Positions 1 through 64,000 of a stretch of DNA of 64,000 nt are shown here, piece by piece. The notes below the pieces were generated by a model, which saw only the letters and a program-made list of their open reading frames with translations, ran no database searches and was not told where the DNA came from. Where the stretch lies: contig NZ_JACFXV010000064.1 in assembly GCF_014050225.1 (NCBI RefSeq), positions 186,001-250,000 on the forward strand, written 5' to 3'. Origin of the DNA: Stappia albiluteola (lineage in GTDB: Bacteria > Pseudomonadota > Alphaproteobacteria > Rhizobiales > Stappiaceae). The position numbers and the translations under genes were made by a program. Positions within the stretch are counted from its first letter, which is position 1. Every line of letters starts with the position of its first letter.

Positions 1-368
1 TTCCACTGAGCGTTGCCGCACAGGAAATGCCGGTTTTCCAGCGTTTTGCCACGATCGGCGGCGCGGCGCAAGTTTCGCCGGCCATCGGTCGATGCGCCAG
101 ATTGTCCATGCCTGGCCGGGCACCGCATCCGCATGCCGATCCGATCTGGCGATGCCGACGCCCGATTTCGTCTCCCTGTTGCGAAAAAGCCCGCTGAATT
201 GGCCTGAACATGCCCTAAATGGGGTGGCTGACGGGCTTTCGGAGACAGTACCGCTGTGTTAGGAAGTCCCGGTTTGAACGAGATAAACGGTTCGCGCGCG
301 GACGATCGGGACACCCTGTGCCGAACAGTCTGCGTCGGAAGCCGGACAACACGAACTGCGGGACAGGG
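1..368. other. Upstream region of fabA, no gene recognised
   Basis: I see no recognisable gene in this stretch. One plus-strand frame is open from the window edge to about base 258 and another runs from 13 to 207, but neither translation resembles a known family. In other rhizobia the iron regulator gene irr lies next to fabA; I looked for Irr-like sequence on both strands and did not find it. The region probably contains the fabA promoter and may hold the 3' end of a gene that lies outside the window. Confidence 0.4.
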
Positions 369-884
369 ATGCTAGAGCGGCAATCGAGCTACGATTACGA
401 AGACCTGCTGAAATGCGGGCGCGGGGAACTGTTCGGGCCCGGCAATGCGCAATTGCCGCTTCCTCCCATGCTGATGTTCGACCGCATCACCCAGATTTCC
501 GACACGGGCGGTGAATTCGACAAGGGTCTCGTCCGCGCCGAGCTCGATATCAAGGAAGACCTCTGGTTCTTCCCCTGTCATTTCCAGGGCGATCCCGTCA
601 TGCCGGGCTGTCTCGGTCTCGACGCGCTGTGGCAGATGACCGGCTTCTTCCTCGGCTGGCTCGGCGAACGCGGCCGCGGCCGCGCCATTTCCACGGGCGA
701 GATCAAGTTCTCCAAGATGGTCACGCCGTCCACCAAGCTGGTGGAATACGGTGTCGATATCAAGCGCGTGCGGACCGGCCGCCTCGTGCTTGGCATCGCC
801 GACGGCTGGCTGAAGGCCGATGGCGAGACTATCTATCAGGCGAAGGACCTCAGGGTCGGCCTCTTCCGCATGGAAGACGCCTGA
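369..884 (+). CDS. fabA: 3-hydroxydecanoyl-ACP dehydratase/isomerase FabA
   Basis: This cytoplasmic hot-dog-fold enzyme dehydrates 3-hydroxyacyl-ACP and isomerises trans-2-decenoyl-ACP to the cis-3 form, which opens the branch to unsaturated fatty acids. The translation has 171 residues, the usual length. It carries the core [11 protein letters not shown] at about 30-40 and the active-site stretch [14 protein letters not shown], with the catalytic His at 71, followed by Asp at 85. I chose the ATG at 369, preceded by GGGACAGGG, over an in-frame extension of 50 residues that has no family counterpart. It is the first gene of a fabA-fabB-fabI cluster; fabB starts 91 bases downstream, so they are probably co-transcribed. 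Confidence 0.96.
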
Positions 885-975
885 TCGCGCTGAAGGATCT
901 CAGCTTACGTTTTCAGCAGTTACCGGCAGGCGCCCCGCACGGAAGGGCATCTCCGGCAAGGAATGGGAGACCGCG

Positions 976-2193
976 ATGAGGCGGGTAGTGGTAACCGGCA
1001 TGGGCATCGTTTCGTCGATCGGCGGCACGACCCAGGAGGTGATGGCGAGCCTTCGCGAAGGCAAATCCGGCATCGTCAAGGCGAACGACTACGAAAACCT
1101 TGGCTTTCGATGCCGCGTCCATGGCGCGCCGACCGTAGACCCGTTCGAGGTTCTCGACCGCCGCACCACCCGTTTCATGGGGGCGGGCGCCGCCTGGAAC
1201 TACATCGCCATGCAGCAGGCGATCTCCGATTCCGGCCTTGAGGACGGCGACATCACCAACGAGCGCACGGGCATCATCATGGGGTCCGGCGGCCCGTCGA
1301 CACGCGCCATCGTGGAAGCCGCCGACATCACCCGCGAGAAGGGACCGAAGCGCATCGGCCCGACGGCCGTGCCCAAGGCGATGAGCTCGACCAATTCGGC
1401 GACGCTTGCCACGCCCTTCAAGATCCACGGCGTCAACTATTCGATCTCGGCGGCCTGCGCGACCACCAACATCTGCATCGGCAACGCGGCCGAGCTGATC
1501 CAGTGGGGCAAGCAGGACATCGTCTTCGCCGGCGGCGGCGAGGAACTCGACTGGACGCTCTCCAACCTCTTCGATGCGATGGGCGCGATGTCGTCCAAGT
1601 ACAACGACACGCCGGCCACCGCCTCGCGTCCCTATGACAAGAACCGCGACGGCTTCGTCATCGCCGGCGGTGCCGGCGTGCTGGTGCTGGAGGAACTGGA
1701 GCACGCCAAGGCGCGCGGCGCCAGGATCTATGCCGAGATCATCGGTTATGGCGCGACGTCGGACGGCTACGACATGGTCGCTCCTTCCGGCGAGGGGGCG
1801 GAGCGCTGCATGAGGCTCGCGCTCGCCAATGTCCGCGAGCCGATCGACTACATCAATCCGCACGCGACCTCCACGCCGGTGGGCGACGCCAGGGAGATCG
1901 AGGCGATCCGCGCGGTCTTCGGCGACAACGTGCCGAGCATCTCCGCCACCAAGGCGCTGTCCGGCCATTCGCTCGGCGCGGCCGGCGTGCATGAGGCGAT
2001 CTATTCGATCCTGATGATGCAGGGCGATTTCATCGCGCCTTCAGCCCATATCGAGGAAATCGACCCCGCCTTTGCCGACATGCCGATCGTGCGCGAGCGC
2101 GTCGACAATGCCGGCCTCAACTGCGTCCTGTCGAACGGCTTCGGCTTCGGCGGGACCAACGCCTCGCTCGTCTTCCGCCGCTATCAGGCGTAA
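976..2193 (+). CDS. fabB: 3-oxoacyl-ACP synthase I FabB
   Basis: FabB is the beta-ketoacyl-ACP synthase that elongates the cis-3-decenoyl-ACP made by FabA. The 405-residue translation begins [17 protein letters not shown], the typical thiolase-fold start. The nucleophile Cys lies in SISAACATT at about residue 164, and the two catalytic His residues lie in [11 protein letters not shown] and [15 protein letters not shown] chose the ATG at 976 because an open frame reaching back to 820 overlaps fabA and adds no conserved sequence. It sits between fabA and fabI, a conserved alphaproteobacterial order for the FabA/FabB route to monounsaturated membrane lipids. Confidence 0.96.
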
Positions 2194-2237
2194 GCGTCCG
2201 GTCATTCGATTTTCCAGATTACTAGCGGGAGTAACCT

Positions 2238-3053
2238 ATGGCCGGGCTTATGGAAGGCAAGCGTGGTCTTGTGATGGGCGTTGCCAACGATCATTCGATC
2301 GCATGGGGCATCGCCAAGGCGCTCGCCGGGCAGGGTGCGGAACTGGCTTTCACCTATCAGGGTGACGCCTTCGCCCGGCGCGTGAAGCCCCTGGCGGAAA
2401 GCGTCGGGAGCAGGCTGATGCTTCCTTGCGACGTGGAGGACATCGCCTCGGTAGACGCCGTGTTCGACGCCCTCAAGGCGGAATGGGGCAGCATGGATTT
2501 CCTCGTCCATGCCATCGGCTTTTCCGACAAGAACGAACTGCGCGGCCGCTATGCCGACACCAGCCGGGAGAATTTCTCCCGCACCATGGTGATCTCCTGT
2601 TTCTCCTTCACCGAGGTGACGAAGCGGGCGGCCGAAATGATGCCGAACGGCGGCTCGGTCCTGACGCTGACCTATGGCGGTTCGACGCGCGTCATGCCGA
2701 ATTACAACGTCATGGGCGTTGCCAAGGCCGCGCTCGAATCCTCCGTGCGCTACCTCGCCATGGACTATGGCCTGCAGGGCATCCGCGTGAACGCGATATC
2801 CGCCGGCCCGGTGCGTACCCTTGCCGGTTCGGGCGTTTCCGATGCCCGGCTGATGTTCAAGTTCCAGCAGCAGCATTCGCCGCTCGGCCGCACCGTGACA
2901 ATCGACGAAGTGGGAGGTTCGGCGCTCTATCTGCTGTCGGACCTGTCGGCAGGCGTAACCGGCGAGGTGCATTTCGTCGACAGCGGCTACAGCATCGTTT
3001 CGATGCCACGCCTCGATGCGCTGAAAAGCCAGGAAGCCGTTTCGGGCGACTAA
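2238..3053 (+). CDS. fabI: Enoyl-ACP reductase (NADH) FabI
   Basis: FabI catalyses the last reduction of each fatty acid elongation cycle, trans-2-enoyl-ACP to acyl-ACP, with NADH. The 271 residues form a divergent short-chain dehydrogenase: the nucleotide loop GVANDHSIAWG is at about 14-24, and the catalytic Tyr and Lys sit in YNVMGVAKAAL with the six-residue spacing typical of FabI. The ATG follows GCGGGAGTAACCT, a fair ribosome binding site. It is the third gene of the fab cluster, 44 bases after fabB, and is followed by a hairpin shared with the converging SH3 gene. Rhizobia often carry a second fabI elsewhere. Confidence 0.95.
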   Translation: MAGLMEGKRGLVMGVANDHSIAWGIAKALAGQGAELAFTYQGDAFARRVKPLAESVGSRLMLPCDVEDIASVDAVFDALKAEWGSMDFLVHAIGFSDKNELRGRYADTSRENFSRTMVISCFSFTEVTKRAAEMMPNGGSVLTLTYGGSTRVMPNYNVMGVAKAALESSVRYLAMDYGLQGIRVNAISAGPVRTLAGSGVSDARLMFKFQQQHSPLGRTVTIDEVGGSALYLLSDLSAGVTGEVHFVDSGYSIVSMPRLDALKSQEAVSGD

Positions 3054-3081
3054 GCCGAAACGGTCCGGATCGTCAGATCGC

Positions 3082-3114
3082 AAACGCGCCCGCGCGAACC
3101 CGCCGGGCGCGTTT
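3082..3114. terminator. Bidirectional hairpin between fabI and the SH3 gene
   Basis: AAACGCGCCCG at 3082-3092 pairs perfectly with CGGGCGCGTTT at 3104-3114, giving an 11 bp stem with A/T ends on both strands. It lies between two convergent genes and can end transcription of both. Confidence 0.75.
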
Positions 3115-3115
3115 C

Positions 3116-3679
3116 CTATTCTATCTTCTCGTCGGGATAGATGCCGAAGAGCCGCGTCTGGTCGACCCAGCCGTTGAAACCCGGCCCAGAAACCCGGCAC
3201 CAGCCGCCGTCGCATTTTTCCACGTCGACCAGCACATTGGGTGAAAGTTCCGCGACGATCCTGCCATCCGAATCCGCGGAGGCCCGCAAGGGAGTCCGCG
3301 CTTCGCTCTCCCAGGGCGTCACGAGGCCCGTTCTCTTGCCCGACAGCAGGGAGTGGAACACCCATCCTTCTCCACCTTCCCAATCGCGAATGCGCCGCCA
3401 GGTGTCGAATTCCTGCACGATCTCGACCGGCAGGCCGGCCCGCACGAAAGTCCAGGCCACCTCGTGTTCCTGGGTCGGACCCTTGCGCACATTCACGCGG
3501 TCCGACTTGAGGCTGACGAACCGCGGCACCGGCAGGCCGCTGGAGCCGGTGCGCGTGGTCTGGGCGAGCGCCGGCTGCAGGCAGAAAGCGGCGAGGGCAA
3601 GGAACACGGCTGCAACCGCCCGGGCCGGCCTGAAGCCCGGCCCTCCCGAATTTTCATTCCGCCGCATCGCTTTCAACAT
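3116..3679 (-). CDS. Exported SH3-domain protein
   Basis: This is a predicted periplasmic protein with two bacterial SH3-like repeats. The 187-residue translation starts with a basic stretch and a hydrophobic segment (AVAAVFLALAAFCLQPALAQ), which looks like a Sec signal peptide ending in ALA-Q. The first SH3 repeat is marked by VNVRKGPTQEHEVAW and GEGWVFHSLL, the second by PLRASADSDGRIVAEL and WCRVSGPGFNGWVD. I chose the ATG at 3679 because AAGGA lies six bases upstream; an open frame extends to a GTG at 3748 without such a site. Such domains often bind cell wall, but the substrate is unknown. It converges with fabI across a shared hairpin. Confidence 0.8.
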   Translation of the reverse strand: MLKAMRRNENSGGPGFRPARAVAAVFLALAAFCLQPALAQTTRTGSSGLPVPRFVSLKSDRVNVRKGPTQEHEVAWTFVRAGLPVEIVQEFDTWRRIRDWEGGEGWVFHSLLSGKRTGLVTPWESEARTPLRASADSDGRIVAELSPNVLVDVEKCDGGWCRVSGPGFNGWVDQTRLFGIYPDEKIE

Positions 3680-3916
3680 TTCCATTCCTTTTGCGCATCC
3701 ATCTGGCATTTGGCACGAAATCAGGCCTCGACCAAGGCTCAAGTTCACTTAACTGCGGCAACGGTGCATGCTGTCCCTCACATCCCATCCCTTGTAATGA
3801 GCCGCTCTTCTGCTAAGGAGAAGGGAAGAGATGGCCGGATCACCGACCATGATCCGCGACCATGGTGAACCGTCAGGGTTAATGGGCCCTCAACCCCGTG
3901 CGCAAGGCGGACAAGC

Positions 3917-4903
3917 ATGCCGAAAAAGAAGCCCCTCGTCGTCGTGACACGCAAGCTTCCCGTCGTTGTGGAAACGCGGATGCGGGAGCTGTTCGAGACG
4001 CGGCTTAACGAGGCCGACCGGCCGATGAGCCAGGCGGAACTGGTCGAAGCGGTCAAAACGGCGGATGTCATCGTCCCCACGGTCACGGACCGGATCGATT
4101 CCGCGGTACTGTCGCAGGCGGGCCCCAATCTCAAGCTGGTCGCCAATTTCGGCAATGGCGTCGACAATATCGACGTCGTCACCGCCAACAATCGCGGCAT
4201 CACGGTCACCAACACGCCGGGCGTGCTGACCGAAGACACCGCCGACATGACCATGGCCCTGATCCTCGGCGTCGCCCGCCGCATGGCCGAGGGCATCAAG
4301 GTGATGGAACACGGCGATTGGAAGGGCTGGTCGCCGACATGGATGCTCGGGCACCGCATCTGGGGCAAACGCCTCGGCATCGTCGGCATGGGCCGCATCG
4401 GCCAGGCCGTCGCCCGGCGCGCCAAGGCCTTCGGCATGTCGATCCACTACCACAACCGCCGCCGCCTTCCGGCCTCGATCGAGGACGGCCTCGAAGCGAC
4501 CTACTGGGAGAGCCTCGACCAGATGCTCGCCCGCATGGACGTGGTGTCGATCCACTGCCCGCACACGCCGGCGACCTATCACCTTCTGTCCGCCCGCCGC
4601 CTCAAGCTGCTGAAGCAGGCCGCCTATATCATCAACACCGCCCGCGGCGAGGTCATCGACGAGAACGCCCTGATCCGCCAGCTGGAAAGCGGCGAGCTTG
4701 CCGGCGCCGGCCTCGACGTGTTCGAGCATGAGCCCGCGGTCAATCCCAAGCTGGTCAAGTCGGACAGGGTGGTGCTGCTGCCGCATATGGGCTCGGCCAC
4801 GATCGAAGGCCGCATTGACATGGGCGAGAAGGTCATCATCAACATCAAGACCTTCATGGACGGCCACCGTCCGCCGGATCGCGTCCTGCCGTCGATGCTC
4901 TGA
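3917..4903 (+). CDS. D-2-hydroxyacid dehydrogenase (glyoxylate/hydroxypyruvate reductase type)
   Basis: This is an NAD(P)-dependent D-isomer 2-hydroxyacid dehydrogenase, probably acting on glyoxylate, hydroxypyruvate or glycerate. The 328 residues hold the Rossmann motif GMGRIGQAVARRAKAFGM around 155, the catalytic Arg in NTARGEVID, the Glu in DVFEHEP and the His in LLPHMGSAT. The closest match I recall is the GyaR/GRHPR subgroup, but the exact substrate cannot be read from sequence. It is transcribed alone, divergent from the SH3 gene, and converges with the formyltransferase-like gene. A RIME-like repeat starts two bases after its stop codon. Confidence 0.88.
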   Translation: MPKKKPLVVVTRKLPVVVETRMRELFETRLNEADRPMSQAELVEAVKTADVIVPTVTDRIDSAVLSQAGPNLKLVANFGNGVDNIDVVTANNRGITVTNTPGVLTEDTADMTMALILGVARRMAEGIKVMEHGDWKGWSPTWMLGHRIWGKRLGIVGMGRIGQAVARRAKAFGMSIHYHNRRRLPASIEDGLEATYWESLDQMLARMDVVSIHCPHTPATYHLLSARRLKLLKQAAYIINTARGEVIDENALIRQLESGELAGAGLDVFEHEPAVNPKLVKSDRVVLLPHMGSATIEGRIDMGEKVIINIKTFMDGHRPPDRVLPSML

Positions 4904-4904
4904 G

Positions 4905-5022
4905 CTAGAGCGCTTTCCACGAAAGCGGGATCGCTTTCGTGACAAGAAATCGCTCCAGGATCAATGCTTTGAGCATATCCTTGTTGCCAAATCCGATTCA
5001 GATTTGGCGGGATATGCTCTAG
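4905..5022. repeat. RIME-like intergenic mosaic repeat, copy A
   Basis: This 118-base element begins CTAGAGC and ends GCTCTAG, so its ends are inverted repeats. It contains two palindromes: one built around CACGAAAGCG and CGCTTTCGTG at 4918-4941, and one of GAGCATATCC paired with GGGATATGCTC, enclosing CCAAATC paired with GATTTGG (4971-5019). A near-identical sequence lies at 53064-53180 and a degenerate one at 50598-50677. Two large palindromes in about 110 bases in intergenic DNA match the description of RIME elements of Rhizobium. It fills the gap between two convergent genes and may act as a terminator for both. Confidence 0.8.
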
Positions 5023-5576
5023 CGGCCGAGATCCCGCTTCCGCCGAATCGGGCCGCTCCATGCATCGCCCGAAGGCTGCAACGGCCGGGAAATATCGGCA
5101 AGCCGCGGCGCATGGCGACGAGCCAGCGTCACGAGATGCCGGTAGGCCTCGATGCTGATCTGCTCTTCCCGAAGATCGTCTTCGAGTTCGAAACGGCTTG
5201 CCTCGACGATCGGCCCGCTGTCCACCTCGGCCGCCATCTCATGCAGCGTCACGCCGAAATCCCTCGCCTTCTCGCGCGCCGCGAAGGCAGCCGGGCGATA
5301 GCCGCGCCGCTCCGGCGGGCCGGGATGGAAATTATAGGCGCGCCCCGGCAATTGCCTGAGGATCGACGGCGGCACGATCACCGGGCTGCAGAAGGAAATC
5401 AGGCGGGAGGCGGGGCCGCCCCGCATGACGGCGGAAAGCTCGGCGGCGCTGCCGGCCAGGCGGAATTCCGCTTCCGGCACATGAGGGCGCAAAAGCTCGC
5501 GGAAGAAGGCGCCTTCCTCCGGCTGCATCAGCAGCAGGAATATTTCTCGACCTATTTTTCGAGATAGCGGGTCCAA
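5019..5576 (-). CDS. Free-standing formyltransferase-domain protein
   Basis: The 185-residue product resembles the N-terminal catalytic domain of the formyltransferase family (methionyl-tRNA or sugar-nucleotide formyltransferases). The family's catalytic Asn and His appear in YNFHPGPPERRG and the Asp in AAEVDSGPIV. It lacks the C-terminal tRNA-binding domain of Fmt, so it is not the housekeeping enzyme; the acceptor is unknown. I chose a TTG start at 5576 because GGGAGAGG lies six bases upstream; an ATG at 5528 has no such site. The start overlaps the end of dnaQ by 25 bases, so the two are probably co-translated. Its stop codon TAG lies inside the CTAGAGC end of the neighbouring repeat. Confidence 0.7.
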   Translation of the reverse strand: MDPLSRKIGREIFLLLMQPEEGAFFRELLRPHVPEAEFRLAGSAAELSAVMRGGPASRLISFCSPVIVPPSILRQLPGRAYNFHPGPPERRGYRPAAFAAREKARDFGVTLHEMAAEVDSGPIVEASRFELEDDLREEQISIEAYRHLVTLARRHAPRLADISRPLQPSGDAWSGPIRRKRDLGR

Positions 5577-6262
5577 AGCGACGCCTCTCCCATCCCGCCG
5601 ATGAAGGCTTCATGGGCCGAGCTTTCCGTCTGGCTCAGGCGCGGCGGCAGAGCCTGCGGCCGAGCGCGCGCGGCCCGTCTCTCGCCACTGCCGAATGTCT
5701 GCGCCGCGGCGGCCGCCATATCTTCCGGCATCAGCGCGAGGCCCGCCTGCTTGCCGCCGATGAGCTCGATATAGACTTCTGCCAGCAGTTCGGCATCGAG
5801 GAGAGCGCCGTGCCTTGTGCGCCGCGAATTGTCGATCCCGTAGCGCGAGCACAACGCATCCAGCGACGCCGACCCGCCCGGATGCTTGCGCCGCGCCAGC
5901 GCCAACGTATCCAGAACCTGCGTCGGCGGGATCGCCGGAATGCCCACCCGTCCGAGCTCCATGTTAATAAAGCCCATGTCGAAGCTGGCATTGTGGATCA
6001 CCAGCACGGCGTCGGCGACGAAATCCAGGAACTCGCCGGCGATATCGGCGAATTTCGGCTTGTCCGACAGAAATTCCGCAGATAGCCCGTGCACGTTGAA
6101 CGCCTCGATCGGCATGTCGCGTTCGGGATTGATATAGACGTGGTAGGAGCGCCCGCTCGGCACGTGGTTGATCAGCTCGACACCGCCGATCTCCACCAGC
6201 CGGTCGCCGTTTTTCGGATCGAGCCCGGTGGTTTCCGTATCGAACGCGATTTCCCTCAGCAT
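5552..6262 (-). CDS. dnaQ: DNA polymerase III epsilon subunit DnaQ
   Basis: DnaQ is the 3'-5' proofreading exonuclease of the replicative polymerase. The 236-residue product starts MLREIAFDTETTG, which is ExoI of the DEDDh family; further conserved residues follow in HNASFDMGFIN (ExoII) and RTRHGALLDAELL (ExoIII). A clamp-binding stretch is likely near the C terminus. The frame is open far upstream to 6646, but the conserved start and the neighbouring coaE gene place the beginning at 6262. It lies in a minus-strand run with coaE, aroE and maf, pointing away from the origin. In many rhizobia secB lies next to dnaQ; it is absent here. Confidence 0.94.
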   Translation of the reverse strand: MLREIAFDTETTGLDPKNGDRLVEIGGVELINHVPSGRSYHVYINPERDMPIEAFNVHGLSAEFLSDKPKFADIAGEFLDFVADAVLVIHNASFDMGFINMELGRVGIPAIPPTQVLDTLALARRKHPGGSASLDALCSRYGIDNSRRTRHGALLDAELLAEVYIELIGGKQAGLALMPEDMAAAAAQTFGSGERRAARARPQALPPRLSQTESSAHEAFIGGMGEASLWTRYLEK

Positions 6263-6363
6263 GCCACCATCCGAATTGCCGCAAACCTTCGCAATCTTAG
6301 GACAATACGGTCGGCGAAACCGCAGAAATCCGCGGATTTCCCCGTAAATCTGGGCAAGTGCCC

Positions 6364-6951
6364 TTATCCCATCGACTGAACGGCACGCAGGATTGCCGCC
6401 ACGCTCCGTCGCGCGGATTCCATGCCGTGCCCGGTGTCGACAAGGAAATGCGCGCGGCGGCGCTTTTCGGCATCCGCCATCTGCTTGGCCAGGATCGCCT
6501 CGAACCGCCCGGCGGTCATGCCGCCTCTCGCCAGCACCCGCTGCCGCTGGATATCCGCATCGGCCGTCACGACGACAGTAGCCCGCACGCGCCCGTCTCC
6601 GCCGGTTTCGAACAAAAGCGGGATATCGAGCACGGCCACGCGGCAACCCGAAGCTTTCGCTGCGTCGAGAAAGCGGTTTTCTTCGTCGCGCACCAGTGGA
6701 TGGACGATCTCCTCCAGGCGGGTCATCGCTTTCGCATCACCGACCACCCGATCGCCCAGAAGCTTCCTGTCGACCTTGCCGTCCACCGTCGTGCCTGGAA
6801 AGGCCGCCTCGATCAGCGGAGCGGCCCGGCCGTTGTAAAGCCGGTGCACCGCCCTGTCGGCATCGTAGGTCGCCACGCCGGCCTCCGCGAACATCTGCGC
6901 CGTGGTCGATTTGCCCATGCCGATCGAACCGGTGAGGCCGAGGACGATCAT
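6364..6951 (-). CDS. coaE: Dephospho-CoA kinase CoaE
   Basis: CoaE phosphorylates the 3'-hydroxyl of dephospho-CoA, the last step of coenzyme A synthesis. The 195-residue product starts [17 protein letters not shown], with the P-loop at about residues 8-16. The lid and CoA-binding portion includes DADRAVHRLY and HPLVRDEE. The start codon overlaps the aroE stop region by four bases, which suggests translational coupling in an operon maf-aroE-coaE-dnaQ. This order is common in Rhizobiales close to the replication origin. Confidence 0.94.
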   Translation of the reverse strand: MIVLGLTGSIGMGKSTTAQMFAEAGVATYDADRAVHRLYNGRAAPLIEAAFPGTTVDGKVDRKLLGDRVVGDAKAMTRLEEIVHPLVRDEENRFLDAAKASGCRVAVLDIPLLFETGGDGRVRATVVVTADADIQRQRVLARGGMTAGRFEAILAKQMADAEKRRRAHFLVDTGHGMESARRSVAAILRAVQSMG

Positions 6952-7787
6952 GACTTCTTCTCGAGATCCGCGACGACGAGCGCCCTGAGTTCGGGCGTCA
7001 CGTCCGGCCGCACGCCGAACCATTTCTCGAAGCCCGGCACCGCCTGGTGCAACAACATGCCAAGGCCGTCGACCGTCCGGTTGCCCCGCGCCCTTGCCTG
7101 CTTCAACAGGCCGGTTTCAAGCGGCACATAAACCGCATCCATTACCACGGCCGTATCGGGAAGCGGCGACAGGTCGATGTCCAGCGCCGGCTGACCTTCC
7201 ATGCCAAGCGAGGTCGTATTTACGAGGATATCGGCTTTCCCCAGTAAATCACCAAGGTCTTCCCACTTTTGAGCAATCGAGTCGGATCCGAAATAAGAGG
7301 CGAGTTTCTCTGCCTTTTCAAAGGTCCGATTAACGATATGAACAGGCTTGAAGCCTCTTTGGAGAAGTCCCCAGACAATCGCCCGCGCCGCACCGCCGGC
7401 ACCGAGCACGACCGCGGCGCCGGGCTTCTCGTCCCAACCGGGGGCGGACTGGTCGAGGCTTCCGAGAAATCCGGCCGCATCCGTATTCGCCCCGTGCAGT
7501 CTGCCGGCGCCGTCGAGCCAAAGAGTGTTGACCGCCCCGATAGCCCTGGCCGCATCGTCCAGCGTTTCACAGGCCCGCAACGCCGTCTCCTTGTGCGGCA
7601 CCGTGACATTACAGCCGACGAGGCCGCTGGAGGCGAAGTCCCTGTAGAAAAGATCCGCATCCTCGGGCGCAACCGCCTGCCGGTCGTAGACGCCCTCGAC
7701 GCCAAGCGATTTCAGCCAGTATCCGTGGATCATCGGCGAACGCGAATGGGAAACCGGCCAGCCGGTGATCGCGACTTTCCGCATCAT
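6948..7787 (-). CDS. aroE: Shikimate dehydrogenase AroE
   Basis: AroE reduces 3-dehydroshikimate to shikimate with NADPH in the pathway to chorismate. The 279-residue product shows the substrate motifs SHSRSP and NVTVPHKE, an [21 protein letters not shown] stretch with the conserved Asn, Thr and Asp, and the nucleotide loop [11 protein letters not shown] near residue 130. The start has two consecutive ATG codons at 7787 and 7784; the first overlaps the maf stop as ATGA, and its own end overlaps coaE. It is the middle gene of the tightly packed maf-aroE-coaE run. Confidence 0.94.
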
Positions 7788-8380
7788 GCGTCGATCTCGC
7801 CCAGACGGCGCAACTCGCCAAGCAGCGGCAGGAGCGGCAGTCCAAGGATGGTGAAATAATCGCCCTCGATCTTCTCGAACAGCTGCACGCCAACGCCCTC
7901 GAGCTGGTAACAGCCGACGCTGGAAAGTGCTGAATCGCCGATTTTCGCCAGATAGCGGCCGACGAATTCCGGCGAGAACGGCCGCATCGTCAGATAGGCG
8001 GTGGAAACGGTGTTCCAGACCGTCTGGCCGTCGCGAATAAGAGCGACCGCCGAATGCAGCGCATGCTGCCTGCCAGCAAGCTTCAGCAACTGCCGCCGCG
8101 CGCCTTCCATATCGTCTGCCTTGGTCAAGCGCTCGCCGTCGATATCGAGCACCTGGTCCGCGCCGATCACCAGCACGCCCGGATTATTCCCGCTGACATC
8201 CGTCGCCTTGGCATCCGCCAGGATCGTCGCGATATCGGCCGGCTCCGCGCCGCTTTCCAGCAACGGGGCCTCGACCGCCCGCTCATCCAGCGTCGACGGC
8301 ACGACCCTGATATCCAGCCCCGCATTGCGAAGAAGGTCCGCGCGGATACGGCTGCCGCTCGCCAGCACAAGCTCCGTCAT
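7784..8380 (-). CDS. maf: Maf family nucleotide pyrophosphatase
   Basis: Maf proteins hydrolyse non-canonical or canonical nucleoside triphosphates to monophosphates and were first linked to septum formation. The 198-residue product starts [17 protein letters not shown], which holds the Maf signature SxSxxR, and continues with GADQVL and the YXXL(E/D)GVG-type end motif ([21 protein letters not shown]). Its stop overlaps the aroE start. The gene upstream, ppsR, ends 48 bases before its start, and all read away from the origin region. Confidence 0.9.
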
Positions 8381-8428
8381 TGTCTTTCGTCCTGATTTTC
8401 GTTGCAGGATATGCCCAGAATTTTGGCC

Positions 8429-9280
8429 CTAAAGCGTTTGCCCGGACATGGCTTCCGCCCTGTGTTCGCGCAGCAGCCCCATGATTTCGGCCGCCGTCTC
8501 TTCAATGGAACGGCGCGTCACGTCGATCAAGGGCCAACCGCGCTCGGCACATAGTTTCCGCGTCAGCGCCACTTCCTGGGCGATCATCTTGCGGTCGATA
8601 TAGTCCTCGTTCAACCGGCCGACCGGATTGATGCCAAGCACCCGGTTCTGCCGGATATGCTGAATGCGTTCGGCTGACGCGACAAGCCCGACCACTAGCG
8701 GATGACGGATCTCGTCCAGCTGAAAGGGCAGGGCGATACCTGGAACCATCGGGATATTGGCCGCCTTGATACCCCGGTTCGCCAGATAGATGCATGTCGG
8801 CGTCTTCGACGTGCGGCTGACGCCGATCAGCACGACATCCGCCTCGTTGAGATCGCCCGGTATCTGGCCATCGTCATGCAGCATGGTGAAGTTCAGCGCT
8901 TCGATACGACTGAAATAATCGGCGTCGAGCGCGTGTTGTCCGCCGATCCGGCCCGTCAGCGTCACGTTCAGATAAGACTGGAACACCTTGAAGACCGGAT
9001 CGAGGATGTTCACGCAGGGAACGGTCAGTTCCCGGCACGCCCGCTCCAGGCGATGGGCGATTTCCGGATCGACCAGCGTGTAGAGCACGATCCCTGGCGC
9101 CCCCTCGATTTCGGCGATCGCCCGGTCCAGCTGCTTGACCGAACGCACCAGCGGATAGACATGCTCGATAGCCTGGACATTCTCATATTGCGCGGTTGCC
9201 GCACGCGAGACGGTCATCAGGGTTTCGCCGGTCGAATCCGAAACCATGTGTAAGTGAAAGAAGTTACGCACTTTTCCCAA
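8429..9280 (-). CDS. ppsR: PEP synthase/PPDK regulatory kinase-phosphorylase (PpsR, DUF299)
   Basis: This family carries out ADP-dependent phosphorylation and phosphate-dependent dephosphorylation of PEP synthase or pyruvate phosphate dikinase. The product carries HLHMVSDSTGETL at the N terminus and the P-loop IGVSRTSKTPTCIYLA. I chose a TTG start at 9280 (283 residues) because GAGGA lies seven bases upstream; a GTG at 9271 is also possible, and an open frame reaches an ATG at 9367 without family support. This gene is the one called RP001 in Rickettsia. RP001 and hemE flank the chromosomal origin in several alphaproteobacteria, and here hemE lies divergently 436 bases away. Confidence 0.9.
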   Translation of the reverse strand: MGKVRNFFHLHMVSDSTGETLMTVSRAATAQYENVQAIEHVYPLVRSVKQLDRAIAEIEGAPGIVLYTLVDPEIAHRLERACRELTVPCVNILDPVFKVFQSYLNVTLTGRIGGQHALDADYFSRIEALNFTMLHDDGQIPGDLNEADVVLIGVSRTSKTPTCIYLANRGIKAANIPMVPGIALPFQLDEIRHPLVVGLVASAERIQHIRQNRVLGINPVGRLNEDYIDRKMIAQEVALTRKLCAERGWPLIDVTRRSIEETAAEIMGLLREHRAEAMSGQTL

Positions 9281-9488
9281 ATTGTTGTCCTCAGGCCCTG
9301 TGGACGTGCGTGGGCACGACTGGATAAAGCGGGCCATTCGCACCGCGTCCGGGATATTCATGCCCATAGGCCCAAAATGATCAACAGGGCGGAGTTTGCG
9401 GCGAGACTCGGGCGAAACGAATCCGGTCTGTGTGGAGAATGGCCCTTGTCATTCGATATCCCCAGACTGTCACCGGTGGACTTAAAAG

Positions 9489-9503
9489 TTAATGAAAGGT
9501 TAA
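9489..9503. promoter_or_regulatory. CtrA-type binding site in the putative origin
   Basis: The sequence is TTAA-TGAAAGG-TTAA, an exact match to the TTAA-N7-TTAA consensus of the cell-cycle regulator CtrA. A further TTAA lies just upstream at 9482-9485. In Caulobacter CtrA bound to such sites in the origin represses initiation. The match and position are seen; function here is inferred. Confidence 0.6.
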
Positions 9504-9591
9504 CGAATTGGGAAGCGACTGATTCAAAATGGGATTCCATGACCGTCCCAAATAGCGCCTGCGACGTCGCTGCTCAGCCATGCGCTCTTTC

Positions 9592-9601
9592 TCACATGTG
9601 A
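9592..9601. repeat. 10 bp palindrome TCACATGTGA
   Basis: A perfect 10 bp palindrome, flanked by the near-symmetric TTTC and AAAG, lies 115 bases before hemE. It could be an operator for a dimeric regulator; no regulator is identified. Confidence 0.35.
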
Positions 9602-9655
9602 AAGATCATGTAGACGGGGAAGGACAACCGATAATCCCGGCAATCCGCCCTCAAT

Positions 9656-9695
9656 AAAAAACAAAAATCCCTATAAAAGGATTCTTGTCTTTTTT
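9656..9695 (+). promoter_or_regulatory. AT-rich hairpin in the hemE leader
   Basis: AAAAAACAAAAATCC (9656-9670) and GGATTCTTGTCTTTTTT (9679-9695) form an imperfect inverted repeat around a CTATAAAA loop, and the right arm ends in six T. The hemE ribosome binding site GGGAG starts five bases later and is itself followed by a complementary CTCTCC just before the ATG. The structure could be a terminator-like attenuator for hemE, part of the unwinding region of the origin, or both. Function is inferred. Confidence 0.4.
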
Positions 9696-9716
9696 AATTG
9701 GGAGAACAGGCTCTCC

Positions 9717-10751
9717 ATGTCTGCCACCCAGACCCGCTCGATCACCCGCGTCCTGAATGGCGAAAGACTGTGGCCGCCTCCGATCTGGATGATGCGGCAG
9801 GCAGGGCGCTATCTCCCCGAATACCGCGCAACACGCGCGCTGAAGCCCGATTTCCTGCAGTTTTGCTACGAAACGGAACTTGCGGTCGAAGTCACGCTTC
9901 AGCCGATCCGCCGCTACGGCTTCGATGCGGCAATCCTCTTCTCAGATATCTTCGTCGTACCGGACGCGCTCGGATATCCCGTTCGCTTCGAGGAGGGACG
10001 AGGTCCGGTGCTCGAGCCCCTGACACACGATCTCGTTGCAAAGCTCGATCAGGCAAGGACGAAGGAGCATCTGGCGCCCGTCATCGAGACGCTTCGCCGT
10101 CTGCGCCAGGAGCTTCCGCAGGAAACATCCCTCCTGGGCTTCTGCGGAGCCCCGTGGACGGTCGCCTGTTACTCGGTGGCCGGCCACACCACCCCGGATC
10201 AGGTTGCCGCGCGGGTGGGCGCCTATCGCGATCCTGAATTGATGCAGGCATTCATCGATGCGCTGGTGACGGCGTCCATCGATTATCTTTGCCGCCAGCT
10301 CGATGCCGGCGCCGAGGCGGTGCAGATCTTCGACACCTGGGCCGGCGTTCTGGACGAGGAAGGCTTCCGCCGCTGGTCGATCGAGCCGACCGCGCGGATC
10401 GTTGCCGGGGTGAAGGCGCGGGTGCCGGATGCGAAGGTGATCGGCTTCCCGAAGAATTCCGCCGCCCGCCTGAAGGACTATATCGCCGGAACCGGCGTCG
10501 ATGCCGTCGGTCTCGACTGGACTGTGCCTGTCGGGCTTGCCCGCGAGATCCAGAAAATCGTGCCGGTGCAGGGCAATCTGGATCCGATGCGCCTTGTTGC
10601 GGGCGGTGCGGCACTCGACGAAGGCGTCGACCAGGTGCTCGACGCGCTCGGCGACGGACCGCTGATCTTCAATCTCGGCCACGGGGTGACGCCCGAGGTC
10701 GATCCGGAAAACGTGAAGCGGATGATCGACCGCGTACGCGCCAGGGCATGA
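9717..10751 (+). CDS. hemE: Uroporphyrinogen decarboxylase HemE
   Basis: HemE removes four carboxyl groups from uroporphyrinogen III to give coproporphyrinogen III in heme synthesis. The 344-residue product has the two family signatures [17 protein letters not shown] near residue 22 and [16 protein letters not shown] near residue 140. GGGAGAACAGGCTCTCC precedes the ATG, a good ribosome binding site that may be partly closed by CTCTCC. It starts a heme block with hemJ ten bases after its stop. It marks the right side of the putative chromosomal origin, and it reads in the direction of replication. Confidence 0.96.
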
Positions 10752-10761
10752 CGGGGAAACG

Positions 10762-11190
10762 ATGGATCTTTATCTCTGGCTGAAGTCGTTCCACGTCATG
10801 GCGATCATCGCCTGGATGGCCGGCCTCTTCTACCTTCCGCGTCTCTTCGTCTATCACGCCGACAGCGTCCCGGGTTCGGAGCGGTCCGAAACCTTCAAGA
10901 TCATGGAGCGCCGCCTGCTGAAGGCGATCATGAATCCGGCGATGATCGCGACCTGGATCCTGGGGCTTGCGATCGCCTATCTCGGCGGCTTCCTGACGTC
11001 CGGCTGGTTTCACGCCAAGATGCTTGCCGTCATCGTTCTGTCGGGCTTTCATGGCCATCTGGCGCGCTGCGTGCGGTCGTTCGAAAGCGACACCAACATC
11101 CGCACCGCGAAATATTACCGGGTGATCAATGAAGTGCCGACAGTCCTCATGATCGCAATTGTCATACTTGTCATCGGAAAACCGTTTTAG
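10762..11190 (+). CDS. hemJ: Protoporphyrinogen IX oxidase HemJ
   Basis: HemJ is the membrane-bound oxidase that converts protoporphyrinogen IX to protoporphyrin IX in bacteria that lack HemG and HemY. The 142-residue product has four hydrophobic segments; the first carries KSFHVMAIIAWMAGLFYLPRLFVYH with the conserved His residues, and the third ends GGFLTSGWFHAKMLAV with the conserved Trp, His and Lys. Length and pattern match the family (older name UPF0093). It starts ten bases after hemE, so the two are surely co-transcribed. Confidence 0.92.
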   Translation: MDLYLWLKSFHVMAIIAWMAGLFYLPRLFVYHADSVPGSERSETFKIMERRLLKAIMNPAMIATWILGLAIAYLGGFLTSGWFHAKMLAVIVLSGFHGHLARCVRSFESDTNIRTAKYYRVINEVPTVLMIAIVILVIGKPF

Positions 11191-11486
11191 CCGGGCGATC
11201 GTTTAACCTTTTGAAAGATAACGAAAGGCTATACTCGTGGGAGGCTTATATCCGTCGATCATTTCCATTTATGAAGGCACTTGCTGAACGGCGACGAAGC
11301 AGTTAGTGTGCGACTAATTCTCTCAGTATGTGGACATGGTATATTCCGGCTTGCCGGAAAGCCAGATCGCCGGTAAACGCCGGAGATTGAAGATCCGCAA
11401 ATTCTCCCGCCTTCCTCTCCGCCATTTCCAACGCTCGCCGGCGTTTCCAGATGGCGCATCCCCTACCAAGAAAAGAAGACACCGCC
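11191..11486 (+). promoter_or_regulatory. Long structured leader of rho
   Basis: These 296 bases hold no supported gene. They contain a perfect hairpin TTCCGGC-TT-GCCGGAA at 11344-11359, and AAACGCCGG at about 11376-11384 that can pair with CCGGCGTTT near 11439. Long leaders serve for autoregulation of rho in other bacteria; that role is inferred here. A TATACT hexamer near 11230 could be a -10 element. Confidence 0.4.
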
Positions 11487-12758
11487 TTGGCAATCAAAGA
11501 GCTGAAACTCTCAGATCTTAAGGACAAGACACCTACCGAACTTCTGGCATTCGCTGAAGAAAACGAGGTAGAAAACGCCAGCACCATGCGCAAGCAGGAG
11601 CTGATGTTCGCCATCCTGAAGCGTTTGGCCGCACAGGATGTAGATATCATCGGCGAAGGTGTGGTGGAAGTTCTTCAGGACGGCTTCGGGTTCTTGCGTT
11701 CGCCCGATGCAAATTACCTTCCCGGCCCGGACGATATCTATGTCTCACCCTCGCAGATCCGCCGCTTTTCTTTGCGGACTGGCGATACGGTCGAGGGTCA
11801 TATCCGCAGCCCCAAGGAGGGCGAGCGTTATTTCGCCCTGCTCAAGGTGAACTCGATCAATTTCGAGGATCCGGAGAAGGCGCGCCACAAGGTGCATTTC
11901 GACAACCTGACGCCGCTCTATCCCGACGAGCGCTTCAAGATGGAAGTCGAGAATCCGAACGGCAAGGACCTTTCCTCCCGGGTGATCGATCTTGTCGCGC
12001 CCCTCGGCAAGGGGCAGCGCGGCCTGATCACCGCGCCGCCGCGCACCGGCAAGACGGTGTTCCTGCAGAACATCGCCAAATCCATCACCACCAACCATCC
12101 CGAATGCTATCTGATCGTTCTTCTGATCGACGAGCGGCCGGAGGAAGTCACCGACATGCAGCGTACGGTGAACGGCGAGGTGATCTCTTCCACCTTCGAC
12201 GAGCCCGCCGCGCGTCACGTGCAGGTGGCCGAGATGGTGATCGAGAAGGCGAAGCGCCTGGTCGAGCATGGCCGCGACGTGGTGATCCTGCTGGACTCCA
12301 TCACGCGCCTCGGCCGCGCCTATAACACCGTGGTGCCGTCTTCGGGCAAGGTGCTGACCGGTGGCGTCGACGCCAATGCGCTGCAGCGTCCGAAGCGCTT
12401 CTTCGGTGCGGCCCGCAACATCGAGGAGGGCGGCTCGCTGACGATCATCGCCACCGCCCTGATCGATACCGGCAGCCGCATGGACGAAGTCATCTTTGAA
12501 GAATTCAAGGGCACGGGTAACTCGGAAATCATCCTGGACCGCAAGATTTCCGACAAGCGCGTCTTCCCGGCCATCGATATCCAGCGCTCCGGCACGCGCA
12601 AGGAGGAACTGCTGGTCGCGCCGGATCGACTCAAGAAGACCTTCGTGCTTCGCCGCATCCTCAATCCGATGGGAACCGTGGATGCGATCGAGTTCCTGCT
12701 CGACAAGCTGCGGCAGACGAAGAGCAACGACGACTTCTTCGATTCCATGAATACCTGA
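11487..12758 (+). CDS. rho: Transcription termination factor Rho
   Basis: Rho is the hexameric RNA helicase that ends transcription at unstructured C-rich RNA. The product has an N-terminal helical Rho-N domain (about 1-45), a cold-shock-like RNA-binding domain ([17 protein letters not shown], about 52-115), then the ATPase with Walker A APPRTGKT near 170 and Walker [13 protein letters not shown] chose a TTG start at 11487 giving [20 protein letters not shown], which matches the usual 420-residue rhizobial protein; an in-frame ATG at 11451 adds 12 unconserved residues and lacks a ribosome binding site. A strong terminator follows. Confidence 0.95.
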
Positions 12759-12779
12759 CCGGTCAGGCTATCGACATTG

Positions 12780-12813
12780 AAAGGGCGCTGGCATTCCTGC
12801 CGGCGCCCTTTTT
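12780..12813 (+). terminator. Intrinsic terminator of rho
   Basis: GGGCGCTGGCA (12783-12793) pairs with TGCCGGCGCCC (12798-12808) across a TTCC loop, followed by TTTTT. The stem has one T-G pair. The end of the T run abuts a parS-like site. Confidence 0.85.
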
Positions 12814-12828
12814 GTTTCACGTGAATCA
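12813..12828. other. parS: parS-like site 1
   Basis: TGTTTCACGTGAATCA differs at one base from the consensus parS 16-mer TGTTTCACGTGAAACA, the binding site of chromosomal ParB. It lies between the rho terminator and the 3' end of the yyaL-type gene, about 7.2 kb from parB. Confidence 0.8.
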
Positions 12829-12835
12829 ACTCCGC

Positions 12836-14848
12836 TCAGCTTTCGCCGATTGCGGAAGGATCGGTTATCGGCAGCGAGCAGGCGCCCTCCCGGCAGAGAT
12901 AGAGGGTCGGACGGCCATCGATCGCCGTCTTGCCATGGGCGGGATGGCTTGCGGGCAATGCGTTATTCGTTTGTGTCACGTACCGGACGATGGCGGGGTC
13001 CGCCAGCTGCGCCAGGGCTTGCAGCAAGGGAGAGGGATCGGTTCCGCCGGGCGCGATGACGACGGCGAGCTGACCGGACAGTCGGGTGTCGAAGGCGCCG
13101 AGCAGGCTCGCGGTCGCGAAGATGTTCTGTGGGATCGTCTCCGCGAAGGCGTTCAGGACATCATCCGCTTTCTGGCGGTAGCTGTCATTCCCGGTCATAT
13201 GCCAGAGCTTCGACAGCGCGCCCACGAGAACGCCGTGGTAGTTGGGCACGGACTCGTCGGCGGCGCTGCACAGCCGCACGATGACATCCTCGGCCTCTTC
13301 CGAGGTCAGGAAATAGCCGCCGGCGGGGTTGGCGTAGTCCGCTTCAAGAACCGAGAGCAGTCGTGCGGCATCCTTGAGGAAGCCCTCACGCTGTTCGTCG
13401 TCGCGGCTCGTTTCCGCCAGTGCCGCTGCCGCATGCATCATGCAGGCGTAGTCGGAGGCAAAGCCCGGGCGGACATATCGACCGTCCCGACAGGAATGGG
13501 CGAGCCGGCCACGCTCGTCGGCCATCGTCGTCATGATGAAGCGATAGGCTTCAAGTGCAGCACGGCGCCACGATTCACGTGAAACAGCCTCCGCCGCTGA
13601 AGCAAGTGCTGCTATCGCCAGGCCATTCCAGTCGGCCAGTACCTTGTCGTCGCGCTGCGGCGGAACGCGTGCTGAGCGGGCATCGTAGAGAGCCGCGCGG
13701 GCCTGCTTCGTCTCGTCGATGATGGAGACCGCCGCGTCCTGGCGCTGAAGCAGATTGGGGATGTTGCGCCCCTCGAAATTGCCGGCAGGGGTTATGTCGT
13801 ACAGTTGATTGAACCTGTTGCCGGCGTCCTCGCCCAGGACGGCAACGATCTGCTGCGGTGTCCAGATGTAGAAGAGACCCTCTTCGCCCTCCGAATCGGC
13901 ATCGAAACTGCTGGTGAAAGCGCTGCCCTCGGCCCGCATTTCCCTTAGCAGCCAGTCGGCGGTTTCTTCGATTCGGATCAGGAACAACGGGTTTTTCGTT
14001 TTCCCGTAAGCCAGGGTCAGCTGCGAAAGGTACTGTGCATTGTCGTAGAGCATCTTTTCGAAATGCGGGACGAGCCATCGATCGTCGACCGAATAGCGGC
14101 AAAGCCCGCCGCCGATATGATCGTAGATGCCGCCGAGGCTCATACCGGTCAGGGCTTTCAGGGCGGCGTCGGCAAATGAATCGGAGCCGGTCCGCAGGCC
14201 GGTCCGCCAAATCAGCTCCATGACCGAGGCCTGCGGAAACTTTGGCGCTCCGCGCATGCCGCCGTTCACGGGATCGGTCAGGCTCAGCAGTTTCTCGCCG
14301 GCGAGCCGGACCAGGTCGGCATTCGCCTCTCCGGCGCGGGCCTGAGGCTGGCGCAGGGCGGCCATCAGGCTGGTCCGGTTGACGTCGATTCGGTCACGAT
14401 CCGAACGATAGGCCTTTGACACGGCCTCCATCACGTCGATGAAGCTTGGCCGGCCCCATCGCGCCTGCTTCGGGAAATAGGTGCCGCCCCAGAAGGGCTC
14501 GCCGTCGGGGGTGAGGAACATCGTCAGCGGCCAGCCTCCCTGTTCTCCCAGGGCATGCAGGGCGGTCATGTAGATCTGGTCGATATCGGGCCTTTCCTCC
14601 CGGTCGACCTTGATGTTGACGAAGAGGCGGTTCATCACGCCCGCCACGTCTTCGTCCTCGAAACTCTCATGGGCCATGACGTGGCACCAGTGACAGGCGG
14701 CGTATCCGACCGAAAGCAGGATCGGCTTGTCGCTGGCCTTCGCTTCGGCCAGCGCTTCCGGGCCCCAGGGCCGCCAGTCGACGGGATTGTCCTTGTGCTG
14801 GAGGAGATAGGGGCTTGTGCTTTCGGAAAGACGATTGTCGTTCACCAT
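12836..14848 (-). CDS. YyaL-type thioredoxin-fold protein (DUF255)
   Basis: The N-terminal domain of this 670-residue protein is a thioredoxin-like fold with Cys-His-Trp-Cys at about 52-55 ([15 protein letters not shown]). The rest resembles the alpha/alpha toroid of N-acylglucosamine 2-epimerase and glycosidase-like proteins, including [23 protein letters not shown]. Family members occur from bacteria to humans (spermatogenesis-associated protein 20), and their reaction is not known to me. I chose the ATG at 14848 because the conserved start [23 protein letters not shown] begins there, with AGGA before it. It reads against the neighbours rho and mnmE and contains a parS-like site at 13571. 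Confidence 0.85.
13571..13586. other. parS: parS-like site 2, within coding sequence
   Basis: CGATTCACGTGAAACA differs at two bases from the consensus TGTTTCACGTGAAACA and keeps the CACGTG core. It lies inside the yyaL-type gene, where the minus strand reads Val-Ser-Arg-Glu-Ser. Confidence 0.6.
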
Positions 14849-15042
14849 GTGTCCTGTCGTTCGATGATTGATCCGCGACAGCGGGGGAGATAAGGCATAA
14901 GCCCCTGCAAGCAAGTTTCGTCAGCTTGCCGACGATCAATTCAGGCTGAAGCGGCCGGTGGACAAGCTGTGCGGAAATCCGCAGTCATACTGTTTGAAAG
15001 CCTTGGATTGCGTTGAATAATACTGGGGATAGCAGCGGGATC

Positions 15043-16374
15043 ATGAATTCGGACGATACGATATATGCCTTGTCCAGCGGCAAACTTCCCGCAGGCATCG
15101 CGGTCATCCGCATATCGGGCGTGCGCGCATCGGACGTGCTGAAATGCATGGCCGGGCACCTGCCTGTGGAAAGGCATGCAAGTTTCAGCCGGCTGGCAGA
15201 CCCTAAGACCGGTGAGCCTCTCGACCATGCGCTCGTGCTTTGGCTGCCGGGTCCGGGCAGTTTTACGGGAGAGGATATCGCCGAACTCCATTGTCATGGT
15301 GGTCGAGCGGTCGTGGCGGCGGTGCTTGACTGCCTTGGCGCGATGCCCGGACTGAGACCGGCGGAGCCCGGCGAATTCACCAGGCGTGCGTATCGGAACG
15401 GCAGGCTGGATCTGGTTGAGGTGGAGGGCCTTGCGGATCTGATTGGCGCGGAAACCGAGGCACAGCGCCGTCAGGCGCTCCGCCAGGCCGATGGCGCCTT
15501 GAGCGAGCTTTATGGACGCTGGCGCAAGGATATCATCTGGGCACGGGCGATGATCGAGGCGGAACTCGACTTTGCGGACGAAGAGGATGTTCCGGGATCG
15601 ATTTCCGATCAGGTCTGGGCGAAGGTTGCCGGGCTTGCCGGCGAGATCGAGCGGCATCTCGAGCGATCCGTGGCCGCGGAACGGCTGCGGGACGGTGTCC
15701 AGGTCGTGTTGATGGGGCGGCCGAATGCAGGCAAATCCAGCTTGTTGAATGCGCTGTCGCGCCGCGACGTCGCGATCGTCACCGAGGAGGCGGGAACGAC
15801 ACGCGACGTGATCGAGGTGCATCTGGATCTCGGTGGCTATCCGGTCACCCTGGTCGATACTGCCGGCATCCGGGAAGATGCCGGCCGCGTGGAGGCGGAA
15901 GGTATCCGCAGGGCCAGGCAGAGGGTCGAGGCCGCTGATCTTGTGCTGTGGCTGCGTGCGGCTGACGATCCCAAAGGGCGCGAGCAGATTGTTGCGGACA
16001 CGGGCGCACCGGTGTGGAAGCTGCGTTCGAAGTCGGATCTGGGGGCGGATGCAGACCAACTCGATGCGGATGAGATCTCCATATCGATGCAGGACCCCCG
16101 AACCATTGACGGGTTGTTGATTGCCCTGGCTGGATTCGTCGCCGAAATGGTCCCGACGGGAGAAGATGTTCTCGCGACCCGCGATCGCCATCGACAGGGG
16201 CTGAAAGCGTGCCGGCATGCCTTGCTCCAGGCATTGGAGGGGGAGGGAGCGCCGTTGGAGATGCGGGCGGAAGAACTGCGCCGCGCCGCCGATCATATGG
16301 GGCGGATCACCGGGTTGATCGGGGTTGAAGATCTGTTGGACGTGATTTTCGGCGAATTTTGTATCGGTAAATAA
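15043..16374 (+). CDS. mnmE: tRNA modification GTPase MnmE (TrmE)
   Basis: MnmE works with MnmG to modify the wobble uridine (cmnm5s2U34) of certain tRNAs. The 443-residue product has the N-terminal formyl-THF binding domain (DTIYALSSGKLPAGIAVIRISG), a helical domain, and an inserted GTPase with G1 GRPNAGKSS at about 230, G3 DTAGIRE, and G4 SKSD in place of the standard NKxD. It ends in CIGK, the conserved C terminus with the Cys. I chose the ATG at 15043 after GCGGGATC; a TTG at 15013 is in frame but has no family support. mnmG follows after a parS-like site. Confidence 0.94.
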   Translation: MNSDDTIYALSSGKLPAGIAVIRISGVRASDVLKCMAGHLPVERHASFSRLADPKTGEPLDHALVLWLPGPGSFTGEDIAELHCHGGRAVVAAVLDCLGAMPGLRPAEPGEFTRRAYRNGRLDLVEVEGLADLIGAETEAQRRQALRQADGALSELYGRWRKDIIWARAMIEAELDFADEEDVPGSISDQVWAKVAGLAGEIERHLERSVAAERLRDGVQVVLMGRPNAGKSSLLNALSRRDVAIVTEEAGTTRDVIEVHLDLGGYPVTLVDTAGIREDAGRVEAEGIRRARQRVEAADLVLWLRAADDPKGREQIVADTGAPVWKLRSKSDLGADADQLDADEISISMQDPRTIDGLLIALAGFVAEMVPTGEDVLATRDRHRQGLKACRHALLQALEGEGAPLEMRAEELRRAADHMGRITGLIGVEDLLDVIFGEFCIGK

Positions 16375-16380
16375 ACGACC

Positions 16381-16396
16381 TGTTTCACGTGAAACG
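16381..16396. other. parS: parS-like site 3
   Basis: TGTTTCACGTGAAACG differs only at the last base from the consensus TGTTTCACGTGAAACA. It lies in the gap between mnmE and mnmG, six bases after the mnmE stop. Confidence 0.88.
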
Positions 16397-16586
16397 CCGG
16401 ATTCCATAGATCGGTTCTGACTCGAAACAAATTCCGGATTGGAAATTGTCGCGACTCGGGATTCCTTGAAGGCCATTCAAGGAAAAGCGGCCCGCACATT
16501 TGTTGCCGTTTCGGGCGCTTCGAACTATAGGGATAGCAACGAATTCGCCCGATTTTGGCGGGCTCGAACGATGGACAGTCCGTTTG

Positions 16587-18479
16587 ATGAAGATGCATTT
16601 CGATGTGGTGGTGATTGGCGGTGGGCATGCCGGCTGCGAGGCGGCGGCGGCCGCGGCACGCCTTGGCGCGCGCACGGCTCTTGTCACCCATCGCTCCGAT
16701 ACGATCGGTGCCATGTCTTGCAATCCGGCTATCGGCGGTCTCGGCAAAGGCCATCTGGTCCGCGAGATCGATGCCCTTGACGGGTTGATGGGACGGGTGG
16801 CGGATCAGGCCGGCATCCAATTCCGCCTGCTCAATCGGCGCAAGGGCCCGGCCGTGCGTGGGCCCCGCGCACAAATAGACCGCAAGCTCTATCGCCATGC
16901 GATGCAGGCGGCGATCCGCGAGACGGCGAACCTCACTGTTGTCGAGGGCGAAGCGGCGGGCCTGCGCATGCAAGACAATCGAGTCGCAGGCGTAACGCTC
17001 GCCGATGGCACGGACATTTCCTGCGGCGCGGTCGCGCTGACCACCGGTACGTTCCTGCGCGGTGTCATCCACCTCGGCGACAGGCAGATTCCGGCCGGGC
17101 GCGCGGATGAGCCGCCGGCGGTTGCGCTGGCGGAGTCGTTGCTTTCCGCAGGTTTCCGGCTCGGCCGCTTGAAGACCGGCACGCCGGCACGCCTTGATGG
17201 CCGCACCATCAACTGGGATATTCTGGAAGAGCAGCCGGGCGATTCGGAGCCGGAATTGTTCTCGACGCTGAGCGAGCGGGTGGCCGTACCGCAGGTCGCC
17301 TGCCACATCACGCGTACCACCGACGAAACCCATCGCATCATTCGCGACAATCTTCACCGTTCGGCCATGTATTCCGGCGAAATCGTCGGACGTGGCCCGC
17401 GTTATTGCCCGTCCATCGAGGACAAGGTCGTGCGCTTCGGCGACCGCGAGGGCCATCAGATCTTTCTTGAGCCCGAGGGCCTCGACGATCCCACCGTCTA
17501 TCCGAACGGTATTTCGACCTCCTTGCCGGAAGAGGTGCAGGAAGCATTCCTGCGTTCGATCCCGGGCCTGGAGAATGTCGCCGTCTTCCGTCCCGGCTAT
17601 GCGATCGAATACGACCATATCGACCCGCGCGACCTGCGGCCAACGCTTGAGACGAAGCAAGTCTCGGGCCTGTTCCTGGCTGGACAGATCAACGGCACGA
17701 CGGGCTACGAGGAGGCGGGTGCCCAGGGCCTGCTTGCCGGCCTGAACGCGGCCCGCCACGCCGGTGGCGAGGAGGGCGTGACCTTCAGCCGATCCGAGGC
17801 CTATATCGGCGTCATGGTGGACGATCTGGTGACCCGGGGCGTCAGCGAACCCTATCGCATGTTCACCTCGCGCGCCGAATACCGCCTGTCGCTGCGCGCC
17901 GACAATGCCGACCAGCGCCTGACGCCAATCGGGATTGCGCTCGGCTGCGTCGGTCCGCAGCGCGCGGACGCCTTCGAGGCGAAGCAGGCGGAGCTTGCCG
18001 CGGCCACTGATCGCCTCAAGGGCCTGATCGTCACACCGGCCAAAGCAAGGGAAGCCGCGCTGAACCTCAGCCAGGACGGCGTGAAGCGCAGTGCTTTCGA
18101 CATCCTGTCCTATCCGGATATCGACCTGGAGAAACTGAAGGCGATCTGGCCGCAGGAGATTGGCTCGCTCGACCCGAAGATCGCCGAGCAGGTGGCGATC
18201 GATGCCCTTTATGTGGTTTATCTTCGCCGTCAGGCCGCCGATATCGAGGCGTTGAAGCGTGACGAGGAACTACAGCTTCCGGCCTCTGTCGATTTCGATG
18301 CGATCAGCGGCCTGTCGAATGAGTTGAGGGAGAAGCTCGCTCGAATCCGTCCCGAAACGGTCGGGCAGGCGTCACGCATCGAGGGCATGACGCCGGCGGC
18401 GCTGACCCTGCTGCTTGCGCATGCGCGCCGGAAACAAGGCGAGGGCGACCGTCCGCGCCTCGCCGCGCAGGAAGGCTGA
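16587..18479 (+). CDS. mnmG: tRNA uridine-5-carboxymethylaminomethyl modification enzyme MnmG (GidA)
   Basis: MnmG is the FAD and NADH partner of MnmE in wobble-uridine modification. The 630-residue product begins [20 protein letters not shown] with the FAD-binding glycine motif, and carries the two GidA signatures [15 protein letters not shown] and [18 protein letters not shown]. The frame stays open upstream to 16500, but the conserved start lies at 16587 or 16593. It sits between mnmE and rsmG, the classic order near bacterial chromosomal origins. rsmG starts seven bases after its stop, so they are co-transcribed. Confidence 0.95.
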
Positions 18480-18485
18480 TCACCG

Positions 18486-19181
18486 TTGAAAGGAAAGCAG
18501 CCCCCTTCCAGAAAGCCGCTTGCGAATACGACGGATGGTCCCGAGGCGCTTCATGCGGTGTTTCAGGTTTCACGTGAAACAATCGACCGGCTATCGATTT
18601 ACGTCGATTTGTTGAAGCGCTGGCAACCGGCGCAGAACCTTGTCGCGCCGTCGACACTGTCCGAGATCTGGCGCCGGCATGTCGCAGACAGCGCGCAGGT
18701 GCATTTCGCCCTGCCGGACGCCCGCATCTGGCTCGATTTCGGCAGCGGCGCCGGATTCCCCGGCCTTGTCACCGCGATCCTGTTAATGGAAAAAGCGGAT
18801 AGCTCCGGCCGCGTGCACCTCGTTGAAAGCAATCAGCGCAAGGTGTCCTTCCTGCGCACCGTGATCCGCGAGACGGGTTGTCCTGCGGAGGTCCATGCCG
18901 GACGTATCGAGGATGTCGTCGCCCGCTGGCAGGGGCCGGTGGATGCCCTGTCGGCCCGGGCGCTGGCGCCGCTTGCGGATCTCTGCGGCTATTCGGTCAG
19001 GTTCGTTCAGGCCGGTGCTGTGGCGATTTTCCACAAAGGAAAAAATTTCCGCGAGGAGATTGAACTCGCATCTGCCGATTGGCAGCTCAATCTGGTAGAA
19101 AGAAAGAGTCTGATCGACCCTGACAGCCGCCTGCTGGTGATCACCGGTATCGAGGCGCGTCGTCCGACAGGGAAAGGCTAG
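18486..19181 (+). CDS. rsmG: 16S rRNA m7G527 methyltransferase RsmG (GidB)
   Basis: RsmG methylates N7 of G527 in 16S rRNA with S-adenosylmethionine. The product shows the motifs NLVAPS, HVADSAQ, WLDFGSGAGFPGLVTAI (SAM loop near 80-95) and RALAPLADL. The start is uncertain: I give TTG at 18486 (231 residues) after GGAAGG; a GTG at 18558, just before QVSRETIDRL, would give a product nearer the family's common length. A parS-like site lies inside the reading frame and encodes Val-Ser-Arg-Glu-Thr. It is coupled to mnmG upstream and parA downstream. Confidence 0.92.
   Translation: MKGKQPPSRKPLANTTDGPEALHAVFQVSRETIDRLSIYVDLLKRWQPAQNLVAPSTLSEIWRRHVADSAQVHFALPDARIWLDFGSGAGFPGLVTAILLMEKADSSGRVHLVESNQRKVSFLRTVIRETGCPAEVHAGRIEDVVARWQGPVDALSARALAPLADLCGYSVRFVQAGAVAIFHKGKNFREEIELASADWQLNLVERKSLIDPDSRLLVITGIEARRPTGKG
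18566..18581. other. parS: parS-like site 4, within rsmG
   Basis: GGTTTCACGTGAAACA differs at one base from the consensus TGTTTCACGTGAAACA. It lies near the 5' end of rsmG, 622 bases before parA, and encodes Val-Ser-Arg-Glu-Thr in the RsmG frame. Confidence 0.85.
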
Positions 19182-19187
19182 AACTGC

Positions 19188-20015
19188 ATGAGCATTCTTC
19201 CTCGTTCTCCCCGTGTTCTGGCCCTGGCCAATCAGAAGGGCGGCGTCGGCAAGACGACCACGGCCATCAATCTGGGAACCGCGCTGGCGGCGATCGGCGA
19301 GCGCGTGCTGGTCATCGACCTCGATCCGCAGGGCAACGCTTCCACGGGTCTCGGCATCGACCGACGCAACCGCGATCTCTCCACCTATGATGTGCTGAGC
19401 GGCGACTGCTCGCTGGAAGAGGCGATCCAGGAAACGGCGGTGCCGCGACTTGCCGTGGCGCCGTCCACCATGGACCTGCTGGGCCTGGAACTGGAGATCG
19501 CCTCCAGGCAGGATCGCGCCTTCCGGTTGCGCAATGCGGTTGCCGCGCTGGCGCGCGCCGCCGAGCGCAGCAAGCGGGCCGACTACACCTATGTGCTGGT
19601 CGACTGCCCGCCGTCGTTGAACCTGTTGACGATCAATGCCCTGTCGGCGGCCCATTCCATTCTCGTGCCGCTGCAATGCGAGTTCTTCGCGCTGGAAGGC
19701 CTCAGCCAGCTGCTGAGCACAGTGGAGCAGGTCAAGGCGTCGCTGAACTCGGAACTCAGCATCCACGGTATTGTGCTGACAATGTTTGACAGCCGAAACA
19801 ATCTCTCCAACCAGGTGGTGGAGGATGTGCGCGAAACGATGGGTGACGCGGTCTACGAGACGGTGATCCCGCGCAATGTGCGTGTGTCGGAGGCGCCGTC
19901 CTATGGCAAGCCGGCGCTGCTTTACGATCTGAAATGCTCCGGCAGCCAGGCCTACCTGCGCCTGGCGTCGGAGATCATCCAGCGGGAACGGAACCTGCGC
20001 ACGGTCGCGGCCTGA
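19188..20015 (+). CDS. parA: Chromosome partitioning ATPase ParA (Soj)
   Basis: ParA is the DNA-binding Walker-type ATPase that moves ParB-parS complexes apart. The 275-residue product has the deviant Walker A motif KGGVGKTT at 17-24 with both Lys residues, Walker A' VIDLDPQGNAS, and Walker B VLVDCPPSLNLLT. Its size and the absence of an N-terminal helix-turn-helix mark it as the short chromosomal type. It starts six bases after rsmG and is followed by parB after a 37-base gap. Together with the four parS-like sites it forms the chromosome segregation locus, 9.5 kb from the putative origin. Confidence 0.95.
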   Translation: MSILPRSPRVLALANQKGGVGKTTTAINLGTALAAIGERVLVIDLDPQGNASTGLGIDRRNRDLSTYDVLSGDCSLEEAIQETAVPRLAVAPSTMDLLGLELEIASRQDRAFRLRNAVAALARAAERSKRADYTYVLVDCPPSLNLLTINALSAAHSILVPLQCEFFALEGLSQLLSTVEQVKASLNSELSIHGIVLTMFDSRNNLSNQVVEDVRETMGDAVYETVIPRNVRVSEAPSYGKPALLYDLKCSGSQAYLRLASEIIQRERNLRTVAA

Positions 20016-20052
20016 GGCTCGGGCGGCTTCGGTCATTCGGGAAGTGGACAGC

Positions 20053-20955
20053 ATGATGGCGGAAAACGAAAGCGGTGGCCGGAAACGTTTGGGACGCGGG
20101 CTTGCCGCATTGATCGGCGAAGTCGGCACCGAACCACCGTCCGAGCCGAAGACGCCGCGCGATACCCGCAAGGTGCCTATCGAGTTTCTCACCGCCAATC
20201 CGCGCAATCCGCGCAAGAACTTCCGCGAGCGCGAATTGTCGGACCTGACCGACTCCGTCCGCGAGCGCGGCATCGTCCAGCCGATTCTTGTGCGCCCGGT
20301 CAGCGGCCGCCGCGATGCCTATGAGATCATAGCCGGCGAACGCCGCTGGCGCGCCGCGCAAAAGGCCGGCCTGCACGAAGTGCCGATCGTCGTGCGCGAT
20401 GTCACGGATCAGGAAGCGCTCGAGCTCGCGATTATCGAGAACGTGCAGCGGGCCGATCTCAATCCGATCGAGGAGGCGCTCGGCTACGACCAGCTCGTGG
20501 CGGAATTCTCCTACAGCCAGAACGAGTTGGCCAAGGTCATCGGCAAGAGCCGCAGCCATGTCGCCAACACGCTTCGCCTGCTGAAGCTGCCGAATGCGGT
20601 AAAGGACTATCTCGCCGAAGGCCTGCTCACCGCAGGCCATGCCCGAGCCCTGATCACCGCCGAGGATCCGGCGGCGCTTGCCGAGATCATCGTCGAGAAG
20701 GGACTGAACGTCCGCGATGCGGAGCGGCTCGCGCAGGACCCCGATGCGCTTGCAAAGCAGCGCGGCAAGGCGAAGACGCTGAGGCCGGAAAAGGACGCCG
20801 ACACCAAGGCACTGGAGAAGCGCCTGACGGACGGCCTCGGCCTCAAGGTGGCGATCGCTCATAAGCCGGCCAAGGGCGCGGGCGAATTGAAGATCAAATA
20901 CGCCTCGCTGGAACAGCTCGATCAGCTCTGCAAACTTCTGGGCATCCAGCAGTAA
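20053..20955 (+). CDS. parB: Chromosome partitioning protein ParB (Spo0J)
   Basis: ParB binds parS, uses CTP to clamp and slide on DNA, and is the cargo for ParA. The 300-residue product has an N-terminal RKRLGRGLAALIG ParA-stimulating stretch, the CTP-binding arginine patch GERRWRAAQ at about 95-103 with ENVQRADLNPIEEA following, a helix-turn-helix (IGKSRSHVANTLRLLKLP) and a C-terminal dimerisation part ending LEQLDQLCKLLGIQQ. I chose the ATG at 20053 after GGGAAG; a GTG at 20044 is also in frame. The CACGTG sites listed at 12.8-18.6 kb are its likely targets. Confidence 0.95.
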   Translation: MMAENESGGRKRLGRGLAALIGEVGTEPPSEPKTPRDTRKVPIEFLTANPRNPRKNFRERELSDLTDSVRERGIVQPILVRPVSGRRDAYEIIAGERRWRAAQKAGLHEVPIVVRDVTDQEALELAIIENVQRADLNPIEEALGYDQLVAEFSYSQNELAKVIGKSRSHVANTLRLLKLPNAVKDYLAEGLLTAGHARALITAEDPAALAEIIVEKGLNVRDAERLAQDPDALAKQRGKAKTLRPEKDADTKALEKRLTDGLGLKVAIAHKPAKGAGELKIKYASLEQLDQLCKLLGIQQ

Positions 20956-21081
20956 GCCCCATTTTCTGGCGTTGTCCGGCGCAAGCGAGGCGAAGCCGAG
21001 TGGACCAACAACCTTTCCCCTTGTCTTCGCCGGGCCCGGATCCGGCGATCCAATGGGGGCAGCGAAATGTGCTGGCGCTAG

Positions 21082-21282
21082 CTGGATACGCGGGTCGAGC
21101 CCGCGTATGACGAACCGAGGGGGTGGGGCAAAGGGGCAGCCGTCTACTCCGTCATGCTTGCACAAATCTACCCACGAGCCCTGTCATGCCCGGCTCGACC
21201 GGGCATCCAGTAATCGCCGGTGCTGGAGATTTGACCGCAGGTGCATGTGTTTACTGGTTCCCCGCCTGCGCGGGGATGACAC
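21082..21282. repeat. Cluster of three short hairpin repeats
   Basis: The 377-base gap between convergent parB and holA holds no gene. It contains three short palindromes: ATACGCGGG-TCGAG-CCCGCGTAT at 21086-21108, ATGCCCGG-CTCGA-CCGGGCAT at 21086+100 (21186? by arms about 21186-21206), and TCCCCGC-CTGC-GCGGGGA at 21259-21276. All are framed by CTGG or CCAG on one side and (A)TGAC or GTCAT on the other, so they look like diverged copies of one dispersed element, in both orientations. Such elements are common in Rhizobiales and could end transcription. Confidence 0.6.
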
Positions 21283-21332
21283 CCGTGCGTCGGGCGAGGT
21301 TTACCCAAATGACATTTTCATTAGCCGGCTAA

Positions 21333-22376
21333 CTAACGCCGCTCCGCGCGTGATCGCGCCACCCTTGCAAGCTTCAGGAAGCAGTCCGAGACGATCGCCT
21401 CGCCGAGATGGGCGTTGTTGAGCCGCGCCTCGCGCACCGTGTCGGCGATCAGGTCGAGGGCCTTGTCGAGATCGACGATCGACCACAGCATGATCTGCCG
21501 GGTGACGATCTCCTTGCGGCGGAAGAAGATTGGCGGCGAGGCCCGCTCCACCACCTGGGAAGCCGGTGCGCCCTTTTCATGCGCGGCCCGAAGCCGGTGC
21601 AGCATCTGGAACTGGCGCAATGCCATGGACGCGATCATGTCGGCCCGCTGGCCGGAGGCGGAAAGCCGCTCCAGCCCGTGGTCGACGGTCTTCAGGTCCC
21701 CGACGGCCACCGCGTCGATCAGTTCGTCGAGCGCGAAGGCCGAAGCGTCGCCCATGATCGCGGTGATGTCCTTGGTGTCGATCCGCTCGCGGCCATGGGC
21801 GTAGAGGCAGAGCTTGCGGAGTTCGCCCCGGCTCGCCATGCGGTCCGCGCCCAGGAGTTCGTGCAGCGCCTGCCGCGCTTCGCGGCTGACGGCAAGCCCC
21901 GCCAGCCGGGCTTCCTCGTCGATCAACCGGTCGAGTTCACGCGCGCCGTCGGTATAGCAGGGGATCGCGGCCGCCCGCCGGCCGGTTTCGGCGCCCTTGC
22001 GCAAGGGGCTGGATTTCTTGAGGTCGCCCGCCTCCAGCACGACGAGGCCGGTTTCGCCTTCTTCCTTGAGGATCGGCGTCACCGCCGGCATCAGGTTCTT
22101 GCCGCCGCTGTCACGGACCCAGATCGTCCGCCGCCCGCCGAAAAGCGGAATGGTCAGCGCCTCGTCGATCAGTCGGGACGGATCGGCGGCGACGTCGGCC
22201 GCATCAAGCTTGACCAGCGAGAAGGGATCCGCGTTGCCTTCGCTGACGCTGGCGACGACGGCCTGCGCGCGTTCGGACACGAGCCCGGTGTCGGGCCCGT
22301 AGATCAGGATGAGATTGAACGTCTCGCCAGGGCGGGCCAGGAAGCGGTCGATCTCCGCGGGCTTGATCGCAACCAT
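21333..22376 (-). CDS. holA: DNA polymerase III delta subunit HolA
   Basis: HolA is the clamp-loader subunit that opens the sliding clamp. The 347-residue product begins MVAIKPAEIDRFLARPGETFNLILIYGPDTGLVSERA, which matches the family start, with an AAA-like fold lacking a functional P-loop and a C-terminal helical collar (LGEAIVSDCFLKLARVARSRA). It ends the minus-strand run leuS-lptE-holA, an order also known from E. coli, and lies 19 bases after lptE. It converges with parB. Confidence 0.9.
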   Translation of the reverse strand: MVAIKPAEIDRFLARPGETFNLILIYGPDTGLVSERAQAVVASVSEGNADPFSLVKLDAADVAADPSRLIDEALTIPLFGGRRTIWVRDSGGKNLMPAVTPILKEEGETGLVVLEAGDLKKSSPLRKGAETGRRAAAIPCYTDGARELDRLIDEEARLAGLAVSREARQALHELLGADRMASRGELRKLCLYAHGRERIDTKDITAIMGDASAFALDELIDAVAVGDLKTVDHGLERLSASGQRADMIASMALRQFQMLHRLRAAHEKGAPASQVVERASPPIFFRRKEIVTRQIMLWSIVDLDKALDLIADTVREARLNNAHLGEAIVSDCFLKLARVARSRAERR

Positions 22377-22395
22377 GGGCCGTCCGCCGGTTTGC

Positions 22396-22971
22396 CTACC
22401 CCTGCTGTTCCGCCAGGAAACCGGCGATGCGGGTCTGCACGTCGCCGGCGATGACCTTCGCTGCGCGGTCTTCCGCGTCGCGTTCGGCGCGCAGGTTGGC
22501 GAAGCGCTGGCTGGAGAAGTCGTAGCTGGCCGAGGCGAACGACCGGCCCGTCAGAAGGGTCTTGTCCGTCGCATAGTCGGAAAGCACGAAGGAGGCGTTC
22601 ATCGTCAACGTATAGGAGGCCGGCACGTCGGAAAGCCGCTCCACGCCGACTTCGGACCGCTTGCGGTCGAGGATCACCCGCAGCCGGTAGCGGGGCGCGT
22701 CCCCCTCCCCGCCACGGCGGAAGCCGAACAGCAGTTCGTTGCGCAGCAACTGGCCCACCCGCTCCAGATCGGAATCGTCCACCGTGTCGATCAGCGCGAT
22801 ATCGATCGCCGCAAGCTCGCCCTGCACGGGAGCATCGCTGTAGGTTGCGCCCCAGGTGCCGTAGAGCGGCCGCACCTGGCAGCCGCCGAGCAACAGCCCG
22901 GCGCCGGCAAGTGCGAGAAGTGCGTGGCGGCGCGTCGGCCCGTTGCGGTTCGATTGATCAGACAACGACAT
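22396..22971 (-). CDS. lptE: LPS assembly lipoprotein LptE
   Basis: LptE is the outer-membrane lipoprotein that plugs the LptD barrel and helps insert lipopolysaccharide. The 191-residue product has a basic start, a hydrophobic stretch and the lipobox LGGC with the lipidated Cys at 31, preceded by a twin-Arg pair that is probably incidental. After it comes the family pattern VRPLYGTWG and the later [21 protein letters not shown]. The ATG follows GAGGA at a good distance and overlaps the leuS end by 14 bases. Sequence conservation is low in this family; context between leuS and holA supports the call. Confidence 0.85.
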
Positions 22972-25567
22972 TCACGATCCTCGATGGGACGACGATGATC
23001 TTGCGCGGAGGCTTGCCGTCGAGAGCGCGGCTCACGGCGTCGAGCGCCAGAGTAGCCGCTTCGATATCTTCTTTGGAAGCCTCGCGTGGCACGGTGAGGT
23101 CGGCGCGCTTCTTGCCGTTCACCTGTACCGGCAGGGTGATTGTGTCCTCGACCAGCAGATCCTGTTCCAGCGCCGGCCATGCGGCGGTGGCGAGCAGGTC
23201 CTCATGGCCAAGCACCGACCAGCAGCTTTCCGCCAGATGCGGCGTCATCGGCGCCATCATGCGCACCAGATATTCGGCCGCCTCGCGGATCGCGAAATCC
23301 ATGCCTGCGGCCCTGTCGCCCGCCGCCAGCGCCTTGCTCAGCGTGTTCACAAGCTCGTAAAGCCGGGCAACCGCGCGGTTGAAGGCAAGCTGCTCGATGT
23401 CGTTCGACAGGGCATGCAGCGTCTTGTGCGTGGCACGGCGCAACTCGACCGCCGCCTCGCCGAGATCGTTCGGCCGCGCGGCATCCCGGCTCACGCGCTC
23501 GGCGATCTCGCCCACGAGGCGCCAGACGCGCTGCATGAAGCGCCAGGCGCCCTGCACGCCATCCTCGGTCCATTCGACGTCGCGCTCCGGCGGGCTGTCG
23601 GACAGCATGAACCAGCGGGCGGTATCGGCGCCGTAGGTCTCGATGATGTCCGTCGGGTCGACCGTGTTCTTTTTCGACTTCGACATCTTCTCGATGGAGC
23701 CGATGGTGACCGGCGATCCGTCGGCGACCAGCACCGCATGGCGCACGCCGTCCCGCTCCTCGATGCGTACATCCGCCGGCGATACCCAGCCGCCGTCGGC
23801 GCGATAGGTCTCGTGCGTCACCATTCCTTGTGTGAACAGGCCCTGGAACGGCTCGATGACGCCCAGATGCCCGGTCTTCTTCATCGCTCGCGCGAAGAAG
23901 CGGGAATAGAGCAGATGCAGGATCGCATGCTCGATGCCGCCGATATACTGGTCGACCGGCAGCCAGGCATCCGCGGCCTCGCGGTCGGTCGGATTGGCGT
24001 TCTTCGGGTCGGTGAAGCGCGCGAAATACCAGGACGAGTCGACGAAGGTGTCCATCGTATCGGTTTCGCGCTCCGCCTTCCCGCCGCATTTGGGGCAGGC
24101 GACGTGCTTCCAGGTCGCGTGCCGGTCGAGCGGATTGCCAGGCTTGTCGAAATCGATATCGTCCGGCAGGCGCACCGGCAGGTCTTCCGCCGGCACCGGC
24201 ACCACGTCGCAGGTCGGGCAGTGGATGACCGGGATCGGACAGCCCCAGTAGCGCTGGCGGGAGATGCCCCAGTCGCGCAGGCGGTAGTTCACCTGGCGCT
24301 CGGCCTGCGGCTTGCCGCCGAGCGACTGCGCTTCGAGCCTGGACGCCACGGCGTCCTTGGCCTCGGCGACGCTCATGCCGTCCATGAAGGCCGAATTGAA
24401 GATCGTGCCGTCGCCGGTATAGGCCTCGTCGCCGACGTTGAAGGTCGCCGGGTCCTCGCCCTGGGGCAGCACGACCGGCGTGACTTTCAGCCCGTATTTG
24501 CGGGCGAAGTCGAGGTCGCGCTGGTCATGCGCCGGACAGGCGAAGATCGCACCCGTGCCGTAGCCCATCAGGATGAAGTTGGCGACATAGACCGGCAGCT
24601 CGATAGACGGATCAAGCGGATGGCGGACGCGCAGACCCGTGTCGTAACCCTTCTTCTCCGCCGTCTCGATGGCTTCCGCGGAGGTGCCGATCTTCTGGCA
24701 TTCCTCGATGAAGGCGGCAAGCTTCGGGTCCTTCTCGCCGAGCGCCCGGGAGATCGGATGATCGGGCGACAGGCCCATGAAGGAGGCGCCGAACAGCGTG
24801 TCGGGCCGGGTCGTGAAGATCTCGAGCGCGGCTTCGCCGGACGGCGGCGGCGCGATGAATTCGAAGGAGACCTTGAGGCCTTCCGAGCGGCCGATCCAGT
24901 TGCGCTGCATCAGGCGCACCTTGTCCGGCCAGCGGTCGAGCGTGTCGATCGCCTCCAGCAGGTCCTCGGAAAAGTCGCTGATGCGGAAGAACCACTGGGT
25001 CAGGTCCCGCTGTTCGACCAGCGCGCCCGAGCGCCAGCCGCGCCCGTCGATCACCTGTTCGTTGGCCAGCACGGTCATGTCGACCGGGTCCCAGTTCACC
25101 TTGGACTTCTTGCGATAGGCGAGCCCGGCCGCCAGGAAGTCCAGGAACAGCCGCTGCTGCTGGGCATAGTAGTCGACGTCGCAGGTCGCGAATTCCCGGC
25201 TCCAGTCGAGCGACAGGCCCATGATCTTGAGCTGGCCGCGCATCGTCGCGATGTTCTGGTAGGTCCAGTCCTTGGGGTGGACCTTGTTCTGCATCGCAGC
25301 GTTTTCCGCCGGCATGCCGAAGGCGTCCCAGCCCATCGGATGCAGCACGTTGAAGCCCTGCGCGCGCTTGTAGCGGGCGACCACGTCGCCCATGGCGTAG
25401 TTGCGCACGTGGCCCATGTGAATGCGGCCCGACGGATAGGGAAACATCTCGAGCACGTAGTATTTCGGGCGCGGGTCCTCGTTGTGCGTGACAAAGACGC
25501 CCTTGTCTTCCCAGATTTCCTGCCAGCGGGCTTCCGCCTCGCGGGCATTGTAACGTTCGCTCGCCAT
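22958..25567 (-). CDS. leuS: Leucyl-tRNA synthetase LeuS
   Basis: LeuS is a class I synthetase that charges tRNA-Leu. The 869-residue product has the HIGH-type motif in [14 protein letters not shown] near 50, a large CP1 editing insert ([20 protein letters not shown]), a zinc-binding stretch ([21 protein letters not shown]), the KMSKS motif EKMSKSKKN near 640, and the anticodon and C-terminal domains. I chose the ATG at 25567, which gives the expected [19 protein letters not shown] start; the frame is open 21 codons upstream. It is the first gene of leuS-lptE-holA and is divergent from yggS. Confidence 0.96.
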
Positions 25568-25805
25568 CGATATCGCCGTTTGAGATCCTGTATCGCGCTT
25601 TCGCGCGGAAAGCTTCGGCGGGACTGTCACCAGAAATAAGCGCGCCGGTCAACCGACAACAGCGGCTAACGTGGCGTGCGGCCGAAATCGGCGGGACTTG
25701 CATTTCAGGCTCCGCCGTCGCATCACCTCGACCGGGGACCGTGCCTTCCAGCGTCCGGCCGGCCGGCAAGCGGGCGCAACAGGACAGAATGAGACAAGAC
25801 AGGAC

Positions 25806-26474
25806 ATGAAAAGCAGCGCTGCAGACAGTCTCGATCGCATTCGGCGTCAGATCGCCGGAGCCGAAGCCGAGACCGGACGGGAGCCCGGTTCGGTCACCCT
25901 TGTCGCCGTCTCCAAGACCTTCGACGGCGAGGATATCCGCCCGGTGCTGGAAGCCGGCCAGCGGGTCTTCGGCGAGAACCGGGTCCAGGAAGCGCAGCGC
26001 AAGTGGCCCGAGTTGCGCCAGGACTTTCCAGACGTCGAGCTCCATCTGATCGGTCCGCTGCAATCCAACAAGGCGAAGGAAGCGGTCGAACTCTTCGACA
26101 TCATCCATACGGTGGACCGGGAGAAGATCGCCCGCGCGCTGAAGGCCGAAACGGAGAAGCAGGGCCGGAACCTGCGCTTCTTCATCCAGGTGAATACGGG
26201 CGAGGAACCGCAGAAGGCCGGCATCGCGCCGCAGGAAGCGGATGCCTTCATTTCCTTCTGCCGCGACGAACTCGGTCTCCCGGTCGAAGGCCTCATGGCT
26301 ATCCCCCCGCTCGACGAAGCGCCCGGTCCGCATTTCGCCCTGCTTCAGAAGATCGCCGGGCGCAACGGCCTGAAGGGCCTCTCCATGGGCATGTCCGGCG
26401 ATTTCGAGACCGCGATCGGCTTCGGCGCCACCCATGTGCGCGTCGGTTCGGCGATCTTCGGCTCCCGGACCTGA
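25806..26474 (+). CDS. YggS-family PLP homeostasis protein
   Basis: This family (YggS, PROSC/PLPBP) binds pyridoxal 5'-phosphate and regulates vitamin B6 balance without a known catalytic role. The 222-residue product has the PLP Lys in VTLVAVSKTF near residue 36, FGENRVQEAQ, LIGPLQSNK, and the phosphate-binding end GLSMGMSGDFETAIGFGATHVRVGSAIFG. I chose the ATG at 25806 after AGGAC; an open frame extends upstream without conserved sequence. It is transcribed divergently from leuS across a 238-base gap. Confidence 0.92.
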   Translation: MKSSAADSLDRIRRQIAGAEAETGREPGSVTLVAVSKTFDGEDIRPVLEAGQRVFGENRVQEAQRKWPELRQDFPDVELHLIGPLQSNKAKEAVELFDIIHTVDREKIARALKAETEKQGRNLRFFIQVNTGEEPQKAGIAPQEADAFISFCRDELGLPVEGLMAIPPLDEAPGPHFALLQKIAGRNGLKGLSMGMSGDFETAIGFGATHVRVGSAIFGSRT

Positions 26475-26491
26475 ACTATCGGCGCATTTCC

Positions 26492-26520
26492 TTGACATTC
26501 CGGGATCGGGCGGCTATCAC
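26492..26520 (+). promoter_or_regulatory. Sigma-70-type promoter of ffh
   Basis: TTGACA at 26492-26497 is a perfect -35 hexamer, followed after 17 bases by TATCAC at 26515-26520 (four of six -10 bases). It lies just downstream of yggS and about 200 bases upstream of ffh. Confidence 0.55.
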
Positions 26521-26605
26521 CCGCCCCAATCCTTGCCGGATGAATGAATGTGATCGGCCGACCGGGCCCCGCGAAGGTATAAAGTGAGCCCGGAGGTTAC
26601 CACTC

Positions 26606-26655
26606 GACAGCGCGTTGCGCCCTCGGGTGTCGATCTGCGTTGCGCAGGGCTTTTT
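26606..26655 (+). promoter_or_regulatory. Two-hairpin leader of ffh with terminator-like end
   Basis: CGACA at 26606-26610 can pair with TGTCG at 26629-26633, enclosing GCGCGTTGCGCC. It is followed by CTGCG-TTG-CGCAG at 26636-26648, then GG and CTTTTT. The second hairpin looks like a small intrinsic terminator inside the ffh leader, which could attenuate ffh transcription. I compared it with the conserved loop of signal recognition particle RNA and saw no match, so I do not call it ffs. Function is inferred. Confidence 0.4.
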
Positions 26656-26728
26656 AGAGCCGTGCGGTATCCTGTGAGGAGGGTCGGACAGCCCGGCTGG
26701 CCGACGAGCGGAAACTGGAAGGAACCTT

Positions 26729-28258
26729 ATGTTTGAAAGCCTTTCCGATCGCCTGAGCGGCATTCTCGACAAGCTCACCAAGCGCGGTGCCTTGTCGGAA
26801 GCTGACGTGTCGGAGGCCATGCGCGAGGTCCGCAGGGCGCTGATCGAGGCCGATGTCGCCCTGCCCGTGGTGCGTTCCTTCACCGACAAGGTCCGCAACC
26901 GTGCCGTCGGGCACGAAGTACTGAAATCGATCACCCCGGGCCAGCAGGTCGTCAAGATCGTCCACGACCAGCTGGTCGAGATGCTGGGGTCCGAGGCCAA
27001 GCCCATCGACCTCGACGCGCCGGCCCCCGTCTGCATCATGATGGTCGGCCTGCAGGGTTCGGGCAAGACGACGACGACCGCGAAGATCGCCCGGCGCCTT
27101 GCGACCCGCGACAAGCTGAAGGTCCTGATGGCCTCGCTCGATACGCGGCGTCCGGCCGCCCAGGAGCAGCTCAAGGTTCTCGGCGAGCAGAACGAGATCG
27201 AGACGCTGCCGATCATCGCTGGGCAGTCGCCGGTGCAGATCGCCAACCGGGCTATGACCGCGGCCCGCCTCGGCGGTTTCGACGTGGTGGTGCTGGATAC
27301 GGCCGGTCGTACTCATATCGACGAGCCGCTCATGGTGGAAATGGCGGAAATCCGCCAGTCGGCCAATCCTCATGAAATCCTGCTGGTGGCCGATGCCCTG
27401 ACCGGTCAGGACGCCGTGAACCTGGCGACCGCCTTCGACGAGCGCGTCGGCATCACCGGCATCGTGCTGACCCGCATGGATGGCGACGGGCGCGGCGGTG
27501 CCGCCCTTTCCATGCGCGCCGTCACCGGCAAGCCGATCAAGCTGATCGGTACGGGCGAGAAGGCGGATGCGCTGGAGGATTTCCACCCGTCGCGTATCGC
27601 CGACCGCATTCTCGGCATGGGCGACATCGTCTCGCTGGTGGAAAAGGCCGCCCGCGAGATCGACGCCGAAAAGGCGGCCAAGATGGCCGCCAAGCTCAAG
27701 AAGGGCAGTTTCGATCTCGAGGATCTGGCCGAGCAGCTGAAGCAGATGGAAAAGCTCGGCGGCATGTCGGGCATCATGGGAATGATGCCGGGCGTCGGCA
27801 AGATGAAGAAGCAGATGGATGCCGCCGGCATCGATGACCGCGTCATCAAGCGGCAGGTGGCGATCATCCAGTCGATGACGCCGGCGGAGCGGCGCAAGCC
27901 CGATATCCTCAAGGCAAGCCGCAAGAAGCGCATCGCAGCAGGCTCCGGCGTCGACGTCGCCGCCGTGAACCGGCTTTTGAAGATGCACCGCCAGATGGCG
28001 GACATGATGAAGCAGATGGGTCAGGGCAAGGGCCTGTTCGGCAAGCTGATGGGCGGCATGCCGAAGGTCTCGCCGGAGGAACTGGAGCAGATGGCCAAGT
28101 CCGGCCAGCTTCCCGGCGGTCTCCCGGGCGGCGGCCTGCCCGGCGGGCTGGGTGGATTGCCCGGAGGCCTCGGCGGCGGCTTGCCGAAGGGCATTCCCGG
28201 CCTCGGAGGTCCGAATATTCCCGGGCTGCTCGGCATGGGGAAAGGCAAGAAGAAATGA
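26729..28258 (+). CDS. ffh: Signal recognition particle GTPase Ffh
   Basis: Ffh binds SRP RNA and signal peptides and targets ribosomes to the membrane with FtsY. The 509-residue product has the helical N domain (1-85), the GTPase with G1 GLQGSGKTTTT near 107, DTAGRTHID, and TRMDGDGRGGAALS, and the Met-rich M domain (MSGIMGMMPGVGKMKKQMD and on). It ends in an unusual tail of about 45 residues rich in Gly, Leu and Pro before KGKKK. GGAAGGAACCTT precedes the ATG. The next gene, chorismate mutase, overlaps its stop as ATGA. Confidence 0.95.
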   Translation: MFESLSDRLSGILDKLTKRGALSEADVSEAMREVRRALIEADVALPVVRSFTDKVRNRAVGHEVLKSITPGQQVVKIVHDQLVEMLGSEAKPIDLDAPAPVCIMMVGLQGSGKTTTTAKIARRLATRDKLKVLMASLDTRRPAAQEQLKVLGEQNEIETLPIIAGQSPVQIANRAMTAARLGGFDVVVLDTAGRTHIDEPLMVEMAEIRQSANPHEILLVADALTGQDAVNLATAFDERVGITGIVLTRMDGDGRGGAALSMRAVTGKPIKLIGTGEKADALEDFHPSRIADRILGMGDIVSLVEKAAREIDAEKAAKMAAKLKKGSFDLEDLAEQLKQMEKLGGMSGIMGMMPGVGKMKKQMDAAGIDDRVIKRQVAIIQSMTPAERRKPDILKASRKKRIAAGSGVDVAAVNRLLKMHRQMADMMKQMGQGKGLFGKLMGGMPKVSPEELEQMAKSGQLPGGLPGGGLPGGLGGLPGGLGGGLPKGIPGLGGPNIPGLLGMGKGKKK

Positions 28259-28572
28259 CGACGGACGCGGAAACCAGGCTCGGCTCGGAAAGCCCCGCGC
28301 TCGTCGAACTGCGCCAGCTGCGCGGTTCGATCGACAATATCGACGCGGCCCTCGTCCACATGCTGGCCGAGCGCTTCAAATGCACCCAGCGCGTCGGCGT
28401 CCTGAAGGCGACGCACAACCTGCCTCCCGCTGATCCGGCACGGGAGGAACGGCAGATCGAGCGGCTGCGAAAGCTTGCCCAGGACGCCAATCTCGATCCG
28501 GATTTCGCGGAGAAGTTCCTGAATTTCATCGTCAAGGAAGTGATCCGGCATCACGAAGCCATTCGCGGCTGA
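28255..28572 (+). CDS. Chorismate mutase (AroQ type)
   Basis: The enzyme rearranges chorismate to prephenate for phenylalanine and tyrosine synthesis. The 105-residue product is a free-standing AroQ helical domain: [34 protein letters not shown] carries the conserved Arg, Asp, and Lys positions, and [18 protein letters not shown] follows. Its ATG overlaps the ffh stop codon, so translation is coupled. In many Rhizobiales the same gene lies between ffh and rpsP, although no functional link is known. Confidence 0.9.
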
Positions 28573-28654
28573 AGCGTGTTCCGGCCGGGTGGACCATCGG
28601 GCCGGAAGGAAATCGCTCGGCAGCGCGAAATCTATCAAACAGGAGAACTACGAA

Positions 28655-29029
28655 ATGGCACTCAAGATCCGTCTCGCTCGCGGTGGCGCGAAGAAGCGGC
28701 CTTATTACCGCATTGTCCTGGCCGACGAGCGCTCCCCGCGCGACGGCCGCTTCATCGAGAAGCTGGGCAGCTACGATCCGATGCTGCCGAAGGACAGCGA
28801 AAATCGCGTGCAGCTCGATGTCGAGCGCATCCAGCACTGGATCAGCAACGGCGCCCAGCCGACCGACCGCGTCCTCCGCTTCCTCGACGCCGCCGGCGTC
28901 CTGAAGCGCGCTCCGCGGAACAACCCGAAGAAGGCCGAGATGGGCGACAAGGCCAAGCAGCGCCTGGAAGAGAAGCGCCAGGCCGCGGAAGATGCGGCCG
29001 CGGCTGCCGCCGAGGCCAGCGCGGAATAA
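28655..29029 (+). CDS. rpsP: 30S ribosomal protein S16
   Basis: S16 is a small-subunit assembly protein. The 124-residue product begins [42 protein letters not shown], the full family signature. It is longer than the roughly 82-90 residues usual in other bacteria because of an Ala/Glu/Lys-rich C-terminal tail ([24 protein letters not shown]), typical of Rhizobiales. The ATG at 28655 follows AGGAG. It opens the rpsP-rimM-trmD-rplS block. Confidence 0.96.
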
Positions 29030-29053
29030 TCTGCGCGATCACGCGATCGACAT

Positions 29054-29089
29054 GCGCCCGTCCGACGCTTTGTTCCGTCGGGCGGGCGC
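29054..29089 (+). promoter_or_regulatory. Strong hairpin between rpsP and rimM
   Basis: GCGCCCGTCCGACG (29054-29067) pairs with CGTCGGGCGGGCGC (29076-29089), a 14 bp stem with a single T-G pair. Only a weak T stretch follows (TTGTGTT). It could reduce read-through or protect the rpsP message, which would explain higher expression of S16 than of RimM and TrmD. Confidence 0.55.
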
Positions 29090-29125
29090 TTGTGTTCAGG
29101 CAATCAGGATCCGACCGGAAGACTC

Positions 29126-29680
29126 ATGGCGGAAGAGAACAAACGGATTGCGATCGGCCGGATCGGCGCGGCGCACGGCATTCGCGGCGAAGTGCGCATC
29201 AAGGCCTATAGCGAGGATCCCCTCGCGATTGCCGACTACGGTCCGCTACAAAACGCAGATGGCACGGCAAGCTACGAGATCGTATCGGCCCGCCTGCAGA
29301 AATCCATGGTCGTTGCTCGCCTGAAGGGCGTGTCCGATCGGACGGCAGCCGAGAAGCTGAACGGCGTCGAACTCTACATTTCGCGCGATCAGCTGGGCGA
29401 GACGGACGACGAGGACGAGTTCTACCACACCGATCTGATCGGTATGGAAGCCTGCGAGGCGGACGGAACTTCGGTCGGCAGGATCATCGCCGTGCCGAAT
29501 TTCGGCGCGAGCGACCTGCTTGAGATCTCTCCGAAGGGGGCAAAGTCCTTCTACCTGCCATTCACTCTCGATTTCGTTCCCGAAATCGATTTCGACGCCG
29601 GCAAGGTGACGGTCGTCATTCCCGCCGGCTATCTGGCGGAAGACGACGCCGACGAGGACGACGGCACGGCCGAAAGCTGA
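29126..29680 (+). CDS. rimM: 16S rRNA processing protein RimM
   Basis: RimM is a maturation factor for the 30S head that binds S19. The 184-residue product starts MAEENKRIAIGRIGAAHGIRGEVRIKAYSEDP, the conserved RimM N-domain, and has a PRC-barrel second half (EFYHTDLIGMEACEADGTSVGRIIAV, LPFTLDFVPEIDFDAGKVTVVIP). It ends in a strongly acidic tail. The last 52 bases overlap the 3' end of a VanZ-like gene on the other strand. The ATG at 29126 lacks a strong ribosome binding site (CCGGAAGACTC). Confidence 0.93.
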   Translation: MAEENKRIAIGRIGAAHGIRGEVRIKAYSEDPLAIADYGPLQNADGTASYEIVSARLQKSMVVARLKGVSDRTAAEKLNGVELYISRDQLGETDDEDEFYHTDLIGMEACEADGTSVGRIIAVPNFGASDLLEISPKGAKSFYLPFTLDFVPEIDFDAGKVTVVIPAGYLAEDDADEDDGTAES

Positions 29681-30099
29681 GCTGCGGCCGGCAATTCGAT
29701 CAGGTCCGCTCCATCCCCTTCGATTGCCATTTCTTCCTCGCTTCGCATCAGGGCAATCATTGCCGCGACGACAAGAACGCCGAGCGAATTTGCCGCGATG
29801 TCAAGGACGGATGCCTGATGATGCGGGGTGAGCGCCTGCAGGGCCTCTCCAGCAACGCCGATGGCGAATGCAAGGGCAGCCGACAGCCTGAGCCGGCAGC
29901 GCAACAGGGAATGGATCGACAGCGTCAGCAAGCCGTAGAAGGCGATGTGCTGCAGCTTGTCGTAAGGGTGCGCGAGGCCGGAATTGAAGACGAGGCCGAA
30001 TGCCGCGCCATAGATCGCGAGCGACAAGAAGGGCAGCAGCCGGATCAGCGGGCGGTCGAAGTTTCCGGTCATCATTTTGCGCCCAGCTTCGCGTTTCAT
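29629..30099 (-). CDS. VanZ-like membrane protein
   Basis: The 156-residue product has about four hydrophobic segments and the VanZ-like pattern YDKLQHIAFYGLLTLSIHSLL and GVAGEALQALTPHHQASVLDIAANSLGVL. Family members often lie in membranes with unknown function; the namesake affects teicoplanin resistance. The C-terminal tail, rich in Ser and Ala (VPSSSSASSSAR), is the antisense image of the acidic rimM tail, because the two genes overlap by 52 bases tail to tail. It interrupts the rpsP-rimM-trmD-rplS block on the opposite strand. Confidence 0.72.
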   Translation of the reverse strand: MKREAGRKMMTGNFDRPLIRLLPFLSLAIYGAAFGLVFNSGLAHPYDKLQHIAFYGLLTLSIHSLLRCRLRLSAALAFAIGVAGEALQALTPHHQASVLDIAANSLGVLVVAAMIALMRSEEEMAIEGDGADLIELPAAAQLSAVPSSSSASSSAR

Positions 30100-30244
30100 G
30101 GATGCGAACCTCTGCCTTGCGGCCGGGACGCCGATGCCTTATCGGATCCAATATGCGTTCCATCTGTTAATCAGTTGTATGCAAATCGGCAGAAAGTGAC
30201 AGCCGATTGCGAGCCTGCCATGCCCCCTGCCCCGGATCGAAGCC

Positions 30245-30964
30245 ATGTCCTTTGCCGCGACCGTCTTGACGCTCTATCCGGAAATGTTCCCAGGTCCGCT
30301 GGCGGCAAGCCTGTCCGGCCGCGCGCTGGAAAAAGGCATCTGGTCGCTGGAGCGCGTGCAGATCCGCGATTTCGCGCATGATCGTCATCGCTCGGTCGAC
30401 GACACGCCCGCCGGCGGCGGAGCCGGCATGGTGCTGCGCCCGGACGTCCTGGCGGAAGCGATCGACAGCACGGCGAGTGAAGGCGATGCGCGTCCGCGCA
30501 TCCTTCTGTCGCCGCGCGGTCGCCCGATGACGCAGGCTTTTGTGCGCGATCTCGCGAAGGGACCCGGCGCGGTGCTCATCTGCGGCCGTTTCGAGGGCGT
30601 CGACGAGCGGGTGATCGAGGCGCGCGGCCTGACGGAAGTGTCCATCGGCGACTATATCCTGTCGGGCGGCGAACTGGGGGCGATGGTGCTGCTTGATGCC
30701 GTGGTCCGTCTTTTGCCGGGCGTAATGGGCAACCAGGAAAGCGGCGAGGCGGAGAGTTTCGAGACCGGGCTTCTGGAGCATCCGCAATATACCCGCCCGC
30801 AGCATTTCGAGGGTCGGGGCATCCCGGAGGTACTGACCTCGGGCGATCACGGCCGCGTCGCAGCCTGGCGGAGAGCCGAAGCCGAGCGGATCACGCGCAA
30901 AAGGCGCCCCGATCTCTATGCGCTCTATGAGGCCGGCCACCGGCCGGGCAAAGGCGAAAGCTGA
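30245..30964 (+). CDS. trmD: tRNA (guanine-37-N1)-methyltransferase TrmD
   Basis: TrmD methylates N1 of G37 in tRNAs that read CNN codons, which prevents frameshifting. The 239-residue product starts with [26 protein letters not shown], then [31 protein letters not shown] and [21 protein letters not shown], the SPOUT trefoil-knot motifs. The ATG at 30245 is 145 bases after the divergent VanZ-like start. rplS follows after a 216-base gap that probably contains its own promoter or leader. Confidence 0.95.
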
Positions 30965-31180
30965 CTTTTTCGCCAATTAGTGCATGACAAAGCAGCGCCG
31001 TTCATGTATCACGCCCGGCGAAACGGGTTCGGGCAAGGACCGCGTGCGCTTTTTGCGTGCGTCTCCCACGCCTGTCCCCTGGAATTCGGCAATAGCCATA
31101 AACGAGCGGTGAATTCGTCCCCCGGGGCTCGATCGCGGGCGGACGCTCTGACCGATTGAAAAATCGAGAAGGTAAGTGCC

Positions 31181-31663
31181 ATGAACATCATCGATCAGAT
31201 CAACGCCGGCGAAATGGCTAAAGTCGAATCGCTGCGCAAGATGCCGGAATTCTCGCCGGGCGACACGGTTCGCGTGAACGTCAAGGTGACGGAAGGCAAC
31301 CGTACGCGTACGCAGGCCTATGAAGGCGTCTGCATTGCCCGCTCCGGCGCAGGCTTCAACGAGAATTTCACCGTCCGCAAGATCTCCTATGGCGAAGGCG
31401 TGGAGCGCGTGTTCCCGATCTTCTCGCCGCAGATTGAGAGCGTCGAGGTGGTTCGTCGCGGCAAGGTTCGCCGCGCGAAGCTTTATTACCTCCGCGATCG
31501 CCGCGGCAAGTCGGCCCGTATCGTCGAGGCCAGCAACATGCGCGCACGCCGCCTGAACGAGGAAGTGAAGGTCGAGCTGGCCGCTGCCAAGGCTGCCGCT
31601 GAGGCCGAAAAGCAGGCCGCCAAGGACGCTGCGGCCGCCGCTGCCGAGACCGCTGCGGAATAA
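31181..31663 (+). CDS. rplS: 50S ribosomal protein L19
   Basis: L19 lies at the subunit interface. The product has the family signature [37 protein letters not shown] and [41 protein letters not shown]. At 160 residues it is longer than the usual 115-120 because of an Ala/Glu/Lys-rich tail ([17 protein letters not shown] and on), similar to the tail on S16. A good ribosome binding site GAGAAGG precedes the ATG, and a strong terminator follows. Confidence 0.96.
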
Positions 31664-31701
31664 GCCGAGCCCGCAAGGCCTGGCATATACGGTCATTCCT
31701 G

Positions 31702-31732
31702 AAAGCGGCTCCGGGTTCCCGGGGCCGCTTTT
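31702..31732 (+). terminator. Intrinsic terminator of rplS
   Basis: AAAGCGGC (31702-31709) pairs with GCCGCTTT (31724-31731), with an inner CCGGG/CCCGG stem and a TT loop, and the right arm ends in TTTT. Confidence 0.85.
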
Positions 31733-32160
31733 GTCTATCGGGCCACACCGGCGGGGTTGACCTGAAACCCTGTTTTGCCCATTGAATCCTCTCCCGCCCG
31801 CGGCTGGGGCGAAAGACGACTGAAAACGGGTTCGGCAGGCAAATGACCGCGAAGGGCACAGATATCGGAAGGATAGCGCCCGGCATTCACGCCGCATGGT
31901 GCGTCTGTCCTGTCGTGCTGCAGGACCGCAAGCGTCTGCCCTGGAGGTTTCATGCCCGGCTGAGCGTCGCGACCGGCATGCTGCAGGGTTGAACGGTTCG
32001 GCGCCATGGCCGGCGCGCCTCCCCCAAGGCCGGCCTTGCTCTGTTTCCCGGAAGCGGCACGCAGCGGATGCGACAGGCCCGTTTCCATATCTGACGAAGA
32101 CATCGGCTTTCCGACCCGCAGTTTTCCGCAGATGGTCGGCAAAGCCTGAGGAGGGCCGAA
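31733..32160 (+). other. Long leader region of leuC, no gene recognised
   Basis: These 428 bases between the rplS terminator and leuC contain no frame that resembles a protein. A TTGACC hexamer at 31757 could be a -35 element, but no convincing -10 follows. The length suggests a regulated leader for leuC; I saw no run of Leu codons in a short leader peptide. Confidence 0.35.
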
Positions 32161-33573
32161 ATGAGCCAGAAGAAGACCCTTTACGACAAGATCTGGGACG
32201 ATCACGTCGTCGATACGCAGGAAGACGGTACCTGTCTTCTCTATATCGACCGCCATCTCGTCCATGAAGTGACGAGCCCCCAGGCTTTCGAGGGGTTGCG
32301 GATCGCGGGCCGCCCCGTCCGTCAGCCGGCGCGGACCCTGGCCGTCGTCGACCATAACGTGCCGACGACCGACCGCAGCCACGGGATCGACGATCCCGAA
32401 AGTGCGCTGCAGGTCGACACCCTCGCAAGGAACGCCGCGGAATTCGGTATCGAATATTACAACGAGACCGACCCCCGCCAGGGCATCGTCCATATCGTCG
32501 GGCCTGAACAGGGCTTCACCCTGCCGGGCATGACGATCGTCTGCGGCGACAGCCACACGTCGACCCACGGGGCATTCGGCGCGCTGGCGCATGGCATTGG
32601 CACGTCGGAAGTGGAGCATGTGCTCGCCACCCAGACGCTGATCCAGAAGAAAGCGAAGAACATGCTGGTCCAGGTCGACGGCCAGCTCCCCGAAGGCGTG
32701 ACCGCCAAGGACATCATCCTTGCCATCATCGGCGAAATCGGCACGGCAGGCGGCACCGGCCACGTGATCGAGTATGCCGGCGAGGCGATCCGTTCGCTGT
32801 CCGTGGAAGGCCGCATGACGGTCTGCAACATGTCCATCGAAGGCGGCGCGCGCGCCGGCCTGATCGCGCCGGATGAGAAGACCTTCGCCTATCTCGAAGG
32901 GCGGCCGAAGGCGCCGAAAGGCGATGCCTGGGAGAAGGCCAAGGCCTATTGGAGCCGCCTCTACACCGACGAGGGCGCCCATTTCGACAAGGTGATCAAG
33001 CTCGATGCGGCGAACCTGCCGCCGATCGTCACTTGGGGATCGTCGCCCGAGGACGTCATTTCTGTCACCGGCGTCGTGCCGAACCCGGATGACATTCGCG
33101 ATGAAAACCGGCGTGCCTCGAAGTGGCGCGCGCTCGACTACATGGGCCTGACGCCGGGCACCAGGATCACCGACATCCGCCTCGACCGCGTCTTCATCGG
33201 CTCGTGCACCAACGGCCGCATCGAGGATCTGCGCGAAGCCGCGAAGATGGTCGAGGGTCGGAAAGTTGCGGACTGGGTCGACGCCATGGTCGTACCGGGC
33301 TCCGGCCTTGTAAAGGAACAGGCGGAAGCCGAAGGCCTCGACAAGATCTTCCGGGCGGCCGGCTTCGACTGGCGGGAGCCGGGCTGCTCCATGTGCCTTG
33401 CCATGAATGCCGACAAGCTGAAGCCCGGCGAACGCTGCGCATCGACCTCGAACCGCAATTTCGAGGGCCGCCAGGGCTTCAAGGGCCGCACGCACCTTGT
33501 GTCGCCGGCAATGGCGGCTGCCGCCGCGATCGCGGGTCACTTCGTCGACGTTCGCGAGTGGCCGAAAGCCTGA
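32161..33573 (+). CDS. leuC: 3-isopropylmalate dehydratase large subunit LeuC
   Basis: LeuC with LeuD isomerises 2-isopropylmalate to 3-isopropylmalate in leucine synthesis. The 470-residue product is an aconitase-type protein with the substrate motif [27 protein letters not shown] and the 4Fe-4S cluster Cys residues in [11 protein letters not shown] and [18 protein letters not shown] lies before the ATG. leuD is not adjacent; it is usually elsewhere in rhizobial chromosomes. A strong terminator follows the gene. Confidence 0.96.
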
Positions 33574-33598
33574 ACGCGGAAACATGCCAGGAAGGAGG

Positions 33599-33631
33599 GG
33601 GCCGGAGCGCGTGTCGTTCCGGCCCTTTTTT
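33599..33631 (+). terminator. Intrinsic terminator of leuC
   Basis: GGGCCGGA (33599-33606) pairs perfectly with TCCGGCCC (33618-33625), followed by TTTTTT. Confidence 0.88.
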
Positions 33632-33765
33632 CGTTGCCCGGTGATTCGCGTCGCCTCATGTCGGCGCGGTAGATCCGCGCGCGTCAGGCTGACGCAGTTT
33701 GACAGCAACCTTGCGGCCTGTCGCTTGGTAAGCTCAAGAATTCAACATTAACAATAGCTTGCTTG

Positions 33766-33790
33766 ATGGTTTCGCCAGGAGTGAAACCAT
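33766..33790. repeat. 8 bp inverted repeat upstream of the HNH gene
   Basis: ATGGTTTC (33766-33773) and GAAACCAT (33783-33790) form a perfect inverted repeat with a nine-base spacer. It lies in the otherwise empty 285-base gap after leuC, about 125 bases before the HNH gene, and could be an operator or a hairpin in its leader. Confidence 0.4.
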
Positions 33791-33916
33791 GCGGCAAATG
33801 CATTGTCGCATGACTTACCGCTTCACAAGACTGTCATGGTCGCTCTACAATATGCGCGCAACTCATGAAGGTGGATCCCATGATCGGGCCTTCGAACCGG
33901 CATGAGGAGCTTGGCA

Positions 33917-34474
33917 TTGAACGTAGCGGTTTCCCCGGGCGCCCATCCTGCCCTGGTACTGAATGCGGATTACAGGCCGCTGAGCTACTATCCGCTGTCG
34001 CTTTGGTCGTGGCAGGACGCCGTCAAGGCCGTCTTCCTCGACAGGGTGAATATTGTCGCCGAATATGACGTCTGCGTCCGAAGTCCCAGCTTTGAATTTC
34101 GCCTCCCAAGCGTCGTTTCCCTGAAAAGCTTCATCAAACCCTCCAGACACCCGGCATTCACGCGTTTCAACGTCTTCCTGCGCGACAGGTTCCAGTGCCA
34201 GTATTGCGGCATACGCGACGACCTGACCTTCGATCACCTGATCCCGCGCTCGAAAGGCGGACAAACCACCTGGCAGAACGTCATCACTGCCTGCTCGCCG
34301 TGCAATCTGCGCAAGGCCAACAAGTCCTGCCGGGATATCAACATGTGGCCGATGCAGATGCCTTTCGCACCGACTGTGCAGGACCTGCACAACAACGGCA
34401 GGTTGTTCCCGCCCAACTATTTACATGATAGCTGGCTAGATTTTCTCTATTGGGATACCGAGCTGGAGCCCTGA
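33917..34474 (+). CDS. HNH endonuclease-domain protein
   Basis: The C-terminal half holds a zinc-bound HNH motif: FQCQYCG, then DLTFDHLIPRSKGGQTTWQNV and CSPCNLRKAN, with the two CxxC pairs that hold zinc and the His-Asn-His core. The N-terminal part (PALVLNADYRPLSYYPLSLWSWQDAVKAVFLDRV) is typical of a widespread family of stand-alone HNH proteins of unknown role, often called McrA-like. I chose a TTG start at 33917 because GAGGAG lies seven bases before; an ATG at 33902 would add five residues. No methylase or other defence gene is next to it, so a restriction role is not supported. Confidence 0.82.
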   Translation: MNVAVSPGAHPALVLNADYRPLSYYPLSLWSWQDAVKAVFLDRVNIVAEYDVCVRSPSFEFRLPSVVSLKSFIKPSRHPAFTRFNVFLRDRFQCQYCGIRDDLTFDHLIPRSKGGQTTWQNVITACSPCNLRKANKSCRDINMWPMQMPFAPTVQDLHNNGRLFPPNYLHDSWLDFLYWDTELEP

Positions 34475-34616
34475 TATACGCGACTTTATACTGTTGAATT
34501 AACACAATGATAACTATCAAATAAGGAATTAGAGTAAAGGTGACAAACTTAATTCTCTGAAAATCGTTTTGACGCGACAATAGCGGACAGTAAATCAATC
34601 TTCGGGATTGAAAATC
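34475..34616 (+). promoter_or_regulatory. AT-rich upstream region of the TadG-like gene
   Basis: This 142-base gap is far richer in A and T than its surroundings (for example CAATGATAACTATCAAAT). It probably holds the promoter of the TadG-like gene; no single -35/-10 pair stands out. The base composition could mark acquired DNA. Confidence 0.4.
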
Positions 34617-35993
34617 ATGTCTGCCAAAGTCAGGTCTACGCTACTTTCGCTGCTAAGGCGCCTTGTTGGCGATCGAAACGGCAGTATCGCCATTCTTGCG
34701 GGATTGACGATCATACTTCTGTTCATGGCGGCGGGGGCGGCCATCGATTTCGGCCGCGCCATTTCGGTGCGATCGGCAATCGGCCGGGCTCTGGACGCCT
34801 CGACCCTCGCGGGTGCCCGCCTGCTTTCGACGAGCCTTGCGACCCAGGCGCAGGTGGAGAAGGAAGTCTCCGACTACTTCGATGCGAATATAGCCAGCCT
34901 GGGGTTCTCGGATGTCGAACTGAGCGAGTTGCATGTACAGATCGATCCAGCAAACGGCAAGCTTGTCGTCGATGGTTCGGCGGATGTGCCGACCTATTTC
35001 ATCCGCATTGCCGGTATTCAAACCCTGACGGTCGGGACGTTGGCGGAGTCCACTTACTCTTCCTTTGACGTCGAAGTCTCCATGGTTCTCGACCTCTCCG
35101 GTTCGATGAGGAGTTATGTCGGCGACCTGAAGACCGCAGTCACCTCCCTGCTGAATATTCTGCTTCCCACCGACAAGGAACCGAGCGAAAGCAAGGTGCG
35201 CATCGCCCTGGTGCCCTACGCGCAGGGTGTTCGTCTGAGCACCACAAATGCGAACAAGATCACGGACAACTACGTAAACACGTCCGGCTGCGTCACTGAG
35301 CGGGATGGCCCGAACAAATACACGGATGCCTACTATTCGACCGACAATGACGGCAAATACGATGTCGGCGAGTTCGGCGGCGGCTCCCAGCAGAGCAAGA
35401 GCGGCAGCAAGTGCCCATCGACCTTGCTACAGCCATTGACCGAGGATCGCGCCAAGCTCGATCAGATCGTGAGCAACATGGCTGTCGCCACTTATACGGC
35501 CGGCCATACCGGCATCAATTGGGGCTGGTTCACACTGTCACCGAATTGGTCGTCGCTTTTTTCCGGCAGCAGCGCTCCGGCAAGCTATGAAGACGACGAT
35601 ACACTGAAGTTTGCCATCCTGATGACGGATGGTGTCTTCAACACATCATATTCCTGGAAAACGAATGCCTGCGATCAGTACGGCAGTGCCGCTGGTTATT
35701 ATACGTACCCGAAATACGACTGTTGGGCGGAAGCGATCGAAAGCGACGATTCCGCAATTGCGGGCCCGACCAGGGCAAAGGCGCTCTGCGACGGGATGAA
35801 AGCGAAGGGTATCAAGATCTACTCGATCGCGTTCAACCTCAACGAAACGACCTCGGGCAAGAAGGCCAAGGACACGATGAAATATTGTTCGTCCGGTATC
35901 GGCTACTTCTTCGATGCACAGTCGACCGCGCAGCTGATCGCCGCCTTCACGACCATCGCCAACAAGATCCAGTCGATCTTCCTGTCCCTGTAG
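34617..35993 (+). CDS. TadG-like pilus-associated protein with von Willebrand A domain
   Basis: The 458-residue product starts with a TadE/TadG-type membrane segment (NGSIAILAGLTIILLFMAAGAAIDFGRAISVRSAI), which also resembles type IV pseudopilin processing regions. A von Willebrand A domain follows, with the metal-site motif MVLDLSGSM near residues 155-163 and a later FAILMTDGVFN. Members of this family accompany Flp/Tad pilus systems. Here it stands alone: no other tad or cpa gene lies in the window. I chose the ATG at 34617; a TTG at 34608 is also in frame. Codon use has more A/T than its neighbours. Function in adhesion is inferred. Confidence 0.78.
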   Translation: MSAKVRSTLLSLLRRLVGDRNGSIAILAGLTIILLFMAAGAAIDFGRAISVRSAIGRALDASTLAGARLLSTSLATQAQVEKEVSDYFDANIASLGFSDVELSELHVQIDPANGKLVVDGSADVPTYFIRIAGIQTLTVGTLAESTYSSFDVEVSMVLDLSGSMRSYVGDLKTAVTSLLNILLPTDKEPSESKVRIALVPYAQGVRLSTTNANKITDNYVNTSGCVTERDGPNKYTDAYYSTDNDGKYDVGEFGGGSQQSKSGSKCPSTLLQPLTEDRAKLDQIVSNMAVATYTAGHTGINWGWFTLSPNWSSLFSGSSAPASYEDDDTLKFAILMTDGVFNTSYSWKTNACDQYGSAAGYYTYPKYDCWAEAIESDDSAIAGPTRAKALCDGMKAKGIKIYSIAFNLNETTSGKKAKDTMKYCSSGIGYFFDAQSTAQLIAAFTTIANKIQSIFLSL

Positions 35994-36021
35994 TCCCTGT
36001 AGGCGCTGGTCGATCAATAAG

Positions 36022-36056
36022 AAAGGACGCGTGACATAGGTCACGCGCCCTTTTTT
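36022..36056. terminator. Bidirectional terminator between the TadG-like gene and acs
   Basis: CGCGTGAC (36028-36035) pairs with GTCACGCG (36040-36047) across ATAG, with AAAGG before and CCTTTTTT after, so it can work on both strands between two convergent genes. Confidence 0.85.
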
Positions 36057-36068
36057 GCTCCGGAAAAC

Positions 36069-38006
<1,938 letters not shown>

Positions 38007-38332
38007 CACTTCCTCCCAACGTGTTCCTGAAATGGCGCGGTCCGAAGCGGCCGGCGCTCCTCTCCGCCAACCCTTCCACAGGCCGCGCATTATGCAAATG
38101 CTGCCTTGTGGCGTCCATATGCGCCGCCTTGTTCTTTCGTATGTTTAGCCAAACGGATACGTTCCGCGGCATCCCCCGGGACCGCAATTGGAGGATACGG
38201 GCCGCGGAAGGTTTTGCAACGCACCCCCGCAATCGGGTAAATGTGGAGGGCGCCCCGCTTCTGCCGTGCCGCCTCCCGGCCGGCTTTTGCCAGTATCCGT
38301 GCGCAGCCGTTCGTCCAGGCCATGAGGATAGC
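38007..38332. other. Divergent promoter region between acs and the carboxypeptidase gene
   Basis: These 326 bases separate the acs and dac starts and must hold both promoters. The frame of the carboxypeptidase is open through it, but the translation has no family match and the signal peptide starts later. A GTTTAGCCAAAC inverted repeat lies near 38142. Confidence 0.4.
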
Positions 38333-39766
38333 GTGCCGTTCCGATTTCTTAAGGTGTTTCAGTTTTCGCGCCGATCCGCGAGCGTCATTGTACCGGCATT
38401 TCTTGCCTTGACGGCGGCTACGGTTTCGTCAGCGCCATCGAGGGCCGATGTCGGTGCCTGGATCGTTCTCGATGCCCAGACCGGCGACGTGCTGGACGAG
38501 AAGGATGCCACCCGGCCCTGGTATCCGGCTTCCATCACCAAGCTGATGACCGCCTATGTCGCCTTCAAGGCGATCCGCGAGGGCCGGATGGCATTGAATT
38601 CGGCGGTCACCGTCTCCGCGAACGCCAATGCGGAACCGCCGAGCAAGATGGGCTTCAAGGTCGGCACGCGGCTGACGCTGGAAAGCGCGCTGAAGATGAT
38701 GCTGATCAAGTCGGCCAACGATATCGCGGTGGCGGTCGCCGAATCCGTTGGCGGCACCGAGCAGGCCTTTATCGACCAGATGAACGCCGAGGCGCAGCGG
38801 CTGGGCCTGAGGGCGACGCATTTCGTCAATCCGCACGGCCTGCCGGACAATCGCCAGCTCTCCTCGGCGCGCGATCTCGGCATCATTTCCATGGCGCTTT
38901 GGCGCGAGTTTCCCGAATATCGCGACTATTACAATCATGTCGGCTTTCGCTTCGGCAAGAAGCTGCTGCGGTCGGCGAACCGGGAATATCTCCAGCGGGT
39001 GCCCGGCGCCAACGGTCTGAAGACCGGCTATATCTGCAACTCCGGCTACAATGTCGCCGTTTCCGCCACGCGCGGCGGGCGCACGGTGATGGCGGTCATC
39101 CTCGGCGCGGGATCGGGCCTCGAAAGGCTCGCCGCCTCCAGGGAACTTATCGACAAGGGTTTCCGCAAGCGCGGCGGACGTTCGATCACGTCGCTGACGG
39201 AGATCGAGGGCAGTCCGCCGCCCGATGGCTATTGCAAGAGCAATCCCCGCCTCGACGCCGAGGAGCTTGTGGCCCGCTATGGCGGCGGTGCGCCCAGGAA
39301 GCCGTCGCTGGCGGGACTTTTGTCCTATGGCGGCAACCACGATCGCCAGGGCAGCCGCATCATTCCCGGCATCGATGTTTCCACTTCCGACGGCGACGAA
39401 GAGGACATCGACGTGCCGAAGAAGGGCAACAAGGTCGACTGGGGCAGGATCATGGACGATATCGTCGGCCCGCGCGTGAACGCCGCCGATCCGATCGCCG
39501 TGGCGCTGGGCTCGCCCGTCCTGCCGAAGCTGGAGGAGGTCGTCCGGGATTCAGGCTCCGACGTCGGCCGGCCCGAGCCGAAGCCGGCGCAGGCGGGCGC
39601 GTCCGTCTTGGCGCCGGTTCCTGCCGCGGCGCCTGCTGTGCCACCGGGCGCCATCGCCAATCCGGGGATTTCGTCCGCCGGCAAGTCCGAAGCCAATCCG
39701 GGCTCCATTTTCAGGGGCACGGTCTCGCCGAAGACGCCCTTCCCCCTCGTGAAGCCGCAACAATAG
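38333..39766 (+). CDS. D-alanyl-D-alanine carboxypeptidase (DacF/PBP5 type)
   Basis: This periplasmic penicillin-binding protein trims the terminal D-Ala of peptidoglycan pentapeptides. I chose a GTG start at 38333, five bases after AGGA, which gives a signal peptide (SASVIVPAFLALTAATVSSAPSRA) and 477 residues. The three active-site motifs are PASITK with Ser at about 67, KSANDIAV, and LKTGYICNSGYN. The C-terminal third is a Pro/Ala-rich, low-complexity extension (PKPAQAGASVLAPVPAAAPAVPPGA) with no membrane anchor seen. The cobW-type gene follows after 26 bases. Confidence 0.9.
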   Translation: MPFRFLKVFQFSRRSASVIVPAFLALTAATVSSAPSRADVGAWIVLDAQTGDVLDEKDATRPWYPASITKLMTAYVAFKAIREGRMALNSAVTVSANANAEPPSKMGFKVGTRLTLESALKMMLIKSANDIAVAVAESVGGTEQAFIDQMNAEAQRLGLRATHFVNPHGLPDNRQLSSARDLGIISMALWREFPEYRDYYNHVGFRFGKKLLRSANREYLQRVPGANGLKTGYICNSGYNVAVSATRGGRTVMAVILGAGSGLERLAASRELIDKGFRKRGGRSITSLTEIEGSPPPDGYCKSNPRLDAEELVARYGGGAPRKPSLAGLLSYGGNHDRQGSRIIPGIDVSTSDGDEEDIDVPKKGNKVDWGRIMDDIVGPRVNAADPIAVALGSPVLPKLEEVVRDSGSDVGRPEPKPAQAGASVLAPVPAAAPAVPPGAIANPGISSAGKSEANPGSIFRGTVSPKTPFPLVKPQQ

Positions 39767-39792
39767 CGGCGCTCAAAGTATCCGGAGCGAAT

Positions 39793-40998
39793 ATGTCTGA
39801 CGCCCCGCGCGGCCCGAAACCGCCGATCCCCGTCACGATCCTCACGGGATTTCTGGGGTCCGGCAAGACGACCCTGCTCAATCGCCTGCTGCGCGATCCC
39901 GAGATGGCGGATGTCGCCGTCATCATCAACGAGTTCGGTGAAATCGGCATCGATCACCTGCTGGTGGAGCGCTCGGACGAGGGTATCGTGGAACTCTCCT
40001 CCGGCTGCCTGTGCTGCACGATCCGCGGCGACCTGATCTCGACGCTGGAAGACTTGCTGCGCGGTCTCGACAATGGCAGGGTTTCCGCGTTGAAGCGCGT
40101 GGTCATCGAAACGACCGGCCTTGCCGATCCGGCACCCGTGCTCCACACGGTGATGCTGCATCCCTACCTGATGCTGCGCTACAGGCTCGACGGCGTCATC
40201 ACGCTGGTCGATGCGGTCAATGGCGCGGCAACGCTGGACGCCCATGAGGAAGCTGTAAAGCAGGTGGCGGTCGCCGACCGCATCGTCTTCACCAAATCCG
40301 ACCTGATCGACGGCCCCGAGATGGAGGCCGGTTTTTCGGCGCTCAGGGAACGCGTCGCCTCGCTCAATCCCGGGGCCCTGAAACTCGATGCGGCGCGCGG
40401 CGAGGCAACGGCAACATCGCTGATGGGCAGCGGGCTCTACGACCCGGCGTCGAAGATCCCCGATGTCCGCCGCTGGCTGAACGAGGAGGCCTATCGCGAT
40501 CGCACCGCCGAGGCCCATGGTCACGGCCACCACGATCACCGCTCAGGGCACCACTCAGGGCACCATCACCACGGGCACGATCACGGTCATCATCACCACG
40601 ACATCAATCGGCACGACGATCACATCCGCGCCTTCACGCTGGCCACTTCGCGGCCGATCTCGGCGGCTGGGCTGGAAATGTTCGTCGATCTTCTCCGGTC
40701 GGCGCACGGGCCGAAACTGCTCCGGGTGAAGGGCGTGGTGCAGATCGCCGAGGACCCCGACCGCCCGGTCGTCATCCACGGCGTGCAGCATGTCTTCCAC
40801 CCGCCCGCCACCCTGCCGGCCTGGCCGGACGACGATCACCGCACGCGGCTCGTCTTCATCACCAGGGATATGCCGGAGGGCTTCGTTCGGCGCATGTTCG
40901 ATGCCTTTACCGGCGGGCTTGCACCCGATACGCCCGACAAGAAGGCGATGACGGACAACCCGCTGGCTATCGGGGGCTTTTCCGGCAAGTTCGGATGA
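39793..40998 (+). CDS. CobW/COG0523 GTPase, putative zinc metallochaperone
   Basis: The product of 401 residues belongs to the G3E GTPases that deliver metals. It has Walker A GFLGSGKTT at 19-27, the metal motif CLCC in SSGCLCCTIRGDL, ETTGLADPAPV, and the guanine motif TKSD, then a CobW C-terminal domain. Between the two domains, at about 240-275, is a His-rich loop with about 19 His, a likely metal-binding arm. The His loop favours zinc or nickel/cobalt handling over the cobalamin CobW itself, and no cob cluster is adjacent. The ATG at 39793 follows GGAGCGA. No Zur box was identified. Confidence 0.87.
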   Translation: MSDAPRGPKPPIPVTILTGFLGSGKTTLLNRLLRDPEMADVAVIINEFGEIGIDHLLVERSDEGIVELSSGCLCCTIRGDLISTLEDLLRGLDNGRVSALKRVVIETTGLADPAPVLHTVMLHPYLMLRYRLDGVITLVDAVNGAATLDAHEEAVKQVAVADRIVFTKSDLIDGPEMEAGFSALRERVASLNPGALKLDAARGEATATSLMGSGLYDPASKIPDVRRWLNEEAYRDRTAEAHGHGHHDHRSGHHSGHHHHGHDHGHHHHDINRHDDHIRAFTLATSRPISAAGLEMFVDLLRSAHGPKLLRVKGVVQIAEDPDRPVVIHGVQHVFHPPATLPAWPDDDHRTRLVFITRDMPEGFVRRMFDAFTGGLAPDTPDKKAMTDNPLAIGGFSGKFG

Positions 40999-41013
40999 AG
41001 GTGAGTCCGGCCT

Positions 41014-41886
41014 TCAGCCCTCATTCTTCGGGCGCTTGACCCGGATCAGGCCCTCCTGCGCCACCGAGGCCACAAGGACGCCCTCGCGGGTGTAGAGCGA
41101 GCCGCGGGTGAAGCCGCGTCCGCCTGAGGCCGAGGGACTGTCCTCGGCATAAAGCAGCCATTCGTCGGCGCGGAAGGGGCGGTGGAACCAGAGCGCGTGG
41201 TCTAGGCTCGCCACCTGCAGGCGCGGATCGAAGACGCTGGTGCCGTGAGCGAAAAGCGCGGTATCTAGCAGCGTCATGTCGGAGGCATAGGCCAGCACGC
41301 AGGAGTGGATGCGCGCTTCGTCGGGGAGCCGGGCGCTCGCCCTTACCCAGACGGCCTGCCGCGGCTCCAGCTTTTCCCGGCTGAAATAGTGGGTGAGATC
41401 GACCGGCTTGAGTTCCACGGGCCGTTCGCGCTGCCAGTAGCGCTTGACGTTTTCGGGGGCCACGGCAAGGAATTTCTCCTTCAGCTCCGCCTCGCTCGGC
41501 AGATCTTCGGGCATCGGCACCTCACCCATGTCGATCTGGTGATCGAGGCCTTCCTCGCGCTGGTGGAAGGAGGCGGACATGGAGAAGATCGCCTGTCCGT
41601 GCTGGATCGCCACGACGCGCCGCGTGGTGAAGCTGCCGCCGTCGCGGATGCGGTCCACCTCGTAGACGATCGGCACGGACGGATCGCCGGGTCGCAGGAA
41701 GTAGCCGTGCAGGGAATGGACGGGCCGACTGTCCTCCACCGTGCGCGAGGCGGCCACCAGCGCCTGACCGATCACCTGGCCGCCGAAGACCCGCTGCCAG
41801 CCGACCTGCGGGCTCATGCCGCGAAAGAGGTTGTGTTCCAGAACCTCAAGGTCGAGGATCTCAAGCAGGCTGTCCACTGCCGACAT
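41014..41886 (-). CDS. tesB: Acyl-CoA thioesterase II TesB
   Basis: TesB hydrolyses medium- and long-chain acyl-CoA esters. The 290-residue product is a double hot-dog protein: LFRGMSPQVGWQRVFGGQVIGQALVAA in the first half, and HSCVLAYASDMTLLDTAL, SLDHALWFHRPFRADEWLLY and VASVAQEGLIRV in the second, which carry the Asp, Thr/Ser and Gln of the known active site. I chose the ATG at 41886, after AAAGG; the frame is open 22 codons further. It converges with the CobW gene and is divergent from the ubiquinone hydroxylase gene. Confidence 0.93.
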   Translation of the reverse strand: MSAVDSLLEILDLEVLEHNLFRGMSPQVGWQRVFGGQVIGQALVAASRTVEDSRPVHSLHGYFLRPGDPSVPIVYEVDRIRDGGSFTTRRVVAIQHGQAIFSMSASFHQREEGLDHQIDMGEVPMPEDLPSEAELKEKFLAVAPENVKRYWQRERPVELKPVDLTHYFSREKLEPRQAVWVRASARLPDEARIHSCVLAYASDMTLLDTALFAHGTSVFDPRLQVASLDHALWFHRPFRADEWLLYAEDSPSASGGRGFTRGSLYTREGVLVASVAQEGLIRVKRPKNEG

Positions 41887-42051
41887 GGCGGGCCTTTCGT
41901 CGTTCTGGCCCCGCCGGCGCGGAGCAACGGTTTCTGCGTTCTTGTTGGCCACAGTGATGTGCGGCGCAGCGCGCGCCTGTCAAGGGCGTGGCATTGACGG
42001 CGCCACCTCACTATAAACGGATGCGAAACAGCGAGATGACGGGAGGGCGCA

Positions 42052-43296
42052 ATGGCGCGCGCCGCAACACCAGGTGAAGACGAAGGCCTCGATGTGGCGA
42101 TCGGAGGCGGCGGCTATGTTGGCCTGTGCCTCGCCGTGGCGCTGAAGCAGGCCGATCCGTCCCTGAAAGTCGCGGTGGTCGACCTGCGGCCGCGCGAGGT
42201 TATGGTAAAGGATCCGCGCGCCTCCGCCATCATTTCCGCCGCCAGCCGGATGCTCGATCGGCTCGGCGTCTGGGATGCGATTGTGCCGCAGGCCCAGCCG
42301 ATCACATCCATGGTTGTGACGGATTCACGCCTGCGTGATGCGGTTCGGCCGGTGTTTCTCACCTTCGAGGGAGAGGTCGCTCCGGGCGAACCTTTCGCCC
42401 ACATGGTTCCGAACGGCGTGATGGTGGAGAACCTGCTCAAGCGGGCGGAAGCGCTTGGCGTCGAGCTTCTGGCACCCGATGCGGTCGCCGATTTCCACGT
42501 GGACGGAACGGGCGTCGACGTCAGGATGGAGTCGGGTGCGAAACGACGGGCAAAGCTGCTGGTCGCCGCCGATGGCGTTCGCTCGCGCCTGCGGTCGCTT
42601 GCCGGCATCCAGACCGTGAGGTGGGACTACGATCAGGCGGGCATCGTGACCACGGTCGCGCATGAGCGGCCGCATCATGGCCGCGCCGAGGAGCATTTCC
42701 TGCCTTCCGGCCCTTTCGCCATCCTCCCGCTGACCGGCAACCGTTCGTCGCTCGTGTGGTCCGAAAGCCGGACGGAGGCGGAAAAGCTCGTCGCCGGCGA
42801 CGATTTCACCTTCGAACTGGAACTCGAGCGCCGCTTTGGCCGCCATCTCGGCCGCCTGGAGCTCGCCGGTCCCCGCCATGCCTATCCGCTGGGCCTGACG
42901 CTCGCCCGCTCCTTCGTGCGCCCCCGTGTGGCGCTGGCCGGCGATGCGGCGCACGGCATCCATCCGATCTCGGGCCAGGGCCTCAATCTCGGCTTCAAGG
43001 ACGTGGCGGCACTGGCGCAGGTGCTGATCGAGGCGCGCCGCCTGGGTCAGGATATCGGCGCGCTCGACGTGCTGGAACGCTACGAGCGCTGGCGACGCTT
43101 CGACACGTTCCGCATGGGCGTTGTGACGGATGTGCTGAACCGGCTGTTCTCCAATGACATCGATGCGGTTCGCGCTGTGCGCGACGTCGGCCTGGGGCTA
43201 GTGGACCGCCTGCCCGGCCTGAAGCGCTTTTTCATCCGCCAGGCCGCGGGCCTGACCGGCGAAACGCCGAAGCTACTGGCAGGTCATCCGATTTGA
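42052..43296 (+). CDS. Ubiquinone biosynthesis FAD-dependent hydroxylase (UbiH/UbiF/Coq6 family)
   Basis: This flavin monooxygenase adds a ring hydroxyl during ubiquinone synthesis. The 414-residue product has the FAD motif VAIGGGGYVGLCLAVAL near residue 15, the DxR-type stretch PRASAIISAASRMLDRLG, and the second FAD motif GDAAHGIHPISGQGLNLGFKD. Which ring position it hydroxylates cannot be read from sequence, so I give no symbol. GGGAGGGCGCA lies before the ATG. The stop codon overlaps the TTG start of the next gene. Confidence 0.9.
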   Translation: MARAATPGEDEGLDVAIGGGGYVGLCLAVALKQADPSLKVAVVDLRPREVMVKDPRASAIISAASRMLDRLGVWDAIVPQAQPITSMVVTDSRLRDAVRPVFLTFEGEVAPGEPFAHMVPNGVMVENLLKRAEALGVELLAPDAVADFHVDGTGVDVRMESGAKRRAKLLVAADGVRSRLRSLAGIQTVRWDYDQAGIVTTVAHERPHHGRAEEHFLPSGPFAILPLTGNRSSLVWSESRTEAEKLVAGDDFTFELELERRFGRHLGRLELAGPRHAYPLGLTLARSFVRPRVALAGDAAHGIHPISGQGLNLGFKDVAALAQVLIEARRLGQDIGALDVLERYERWRRFDTFRMGVVTDVLNRLFSNDIDAVRAVRDVGLGLVDRLPGLKRFFIRQAAGLTGETPKLLAGHPI

Positions 43297-44204
43297 GCGC
43301 GCAGTCCAAGTCACAAGGCGAAGGCGGCGCACGAGGTCTTGCCGAACGGCCGCAGAAAGTGGTGCTGATCACGGGCTGCTCGTCGGGTATCGGCTACGCG
43401 GCGGCGCATGCCCTGCGCGGCAGGGACTGGTGGGTGTTTCCTACCGCGCGCAAGGAAGCGGATGTCGAAAGGTTGCGGGCGGAAGGCTTCGAGAGCCATC
43501 GCCTCGACTACGAGGACGAAGACTCGATCGAAATGGCCGTCGCCGCCGTTCTGGAGCGCACGGGAGGGCGGATCGATGCGCTCTTCAACAACGGCGCCTA
43601 TGCCATTCCCGGCGCGCTGGAAGACATGCCCACCAGCGCGATGCGCGAGCTTTTCGAGGCGAATTTCATCGGCTGGCACGACCTGACGCGGCGGGTGCTT
43701 CCGGCGATGCGCCGGGCCGGCCAGGGGCGGATCGTGCAGTGTTCGTCGATCCTGGGTTTCATCGCCATGCCCTATCGCGGCGCCTACAACGCGTCGAAAT
43801 TCGCACTCGAAGGCTATTCGGACACGTTACGGATGGAACTGGCCGGCACCGGCATCCATGTCTCGCTGATCGAGCCCGGGCCTATCGCCACCCGCTTCAC
43901 CGAAAACGCCATGGCGAATTTCCATCGCGTGATCGGCAAGGCCGGCATGGAAAGTTCGCCCTATCGCAAGGTCTACGAAAGGCGGCTGAAGCGCATGGCG
44001 GGCGGCGAACCCTCGCCTTTCAAGCTGCCGCCCGAGGCGGTGGTCAGGGAGCTCATCCACGCGCTGGAAGACCCGAAGCCCCGGGCCCGCTACCGGGTGA
44101 CGACGCCGACCAAGGTCATGGCGCTGGCGCGCCGCCTGCTTTCCACGCGGGCGCTGGACAGCGTCCTTGCGCGAGCGTCCGGAGCGGAGGAAAAGGCCCG
44201 CTGA
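43293..44204 (+). CDS. Short-chain dehydrogenase/reductase
   Basis: The 303-residue product is a classical SDR: the NAD(P) motif TGCSSGIGYAAA near residue 28, NNGAY, the catalytic Ser in QCSSILGF, and YNASK with Tyr and Lys. The substrate is unknown; the LIEPGPIATRF stretch is typical of SDRs of this subgroup. It begins with TTG that overlaps the stop of the ubiquinone hydroxylase gene (TTGA), so the two are translationally coupled. In other rhizobia the same pair precedes small HIG1 and cobalamin adenosyltransferase genes. Confidence 0.87.
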   Translation: MSAQSKSQGEGGARGLAERPQKVVLITGCSSGIGYAAAHALRGRDWWVFPTARKEADVERLRAEGFESHRLDYEDEDSIEMAVAAVLERTGGRIDALFNNGAYAIPGALEDMPTSAMRELFEANFIGWHDLTRRVLPAMRRAGQGRIVQCSSILGFIAMPYRGAYNASKFALEGYSDTLRMELAGTGIHVSLIEPGPIATRFTENAMANFHRVIGKAGMESSPYRKVYERRLKRMAGGEPSPFKLPPEAVVRELIHALEDPKPRARYRVTTPTKVMALARRLLSTRALDSVLARASGAEEKAR

Positions 44205-44240
44205 CCGATGCCGTATCGAATGTGAGATTGGAGAAAATTC

Positions 44241-44438
44241 TTGGGCGACTTCTTCTACAACCTGGTGCCCGTCGCCGTCGGCGCGGTCGCGGTGGTGCTG
44301 CTGCTGGGGCTTTGGAACATGTTCCGCGGCGGCTCCTCGTCGCGTTCTCAGAGCCTGATGCGCTGGCGCGTGGGGCTGCAGTTCTTCGCCATTATCGTCA
44401 TCATGACCGCGCTTTATTTCATGGGGGTGCGGCCCTGA
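44241..44438 (+). CDS. HIG1-domain twin-transmembrane protein
   Basis: The product has 65 residues with two membrane segments (VPVAVGAVAVVLLLGLWNMF and VGLQFFAIIVIMTALYFMGV) joined by a short loop GGSSSRSQSLMRWR. This pattern is the hypoxia-induced gene 1 (HIG1) domain; in mitochondria related proteins associate with cytochrome oxidase, and bacterial roles are largely unknown. The start is TTG at 44241, preceded by GGAG nine bases upstream. It lies between the SDR and cobalamin adenosyltransferase genes on the same strand and is likely part of their operon. Confidence 0.82.
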   Translation: MGDFFYNLVPVAVGAVAVVLLLGLWNMFRGGSSSRSQSLMRWRVGLQFFAIIVIMTALYFMGVRP

Positions 44439-44469
44439 TCCGACAATCCCCGGCAGAAGCGAGGCGGAT

Positions 44470-45045
44470 ATGGTCATTCTGAACAAGATCTACACCAAGA
44501 CGGGCGATGCCGGCACGACGGCGCTGGGCAGCGGCGAGCGGCGGCCCAAGCACGACCTTCGCGTCCAGGCCTATGGAACGGTGGACGAGACCAATTCCGT
44601 CCTTGGCCTTGTCCGGCTGGCAACCGGCAAGGACTTTCCCGAGCTGGATGAGGTGCTTGGCCGCATCCAGAACGACCTTTTCGATCTCGGCGCCGACCTC
44701 GCGACGCCCGAAACCGGCGAGGATCTGGGCTACGAACCTCTCAGGGTGACGGAAGCTCAGGTCAAGGCAATCGAGGCGGCGATCGACCACTTTAACGCGG
44801 ATCTGGAACCTTTGCGATCCTTCGTGCTGCCGGGCGGTTCGGCCGCCGCCGCGCATCTCCACCACGCGCGTACGGTTTCCCGCCGCGCCGAGCGGCTGAT
44901 GACCGAGCTTGCCGGCGTGGAGGACATCAACCGGCAGGCGCTGATCTACATGAACCGGCTATCGGACTTCTTCTTCGTGGCGGCGCGATGGGTGAACGAC
45001 CAGGGCAAGGCCGACGTGCTGTGGGTGCCCGGCAAGAACCGCTGA
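44470..45045 (+). CDS. Cob(I)alamin adenosyltransferase, PduO type
   Basis: The enzyme transfers the adenosyl group of ATP to cob(I)alamin to give adenosylcobalamin. The 191-residue product starts LNKIYTKTGDAGTTALGSGERRPKHD, the ATP-binding loop of the PduO family, and later has ARTVSRRAERLM and YMNRLSDFFFVAARW. Adenosylcobalamin would serve, for example, methylmalonyl-CoA mutase; no such gene lies in the window. A spacing of 31 bases from the HIG1 gene suggests co-transcription. Confidence 0.92.
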   Translation: MVILNKIYTKTGDAGTTALGSGERRPKHDLRVQAYGTVDETNSVLGLVRLATGKDFPELDEVLGRIQNDLFDLGADLATPETGEDLGYEPLRVTEAQVKAIEAAIDHFNADLEPLRSFVLPGGSAAAAHLHHARTVSRRAERLMTELAGVEDINRQALIYMNRLSDFFFVAARWVNDQGKADVLWVPGKNR

Positions 45046-45084
45046 TCCTCACAGGTCCTTGAAGCGGCACTTTCGGGAGGCCGG

Positions 45085-45777
45085 ATGTTCATCCCCCTGC
45101 ATGACCACAATCCGCTGGTCCACGTCCGGCGACAATATGTCACATGGGGGATCATCGCCCTGAACGTGGCGGTCTTCCTTCTGGTGGAAGGCGGCGGCCT
45201 GTCCTCGGCGCTGCTCGCCACCTCCGCCCTGTCCTACGGACTGGTGCCGGCGGTCTTCTTCGACCTCAGGGAACTGACGCCGGAACTTGCCGTCATTCCC
45301 GAAAGCCTGTCGATCGTGAGCTACGCGTTTCTCCATGGAAGCTGGCTTCACCTTGGCGGCAACATGATCTTCCTGTGGGTCTTCGGCGACAATGTCGAGG
45401 ACGCGATGGGTCACGGCCGCTTCGCCGTCTTCTACCTCCTGTGCGCCGCCGCATCCGGCTTCGTGCAGGCGGCGATCGATCCGGGTTCCACCGTGCCGAT
45501 CGTCGGGGCATCGGGTGCGGTCGCCGGCATCATCGGCGCCTATCTGGTGCTGCATCCGCGCGTCCGAGTCTGGGTACTCGCGCTCGGCCGGATTCCCCTG
45601 CGCGTTCCGGCCAGCTGGGCGCTGGTCGCGTGGTTCGGTTTCCAGGTCGCAAAGGCCCTCGGCGATGTCGGCGGCGGAGTGGCCTGGTGGGCGCATATCG
45701 GTGGCTTTCTCGCCGGCGCGCTGCTGATCGTTCCCATGCGCAGGCGGGGCGTTCCTCTCTTCGACAGGGGTCTTTAG
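45085..45777 (+). CDS. Rhomboid-family intramembrane serine protease
   Basis: The 230-residue product has about six membrane segments. It carries the rhomboid motifs HGSWLHLGGNMIFLWVFGDN (conserved His and Asn of the oxyanion region), GASGAVAGIIGAY with the nucleophile Ser, and WWAHIGGFLAGALL with the catalytic His. Its substrates are unknown. A strong ribosome binding site GGGAGG precedes the ATG. It is the last gene of the run from the ubiquinone hydroxylase gene to here, and etfB follows after 235 bases with its own promoter region. Confidence 0.9.
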   Translation: MFIPLHDHNPLVHVRRQYVTWGIIALNVAVFLLVEGGGLSSALLATSALSYGLVPAVFFDLRELTPELAVIPESLSIVSYAFLHGSWLHLGGNMIFLWVFGDNVEDAMGHGRFAVFYLLCAAASGFVQAAIDPGSTVPIVGASGAVAGIIGAYLVLHPRVRVWVLALGRIPLRVPASWALVAWFGFQVAKALGDVGGGVAWWAHIGGFLAGALLIVPMRRRGVPLFDRGL

Positions 45778-45832
45778 CCAGCGCCGGGTGACGGCAGGTC
45801 GCATTTGCGACAACACCTACCTTAGGGCAGCG

Positions 45833-45861
45833 TTGACACCTGCCCTTAGCGTCAGTACGGT
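45833..45861 (+). promoter_or_regulatory. Possible promoter of etfBA
   Basis: TTGACA at 45833-45838 is followed after 17 bases by TACGGT at 45856-45861, a weak -10. The -35 lies in the loop of an inverted repeat AGGGCAG (45824-45830) and CTGCCCT (45840-45846), which could be an operator. Confidence 0.4.
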
Positions 45862-46012
45862 CGCCGCCCAATCGTCGGGAAGGGCGGTTTCCGGGCTGTT
45901 TCGGTCCGGACGATATATGCCCCTGGCCGTTTCCAAATGCCGGCGCCAACCGGTCGCCACCATCTGAAGCACGGCATGCTGTTTGCCGTGTGAACGGGAG
46001 GTTCAAGAGCTC

Positions 46013-46762
46013 ATGAAGATCCTCGTCCCCGTGAAGCGGGTGATCGATTACAACGTCAAGGTCCGGGTCAAGAGCGACGGATCGGGTGTCGACCTCGCCA
46101 ATGTGAAGATGTCGATGAACCCCTTCGACGAAATCGCCGTCGAAGAGGCGATCCGCCTGAAGGAAGCCGGCAAGGCCAGCGAGGTCGTCGTCGTTTCCGT
46201 CGGTCCGCAGCAGGCCCAGGAAACCCTGCGCACCGGACTTGCCATGGGCGCCGACCGCGGCATCCTGGTGAAGACCGACGCGACCACCGAGCCGCTTGCC
46301 GTCGCCAAGATCCTCAAGGGCATCGTTGCCGAGGAAGAGCCGGGTCTCGTCATTCTCGGCAAGCAGGCGATCGACGACGACTGCAATCAGACCGGCCAGA
46401 TGCTCGCAGCACTTCTCGGCTGGGCGCAGGGCACCTTCGCCTCGAAGGTCGAGGTTGGCGAGGGCTCGGTCGCGGTGACGCGCGAGGTCGACGGCGGCCT
46501 GCAGACGGTCGAGCTCAAGCTGCCGGCGATCGTGACCACGGACCTTCGCCTGAACGAGCCGCGCTACGCCTCGCTTCCCAACATCATGAAGGCCAAGAAG
46601 AAGCCGATCGACGAGAAGGCGCCGGACAGCTACGGCGTCGACATCACGCCGCGCCTGCAGGTCGTCTCGACCAAGGAGCCGCCGGCGCGCCAGGCGGGCG
46701 TCAAGGTCGCTTCGGTGGCCGAACTCGTCCAGAAGCTGAAATCCGAAGCCGGCGTGCTTTGA
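46013..46762 (+). CDS. etfB: Electron transfer flavoprotein beta subunit
   Basis: EtfB with EtfA carries electrons from acyl-CoA and other dehydrogenases to ETF-ubiquinone oxidoreductase. The 249-residue product starts [19 protein letters not shown] and carries the AMP-binding region and the recognition stretch [17 protein letters not shown], as well as [24 protein letters not shown] chose the ATG at 46013, after GGGAGG; the frame is open ten codons upstream. etfA follows 23 bases after the stop, in the usual order. Confidence 0.95.
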
Positions 46763-46785
46763 GAGACGACAAGGAGAACCGATCG

Positions 46786-47727
46786 ATGACCACGCTTCTT
46801 GTTGCCGAACATTCCGGTGCCGCTCTCAATGACGCGACTGCCAAGGCCCTGACGGCCGCCGCCGCTCTCGGCGGCGACGTTCACGTCCTCGTCGCGGGCA
46901 AGGACTGCAAGGGTGCCGCCGACGCGGCATCCAGGCTTGCCGGCGTCGCCAAGGTGCTGGTGGCGGATGGCGACGGCGTCGCCCACCAGCTGGCGGAGGC
47001 CACCGCTGATCTCATCGTGTCGCTTGCCGGCAATTACGATGCCTTCGTCGCTCCGGCCACGGCCAACGGCAAGAACATCATGCCGCGCGTCGCCGCCCTG
47101 CTCGACGTGATGCAGGTCTCCGACGTCACGGCTGTCCTCGATGGCGAGACCTTCGAGCGCCCGATCTATGCGGGCAACGCCATCCAGACGGTGAAGTCGC
47201 AGGACGCCAAGAAGGTCGTGACGGTGCGCACCGCCTCCTTCCCGGCCGCCGGCGAAGGCGGTTCGGCGGCCATCGAGACGGTCGACGCCGCCTCGTCCGC
47301 GCTTTCCAGCTTCAAGGGCGAGGAGCTTTCCAAGTCGGACCGTCCCGAACTGACCTCGGCGAAGATCATCATCTCGGGCGGCCGCGCGCTTGGTTCGTCG
47401 GAGAAGTTCAACGAGGTGCTGATGCCGGTCGCCGACGCGCTGGGCGCGGCAGTCGGCGCCTCGCGCGCCGCAGTCGATGCCGGCTATGCGCCGAACGACC
47501 TGCAGGTCGGCCAGACCGGCAAGGTCGTGGCCCCGGATCTCTACATTGCCTGTGGTATTTCGGGGGCTATCCAGCACCTGGCCGGCATGAAGGACTCCAA
47601 GGTGATCGTGGCGATCAACAAGGACGAGGAGGCACCGATCTTCCAGGTTGCCGACTACGGGCTGGTTGCGGATCTCTTCGAAGTGCTGCCGGAATTCAAG
47701 GCGGAAGTCGAAAAGCTCAAGGGCTGA
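46786..47727 (+). CDS. etfA: Electron transfer flavoprotein alpha subunit
   Basis: EtfA binds FAD and pairs with EtfB. The 313-residue product has the FAD-domain motifs [15 protein letters not shown] and [46 protein letters not shown], the ETF alpha signature. AAGGAG lies before the ATG at 46786. A strong terminator follows, and hbdA lies 326 bases further on the same strand, so electron transfer and beta-oxidation genes are grouped. Confidence 0.96.
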
Positions 47728-47763
47728 GGCCGATATTCCGGCCTCTACCGCGACAAATTAACG

Positions 47764-47788
47764 AAGGCCCGCCTCTTGGCGGGCCTTT
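47764..47788 (+). terminator. Intrinsic terminator of etfBA
   Basis: AAGGCCCGCC (47764-47773) pairs perfectly with GGCGGGCCTT (47778-47787) across TCTT, followed by T. Confidence 0.88.
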
Positions 47789-47965
47789 CCGTTGGGCTAT
47801 GTTAATCTTCGCGCTGCAAAAAAGCTTGTTGGGGTTCTTGCGGTTCGGCGACGAAGTTGCGAAGAATAACGCCTCGCTGACATGGACGGGTACAGGAACG
47901 GGGAGCGCCCGGAACCGGTTTTCCGTCTCGGCCCAGGCCCAATGAACCGAATGATAGCCGAGTGA

Positions 47966-48009
47966 GAGTGTTTTCCGATCGGATGGAACCATCCGATCGG
48001 AAAACACTC
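47966..48009. repeat. Perfect 21 bp palindrome upstream of hbdA
   Basis: Two 21-base arms, starting GAGTGTTTTCCGATCGG and ending CCGATCGGAAAACACTC, meet around a two-base AA centre with no mismatch. The sequence resembles the first palindrome of the RIME-like repeats at 4905 and 53064 (GAGCGCTTTCC...), so it is probably a related single-palindrome member. It lies 44 bases before hbdA and would form a very stable hairpin in its leader. Confidence 0.75.
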
Positions 48010-48053
48010 CAGAGCCAGCAAGTCGGGCTCCAAGAACAGAACCGGGTTAAACG

Positions 48054-48935
48054 ATGGTGGTCGAAATCAAGAAGGTCGGGGTAATTGGCGCGGGCCAAAT
48101 GGGCAGCGGCATCGCCCATGTCTGTGCGCTTGCGGGCTATGACGTGGCTTTGAACGATATCTCGACGGATCGCATCCAGTCGGGCCTTGCCTCGATCAAT
48201 GGCAACATGGCGCGCCAGGTGTCGAAGGGGATCATCAAGGAAGACGACCGGACCGCCGCCCTCGACCGTATCAAGGCTGCCAACAGCATCGACCAGCTCG
48301 CCGACGTGGATCTGGTGATCGAGTCCGCGGTGGAGAACGAGCAGGTGAAGCGCAAGATCTTCGCCCAACTCTGCCCGCTGCTGAAGCCCGAGGCGATCCT
48401 CTCCACCAATACCTCGTCGATTTCCATAACCCGTCTTGCCGCTTCCACCGACCGTCCGGAGCGCTTCATCGGCATTCACTTCATGAATCCGGTGCCGCTG
48501 ATGGAATTGGTGGAGCTGGTGCGCGGCATCGCGACCGAGGACGAGACTTTCGAAAAGTCCCGCGAATTCGTCGCCAATCTCGGCAAGACCATTGCAGTTG
48601 CCGAGGATTTCCCGGCATTCATGGTCAACCGCATCCTGCTGCCGATGATCAACGAGGCGATCTATACCCTCTATGAGGGCGTGGGATCGGTGGAAGCCAT
48701 CGATACCGCCATGCGGCTCGGTGCGAACCATCCGATGGGCCCGCTGCAGCTCGCCGACTTCATCGGACTGGATACCTGCCTGTCGATCATGCAGGTGCTC
48801 TACGAGGGGCTGGCGGATTCCAAGTACCGCCCCTGCCCGCTGCTGGTGAAATATGTCGAGGCTGGCTGGCTCGGCCGCAAGACGCAGCGCGGCTTCTACG
48901 ACTATCGGGGCGAAACGCCGGTCCCGACCCGCTGA
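48054..48935 (+). CDS. hbdA: 3-hydroxybutyryl-CoA dehydrogenase
   Basis: The enzyme interconverts 3-hydroxybutyryl-CoA and acetoacetyl-CoA with NAD(P). The 293-residue product has the Rossmann motif VGVIGAGQMGSGIAHVCALAGYDV at about 8-31, the catalytic His in FIGIHFMNPVPLMELVE with its Asn-Pro, and the C-terminal dimerisation domain with PAFMVNRILLPMINEA and GANHPMGPLQLADFIGLD. The ribosome binding site before the ATG is weak, and a perfect 21 bp palindrome lies 44 bases upstream. It could serve PHB or butyrate metabolism; ETF genes are just upstream. Confidence 0.94.
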   Translation: MVVEIKKVGVIGAGQMGSGIAHVCALAGYDVALNDISTDRIQSGLASINGNMARQVSKGIIKEDDRTAALDRIKAANSIDQLADVDLVIESAVENEQVKRKIFAQLCPLLKPEAILSTNTSSISITRLAASTDRPERFIGIHFMNPVPLMELVELVRGIATEDETFEKSREFVANLGKTIAVAEDFPAFMVNRILLPMINEAIYTLYEGVGSVEAIDTAMRLGANHPMGPLQLADFIGLDTCLSIMQVLYEGLADSKYRPCPLLVKYVEAGWLGRKTQRGFYDYRGETPVPTR

Positions 48936-48965
48936 TATCGTGGGTCGACACGGCAAGACTGAGTG

Positions 48966-48994
48966 AGCCCTCCGATGCGTCGCGAGGGCTTTTT
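48966..48994 (+). terminator. Intrinsic terminator of hbdA
   Basis: AGCCCTC (48966-48972) pairs with GAGGGCT (48984-48990), followed by TTTT. Confidence 0.78.
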
Positions 48995-49051
48995 CATGGC
49001 AGGGCATGCCTTGGACCGGTGCCCTTTCCTCAAACCCCGAGGTGCAAGCCG

Positions 49052-50542
49052 ATGAACCTCGCCCGCTATTGCCTCACCAATGCACGGCCGGAAGCGTCCG
49101 CCGAAGCGCTCGTGGTGCTGGGCAAAGGCGGCAGCTTGCACGAGCGCTGGACCTATGGCGAGCTCGCCGCCGCCGTCCTTGCCGTCGCGGGCGGTCTGAC
49201 GGGGTACGGCCTCGAGCGTGGCGACCGCGTTCTGCTGCGCATCGGCCATTCCGTCGATTTTCCGTTGGCTTTCTTCGGTGCGATTGCCGCCGGCCTGGTG
49301 CCGATCCCCAGTTCCGCGATGCTGACGTCGGAGGAATGCGACACCATCCTGGCCGATTCCGGCGCGAAGCTGGTGGTGCATGACGGGCATACCGCCTTGC
49401 CGGTGCCTCGCGAGGGCATTCGTTTTCTTGGCGCGGCGGAGCTTGCGCGGCTGAGGACGTCGAAAGCGGTCGACTTCGCGCCGACCGGGGCGGACGACCC
49501 GGCCTTTCTGATCTACACGTCGGGAACGAGCGGCCGCGCCAAGGGTGTGCTGCACGCCCAGCGGGCGGCCATCGGGCGCACGCCGATGTATCGCGGCTGG
49601 TACGGCATGACCGCAGCGGATCGCCTCCTCCATGCCGGCGCCTTCAACTGGACCTACACGCTCGGCGTCGGGCTGATGGATCCCTGGGCGAACGGCGCGA
49701 CCAGCATCGTCTATGACGGTCCGCGCGATCCCGAAATCTGGCCGGGGCTGATGGAGAAGGCCGAGGCGACGCTCTTTGCCGCCGTGCCGAGCCTCTATCG
49801 AAGGATCCTGAAATACGGCGAGGTGAGCCGGCAAAGCTTCCCGCGGCTGCGTCATGGACTGACGGCCGGAGAGGCGCTGCCGGAAGCCCTGCACAGCGAA
49901 TGGATGCAGCGAAGCGGCCGTCCGCTCTACGAGGCGCTCGGCATGAGCGAGATCTCGACTTACATCTCCAGCGGTCCGGATACGCCGACCCGCCCCGGCA
50001 GCCCGGGGCGCGCGCAGCCGGGCCGGAAGATCGCCATTCTCGAAGCGGAATCCGGGAGCGTCGAGCCGCTGCCCGCGGAGGAAACCGGCATCCTCGCGGT
50101 GCATCGGTCCGATCCCGGCATGATGCTTGGCTACTGGAACCTGCCCGCCGAAACGCGATCGGCCTTTCGCGGCGACTGGTTCCTGACCGGCGATCTCGCC
50201 TCCATCGATGCCGATGGCTATGTCTGGTATGGCGGGCGCTCGGACGATGTAATGAATGCTTTCGGCTATCGGGTCGCACCGCAGGAAGTGGAGCAGGCCC
50301 TCGGCTCCCACCCGTCCGTTGCCGAGGTCGCCGTGACCGATGTCGAGACTGCGCCCGGCATTGCCCTCGTCACCGCCTTCGTGGTGCTGCGGGAAGGCGC
50401 GCAGGCCGACGAAACGGCACTTGCCGCTCACGCCGCCGCGCGGCTTGCCGAATACAAGCGGCCCAAAGTCTATCGCTTCGTCGAGGCCCTGCCGCGTACC
50501 CCGAGCGGCAAGGTCCTGAGGCGGGAATTGAAGCGGAATTAA
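49052..50542 (+). CDS. AMP-forming acyl-CoA synthetase family protein
   Basis: The 496-residue product is an adenylate-forming ligase. It has LIYTSGTSGRAKGVLHAQRA (ATP loop) near 160, ALGMSEISTYI, GDWFLTGDLASIDADGYVWYGGRSDDVMNAFGYRVAPQEVEQAL (hinge), and the catalytic Lys in PRTPSGKVLRREL. The layout is like benzoate- or medium-chain acyl-CoA ligases; the acid it activates is unknown. I chose the ATG at 49052 after GAGGTG; an in-frame ATG or alternative start at 49019 has no site. It follows hbdA on the same strand after a terminator. Confidence 0.88.
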   Translation: MNLARYCLTNARPEASAEALVVLGKGGSLHERWTYGELAAAVLAVAGGLTGYGLERGDRVLLRIGHSVDFPLAFFGAIAAGLVPIPSSAMLTSEECDTILADSGAKLVVHDGHTALPVPREGIRFLGAAELARLRTSKAVDFAPTGADDPAFLIYTSGTSGRAKGVLHAQRAAIGRTPMYRGWYGMTAADRLLHAGAFNWTYTLGVGLMDPWANGATSIVYDGPRDPEIWPGLMEKAEATLFAAVPSLYRRILKYGEVSRQSFPRLRHGLTAGEALPEALHSEWMQRSGRPLYEALGMSEISTYISSGPDTPTRPGSPGRAQPGRKIAILEAESGSVEPLPAEETGILAVHRSDPGMMLGYWNLPAETRSAFRGDWFLTGDLASIDADGYVWYGGRSDDVMNAFGYRVAPQEVEQALGSHPSVAEVAVTDVETAPGIALVTAFVVLREGAQADETALAAHAAARLAEYKRPKVYRFVEALPRTPSGKVLRRELKRN

Positions 50543-50597
50543 CCTTTCTTTCACCCTCAGGTTGCGAAACTCGGCGCTAACTCGAGGACGTTTTCTT

Positions 50598-50677
50598 GGA
50601 AAGCGCCCAAGGATCAACAGCTTGAGCATATCCTTGCTGCCAAATTCGATTCAGAATTGGCGGGACCTGCTCCAGGA
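50598..50677. repeat. RIME-like intergenic repeat, copy B (degenerate)
   Basis: The stretch GGATCAAC...TTGAGCATATCCTTG, then CCAAATTCGATTCAGAATTGG and CGGGACCTGCTCC, aligns with the second palindrome of the copies at 4905 and 53064; the first palindrome is mostly lost. It occupies the gap between the acyl-CoA synthetase gene and a small gene, and ends at the small gene's ribosome binding site. Confidence 0.65.
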
Positions 50678-50685
50678 GCCCTTTC

Positions 50686-50880
50686 ATGTCCGTTTCTTCC
50701 GTCGCTGGCAGTCTGTCCGCCGCATCCGCCGCGCAAACCCGGTCCCAGCTGTCGGCCGAGTTCGTCAAGCAGAATGCCGATCAGGCTTCCGCCATTGCCG
50801 CGGTCGTGGAACAGGGGGCGGCGAACGCCAAGGCCGCCGCGCCCGCAGGGCTGGGTCACTCGGTAGACGTTACCGTTTGA
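50686..50880 (+). CDS. Small protein of unknown function (64 residues)
   Basis: I do not recognise this gene with confidence. The 64-residue product, starting MSVSSVAGSLSAASAAQTRS, is rich in Ala, Ser and Gln, with a predicted helix (QLSAEFVKQNADQASAIAAVVEQGAANAKAAA) and no membrane segment. Its length and helical pattern recall the small YjfB-type putative motility proteins, but the likeness is weak. AGGAG lies eight bases before the ATG, at the edge of a repeat element, so translation is plausible. It faces the tlpA-type gene tail to tail with a 12-base gap. Confidence 0.55.
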   Translation: MSVSSVAGSLSAASAAQTRSQLSAEFVKQNADQASAIAAVVEQGAANAKAAAPAGLGHSVDVTV

Positions 50881-50892
50881 CGGAGGCTCTTA

Positions 50893-51555
50893 TCACCCCT
50901 GCGGGCCGCCCATAGCGGCCCGTATCAGGGCCTTTGCCTCCTCGGACGACCATTCCGCCGGACCGTACATCGAACCGATCTCGCAGCCTTCCTTGTCGAT
51001 CAGCATGGTCGAGGGCAGGCCGGTAGCCCGGCCGCGGGCACGCAGGGCATTGAAGACCCCCATCGTGTTGTCGGCGTAGAAGGCGAGGTCGTCGACGCCG
51101 ACTTCCGCCAGGAATTTCTTCGGCTTGTCGGCGGGGCCCCGGTCGACACTGACCGCCACCACCTCGAAATCCTCGCCGCCGAGATCCGCCTGCAGCCGGT
51201 CGAGCGCCGGCATTTCCTTTCGGCAGGGCGCGCACCACGTCGCCCAGATATTCAAAAGCAGCGTCTTGCCCTTGAAGTCGGCGAGCGAAAGCGGCTTTCC
51301 ACCCTCGCCGCTGAACGTCAGGTCGGCGACGGAAAGCGGCTTTTGCGATGCAAGGAAGCCGGCAAGCTCGCCTCTGGCAAAGGGCTTGGCGGCCTGACCG
51401 GCCGCAAGGGCCGCCGCGCATTGCCCGCTCTCGCCGACATTGCCATTTGCCCCGCCGATCACGTATACCGCCGCAAGTCCTGCAACGAGCGCCGCGCCGC
51501 CGATCGCGGCAAGTGCGGGGGCTCGGCGGGCGCGCGCTTTCAACTCTTTCGTCAT
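50893..51555 (-). CDS. TlpA-type membrane-anchored thioredoxin
   Basis: The 220-residue product has one N-terminal membrane segment (about 13-34), then a periplasmic thioredoxin fold with [24 protein letters not shown], the redox pair WCAPC at 107-111. TlpA proteins keep the copper-site cysteines of cytochrome oxidase reduced and help cytochrome maturation. A long minus-strand frame runs on upstream to 53109 but that part is the mirror of argH. The ATG at 51555 has no strong ribosome binding site. It is divergent from argH by 36 bases, an order seen in other rhizobia. Confidence 0.88.
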
Positions 51556-51591
51556 CTCAGTCCAGTCACTTCCATCCCGAGGGGCAAATTC

Positions 51592-52989
51592 ATGAGCAAC
51601 CGCATGTGGGGCGGCCGTTTCGCCGAAGGGCCCGACGCCATCATGGAGGAGATTAACGCCTCCATCGATTACGATCGCAAGCTCTACCGGCAGGATATCG
51701 AGGGTTCCAAGGCCCACGTCCGCATGCTGGCTGAACGCAATATCGTGTCCGGCGAGGACGCTGACAAGATCGCGGCCGGACTGGACAAGGTGCGCGCGGA
51801 GATCGAGGCCGATACATTTACCTTCTCGCGGGCGCTCGAAGACATTCACATGAACGTGGAATCCCGCCTTGCCGAGCTGATCGGCCCGGCCGCCGGCCGC
51901 CTCCACACGGCGCGCTCGCGCAACGACCAGGTGGCGACGGATTTCCGGCTCTGGGTGCGCGATACGGTCGACACGCTCGACGGGCAGCTGACCGAGCTGA
52001 TGCTGGCGCTGGCGACCCGCGCCGAGCAGCATGCCGGCGACATCATGCCGGGCTTCACCCATCTCCAGTCGGCGCAACCGGTCACCTTTGGCCATCATCT
52101 GATGGCCTATGTGGAGATGTTTGCCCGGGACCGTTCGCGCATGCGCGACGCGCGTGTGCGCATGAATGAATGCCCGCTCGGCGCCGCCGCGCTTGCCGGC
52201 ACCTCCTTCCCCATCGACCGGCACATGACGGCTGCCGCGCTCGGTTTCGACCGCCCTTCCGCCAATTCGCTCGACGCCGTGTCGGATCGGGACTTCGCCA
52301 TCGAAGCGCTTGCCGCCGCCTCGATCGCCGCCATGCACCTGTCGCGTCTTGCCGAGGAAATCGTCATCTGGTGCTCGGCACAGTTCGGCTTCGTGAAACT
52401 GTCGGACAAGTTCTCCACCGGCTCCTCGATCATGCCGCAGAAGAAGAATCCGGATGCGGCCGAGCTGGTGCGCGCCAAGACGGGACGCATCTATGGTGGC
52501 CTGACCGGCCTGCTCGTGATGATGAAGGGTCTGCCGCTGACCTATTCCAAGGACATGCAGGAGGACAAGGAACAGGCCTTCGACGCGCTTTCCAACCTGT
52601 CGCTGGCGCTTGCCGCCATGACCGGCATGGTGCGCGACCTCACCCCCGATACGAAGCGCATGAAGAAGGCGGCCGGCTCCGGCTATGCAACGGCGACCGA
52701 CCTCGCCGACTGGCTGGTGCGCGTCCTCGGCCTGCCCTTCCGCGAAGCCCATCACGTCACCGGCCGGATCGTGGCGCTTGCCGTCGAGCGCGGTATCGAG
52801 CTGCACAAGGTGCCGCTTGCCGACATGCAGGCCGTCGAGCCGCGCATCACGGACGAGATCTTCTCGGTGCTGTCCGTCGACAAGTCCGTGCGCAGCCGCG
52901 TCAGCTACGGCGGCACCGCGCCCGCCAATGTCCGCAAGCAGGCCCGCCGCTGGCTGAACGCGCTGAAGCGCGAAGCCGCGAAGGCATAG
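51592..52989 (+). CDS. argH: Argininosuccinate lyase ArgH
   Basis: ArgH splits argininosuccinate into arginine and fumarate, the last step of arginine synthesis. The 465-residue product starts [22 protein letters not shown] and has [32 protein letters not shown], and the fumarase-superfamily signature [21 protein letters not shown] precedes the ATG. In many rhizobia argH is followed by a small lipoprotein gene and lysA; here a RIME-like repeat and an AsmA gene follow instead. Confidence 0.96.
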
Positions 52990-53063
52990 AGGGCGGTCCG
53001 TATCGGGAGAAGTATAACGGGCGGCGGCCTTGCAGTTTTTCGCGCCGCCCGGCGAGTTCGATG

Positions 53064-53180
53064 CTAGAGCGCTTTCCGACCGGATGCGATCATCCGGTCG
53101 ATAAGACATCGCTCCAGAATCAATGTTTTGAGCATATCCTTGTCGCCAAATCCGATTCGGATTTGACGGGATATGCTGTA
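53064..53180. repeat. RIME-like intergenic repeat, copy C
   Basis: This element begins CTAGAGCGCTTTCCGACC and is the closest match to copy A at 4905-5022. The first palindrome is CGACCGGATG/CATCCGGTCG; the second is GAGCATATCC paired with GGGATATGCT, enclosing CCAAATC and GATTTG. The right end reads GCTGTA in place of GCTCTAG. It lies in the gap after argH, 65 bases before the AsmA-family start. Confidence 0.78.
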
Positions 53181-53244
53181 TGTCACCTTACGGCCATGCT
53201 TTGGCCTAAACTGCATTTGATTCGAAATTCTTGGAGAGCGCTAC

Positions 53245-56130
53245 GTGAAGCGGCTGTTCGTCGGATTTGCCGGCCTGATCTTTCTTCTCGCAGTCGTCGT
53301 GCTGGTCGTGCCCTTCCTGCTGCCGAAGGAAACGATCAAGGAGAAGGTCGTCGCCGAGATCGAGAAGGCGACCGGCTGGCATTTGCGGCTCGACGGGTCC
53401 GTAAGCCTCGGCCTCGTGCCGGGCTTTCGGCTTATCGCGGATGATGTGGGAATTTCCGGGGAAGCGGGCGCCGACGGCATCGAGTTCCTGAAGGCGGCGG
53501 AAATCGACTTCGGCCTGTCCTGGGGCGCGCTGTTTGGCGGCAATGTCCAGGTGACGCATGTAGCGCTCGACGCTCCCGAGATCTTCCTTGAAATCGGTCC
53601 GAACGGCCGCACGAGCTTCGCGCCGCGCCGGCGTTTCCCGGTCGATCGCTGGAACGTGGCGGTCGATGCCGGCAAGGACGGCGAGGCCGATGACGCTCCT
53701 GCTGAGCCAAAAGGCGCTTCCACATCGGACGGTGGACTGGCGCTCCTGGAGCGGATCGGAGTCGACGAGCTTTCAATTGCCGACGGGCGCGTGATCTACG
53801 CCGACCGCGAAGCCGGAACGCGTCATCAGGTGGACGATGTCGATCTGGCGGTGCGGCTGCCGTCGCTTTCCGGTCCGGCGGAACTCGACGGCGCGCTGAC
53901 CTGGCAACAGGTTCGCGTCGAGGTCGCGGGCTCCGTCGCCGCGCCTCTCGCCCTTTCGCGCGGCGAGGAAAGCGACGTCGCGCTGACGGTGAAGGCGCTG
54001 GAGGGTGAATTCGCAGTCGCGGGCCGTGTATCGCCGGCTCCCTCGGGGAACCTGAAGATCACGGCAAGCGGACCGGCGTCGGCCTCGCTTCTTGCGGCCC
54101 TCGGTCTCGCCGGCGCGAAGGAGCTTGGCGCCTATTCGCTGGATGCCTCGCTCGTCGCGAGCCGCAAGGATGTTGTCCTCGAAGGGCTGAATGCATCCCT
54201 CGGCGGGATTACCGCGAGGGGATCGGGCAAGGTCGATCTCTCCGGCGCGCTGCCGGCCTTTGCCGGCAATATTGTTTCCGACGGTATCGCTCTGGAAGAG
54301 GTGCTCCGGCTGGCGGGCCGCGACGAACCGGCGACCGGCCGGCTTTCGACCGACCTGACATTGCGTGGAACCGGCTCGGATGCCGCCACGATCCTCGGGT
54401 CGCTCGATATTCGCGGCCGCATTTCGCTTGCCGACGGAACTATCGGCAATCTCGGGCTGGCGAAAAGCCTTGGCGGCGATACGTCGGCCGACAGCCTGAA
54501 GGACCTCAACGCCAGCGTCGTCTTCGACGGTCTCGACAAACCTGTTGCCGCGACAGGCGGCCTCACCTGGAAGGGCGAACCCTTCGCGCTGAAGGGCTCG
54601 GCCACGCCGGCTCCCTACCTCGCCGGCCTTGGCGCTCCCGTTTCCGTCACCCTTTCCGGCAAGCGGGCGAGCTTCGGCTTCGAAGGTTCGCTGGAAAACG
54701 GCGGCGGCATCGACGGCGACGTGCTCTTCTCCACGCCGGATCTGCGCGGCCTTGCCGGCTGGCTCGGCCAGCCGATCGCTCCGGGCGACGGGCTGAAGAA
54801 CTTCCGTATTGCCGGCAAGCTGGCGGCGGAAGGCAACACGGTCAGCTTTCGCGATGCGACGCTGGAGCTGGACGACACCAGAGGCAAGGGCGAGAGCAGG
54901 CTCGTCCTAGCGTCTCCCCTGCAGGTCACGGCAAAGCTGGCGCTCGAGGAACTGGCGCTCGATCCGTATCTCGGCGGCAACACCGGCGCGGGTGCAACTG
55001 CCGGCGGCAACAAGCCGCAGAAGGCCCGCCGCGCCGGCGACGGCTGGAGCACGGAACCGATCGACTTTTCCGGCCTTCGCGCGGTCGATGCCTCGCTCGA
55101 CCTTTCGGCCCAGAAAATTCGTTGGGACAAACTGAAAACCGGCCGCAGCCGGCTGACGGTCACCGTCAAGTCCGGCTCCCTCACCGCGGAGTTGACCGAG
55201 CTATCCCTGTACGAAGGCACCGGCACCGGCAGGATACGGCTCAACGGCGCAAACGCGGTCCCCTCCGTCGAAGCCGATTTCAAGCTTTCCGGCCTCAAGG
55301 CGAGGCCCTTCCTCGATGCGGCGGGCGGTTTCGATTACATCGATGGCCGCCTTTCGACTTCCTTCGATCTGAAGGCGAGCGGCAAGAGCCAGGCCGAGTT
55401 CGTTTCGGCGCTTTCCGGCGCGGCCGGCTTCGATTTCGCCGATGGCGCGATCCTCGGCATCAACATTCCGAAAATGGTGCGCGGCCTCACCGTGGAAACC
55501 CTGCTCGGCTGGGCCGATGCCAAGGAGCAGAAGACCGACTTCAACGCGCTGACGGCAAGTTTCCGCATCGAGAACGGCATTGCCCGTTCCGATGATCTCG
55601 CCATGAGCGGGCCGCTCTTGCGCATGACCGGCGCGGGTTCGGTCGACATGCCGTCGCAGACCCTCGACTGGCGCTTCGAGCCGAAAGTGGTTCCCACGCT
55701 GGAGGGCCAGGCGCCCGTGCCGACGGAGAAGGGCGAGACACGGGAACTCGCCGGCATCGGCGTGCCGGTCGTCGTGCGCGGCCCCTGGGCGAAGCCGCAG
55801 ATCTATCCCGATATCAAGGGCATCCTGGAAAACCCGCAGGCGGCCTACAAGCAGCTGGAAACGCTCGGCGGTGGGCTGGTAAAGGCGCTGAATGCCAAGC
55901 CCGATGAGGGTCTTGCCCAGCAGGCCAACAAGGTCATCGAACAGGCAACCGGCGGCAAGGTGAATATCGACGTTCAGAAAGTCATCGAAGGCGAAGCGAA
56001 CGATACGGACGTGCTTCAGGCGGTGGAGGAAGGCTTCGGCCTTCCAAAGGGTCTGCTTGGCTCGTTCGGGCTCGGCGGGAGCAAGAAAAAGGCCGATACG
56101 GCCCCGACCGACGCGCAGCCGGCGCAATAG
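53245..56130 (+). CDS. AsmA-family envelope protein
   Basis: AsmA-like proteins are long, beta-rich inner-membrane-anchored proteins thought to move or shape phospholipids between membranes. The 961-residue product starts with one membrane helix (LFVGFAGLIFLLAVVVLVVPFLL) and continues with the AsmA N-domain (ATGWHLRLDGSVSLGLVPGFRLIADDVGIS) and repeated beta segments, with the C-domain (LDWRFEPKVVPTLEGQ, VPVVVRGPWAKPQIYPDIKGIL). The start is GTG at 53245 after GGAGAG. A predicted basic/Pro-rich tail ends the protein. It converges with phnN. Confidence 0.88.
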   Translation: MKRLFVGFAGLIFLLAVVVLVVPFLLPKETIKEKVVAEIEKATGWHLRLDGSVSLGLVPGFRLIADDVGISGEAGADGIEFLKAAEIDFGLSWGALFGGNVQVTHVALDAPEIFLEIGPNGRTSFAPRRRFPVDRWNVAVDAGKDGEADDAPAEPKGASTSDGGLALLERIGVDELSIADGRVIYADREAGTRHQVDDVDLAVRLPSLSGPAELDGALTWQQVRVEVAGSVAAPLALSRGEESDVALTVKALEGEFAVAGRVSPAPSGNLKITASGPASASLLAALGLAGAKELGAYSLDASLVASRKDVVLEGLNASLGGITARGSGKVDLSGALPAFAGNIVSDGIALEEVLRLAGRDEPATGRLSTDLTLRGTGSDAATILGSLDIRGRISLADGTIGNLGLAKSLGGDTSADSLKDLNASVVFDGLDKPVAATGGLTWKGEPFALKGSATPAPYLAGLGAPVSVTLSGKRASFGFEGSLENGGGIDGDVLFSTPDLRGLAGWLGQPIAPGDGLKNFRIAGKLAAEGNTVSFRDATLELDDTRGKGESRLVLASPLQVTAKLALEELALDPYLGGNTGAGATAGGNKPQKARRAGDGWSTEPIDFSGLRAVDASLDLSAQKIRWDKLKTGRSRLTVTVKSGSLTAELTELSLYEGTGTGRIRLNGANAVPSVEADFKLSGLKARPFLDAAGGFDYIDGRLSTSFDLKASGKSQAEFVSALSGAAGFDFADGAILGINIPKMVRGLTVETLLGWADAKEQKTDFNALTASFRIENGIARSDDLAMSGPLLRMTGAGSVDMPSQTLDWRFEPKVVPTLEGQAPVPTEKGETRELAGIGVPVVVRGPWAKPQIYPDIKGILENPQAAYKQLETLGGGLVKALNAKPDEGLAQQANKVIEQATGGKVNIDVQKVIEGEANDTDVLQAVEEGFGLPKGLLGSFGLGGSKKKADTAPTDAQPAQ

Positions 56131-56168
56131 CGGAAGGTCGAACGCCTCCAGCGCTCCCGGCTTTCCCT

Positions 56169-56750
56169 TTACTCGCCGGCGATCGCCGCCAGAATCTGAG
56201 CCACTGCCTGCTCGACGGTGCCGGTATTGCTGATCACGCGCAGAACCTCTTCCGAGCGGTCCAGCTCCGGCAGGTCGAGATCGGCGCGGTCCAGCCGGCG
56301 CCCGATTTCCTCCGCCGTCTCGCGTCCGCGCGCCAGAAGCCGGGCCGCCAGTATCTCACGCGGCGCGGTGATGAGAAGCACGGTCAGCCGCTCGTATTTC
56401 GCCTGCGCTGCGACGAGCGCCTTGCGCGAGCCGTTGGCGATCACGGTCTTCCCCTGCCGGATCGCATCGTCGACCGACGAGGGCAGCACATAGCCAAGGC
56501 CGTGCGCACGCCAGCAAAGCCCGATGTCGCCGGCCGCCGCCAGCCTCTCGAACTCGGCCTCGCTGATGGTGCCGTGGTCCTCGGCGGCGGGATCGGCCGT
56601 CCTGGTGATCAGCCTGCGGGCGAAGAGATAGCGGCCGTCGGCCGCAAGGCGGATCCTGACCGCGCTCATCAGCGTGTCCTTGCCCGCCCCGCTCGGGCCG
56701 ACCACCAGCACCAGCCGGCCCGGCCCTAGCCTTTTCGTCATCGCGGTCAT
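56169..56750 (-). CDS. phnN: Ribose 1,5-bisphosphate phosphokinase PhnN
   Basis: PhnN phosphorylates ribose 1,5-bisphosphate to PRPP, which closes the C-P lyase route. The 193-residue product has the P-loop VVGPSGAGKDTLM near residues 17-29 and a guanylate-kinase-like core (RLITRTADP, ANGSRKALVAA, RLLARGRE). It is the last gene of the minus-strand phn operon, nine bases after phnM. It converges with the AsmA gene across 38 bases without a clear terminator. Confidence 0.92.
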   Translation of the reverse strand: MTAMTKRLGPGRLVLVVGPSGAGKDTLMSAVRIRLAADGRYLFARRLITRTADPAAEDHGTISEAEFERLAAAGDIGLCWRAHGLGYVLPSSVDDAIRQGKTVIANGSRKALVAAQAKYERLTVLLITAPREILAARLLARGRETAEEIGRRLDRADLDLPELDRSEEVLRVISNTGTVEQAVAQILAAIAGE

Positions 56751-56759
56751 CGCCAGGCC

Positions 56760-57905
56760 TCAGGCAACCCTGCGGCCCTCGCGCCAGACGCCGCGCACGA
56801 CCGGCACATTGCCGACGAGCCGCACCTGCACAAGGTCGGCCCGGCGGCCTTCGAGGATCGCGCCCCGGTCGGTGAGGCCCACGGCCTCCGCCGGCGTCCG
56901 GGACACCATGCCGATGGCATCCGGCAGGGAGATGGCTTCGATCTCGTCGGCCAGCTGGAAGGCGGCTTGCAGCAGCGAGGCCGGGATATAGTCGGAGGAC
57001 AGCACGTCGAGCAGGCCATTCTCCGCCAGTTCGCGGGCGGAGACATTGCCCGAGTGCGAGCCGCCGCGCACCACGTTCGGCGCGCCCATCAATACCTTCA
57101 TGCCGGCCTCGTGTGAGGCGCGCGCCGCCTGCACCGTGGTCGGGAACTCGGCGATGGCGGTCGAAAGTTCCACCGCCTCCTCCACGTGCTCGAACGTAGC
57201 GTCGTCATGGCTCGCAACGATGATGCCGCGCGCCCGGGCGGCATCGGCGATGGCGCGGCGGTTTTCTGGCGTCACCTTGCTCGCCTTTTCCTGGCGCATG
57301 CGGATATAGGCGTCCATCGCCTCGTCGGAGAAGCCCTTCTTGCCCTGGTAGTAGATGCGATAGGCGTCGAGCGAGGTGAACTGGCGCTGGCCCGGCGTAT
57401 GGTCCATCAGCGACACCAGCCGCACCCGGGCGTCGTTGTCGAACCAGGCGAAGGAGCCCATCACGTCGGGCGCGGAAACCTCGCAGCGCAGATGGATGAA
57501 ATGGTCGGCGCGCAGCCGGTCCTCGGAAAGCCCCGTTTCGATCGCATCGGCCAGCTTGCGCATGTCGGCGACCTTGAGGTCCGCCTCGTCGTCCATGCCG
57601 ACGCGAAGCGCGTCGAAGACGGTGGTGATGCCGGCGCAGGCAATCTGCGCGTCGTGCGCCTGCACCGCGGCGACCGGGTGCCAGCGCACCTTCGGGCGCG
57701 GCGCGTAGTGGGTTTCCAGATGATCGGTGTGCAGTTCCACCAGGCCAGGGATCAGGAAATCGCCTTCGCAGTCATGGCCGGTTGCCGCCGTCGGTCCCTC
57801 GGCAATGGCCGCGATCCGGCCGCCGCGTTCCGAAAGGCCGCCGTCGATCACCTGGTCGGGCAGGACGATCTTCGCATTCAGGAATATGTGGTCGCGGTCA
57901 GGCAT
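56760..57905 (-). CDS. phnM: RPnTP diphosphohydrolase PhnM
   Basis: PhnM is an amidohydrolase-fold enzyme that removes pyrophosphate from 5-triphosphoribosyl-phosphonate to give the substrate of C-P lyase. The 381-residue product has the metal motif ELHTDHLETHYAPRP near residue 57, RCEVSAPDV, ASHDDATFEHV, and MGAPNVVRGGSHSGN. Its start overlaps the DUF1045 stop by eight bases. It follows the DUF1045 and acetyltransferase genes instead of lying next to phnL as in E. coli. Confidence 0.94.
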   Translation of the reverse strand: MPDRDHIFLNAKIVLPDQVIDGGLSERGGRIAAIAEGPTAATGHDCEGDFLIPGLVELHTDHLETHYAPRPKVRWHPVAAVQAHDAQIACAGITTVFDALRVGMDDEADLKVADMRKLADAIETGLSEDRLRADHFIHLRCEVSAPDVMGSFAWFDNDARVRLVSLMDHTPGQRQFTSLDAYRIYYQGKKGFSDEAMDAYIRMRQEKASKVTPENRRAIADAARARGIIVASHDDATFEHVEEAVELSTAIAEFPTTVQAARASHEAGMKVLMGAPNVVRGGSHSGNVSARELAENGLLDVLSSDYIPASLLQAAFQLADEIEAISLPDAIGMVSRTPAEAVGLTDRGAILEGRRADLVQVRLVGNVPVVRGVWREGRRVA

Positions 57906-58635
57906 TGGCGTTTTCCCGGGAGACAGGCCTGCCGCCTTCGGACGCGTCGCGGCCGAGCGGCTTGAGGTCGAGAACGGTGAAGGGTGCGCCTTTTTCGCGT
58001 TCCACGAAAAGCGCGATCGTCGAAATTTTCAGCGGCCGGTCGGTCAGCGAGGCGAAATAGCGGGTCGCGTCGCGCGTCAGGCATTCGGCCTCCTCGGCGT
58101 CGCCGAGCCTGCCCGACAGCGTCATGTGAAACCGGAATTCGTAGAAGACGTACGGGTAGCCCCATTTTTCGAGCAGTTCCGCCTGATGCGGGCTCAGGCC
58201 CGCTGCAAGCCGCCGGGCGCGATCGGCGTCGCTCAGCGGCGCACGGAAGGGGTCGAAGGTCTCCACGCAGCTTGCCGCCAGCACGTCCAGGGCGTCGGAG
58301 GGGGCCGACAGGGTCAGCGCCAGGAAGGAACCGAGGCGCGCGACCTTGAGACCTGGCAGCGAAATAGCCGGCATGTGCTCGCAGAAGCTCAGGAAGGCAT
58401 CGCGCAGTTCGTCTTCGCTGCGGCCCTCGGCCAGTGAGAAAGGCGGCTTCAGCGTGGCGTGGAAGCCGTAGCGGCGCGGCTCCTCGCTCAGCGCGAACAG
58501 ACGCTCGCGGGAAATTTCCTCAAGCACCGGCTGGCCAAGCGCCTCGCCGGTAAAGGCGTCGCGTCCGAGCCACTGGCTGCCGAGCCGGGTCAGAGGATCG
58601 TCGTAGGACGGAGTGAAATAGATCGCATAACGCAT
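57898..58635 (-). CDS. DUF1045 phn-operon protein, 2H-phosphoesterase type
   Basis: The 245-residue product starts MRYAIYFTPSYDDPLTRLGSQWLG and has two His-x-Thr type motifs, HATLKPPF and HMTLSGRLG, the paired sites of the 2H phosphoesterase fold. This protein family is known from phosphonate operons. In E. coli PhnP opens the cyclic ribose phosphate made by C-P lyase; no phnP is seen here, so this protein may do that step. That is an inference. Its stop overlaps the phnM start. Confidence 0.75.
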   Translation of the reverse strand: MRYAIYFTPSYDDPLTRLGSQWLGRDAFTGEALGQPVLEEISRERLFALSEEPRRYGFHATLKPPFSLAEGRSEDELRDAFLSFCEHMPAISLPGLKVARLGSFLALTLSAPSDALDVLAASCVETFDPFRAPLSDADRARRLAAGLSPHQAELLEKWGYPYVFYEFRFHMTLSGRLGDAEEAECLTRDATRYFASLTDRPLKISTIALFVEREKGAPFTVLDLKPLGRDASEGGRPVSRENANA

Positions 58636-58710
58636 CGATTGAAATACCTCGCGGGGGCATTCCCGCCCCTCTCTGTGGTGGCACCGCCTTGTGGCAAGCC
58701 GGTGTCGTCT

Positions 58711-59376
58711 TCATGACGTTTGTTGCAGGGCCTCCTTTCGCGCTTCGCCGAATGCCGGGTCGTATCTGGCGCAGAAGGCGCCGATGTCGTCGGACTGGAA
58801 TTCCTTCAGCCGTTCGAAGATCTCCGCCTCCGGCCAGTCCCACCAGGCGATCCGGCGCAGGCTTTCCGCGACGGCGCGGGAAAAGCGCTCGCGGATCGTC
58901 TTCGCCGGCACGCCGCCGACGATCATGTAGGGCCCGACAGTGCGGCTCACCACGGCGCCCGCCGCGATTACCGCGCCATCGCCCACTTCGACGCCAGGCA
59001 GGATGATCGCGCCATGGCCGATCCACACGTCGTTGCCGATCACGGTGACGGCGGCGCGGCGCTTCGCGAAGAAGGCGTGATCGCGCGTTGCGCCGGGTTC
59101 GTAATATTCGGGGCAATAGGTGAAGCGGTGCTGCGACGCCCGGCCCATTGGGTGGTTCGGTGCGCCGATCCGTACCGAATTGGCGATCGCCGTGAACTTG
59201 CCGATCCGCGCATCCGCCACTTCGCAGTTCTCGCCGAGATAGGAATAGTCGCCGAGGCTTGCATATTCGAGCCGGCTCTCCCGCAGCACCTCGCAGCGCT
59301 GGCCGATTTTCGCCTCGCGCAGGCGCACCGTCGGATCGATGACGGTTTCGGCGATCTTGGGCAGGCTCTTGCTCAT
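58711..59376 (-). CDS. Hexapeptide-repeat acetyltransferase of the phn operon
   Basis: The 221-residue product is a left-handed beta-helix protein with repeated hexapeptides (IGQRCEVLRES, LGENCEVADARIGKFTAIANSVRIG, VIGNDVWIGHGAIILPGVEVGDGAVIAAGAVVSRTVGPYMIVGG), as in chloramphenicol/xenobiotic acetyltransferases. A family of such proteins accompanies C-P lyase genes and may acetylate aminoalkylphosphonates, a role of phnO in E. coli; that is inferred. I chose the ATG at 59376, ten bases after phnL; the frame extends upstream to 59535 but would lie inside phnL. Confidence 0.82.
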   Translation of the reverse strand: MSKSLPKIAETVIDPTVRLREAKIGQRCEVLRESRLEYASLGDYSYLGENCEVADARIGKFTAIANSVRIGAPNHPMGRASQHRFTYCPEYYEPGATRDHAFFAKRRAAVTVIGNDVWIGHGAIILPGVEVGDGAVIAAGAVVSRTVGPYMIVGGVPAKTIRERFSRAVAESLRRIAWWDWPEAEIFERLKEFQSDDIGAFCARYDPAFGEARKEALQQTS

Positions 59377-59386
59377 CGCTGGACCC

Positions 59387-60088
59387 TCATGCCGCTGCTT
59401 TGAAAGAGGCGACGTCGATGATGCGGTCGGCGATCCTCTCGCGCACGTCTTCGTCATGCAGGATTCCGAGCATCGCCACGCCGTTCCGCTTCTTTTCCTC
59501 CACCAGTTCCACCACCACGGCGCGATTACGGGCATCGAGCGAGGCGGTCGGCTCGTCGAGCAGCAGCAGCGGATAGTGGGCGATGAAGCCGCGCGCGATA
59601 TTCACGCGCTGCTGTTCGCCACCGGAAAAGGTTGCCGGCGGCAGGCTCCACAGCCGCTCGGGAACGTTCAGCCGGCAAAGCAGGTCGCGTGCCTTCACCA
59701 GGGCCTCGCCCTCCGTCGCGCCTTGCGCAATCAGCGGCTCGGCAACAACGTTTTCCGCCGAAACGCGCGGGATCACCCTCAGGAACTGGCTGACATAGCC
59801 GATGGTGTCCCTTCGCAACGCCAGCATCCGGCGCGGGCTGGCCTCGGCGATGTTGACGATCTCGTCGCCCTCGGCCGTCACCAGGATCTGGCCGGTTTCG
59901 CAGGCGTAGTTGCCGTAAATCATTTTCAGGATCGAGCTCTTGCCCGCACCAGACGGCCCGCCAAGCACGACGCATTCGCCGGCCCCGACCGAAAAATCCA
60001 CATGGGAGACGACCGGCAGCCGGATGCCGCCGCGCAGATGCATGGTGAAGGACTTGCCGACGCCCGAAAGACAAAGCCTGGTGCGCAT
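59387..60088 (-). CDS. phnL: Phosphonate C-P lyase system protein PhnL
   Basis: PhnL is an ABC-type ATPase of the C-P lyase complex, needed with PhnG, PhnH and PhnI. The 233-residue product has Walker A GGPSGAGKSS near 40, Q-loop region GYVSQFLRVIPRV, signature SGGEQQRVNIARG, and Walker B LLLLDEPTASLDARNR. The ATG at 60088 lies eight bases after phnK; a longer frame that runs on to 60916 is an artefact in the phnK antiframe. Confidence 0.93.
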   Translation of the reverse strand: MRTRLCLSGVGKSFTMHLRGGIRLPVVSHVDFSVGAGECVVLGGPSGAGKSSILKMIYGNYACETGQILVTAEGDEIVNIAEASPRRMLALRRDTIGYVSQFLRVIPRVSAENVVAEPLIAQGATEGEALVKARDLLCRLNVPERLWSLPPATFSGGEQQRVNIARGFIAHYPLLLLDEPTASLDARNRAVVVELVEEKKRNGVAMLGILHDEDVRERIADRIIDVASFKAAA

Positions 60089-60096
60089 CTTCAACC

Positions 60097-60891
60097 TCAA
60101 ACCTGCAGGATCGACGAGACGAGAAGCTGGGTGTAGGGCGCCTGCGGATCGTCGAGCACCCGGTCCGTCAGCCCGGTTTCGATCACCTTGCCGTGGCGCA
60201 TCACCATCAAGCGGTGCGACAGCAGCCGGGCGACGGCGAGATCGTGGGTGACGATGACGACCGACAGGCCGAGATCGGTCACAAGCCCCCGGATCAGGTC
60301 GAGCAGGCGGGCCTGCACCGAAACGTCGAGCCCGCCCGTCGGTTCGTCCATGAAGACGAGGCGTGGGCTCGTGACGAGGTTGCGCGCTATCTGCAGTCGC
60401 TGGCGCATGCCGCCGGAAAAGGCGCGCGGTTCGTCGTCGATGCGGGTTTCGTCGATCTCCACCCGCGACAGCCAGTCGAGCGCCGTTCCGCGAATAGCAC
60501 CGTAATGGCGCTCGCCCACCGCCATCAGCCGCTCGCCCACGTTGGCGCCGGCCGAAACCGTCATCCTGAGGCCGTCTGCGGCATTCTGGTGGACGAAGCC
60601 CCAGTCGGTGCGCATCAACAGGCGACGCTCCGCTTCCGAAAGCTGGAAAAGGTCGCGCATCTGCCCGTCGCGCATGCGGTATTCCACGGCGCCGGCCGTC
60701 GGCGGCAGGCGGGTGGAAAGGCAGTTCAGCAGCGTTGTCTTGCCCGAGCCGCTTTCCCCGACGATCGCCAGCACCTCGCCCGGAAAAAGTTCGAAGGAGA
60801 CGTCGTGGCAGCCGATGCGCTCGCCATAGAAGCGGGTCAGCCCGTTCGCGCGCAGGAGCGGCAGTTCGCTCCGGTCGGTTGCTCCGCTCAT
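60097..60891 (-). CDS. phnK: Phosphonate C-P lyase system protein PhnK
   Basis: PhnK is an ABC-type ATPase that docks on the PhnGHIJ core complex. The 264-residue product has Walker A GESGSGKTTLLN near 40, Q-loop region GFVHQNAADGL, signature SGGMRQRLQIARNL, and Walker B VFMDEPTGGLDVS. Its start overlaps the phnJ stop by four bases (ATGA), and phnL follows closely. It resembles nickel/peptide transporter ATPases, but no permease is next to it. Confidence 0.93.
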   Translation of the reverse strand: MSGATDRSELPLLRANGLTRFYGERIGCHDVSFELFPGEVLAIVGESGSGKTTLLNCLSTRLPPTAGAVEYRMRDGQMRDLFQLSEAERRLLMRTDWGFVHQNAADGLRMTVSAGANVGERLMAVGERHYGAIRGTALDWLSRVEIDETRIDDEPRAFSGGMRQRLQIARNLVTSPRLVFMDEPTGGLDVSVQARLLDLIRGLVTDLGLSVVIVTHDLAVARLLSHRLMVMRHGKVIETGLTDRVLDDPQAPYTQLLVSSILQV

Positions 60892-61835
60892 TGCCCGTCC
60901 TCCCCGTCCGAGGCATGGCCGGCAGAGAGGCGGGCCGCGATTTCCTCGCCGGCCATCTCGCCGCGATGGCCGGCCGTCCGGCGCTCCTCGCAGTGGTCGG
61001 TATCGGAGCAGACGAACATCCGCCCGCCCCGGTCGTCGAGGATCACCTCGTCCAGATAGACGTCCTCGGCTGCGCACAGTGCGCAGGGCTTGTCGAAGCG
61101 CTGCACCTGGAAGGGATGGTCCTCGAAATCGAGGCTTTCCACCCTCGTGTAAGGCGGCACGGCATAGATACGCTTCTCGCGTCCGGCGCCGAAAAGCTGG
61201 AGGGCTGCCATGTCGTGCATCTTCGGATTGTCGAATTTCGGCGTGGGCGAGGGGTCCATCACGTAGCGGCCGTCCACCTTCACCGGATAGGCGTAGGTCG
61301 TGGCGATATGGCCGTGGCGGGCGATGTCCTCGTAGAGTTTCACATGCATGAGGCCGTATTCCTCGAGCGCGTGCATCTTGCGCGTTTCGGTCTCGCGCGG
61401 CTCCAGGAAGCGCAGCGGCTCGGGGATCGGAACCTGATAGACGAGGATCTGGCCTTCCTCCAACTGGCGTTCCGGAATGCGGTGGCGGGTCTGGATGATC
61501 GTCGCCTCGGCCGTATGCGTCGTGGTGGCGACGTTTGCCGTCTTCTCGAAGAACGCACGGATCGAGACGGCGTTGGTGGTGTCGTCCGAGCCCTGGTCGA
61601 TCACCTTCAGCACGTCGTCAGAGCCGAGGATGGCCGCCGTTACCTGAACGCCGCCGGTGCCCCAGCCATAGGGCATCGGCATTTCGCGGGACGCGAAGGG
61701 CACCTGATAGCCGGGCACCGCGATCGCCTTCAGGATGGCGCGGCGGATCATTCGTTTCGTCTGCTCGTCGAGATAGGCGAAGTTGTAGCTGCCCTCGCTT
61801 CCGTCCGCGCGGGCCGTGTTGTCGAGTGCGCTCAT
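60888..61835 (-). CDS. phnJ: Carbon-phosphorus lyase PhnJ
   Basis: PhnJ is the radical-SAM enzyme that breaks the C-P bond of ribosyl phosphonates. The 315-residue product has YGWGTGGVQVTAAILG, RHRIPERQLEEGQILVYQVPIPEPLR, and the cluster-binding cysteines in PCALC and, after about 20 residues, FVCSDTDHCEER. This matches the four conserved Cys of the family. The ATG at 61835 overlaps the phnI stop. It is the centre of the operon that uses phosphonates as phosphorus source. Confidence 0.95.
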   Translation of the reverse strand: MSALDNTARADGSEGSYNFAYLDEQTKRMIRRAILKAIAVPGYQVPFASREMPMPYGWGTGGVQVTAAILGSDDVLKVIDQGSDDTTNAVSIRAFFEKTANVATTTHTAEATIIQTRHRIPERQLEEGQILVYQVPIPEPLRFLEPRETETRKMHALEEYGLMHVKLYEDIARHGHIATTYAYPVKVDGRYVMDPSPTPKFDNPKMHDMAALQLFGAGREKRIYAVPPYTRVESLDFEDHPFQVQRFDKPCALCAAEDVYLDEVILDDRGGRMFVCSDTDHCEERRTAGHRGEMAGEEIAARLSAGHASDGEDGQ

Positions 61836-62962
61836 TCGGCCGCCTCCTGCCTTGCATCTCCGGCCTCGGCGGTCTGCCGTTCCTGCCATTCCCGACGCAT
61901 GCGGCGCACGAGATCGAGTTCCGCCTGGAAGTCGACGTAATGCGGCAGCTTCAGATGCTCCACGAAGCCGGTCGCCTGAACGTTGTCGGAGTGGGAGAGC
62001 ACGAATTCCTGGTCCTGGGCCGGGGCGATCTCCTCCTCGCCAAGCTCGGCAGCCCTGAGCGCCCGGTCGACCAGCGCCATGCTCATCGCCTTGCGCTCGC
62101 TCTGACCGAAGACGAGGCCGTAGCCACGCGTGAATTGCGGCGGTGCCTTGGCCGAACCCTGGAACTGGTTGACCATCTGGCACTCGGTGACCTGCACCCG
62201 CCCGAGCGGGACGGCGAAACCAAGCTCCTCGGCGAAGAATTCCACCTCGACCTCGCCGAACCTTATTTCGCCGGCAAAGGGATGCGTGCGGCCGTAGCCG
62301 CGCTGGGTCGAATAGCCGAGCGCAAGCAGGAAACCCTCGTCGCCGCGCGCAAGGTTCTGCAGGCGAAGATCGCGGTCGGCGGGAAAGGAAAGCGGCTCGC
62401 GCGTCAGGTCGCCGACATCGCCGTCATCCGTCTCGCCGGCAGGCCGGTCCGCCTCGATCAGGCCTTCCTGCCCCAGCAGGTCCGTTACTCTGGGGATTTT
62501 CGCATCGTCGTCATCGATTTTCGCCAGTTCGGGCCGTTCCGGCGGCACGCCACCCTCCGCCGCCAGGCTGAAATCGAGCAGGCGGTGGGTATAGTCGAAT
62601 GTGGGACCGAGCAACTGGCCGCCGGGCAGGTCCTTGTAGGTCGCCGAGATGCGCCGCCGCACTAGCATGTCGCCCGTATCGAGCGGCAGCGAATAGCCGA
62701 AGCGGGGCAGCGTGGTCCGGTAGGCGCGCAAAAGGAAGATCGCCTCGATCAGGTCGCCGCGCGACTGCTTGATCGCCAATGCGGCAAGTTCCAGGTCGTA
62801 GAGCGAGCCCTCCGCCATGACGCGAGCGACCGACAGCGACAGCTGTTCGGCGATCTGGGCCAGCGTCAGGTCGGGGACCGTGCGGTCGCCCCGCCGCTTG
62901 TGGGCGAGCAGGCGGTGAGCATTGCGGATCGCCTTTTCGCCCCCCTTGACGGCAACATACAT
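61832..62962 (-). CDS. phnI: Phosphonate C-P lyase system protein PhnI
   Basis: PhnI exchanges the adenine of ATP for the phosphonate, aided by PhnG, PhnH and PhnL. The 376-residue product begins MYVAVKGGEKAIRNAHRLLAHKRRGD, the conserved family start, and continues with EGSLYDLELAALAIKQSRGDLIEAIFLLRAYRTTLPRFG and RRISATYKDLPGGQLLGPTFDYTHRLLDF. Its start is three bases after the phnH stop, and its end overlaps phnJ. Confidence 0.95.
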   Translation of the reverse strand: MYVAVKGGEKAIRNAHRLLAHKRRGDRTVPDLTLAQIAEQLSLSVARVMAEGSLYDLELAALAIKQSRGDLIEAIFLLRAYRTTLPRFGYSLPLDTGDMLVRRRISATYKDLPGGQLLGPTFDYTHRLLDFSLAAEGGVPPERPELAKIDDDDAKIPRVTDLLGQEGLIEADRPAGETDDGDVGDLTREPLSFPADRDLRLQNLARGDEGFLLALGYSTQRGYGRTHPFAGEIRFGEVEVEFFAEELGFAVPLGRVQVTECQMVNQFQGSAKAPPQFTRGYGLVFGQSERKAMSMALVDRALRAAELGEEEIAPAQDQEFVLSHSDNVQATGFVEHLKLPHYVDFQAELDLVRRMRREWQERQTAEAGDARQEAAE

Positions 62963-62965
62963 GGC

Positions 62966-63598
62966 TCAGCCCCTTTCGAGAGAAATACGGGTGGACCTTG
63001 GCAACCCTGCCAGACCGCCGCGATCGGCGAAGAGAAGGTCGACGCCGCAGGGAAAATGCGCGCGGTTCGCGATGAGTTGCGGCCAGATTGCCGAAGGGAT
63101 GTCTGCGATCCCGATCGAGACGGGCGCATTCAGTCCGGGTCCGCTCAGGCTGACTTGTCGCCCGGCGGAAATCTCCCCCACCATGACAATCAGCGTGGTG
63201 GAGCGGTCGGGATATTCGAGACTGCCCTGGGCGAAGTCTGCCGGAGACGACATCCGCGCGGGATCGGAGATCAGCGCGAAGGCGGCTTCCGACGGGTCCG
63301 TCGTGATCGGGCAGCCGGTGTGAAAGCTCAGGAAGCGGCGCACCGGTGTCGTATCGGCCAACGCCTGATCGAGCCAGACGGGCGTGTCGTAGTCGAAGAG
63401 GGTGAGGGCGACCGCAGCCGCAACAGGTGTCAGCGGCGCGGGCGGCCGTAAGGCGCCGGCGTCGAGGTCTTGTCGATGACCGGGGCGCGACATCGCCGTC
63501 ATGATGGCGCGGAACGCCCGTTGCGCGTCATGCACCGGATCGGCGAAGCCGGTCGCGGGAGCTGAAGAGGCGAATGCCGGTTCGACCTGTGCGGGCAT
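62966..63598 (-). CDS. phnH: Phosphonate C-P lyase system protein PhnH
   Basis: PhnH is a core subunit of the C-P lyase complex. The 210-residue product has GFADPVHDAQRAFRAIMTAMSRPG near residue 18, the family pattern, then VALTLFDYDTPVWLD, FHTGCPIT and SLEYPDRSTTLIV. I chose the ATG at 63598, two bases after phnG; a longer frame runs on into phnG. It is translationally close to phnG and phnI. Confidence 0.92.
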   Translation of the reverse strand: MPAQVEPAFASSAPATGFADPVHDAQRAFRAIMTAMSRPGHRQDLDAGALRPPAPLTPVAAAVALTLFDYDTPVWLDQALADTTPVRRFLSFHTGCPITTDPSEAAFALISDPARMSSPADFAQGSLEYPDRSTTLIVMVGEISAGRQVSLSGPGLNAPVSIGIADIPSAIWPQLIANRAHFPCGVDLLFADRGGLAGLPRSTRISLERG

Positions 63599-63600
63599 CT

Positions 63601-64000
63601 TCAATCCTCTCCGCGTACCATGGTGAAGAAGTCGACGCGGGTGGCCGTCGTTTCGCTCTTCGTTTCCGCATCGGCCTTTCGCCTTGCCTCGGCGAGCGGC
63701 CGGGCAAGAAGGGTTTCCACCGCATCGCGATGGTCCGCGCGCTGCCACAAGGCGTCGAACAGGGCGCTGAACAGGGCCTTTTTCTTGTCGCGGCCAAGAG
63801 CATAGGCAAAGCCCGTCTCGCCGGTTTCCAGCGCGACCACCGCGCGCGTCACCGTCGCCTCGCCGAGATTGAAAGGCTTCCCGCCCCCGCCTGCCCGGCC
63901 GCGCAGCATCACAAGGCCCGTTTCCGGCGCACGGATCACCCGATAGGCGGGCTGGCGGGCAATCGCCGCCCAGGCACTCGCCAGTTCGCCGACATGAGCC
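63601..64000 (-). CDS. phnG: Phosphonate C-P lyase system protein PhnG (5' end outside the window)
   Basis: PhnG is a core subunit of the C-P lyase complex. The visible 132 codons read ...AYRVIRAPETGLVMLRGRAGGGG and on to ATRVDFFTMVRGED before the stop, the conserved middle and end of the family. The frame is still open at the window end and its start lies beyond 64000, on the right side. The operon promoter and any Pho box or phnF regulator would also lie there. Confidence 0.93.
   Translation of the reverse strand, partial: AHVGELASAWAAIARQPAYRVIRAPETGLVMLRGRAGGGGKPFNLGEATVTRAVVALETGETGFAYALGRDKKKALFSALFDALWQRADHRDAVETLLARPLAEARRKADAETKSETTATRVDFFTMVRGED

Follow-up and report, generated by a model that had tools for sequence, protein, structure and literature searches.

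The chromosomal origin of Caulobacter and Rickettsia lies in the gap between ppsR (COG1806) and hemE, and CtrA sites are predicted in the origins of Wolbachia and Ehrlichia, as described in PMC1914354. In Hyphomonas neptunium, a CtrA ChIP signal adjoins the chromosomal origin (PMC7200025). PMC4433202 and PMC11500502 describe the origin of Sinorhizobium meliloti as free of both CtrA motif and CtrA binding, and the coupling of replication to division by CtrA in the Rhizobiaceae, whose origins carry no CtrA site, as unclear. CtrA does not bind the origin of Brucella abortus, according to PMC2877005. A widespread marking of origins by CtrA in the Hyphomicrobiales or the Stappiaceae is apparently unreported in the open-access literature, to which our search was confined.

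We looked at a 64-kb stretch of DNA, called here the window, which corresponds to positions 186001-250000 of contig C61 in a draft genome of 70 contigs and 4.36 Mb (G000). The original prediction had placed a replication origin between ppsR and hemE, in a gap of 436 bases whose genes read away from each other. We observed that the gap has this size (436 bp) and that the flanking genes are divergent. A skew turn, a parS cluster, an AT-rich stretch and a cluster of DnaA-like boxes all support the location, and we consider with high confidence that this gap is the chromosomal origin. The location thus stood, but the description was incomplete, since it did not mention a CtrA site, a conserved core next to the AT-rich stretch or the decay that DnaA boxes have undergone in the lineage. 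The boundaries are as follows:

8429-9280, minus strand: ppsR of the COG1806/DUF299 type, bounding the gap on the left and starting with a TTG at 9280
9281-9716, no strand: ppsR-hemE spacer, very probably oriC, from the skew turn, parS cluster, AT stretch, DnaA-like cluster and conserved length
9717-10751, plus strand: hemE, right boundary gene, TIGR01464 at 383.2 bits (cut-off 302.95)

In the NCBIfam profile search, ppsR passed PRK05339 (333.5 bits, cut-off 225) but scored only 154 of the 350 bits required by the PpsR equivalog model. Its minus-strand open reading frame extends upstream to an ATG at 9367, but a start there was ruled out by family comparison, the frame closing before 9367 in 65 of the 84 members. 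Moreover, a start codon (TTG, GTG or ATG) was found exactly seven codons ahead of the FHLH motif in all 26 genomes listed, and the codon at that place in the window is the TTG at 9278-9280. The start is therefore this TTG by comparison, and the left edge of the gap given earlier (9281) is right. The gap has a G+C content of 50.7% as against 63.9% for the window. By motif search, the distance from the FHLH motif of ppsR to the hemE motif was 499-522 nt in 84 of the 87 family genomes, and ppsR was found by tblastn in two of the other three. The nearest named HemE found, 74% identical, is that of a Roseibium isolate, and the spacer at the Roseibium locus resembles that of one genus of the family, g2, which makes the Stappiaceae the probable family of the window. 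When a plasmid collection was searched at near-identity, a single record, from S. meliloti, was obtained, covering 21% of the query.

Cumulative GC skew, which the original prediction had named as a check, turned about 3 kb from the gap on the window's contig and also close to hemE in two relatives (G001 and G099). On the contig (276,691 bp), the GC-skew minimum is at 198,847 (window 12,847, about 3.1-3.3 kb right of the gap) and the keto-skew minimum at 198,760, both at window 12.8 kb, and 16 of 20 10-kb bins are negative left of 200 kb while all eight to its right are positive. Within window 12814-12847, the GC-skew minimum coincides with the first parS-like site and not with the gap. In the sister species G001, a 2.43-Mb contig carries hemE at 834 kb; 14 of 16 skew samples were negative below 760 kb, six were mixed at 780-840 kb and 15 of 18 were positive above 840 kb. 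There, dnaA is found at 491 kb, within the negative arm, indicating that the dnaA locus is not the origin. In G099, a single-contig relative of 4.6 Mb, hemE is found at 3.841 Mb and the turn falls between 3.77 and 4.00 Mb, with 19 of 19 samples in order. Other genomes were less regular: in G006, eight of ten samples fitted and two were out of line; in G050, from the divergent genus g7, all nine samples right of hemE were positive and those on the left were mixed (5/11 negative); in G043, where hemE is near a contig end, the single sample beyond it was still negative.

The Caulobacter-type parS GTTTCACGTGAAAC, allowing one mismatch, occurred at four places in the whole genome, all within window 12,814-18,580, while the reversed pattern gave no match. 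These sites are 3-9 kb right of the gap and adjoin a parA-like gene and parB:

12814-12827, no strand: parS-like site, one mismatch
13572-13585, no strand: parS-like site, one mismatch
16382-16395, no strand: parS GTTTCACGTGAAAC, exact
18567-18580, no strand: parS GTTTCACGTGAAAC, exact
19188-20015, plus strand: parA-like gene (ParA/MinD-type ATPase), named by its position before parB; all NCBIfam cut-offs missed, best TIGR03453 at 105 bits
20044-20955, plus strand: parB, TIGR00180 at 193.6 bits (cut-off 58.45)

The Bacillus-type parS TGTTCCACGTGGAACA was rejected, as it was found at only two places with up to two mismatches, fewer than its reversed control. For KOPS-like octamers, a strand bias was not found.

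Inside the gap, two earlier remarks were confirmed, namely that the DnaA boxes are poor and that the stretch at 9654-9698 is AT-rich (80% A+T). One DnaA site has a single mismatch (9431-9439) and four have two. These five sites compare with 0.56 expected per 436 nt, making the gap the densest span of that length in the window at up to two mismatches. At up to one mismatch, the gap holds only one of the four sites of the whole window, a number showing no excess over chance (shuffle mean 3.59). As for the AT-rich stretch, its A+T content is reached by only 3 of 63,956 45-nt windows, which start at 9653-9655 and are the stretch itself. The elements are:

9378-9386, plus strand: DnaA-like box B2, TGATCAACA, two mismatches, inside the conserved block ATCAACAG
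9431-9439, minus strand: DnaA-like box B3, TTCTCCACA, one mismatch
9456-9464, plus strand: DnaA-like site ATATCCCCA, two mismatches, containing TCCCCA
9467-9475, plus strand: place of box B4, which reads TTATCCACT in genera g3 and g4 but has decayed here to CTGTCACCG (five mismatches)
9619-9627, minus strand: place of box B5, which reads TTGTCCACA in g3 and g4 but has decayed here to TTGTCCTTC (four mismatches)
9631-9646, plus strand: conserved core ATAATCCCGGCAATCC, next to the AT-rich stretch and better conserved than any other block of the spacer
9653-9699, no strand: AT-rich stretch, presumed to serve as DNA unwinding element; no other 45-mer of the 64 kb is as rich in A+T; GATTC at 9680-9684

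We take the TCCCCA of the 9456-9464 site to be the Caulobacter W-box core. Compared to the Caulobacter origin Cori, the G-box TGATCCACA has no exact copy here, its nearest sequence being TGATCAACA, and the exact IHF consensus WATCARNNNNTTR was not found in the window's spacer; this consensus is present in 5 of 84 family spacers. Since B4 and B5 are near-consensus in g3 and g4 yet decayed here, the poor boxes are a trait of the lineage. The mean number of boxes with up to one mismatch was 0.33 in the window's genus (n=3), 0.36 in g5 (n=14), 0.0 in g7 (n=16), 1.14 in g2 (n=43), 3.0 in g4 (n=5) and 2.7 in Rhizobiaceae and kin (n=21). An altered DnaA specificity was ruled out as the cause, the recognition segment RRFGNRDHTTVLHAVRK being identical in the 20 main DnaA copies compared. 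A second full-length DnaA paralog, diverged in domain IV, was seen in all four g2 genomes examined (L255, L256, L257 and L258).

In the family alignment the conserved core extends over about 9631-9648, and it can be aligned with Rhizobium-type spacers. Two further blocks, ATGCCCGC (9360-9367) and CGAAACGG (9413-9420), are strongly conserved in the family spacers; to our knowledge they match no known protein site, and they are possibly unrecognised origin motifs. Five GANTC (CcrM) motifs were counted in the region examined, one of them inside the AT-rich stretch, and family means of 3.0-4.8 per spacer compare with about 1.4-1.6 expected by composition, an excess of roughly two- to threefold.

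The chief interest of the locus is a CtrA site, found by motif search and assessed by its conservation and by a spacing control:

9482-9485, no strand: extra TTAA half-site, three bases ahead of the full site
9489-9504, plus strand: full CtrA site TTAATGAAAGGTTAAC, TTAA-TGAAAGG-TTAAC

This is the sole TTAA-N7-TTAAC of the 64-kb window, and 100 shuffles gave none. Genome-wide, the motif was found at 22 places (29 rows) as against 15 rows for the reversed control, about twice as many, so that a motif match counts for little by itself and it is conservation that makes the argument. The presence and conservation of the site are plain in the alignment. All 25 genomes of g1, g3, g4, g5 and g6, the window's included, carry it without mismatch at the orthologous place, where shuffling would give 0.15, and it is present in all three genomes of the window's genus. 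In g2 (n=43), it is exact in five genomes, has one mismatch in 37 and two in one, whereas in g7 the place shows 3-4 mismatches and the site is absent in 16 of 16. Within the alignment, the eight TTAA columns hold 1.18-1.86 bits and the seven N7 columns 0.19-1.02 bits. The identical 16-mer occurs at one other place in the genome (L283:2658-2673, that is G000:C63:187157-187172), upstream of open reading frames that we read as the flagellar genes flgB, flgC and fliE; flagellar operons are a classic kind of CtrA target. The ctrA gene was found in all 18 genomes searched, g7 included, and the CtrA of the window's genome is 94% identical to a Caulobacter CtrA query.

The genus g7 (about 50% G+C; L188-L224, L027, L029 and L035) has spacers of 504-507 nt, keeps ctrA, and has in its spacers neither the CtrA site nor a DnaA box with up to one mismatch. 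As the origin position, its length and ctrA are all kept there without the site, the latter is not indispensable in the family. In the DnaA tree each genus groups together, with the deepest order of the genera left open, and the simplest reading is that the family inherited the site from its ancestor and that g7 lost it. A simple trade of the CtrA site against DnaA boxes was not upheld: g4 has both (5/5 sites, 3.0 boxes) and g7 neither (0/16, 0.0).

We also looked at the rest of the order. Among 94 non-family genomes with a HemE match, 67 were surveyed, made up of 27 loci with the best HemE scores and 40 picked by hand (if possible one from each family not yet covered, and some additional ones). 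A ppsR-hemE spacer was obtained from 54 of them; the 13 genomes without a ppsR match were excluded, and five of these have the exact CtrA motif within 450 nt before hemE. TTAA-N7-TTAA was present in 18 of the 54 spacers, which come from 39 other families, and 14 of the 39 families were represented. The twelve other TTAA spacings (2 to 14) gave 0-5 occurrences each in the same spacers, AATT-N7-AATT gave two, and shuffles 0.85 on average and at most three. The position of the motif varied between 17 and 427 nt from hemE. Among the spacers that could be named, an exact site was seen for example in Pleomorphomonas and Methylobacterium, and in one MAG each of Nitratireductor, Beijerinckiaceae and Hyphomonadaceae. 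In Rhizobiaceae and kin, the exact site was found in 1 of 21, the Nitratireductor MAG L063, in a set that takes in L061, L063, L064 and L071, outside the list of 17 chosen after the spacers had been inspected.

The location, the skew, the parS sites, the AT stretch, the box cluster and the conservation of the CtrA site can be read from the sequence itself, and they suggest how the locus might work. The spacer would be the DnaA-dependent main-chromosome origin of a Stappiaceae-like alphaproteobacterium (Hyphomicrobiales). DnaA would gather on the weak boxes lined up along the left two thirds of the spacer, then extend across the conserved core (9631-9646) and melt the AT-rich stretch (9653-9699) beside hemE. 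Forks would depart bidirectionally, and the nearby parS cluster on the right, bound by ParB, would separate the new origins. The full site at 9489-9504, halfway along the DnaA row, is probably bound by phosphorylated CtrA, which would restrain or tune initiation much as it does in Caulobacter. By analogy with Caulobacter, we infer both this binding and its effect on initiation, with a possible exclusion of DnaA, while the site could reflect a promoter.

Since both skew minima fall at window 12.8 kb, the origin might be thought to be displaced by a few kb into the parS/rho/mnmE region (window 12.8-18.6 kb), with the spacer merely near it. This seems highly improbable to us: skew minima are imprecise at the scale of a few kb, the box cluster, the AT-rich stretch, the conserved length and the conserved core are all within the ppsR-hemE gap, and it is in this gap that the origins of Caulobacter and Rickettsia have been described (PMC1914354). 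Nor do we read the CtrA motif as a fortuitous or neutral pair of TTAA in an AT-rich gap, despite its AT-rich half-sites, genome-wide matches at only about twice the control and the lack of the site in g7. A very unlikely coincidence would be needed, for all 25 genomes have the exact motif at one place despite a variable N7, and the N7 spacing occurs 18 times in 54 other-family spacers as against 0-5 for other spacings and 0.85 in shuffles.

The origin could also be here with the CtrA site serving the promoter of hemE, of ppsR or of a small RNA and having no direct role in replication, and this we regard as possible, if on the doubtful side. CtrA sites are mostly promoter elements, the present one precedes hemE by 213 nt, and its 16-mer recurs unchanged ahead of flagellar genes. 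In Caulobacter, the transcription of hemE through the origin is CtrA-controlled and the CtrA-dependent ncRNA CcnA is encoded in the origin (PMC8959179). Contrarily, the site is far from both start codons and within the row of DnaA boxes, and a small RNA finds no backing in Rfam, the spacer matching no family at E<=1. Moreover, the sites of other families shift between 17 and 427 nt from hemE, which fits a role of the whole region over that of a single promoter. A promoter role and a replication role are in any case mutually compatible.

Turning back to CtrA acting on the origin itself, we propose tentatively, with doubt slightly prevailing, that direct CtrA marking of the origin is an old and widespread trait of the Hyphomicrobiales, in which the site positions turn over, instead of being peculiar to Caulobacter or Rickettsia. 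The branch of S. meliloti, Agrobacterium and Brucella would have lost the site and kept strong DnaA boxes, while the window's family would have one site at one place in six genera, with g7 as a natural deletion. The family offers a ready comparison, with six genera carrying the site, one without it, and ctrA in all genomes searched.

Compared to known systems, the origin itself is ordinary in kind, ppsR-hemE origins being already known from Caulobacter and Rickettsia. Cori of Caulobacter crescentus has, like the window, the same boundary genes, a similar size, an AT-rich stretch, weak DnaA boxes and the TTAA-N7-TTAA CtrA consensus inside (PMC1914354 and PMC4468827), but it has five CtrA sites where the window has one full site and a neighbouring half-site. 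Rickettsia, Wolbachia and Ehrlichia also have hemE beside the origin and CtrA and DnaA motifs in the gap, according to PMC1914354, although they belong to different orders, COG1253 replaces ppsR in Wolbachia, and their motifs are mostly predictions. H. neptunium, for which binding alone was demonstrated, is a stalked budding bacterium outside the Hyphomicrobiales. The oriC of S. meliloti adjoins hemE in the same locus and order, and the spacers of Rhizobium and kin align with the window's conserved core beside the AT-rich stretch and with its box positions, yet the window's spacer has the CtrA motif that PMC4433202 and PMC11500502 describe as absent from the S. meliloti origin. Rhizobiaceae and kin have 2.7 boxes (up to one mismatch) and 1/21 CtrA sites, whereas the window's genus has 0.33 boxes and 3/3 sites. 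If most neighbouring families do carry the site, direct CtrA control would be the rule in the order, from which the models depart.
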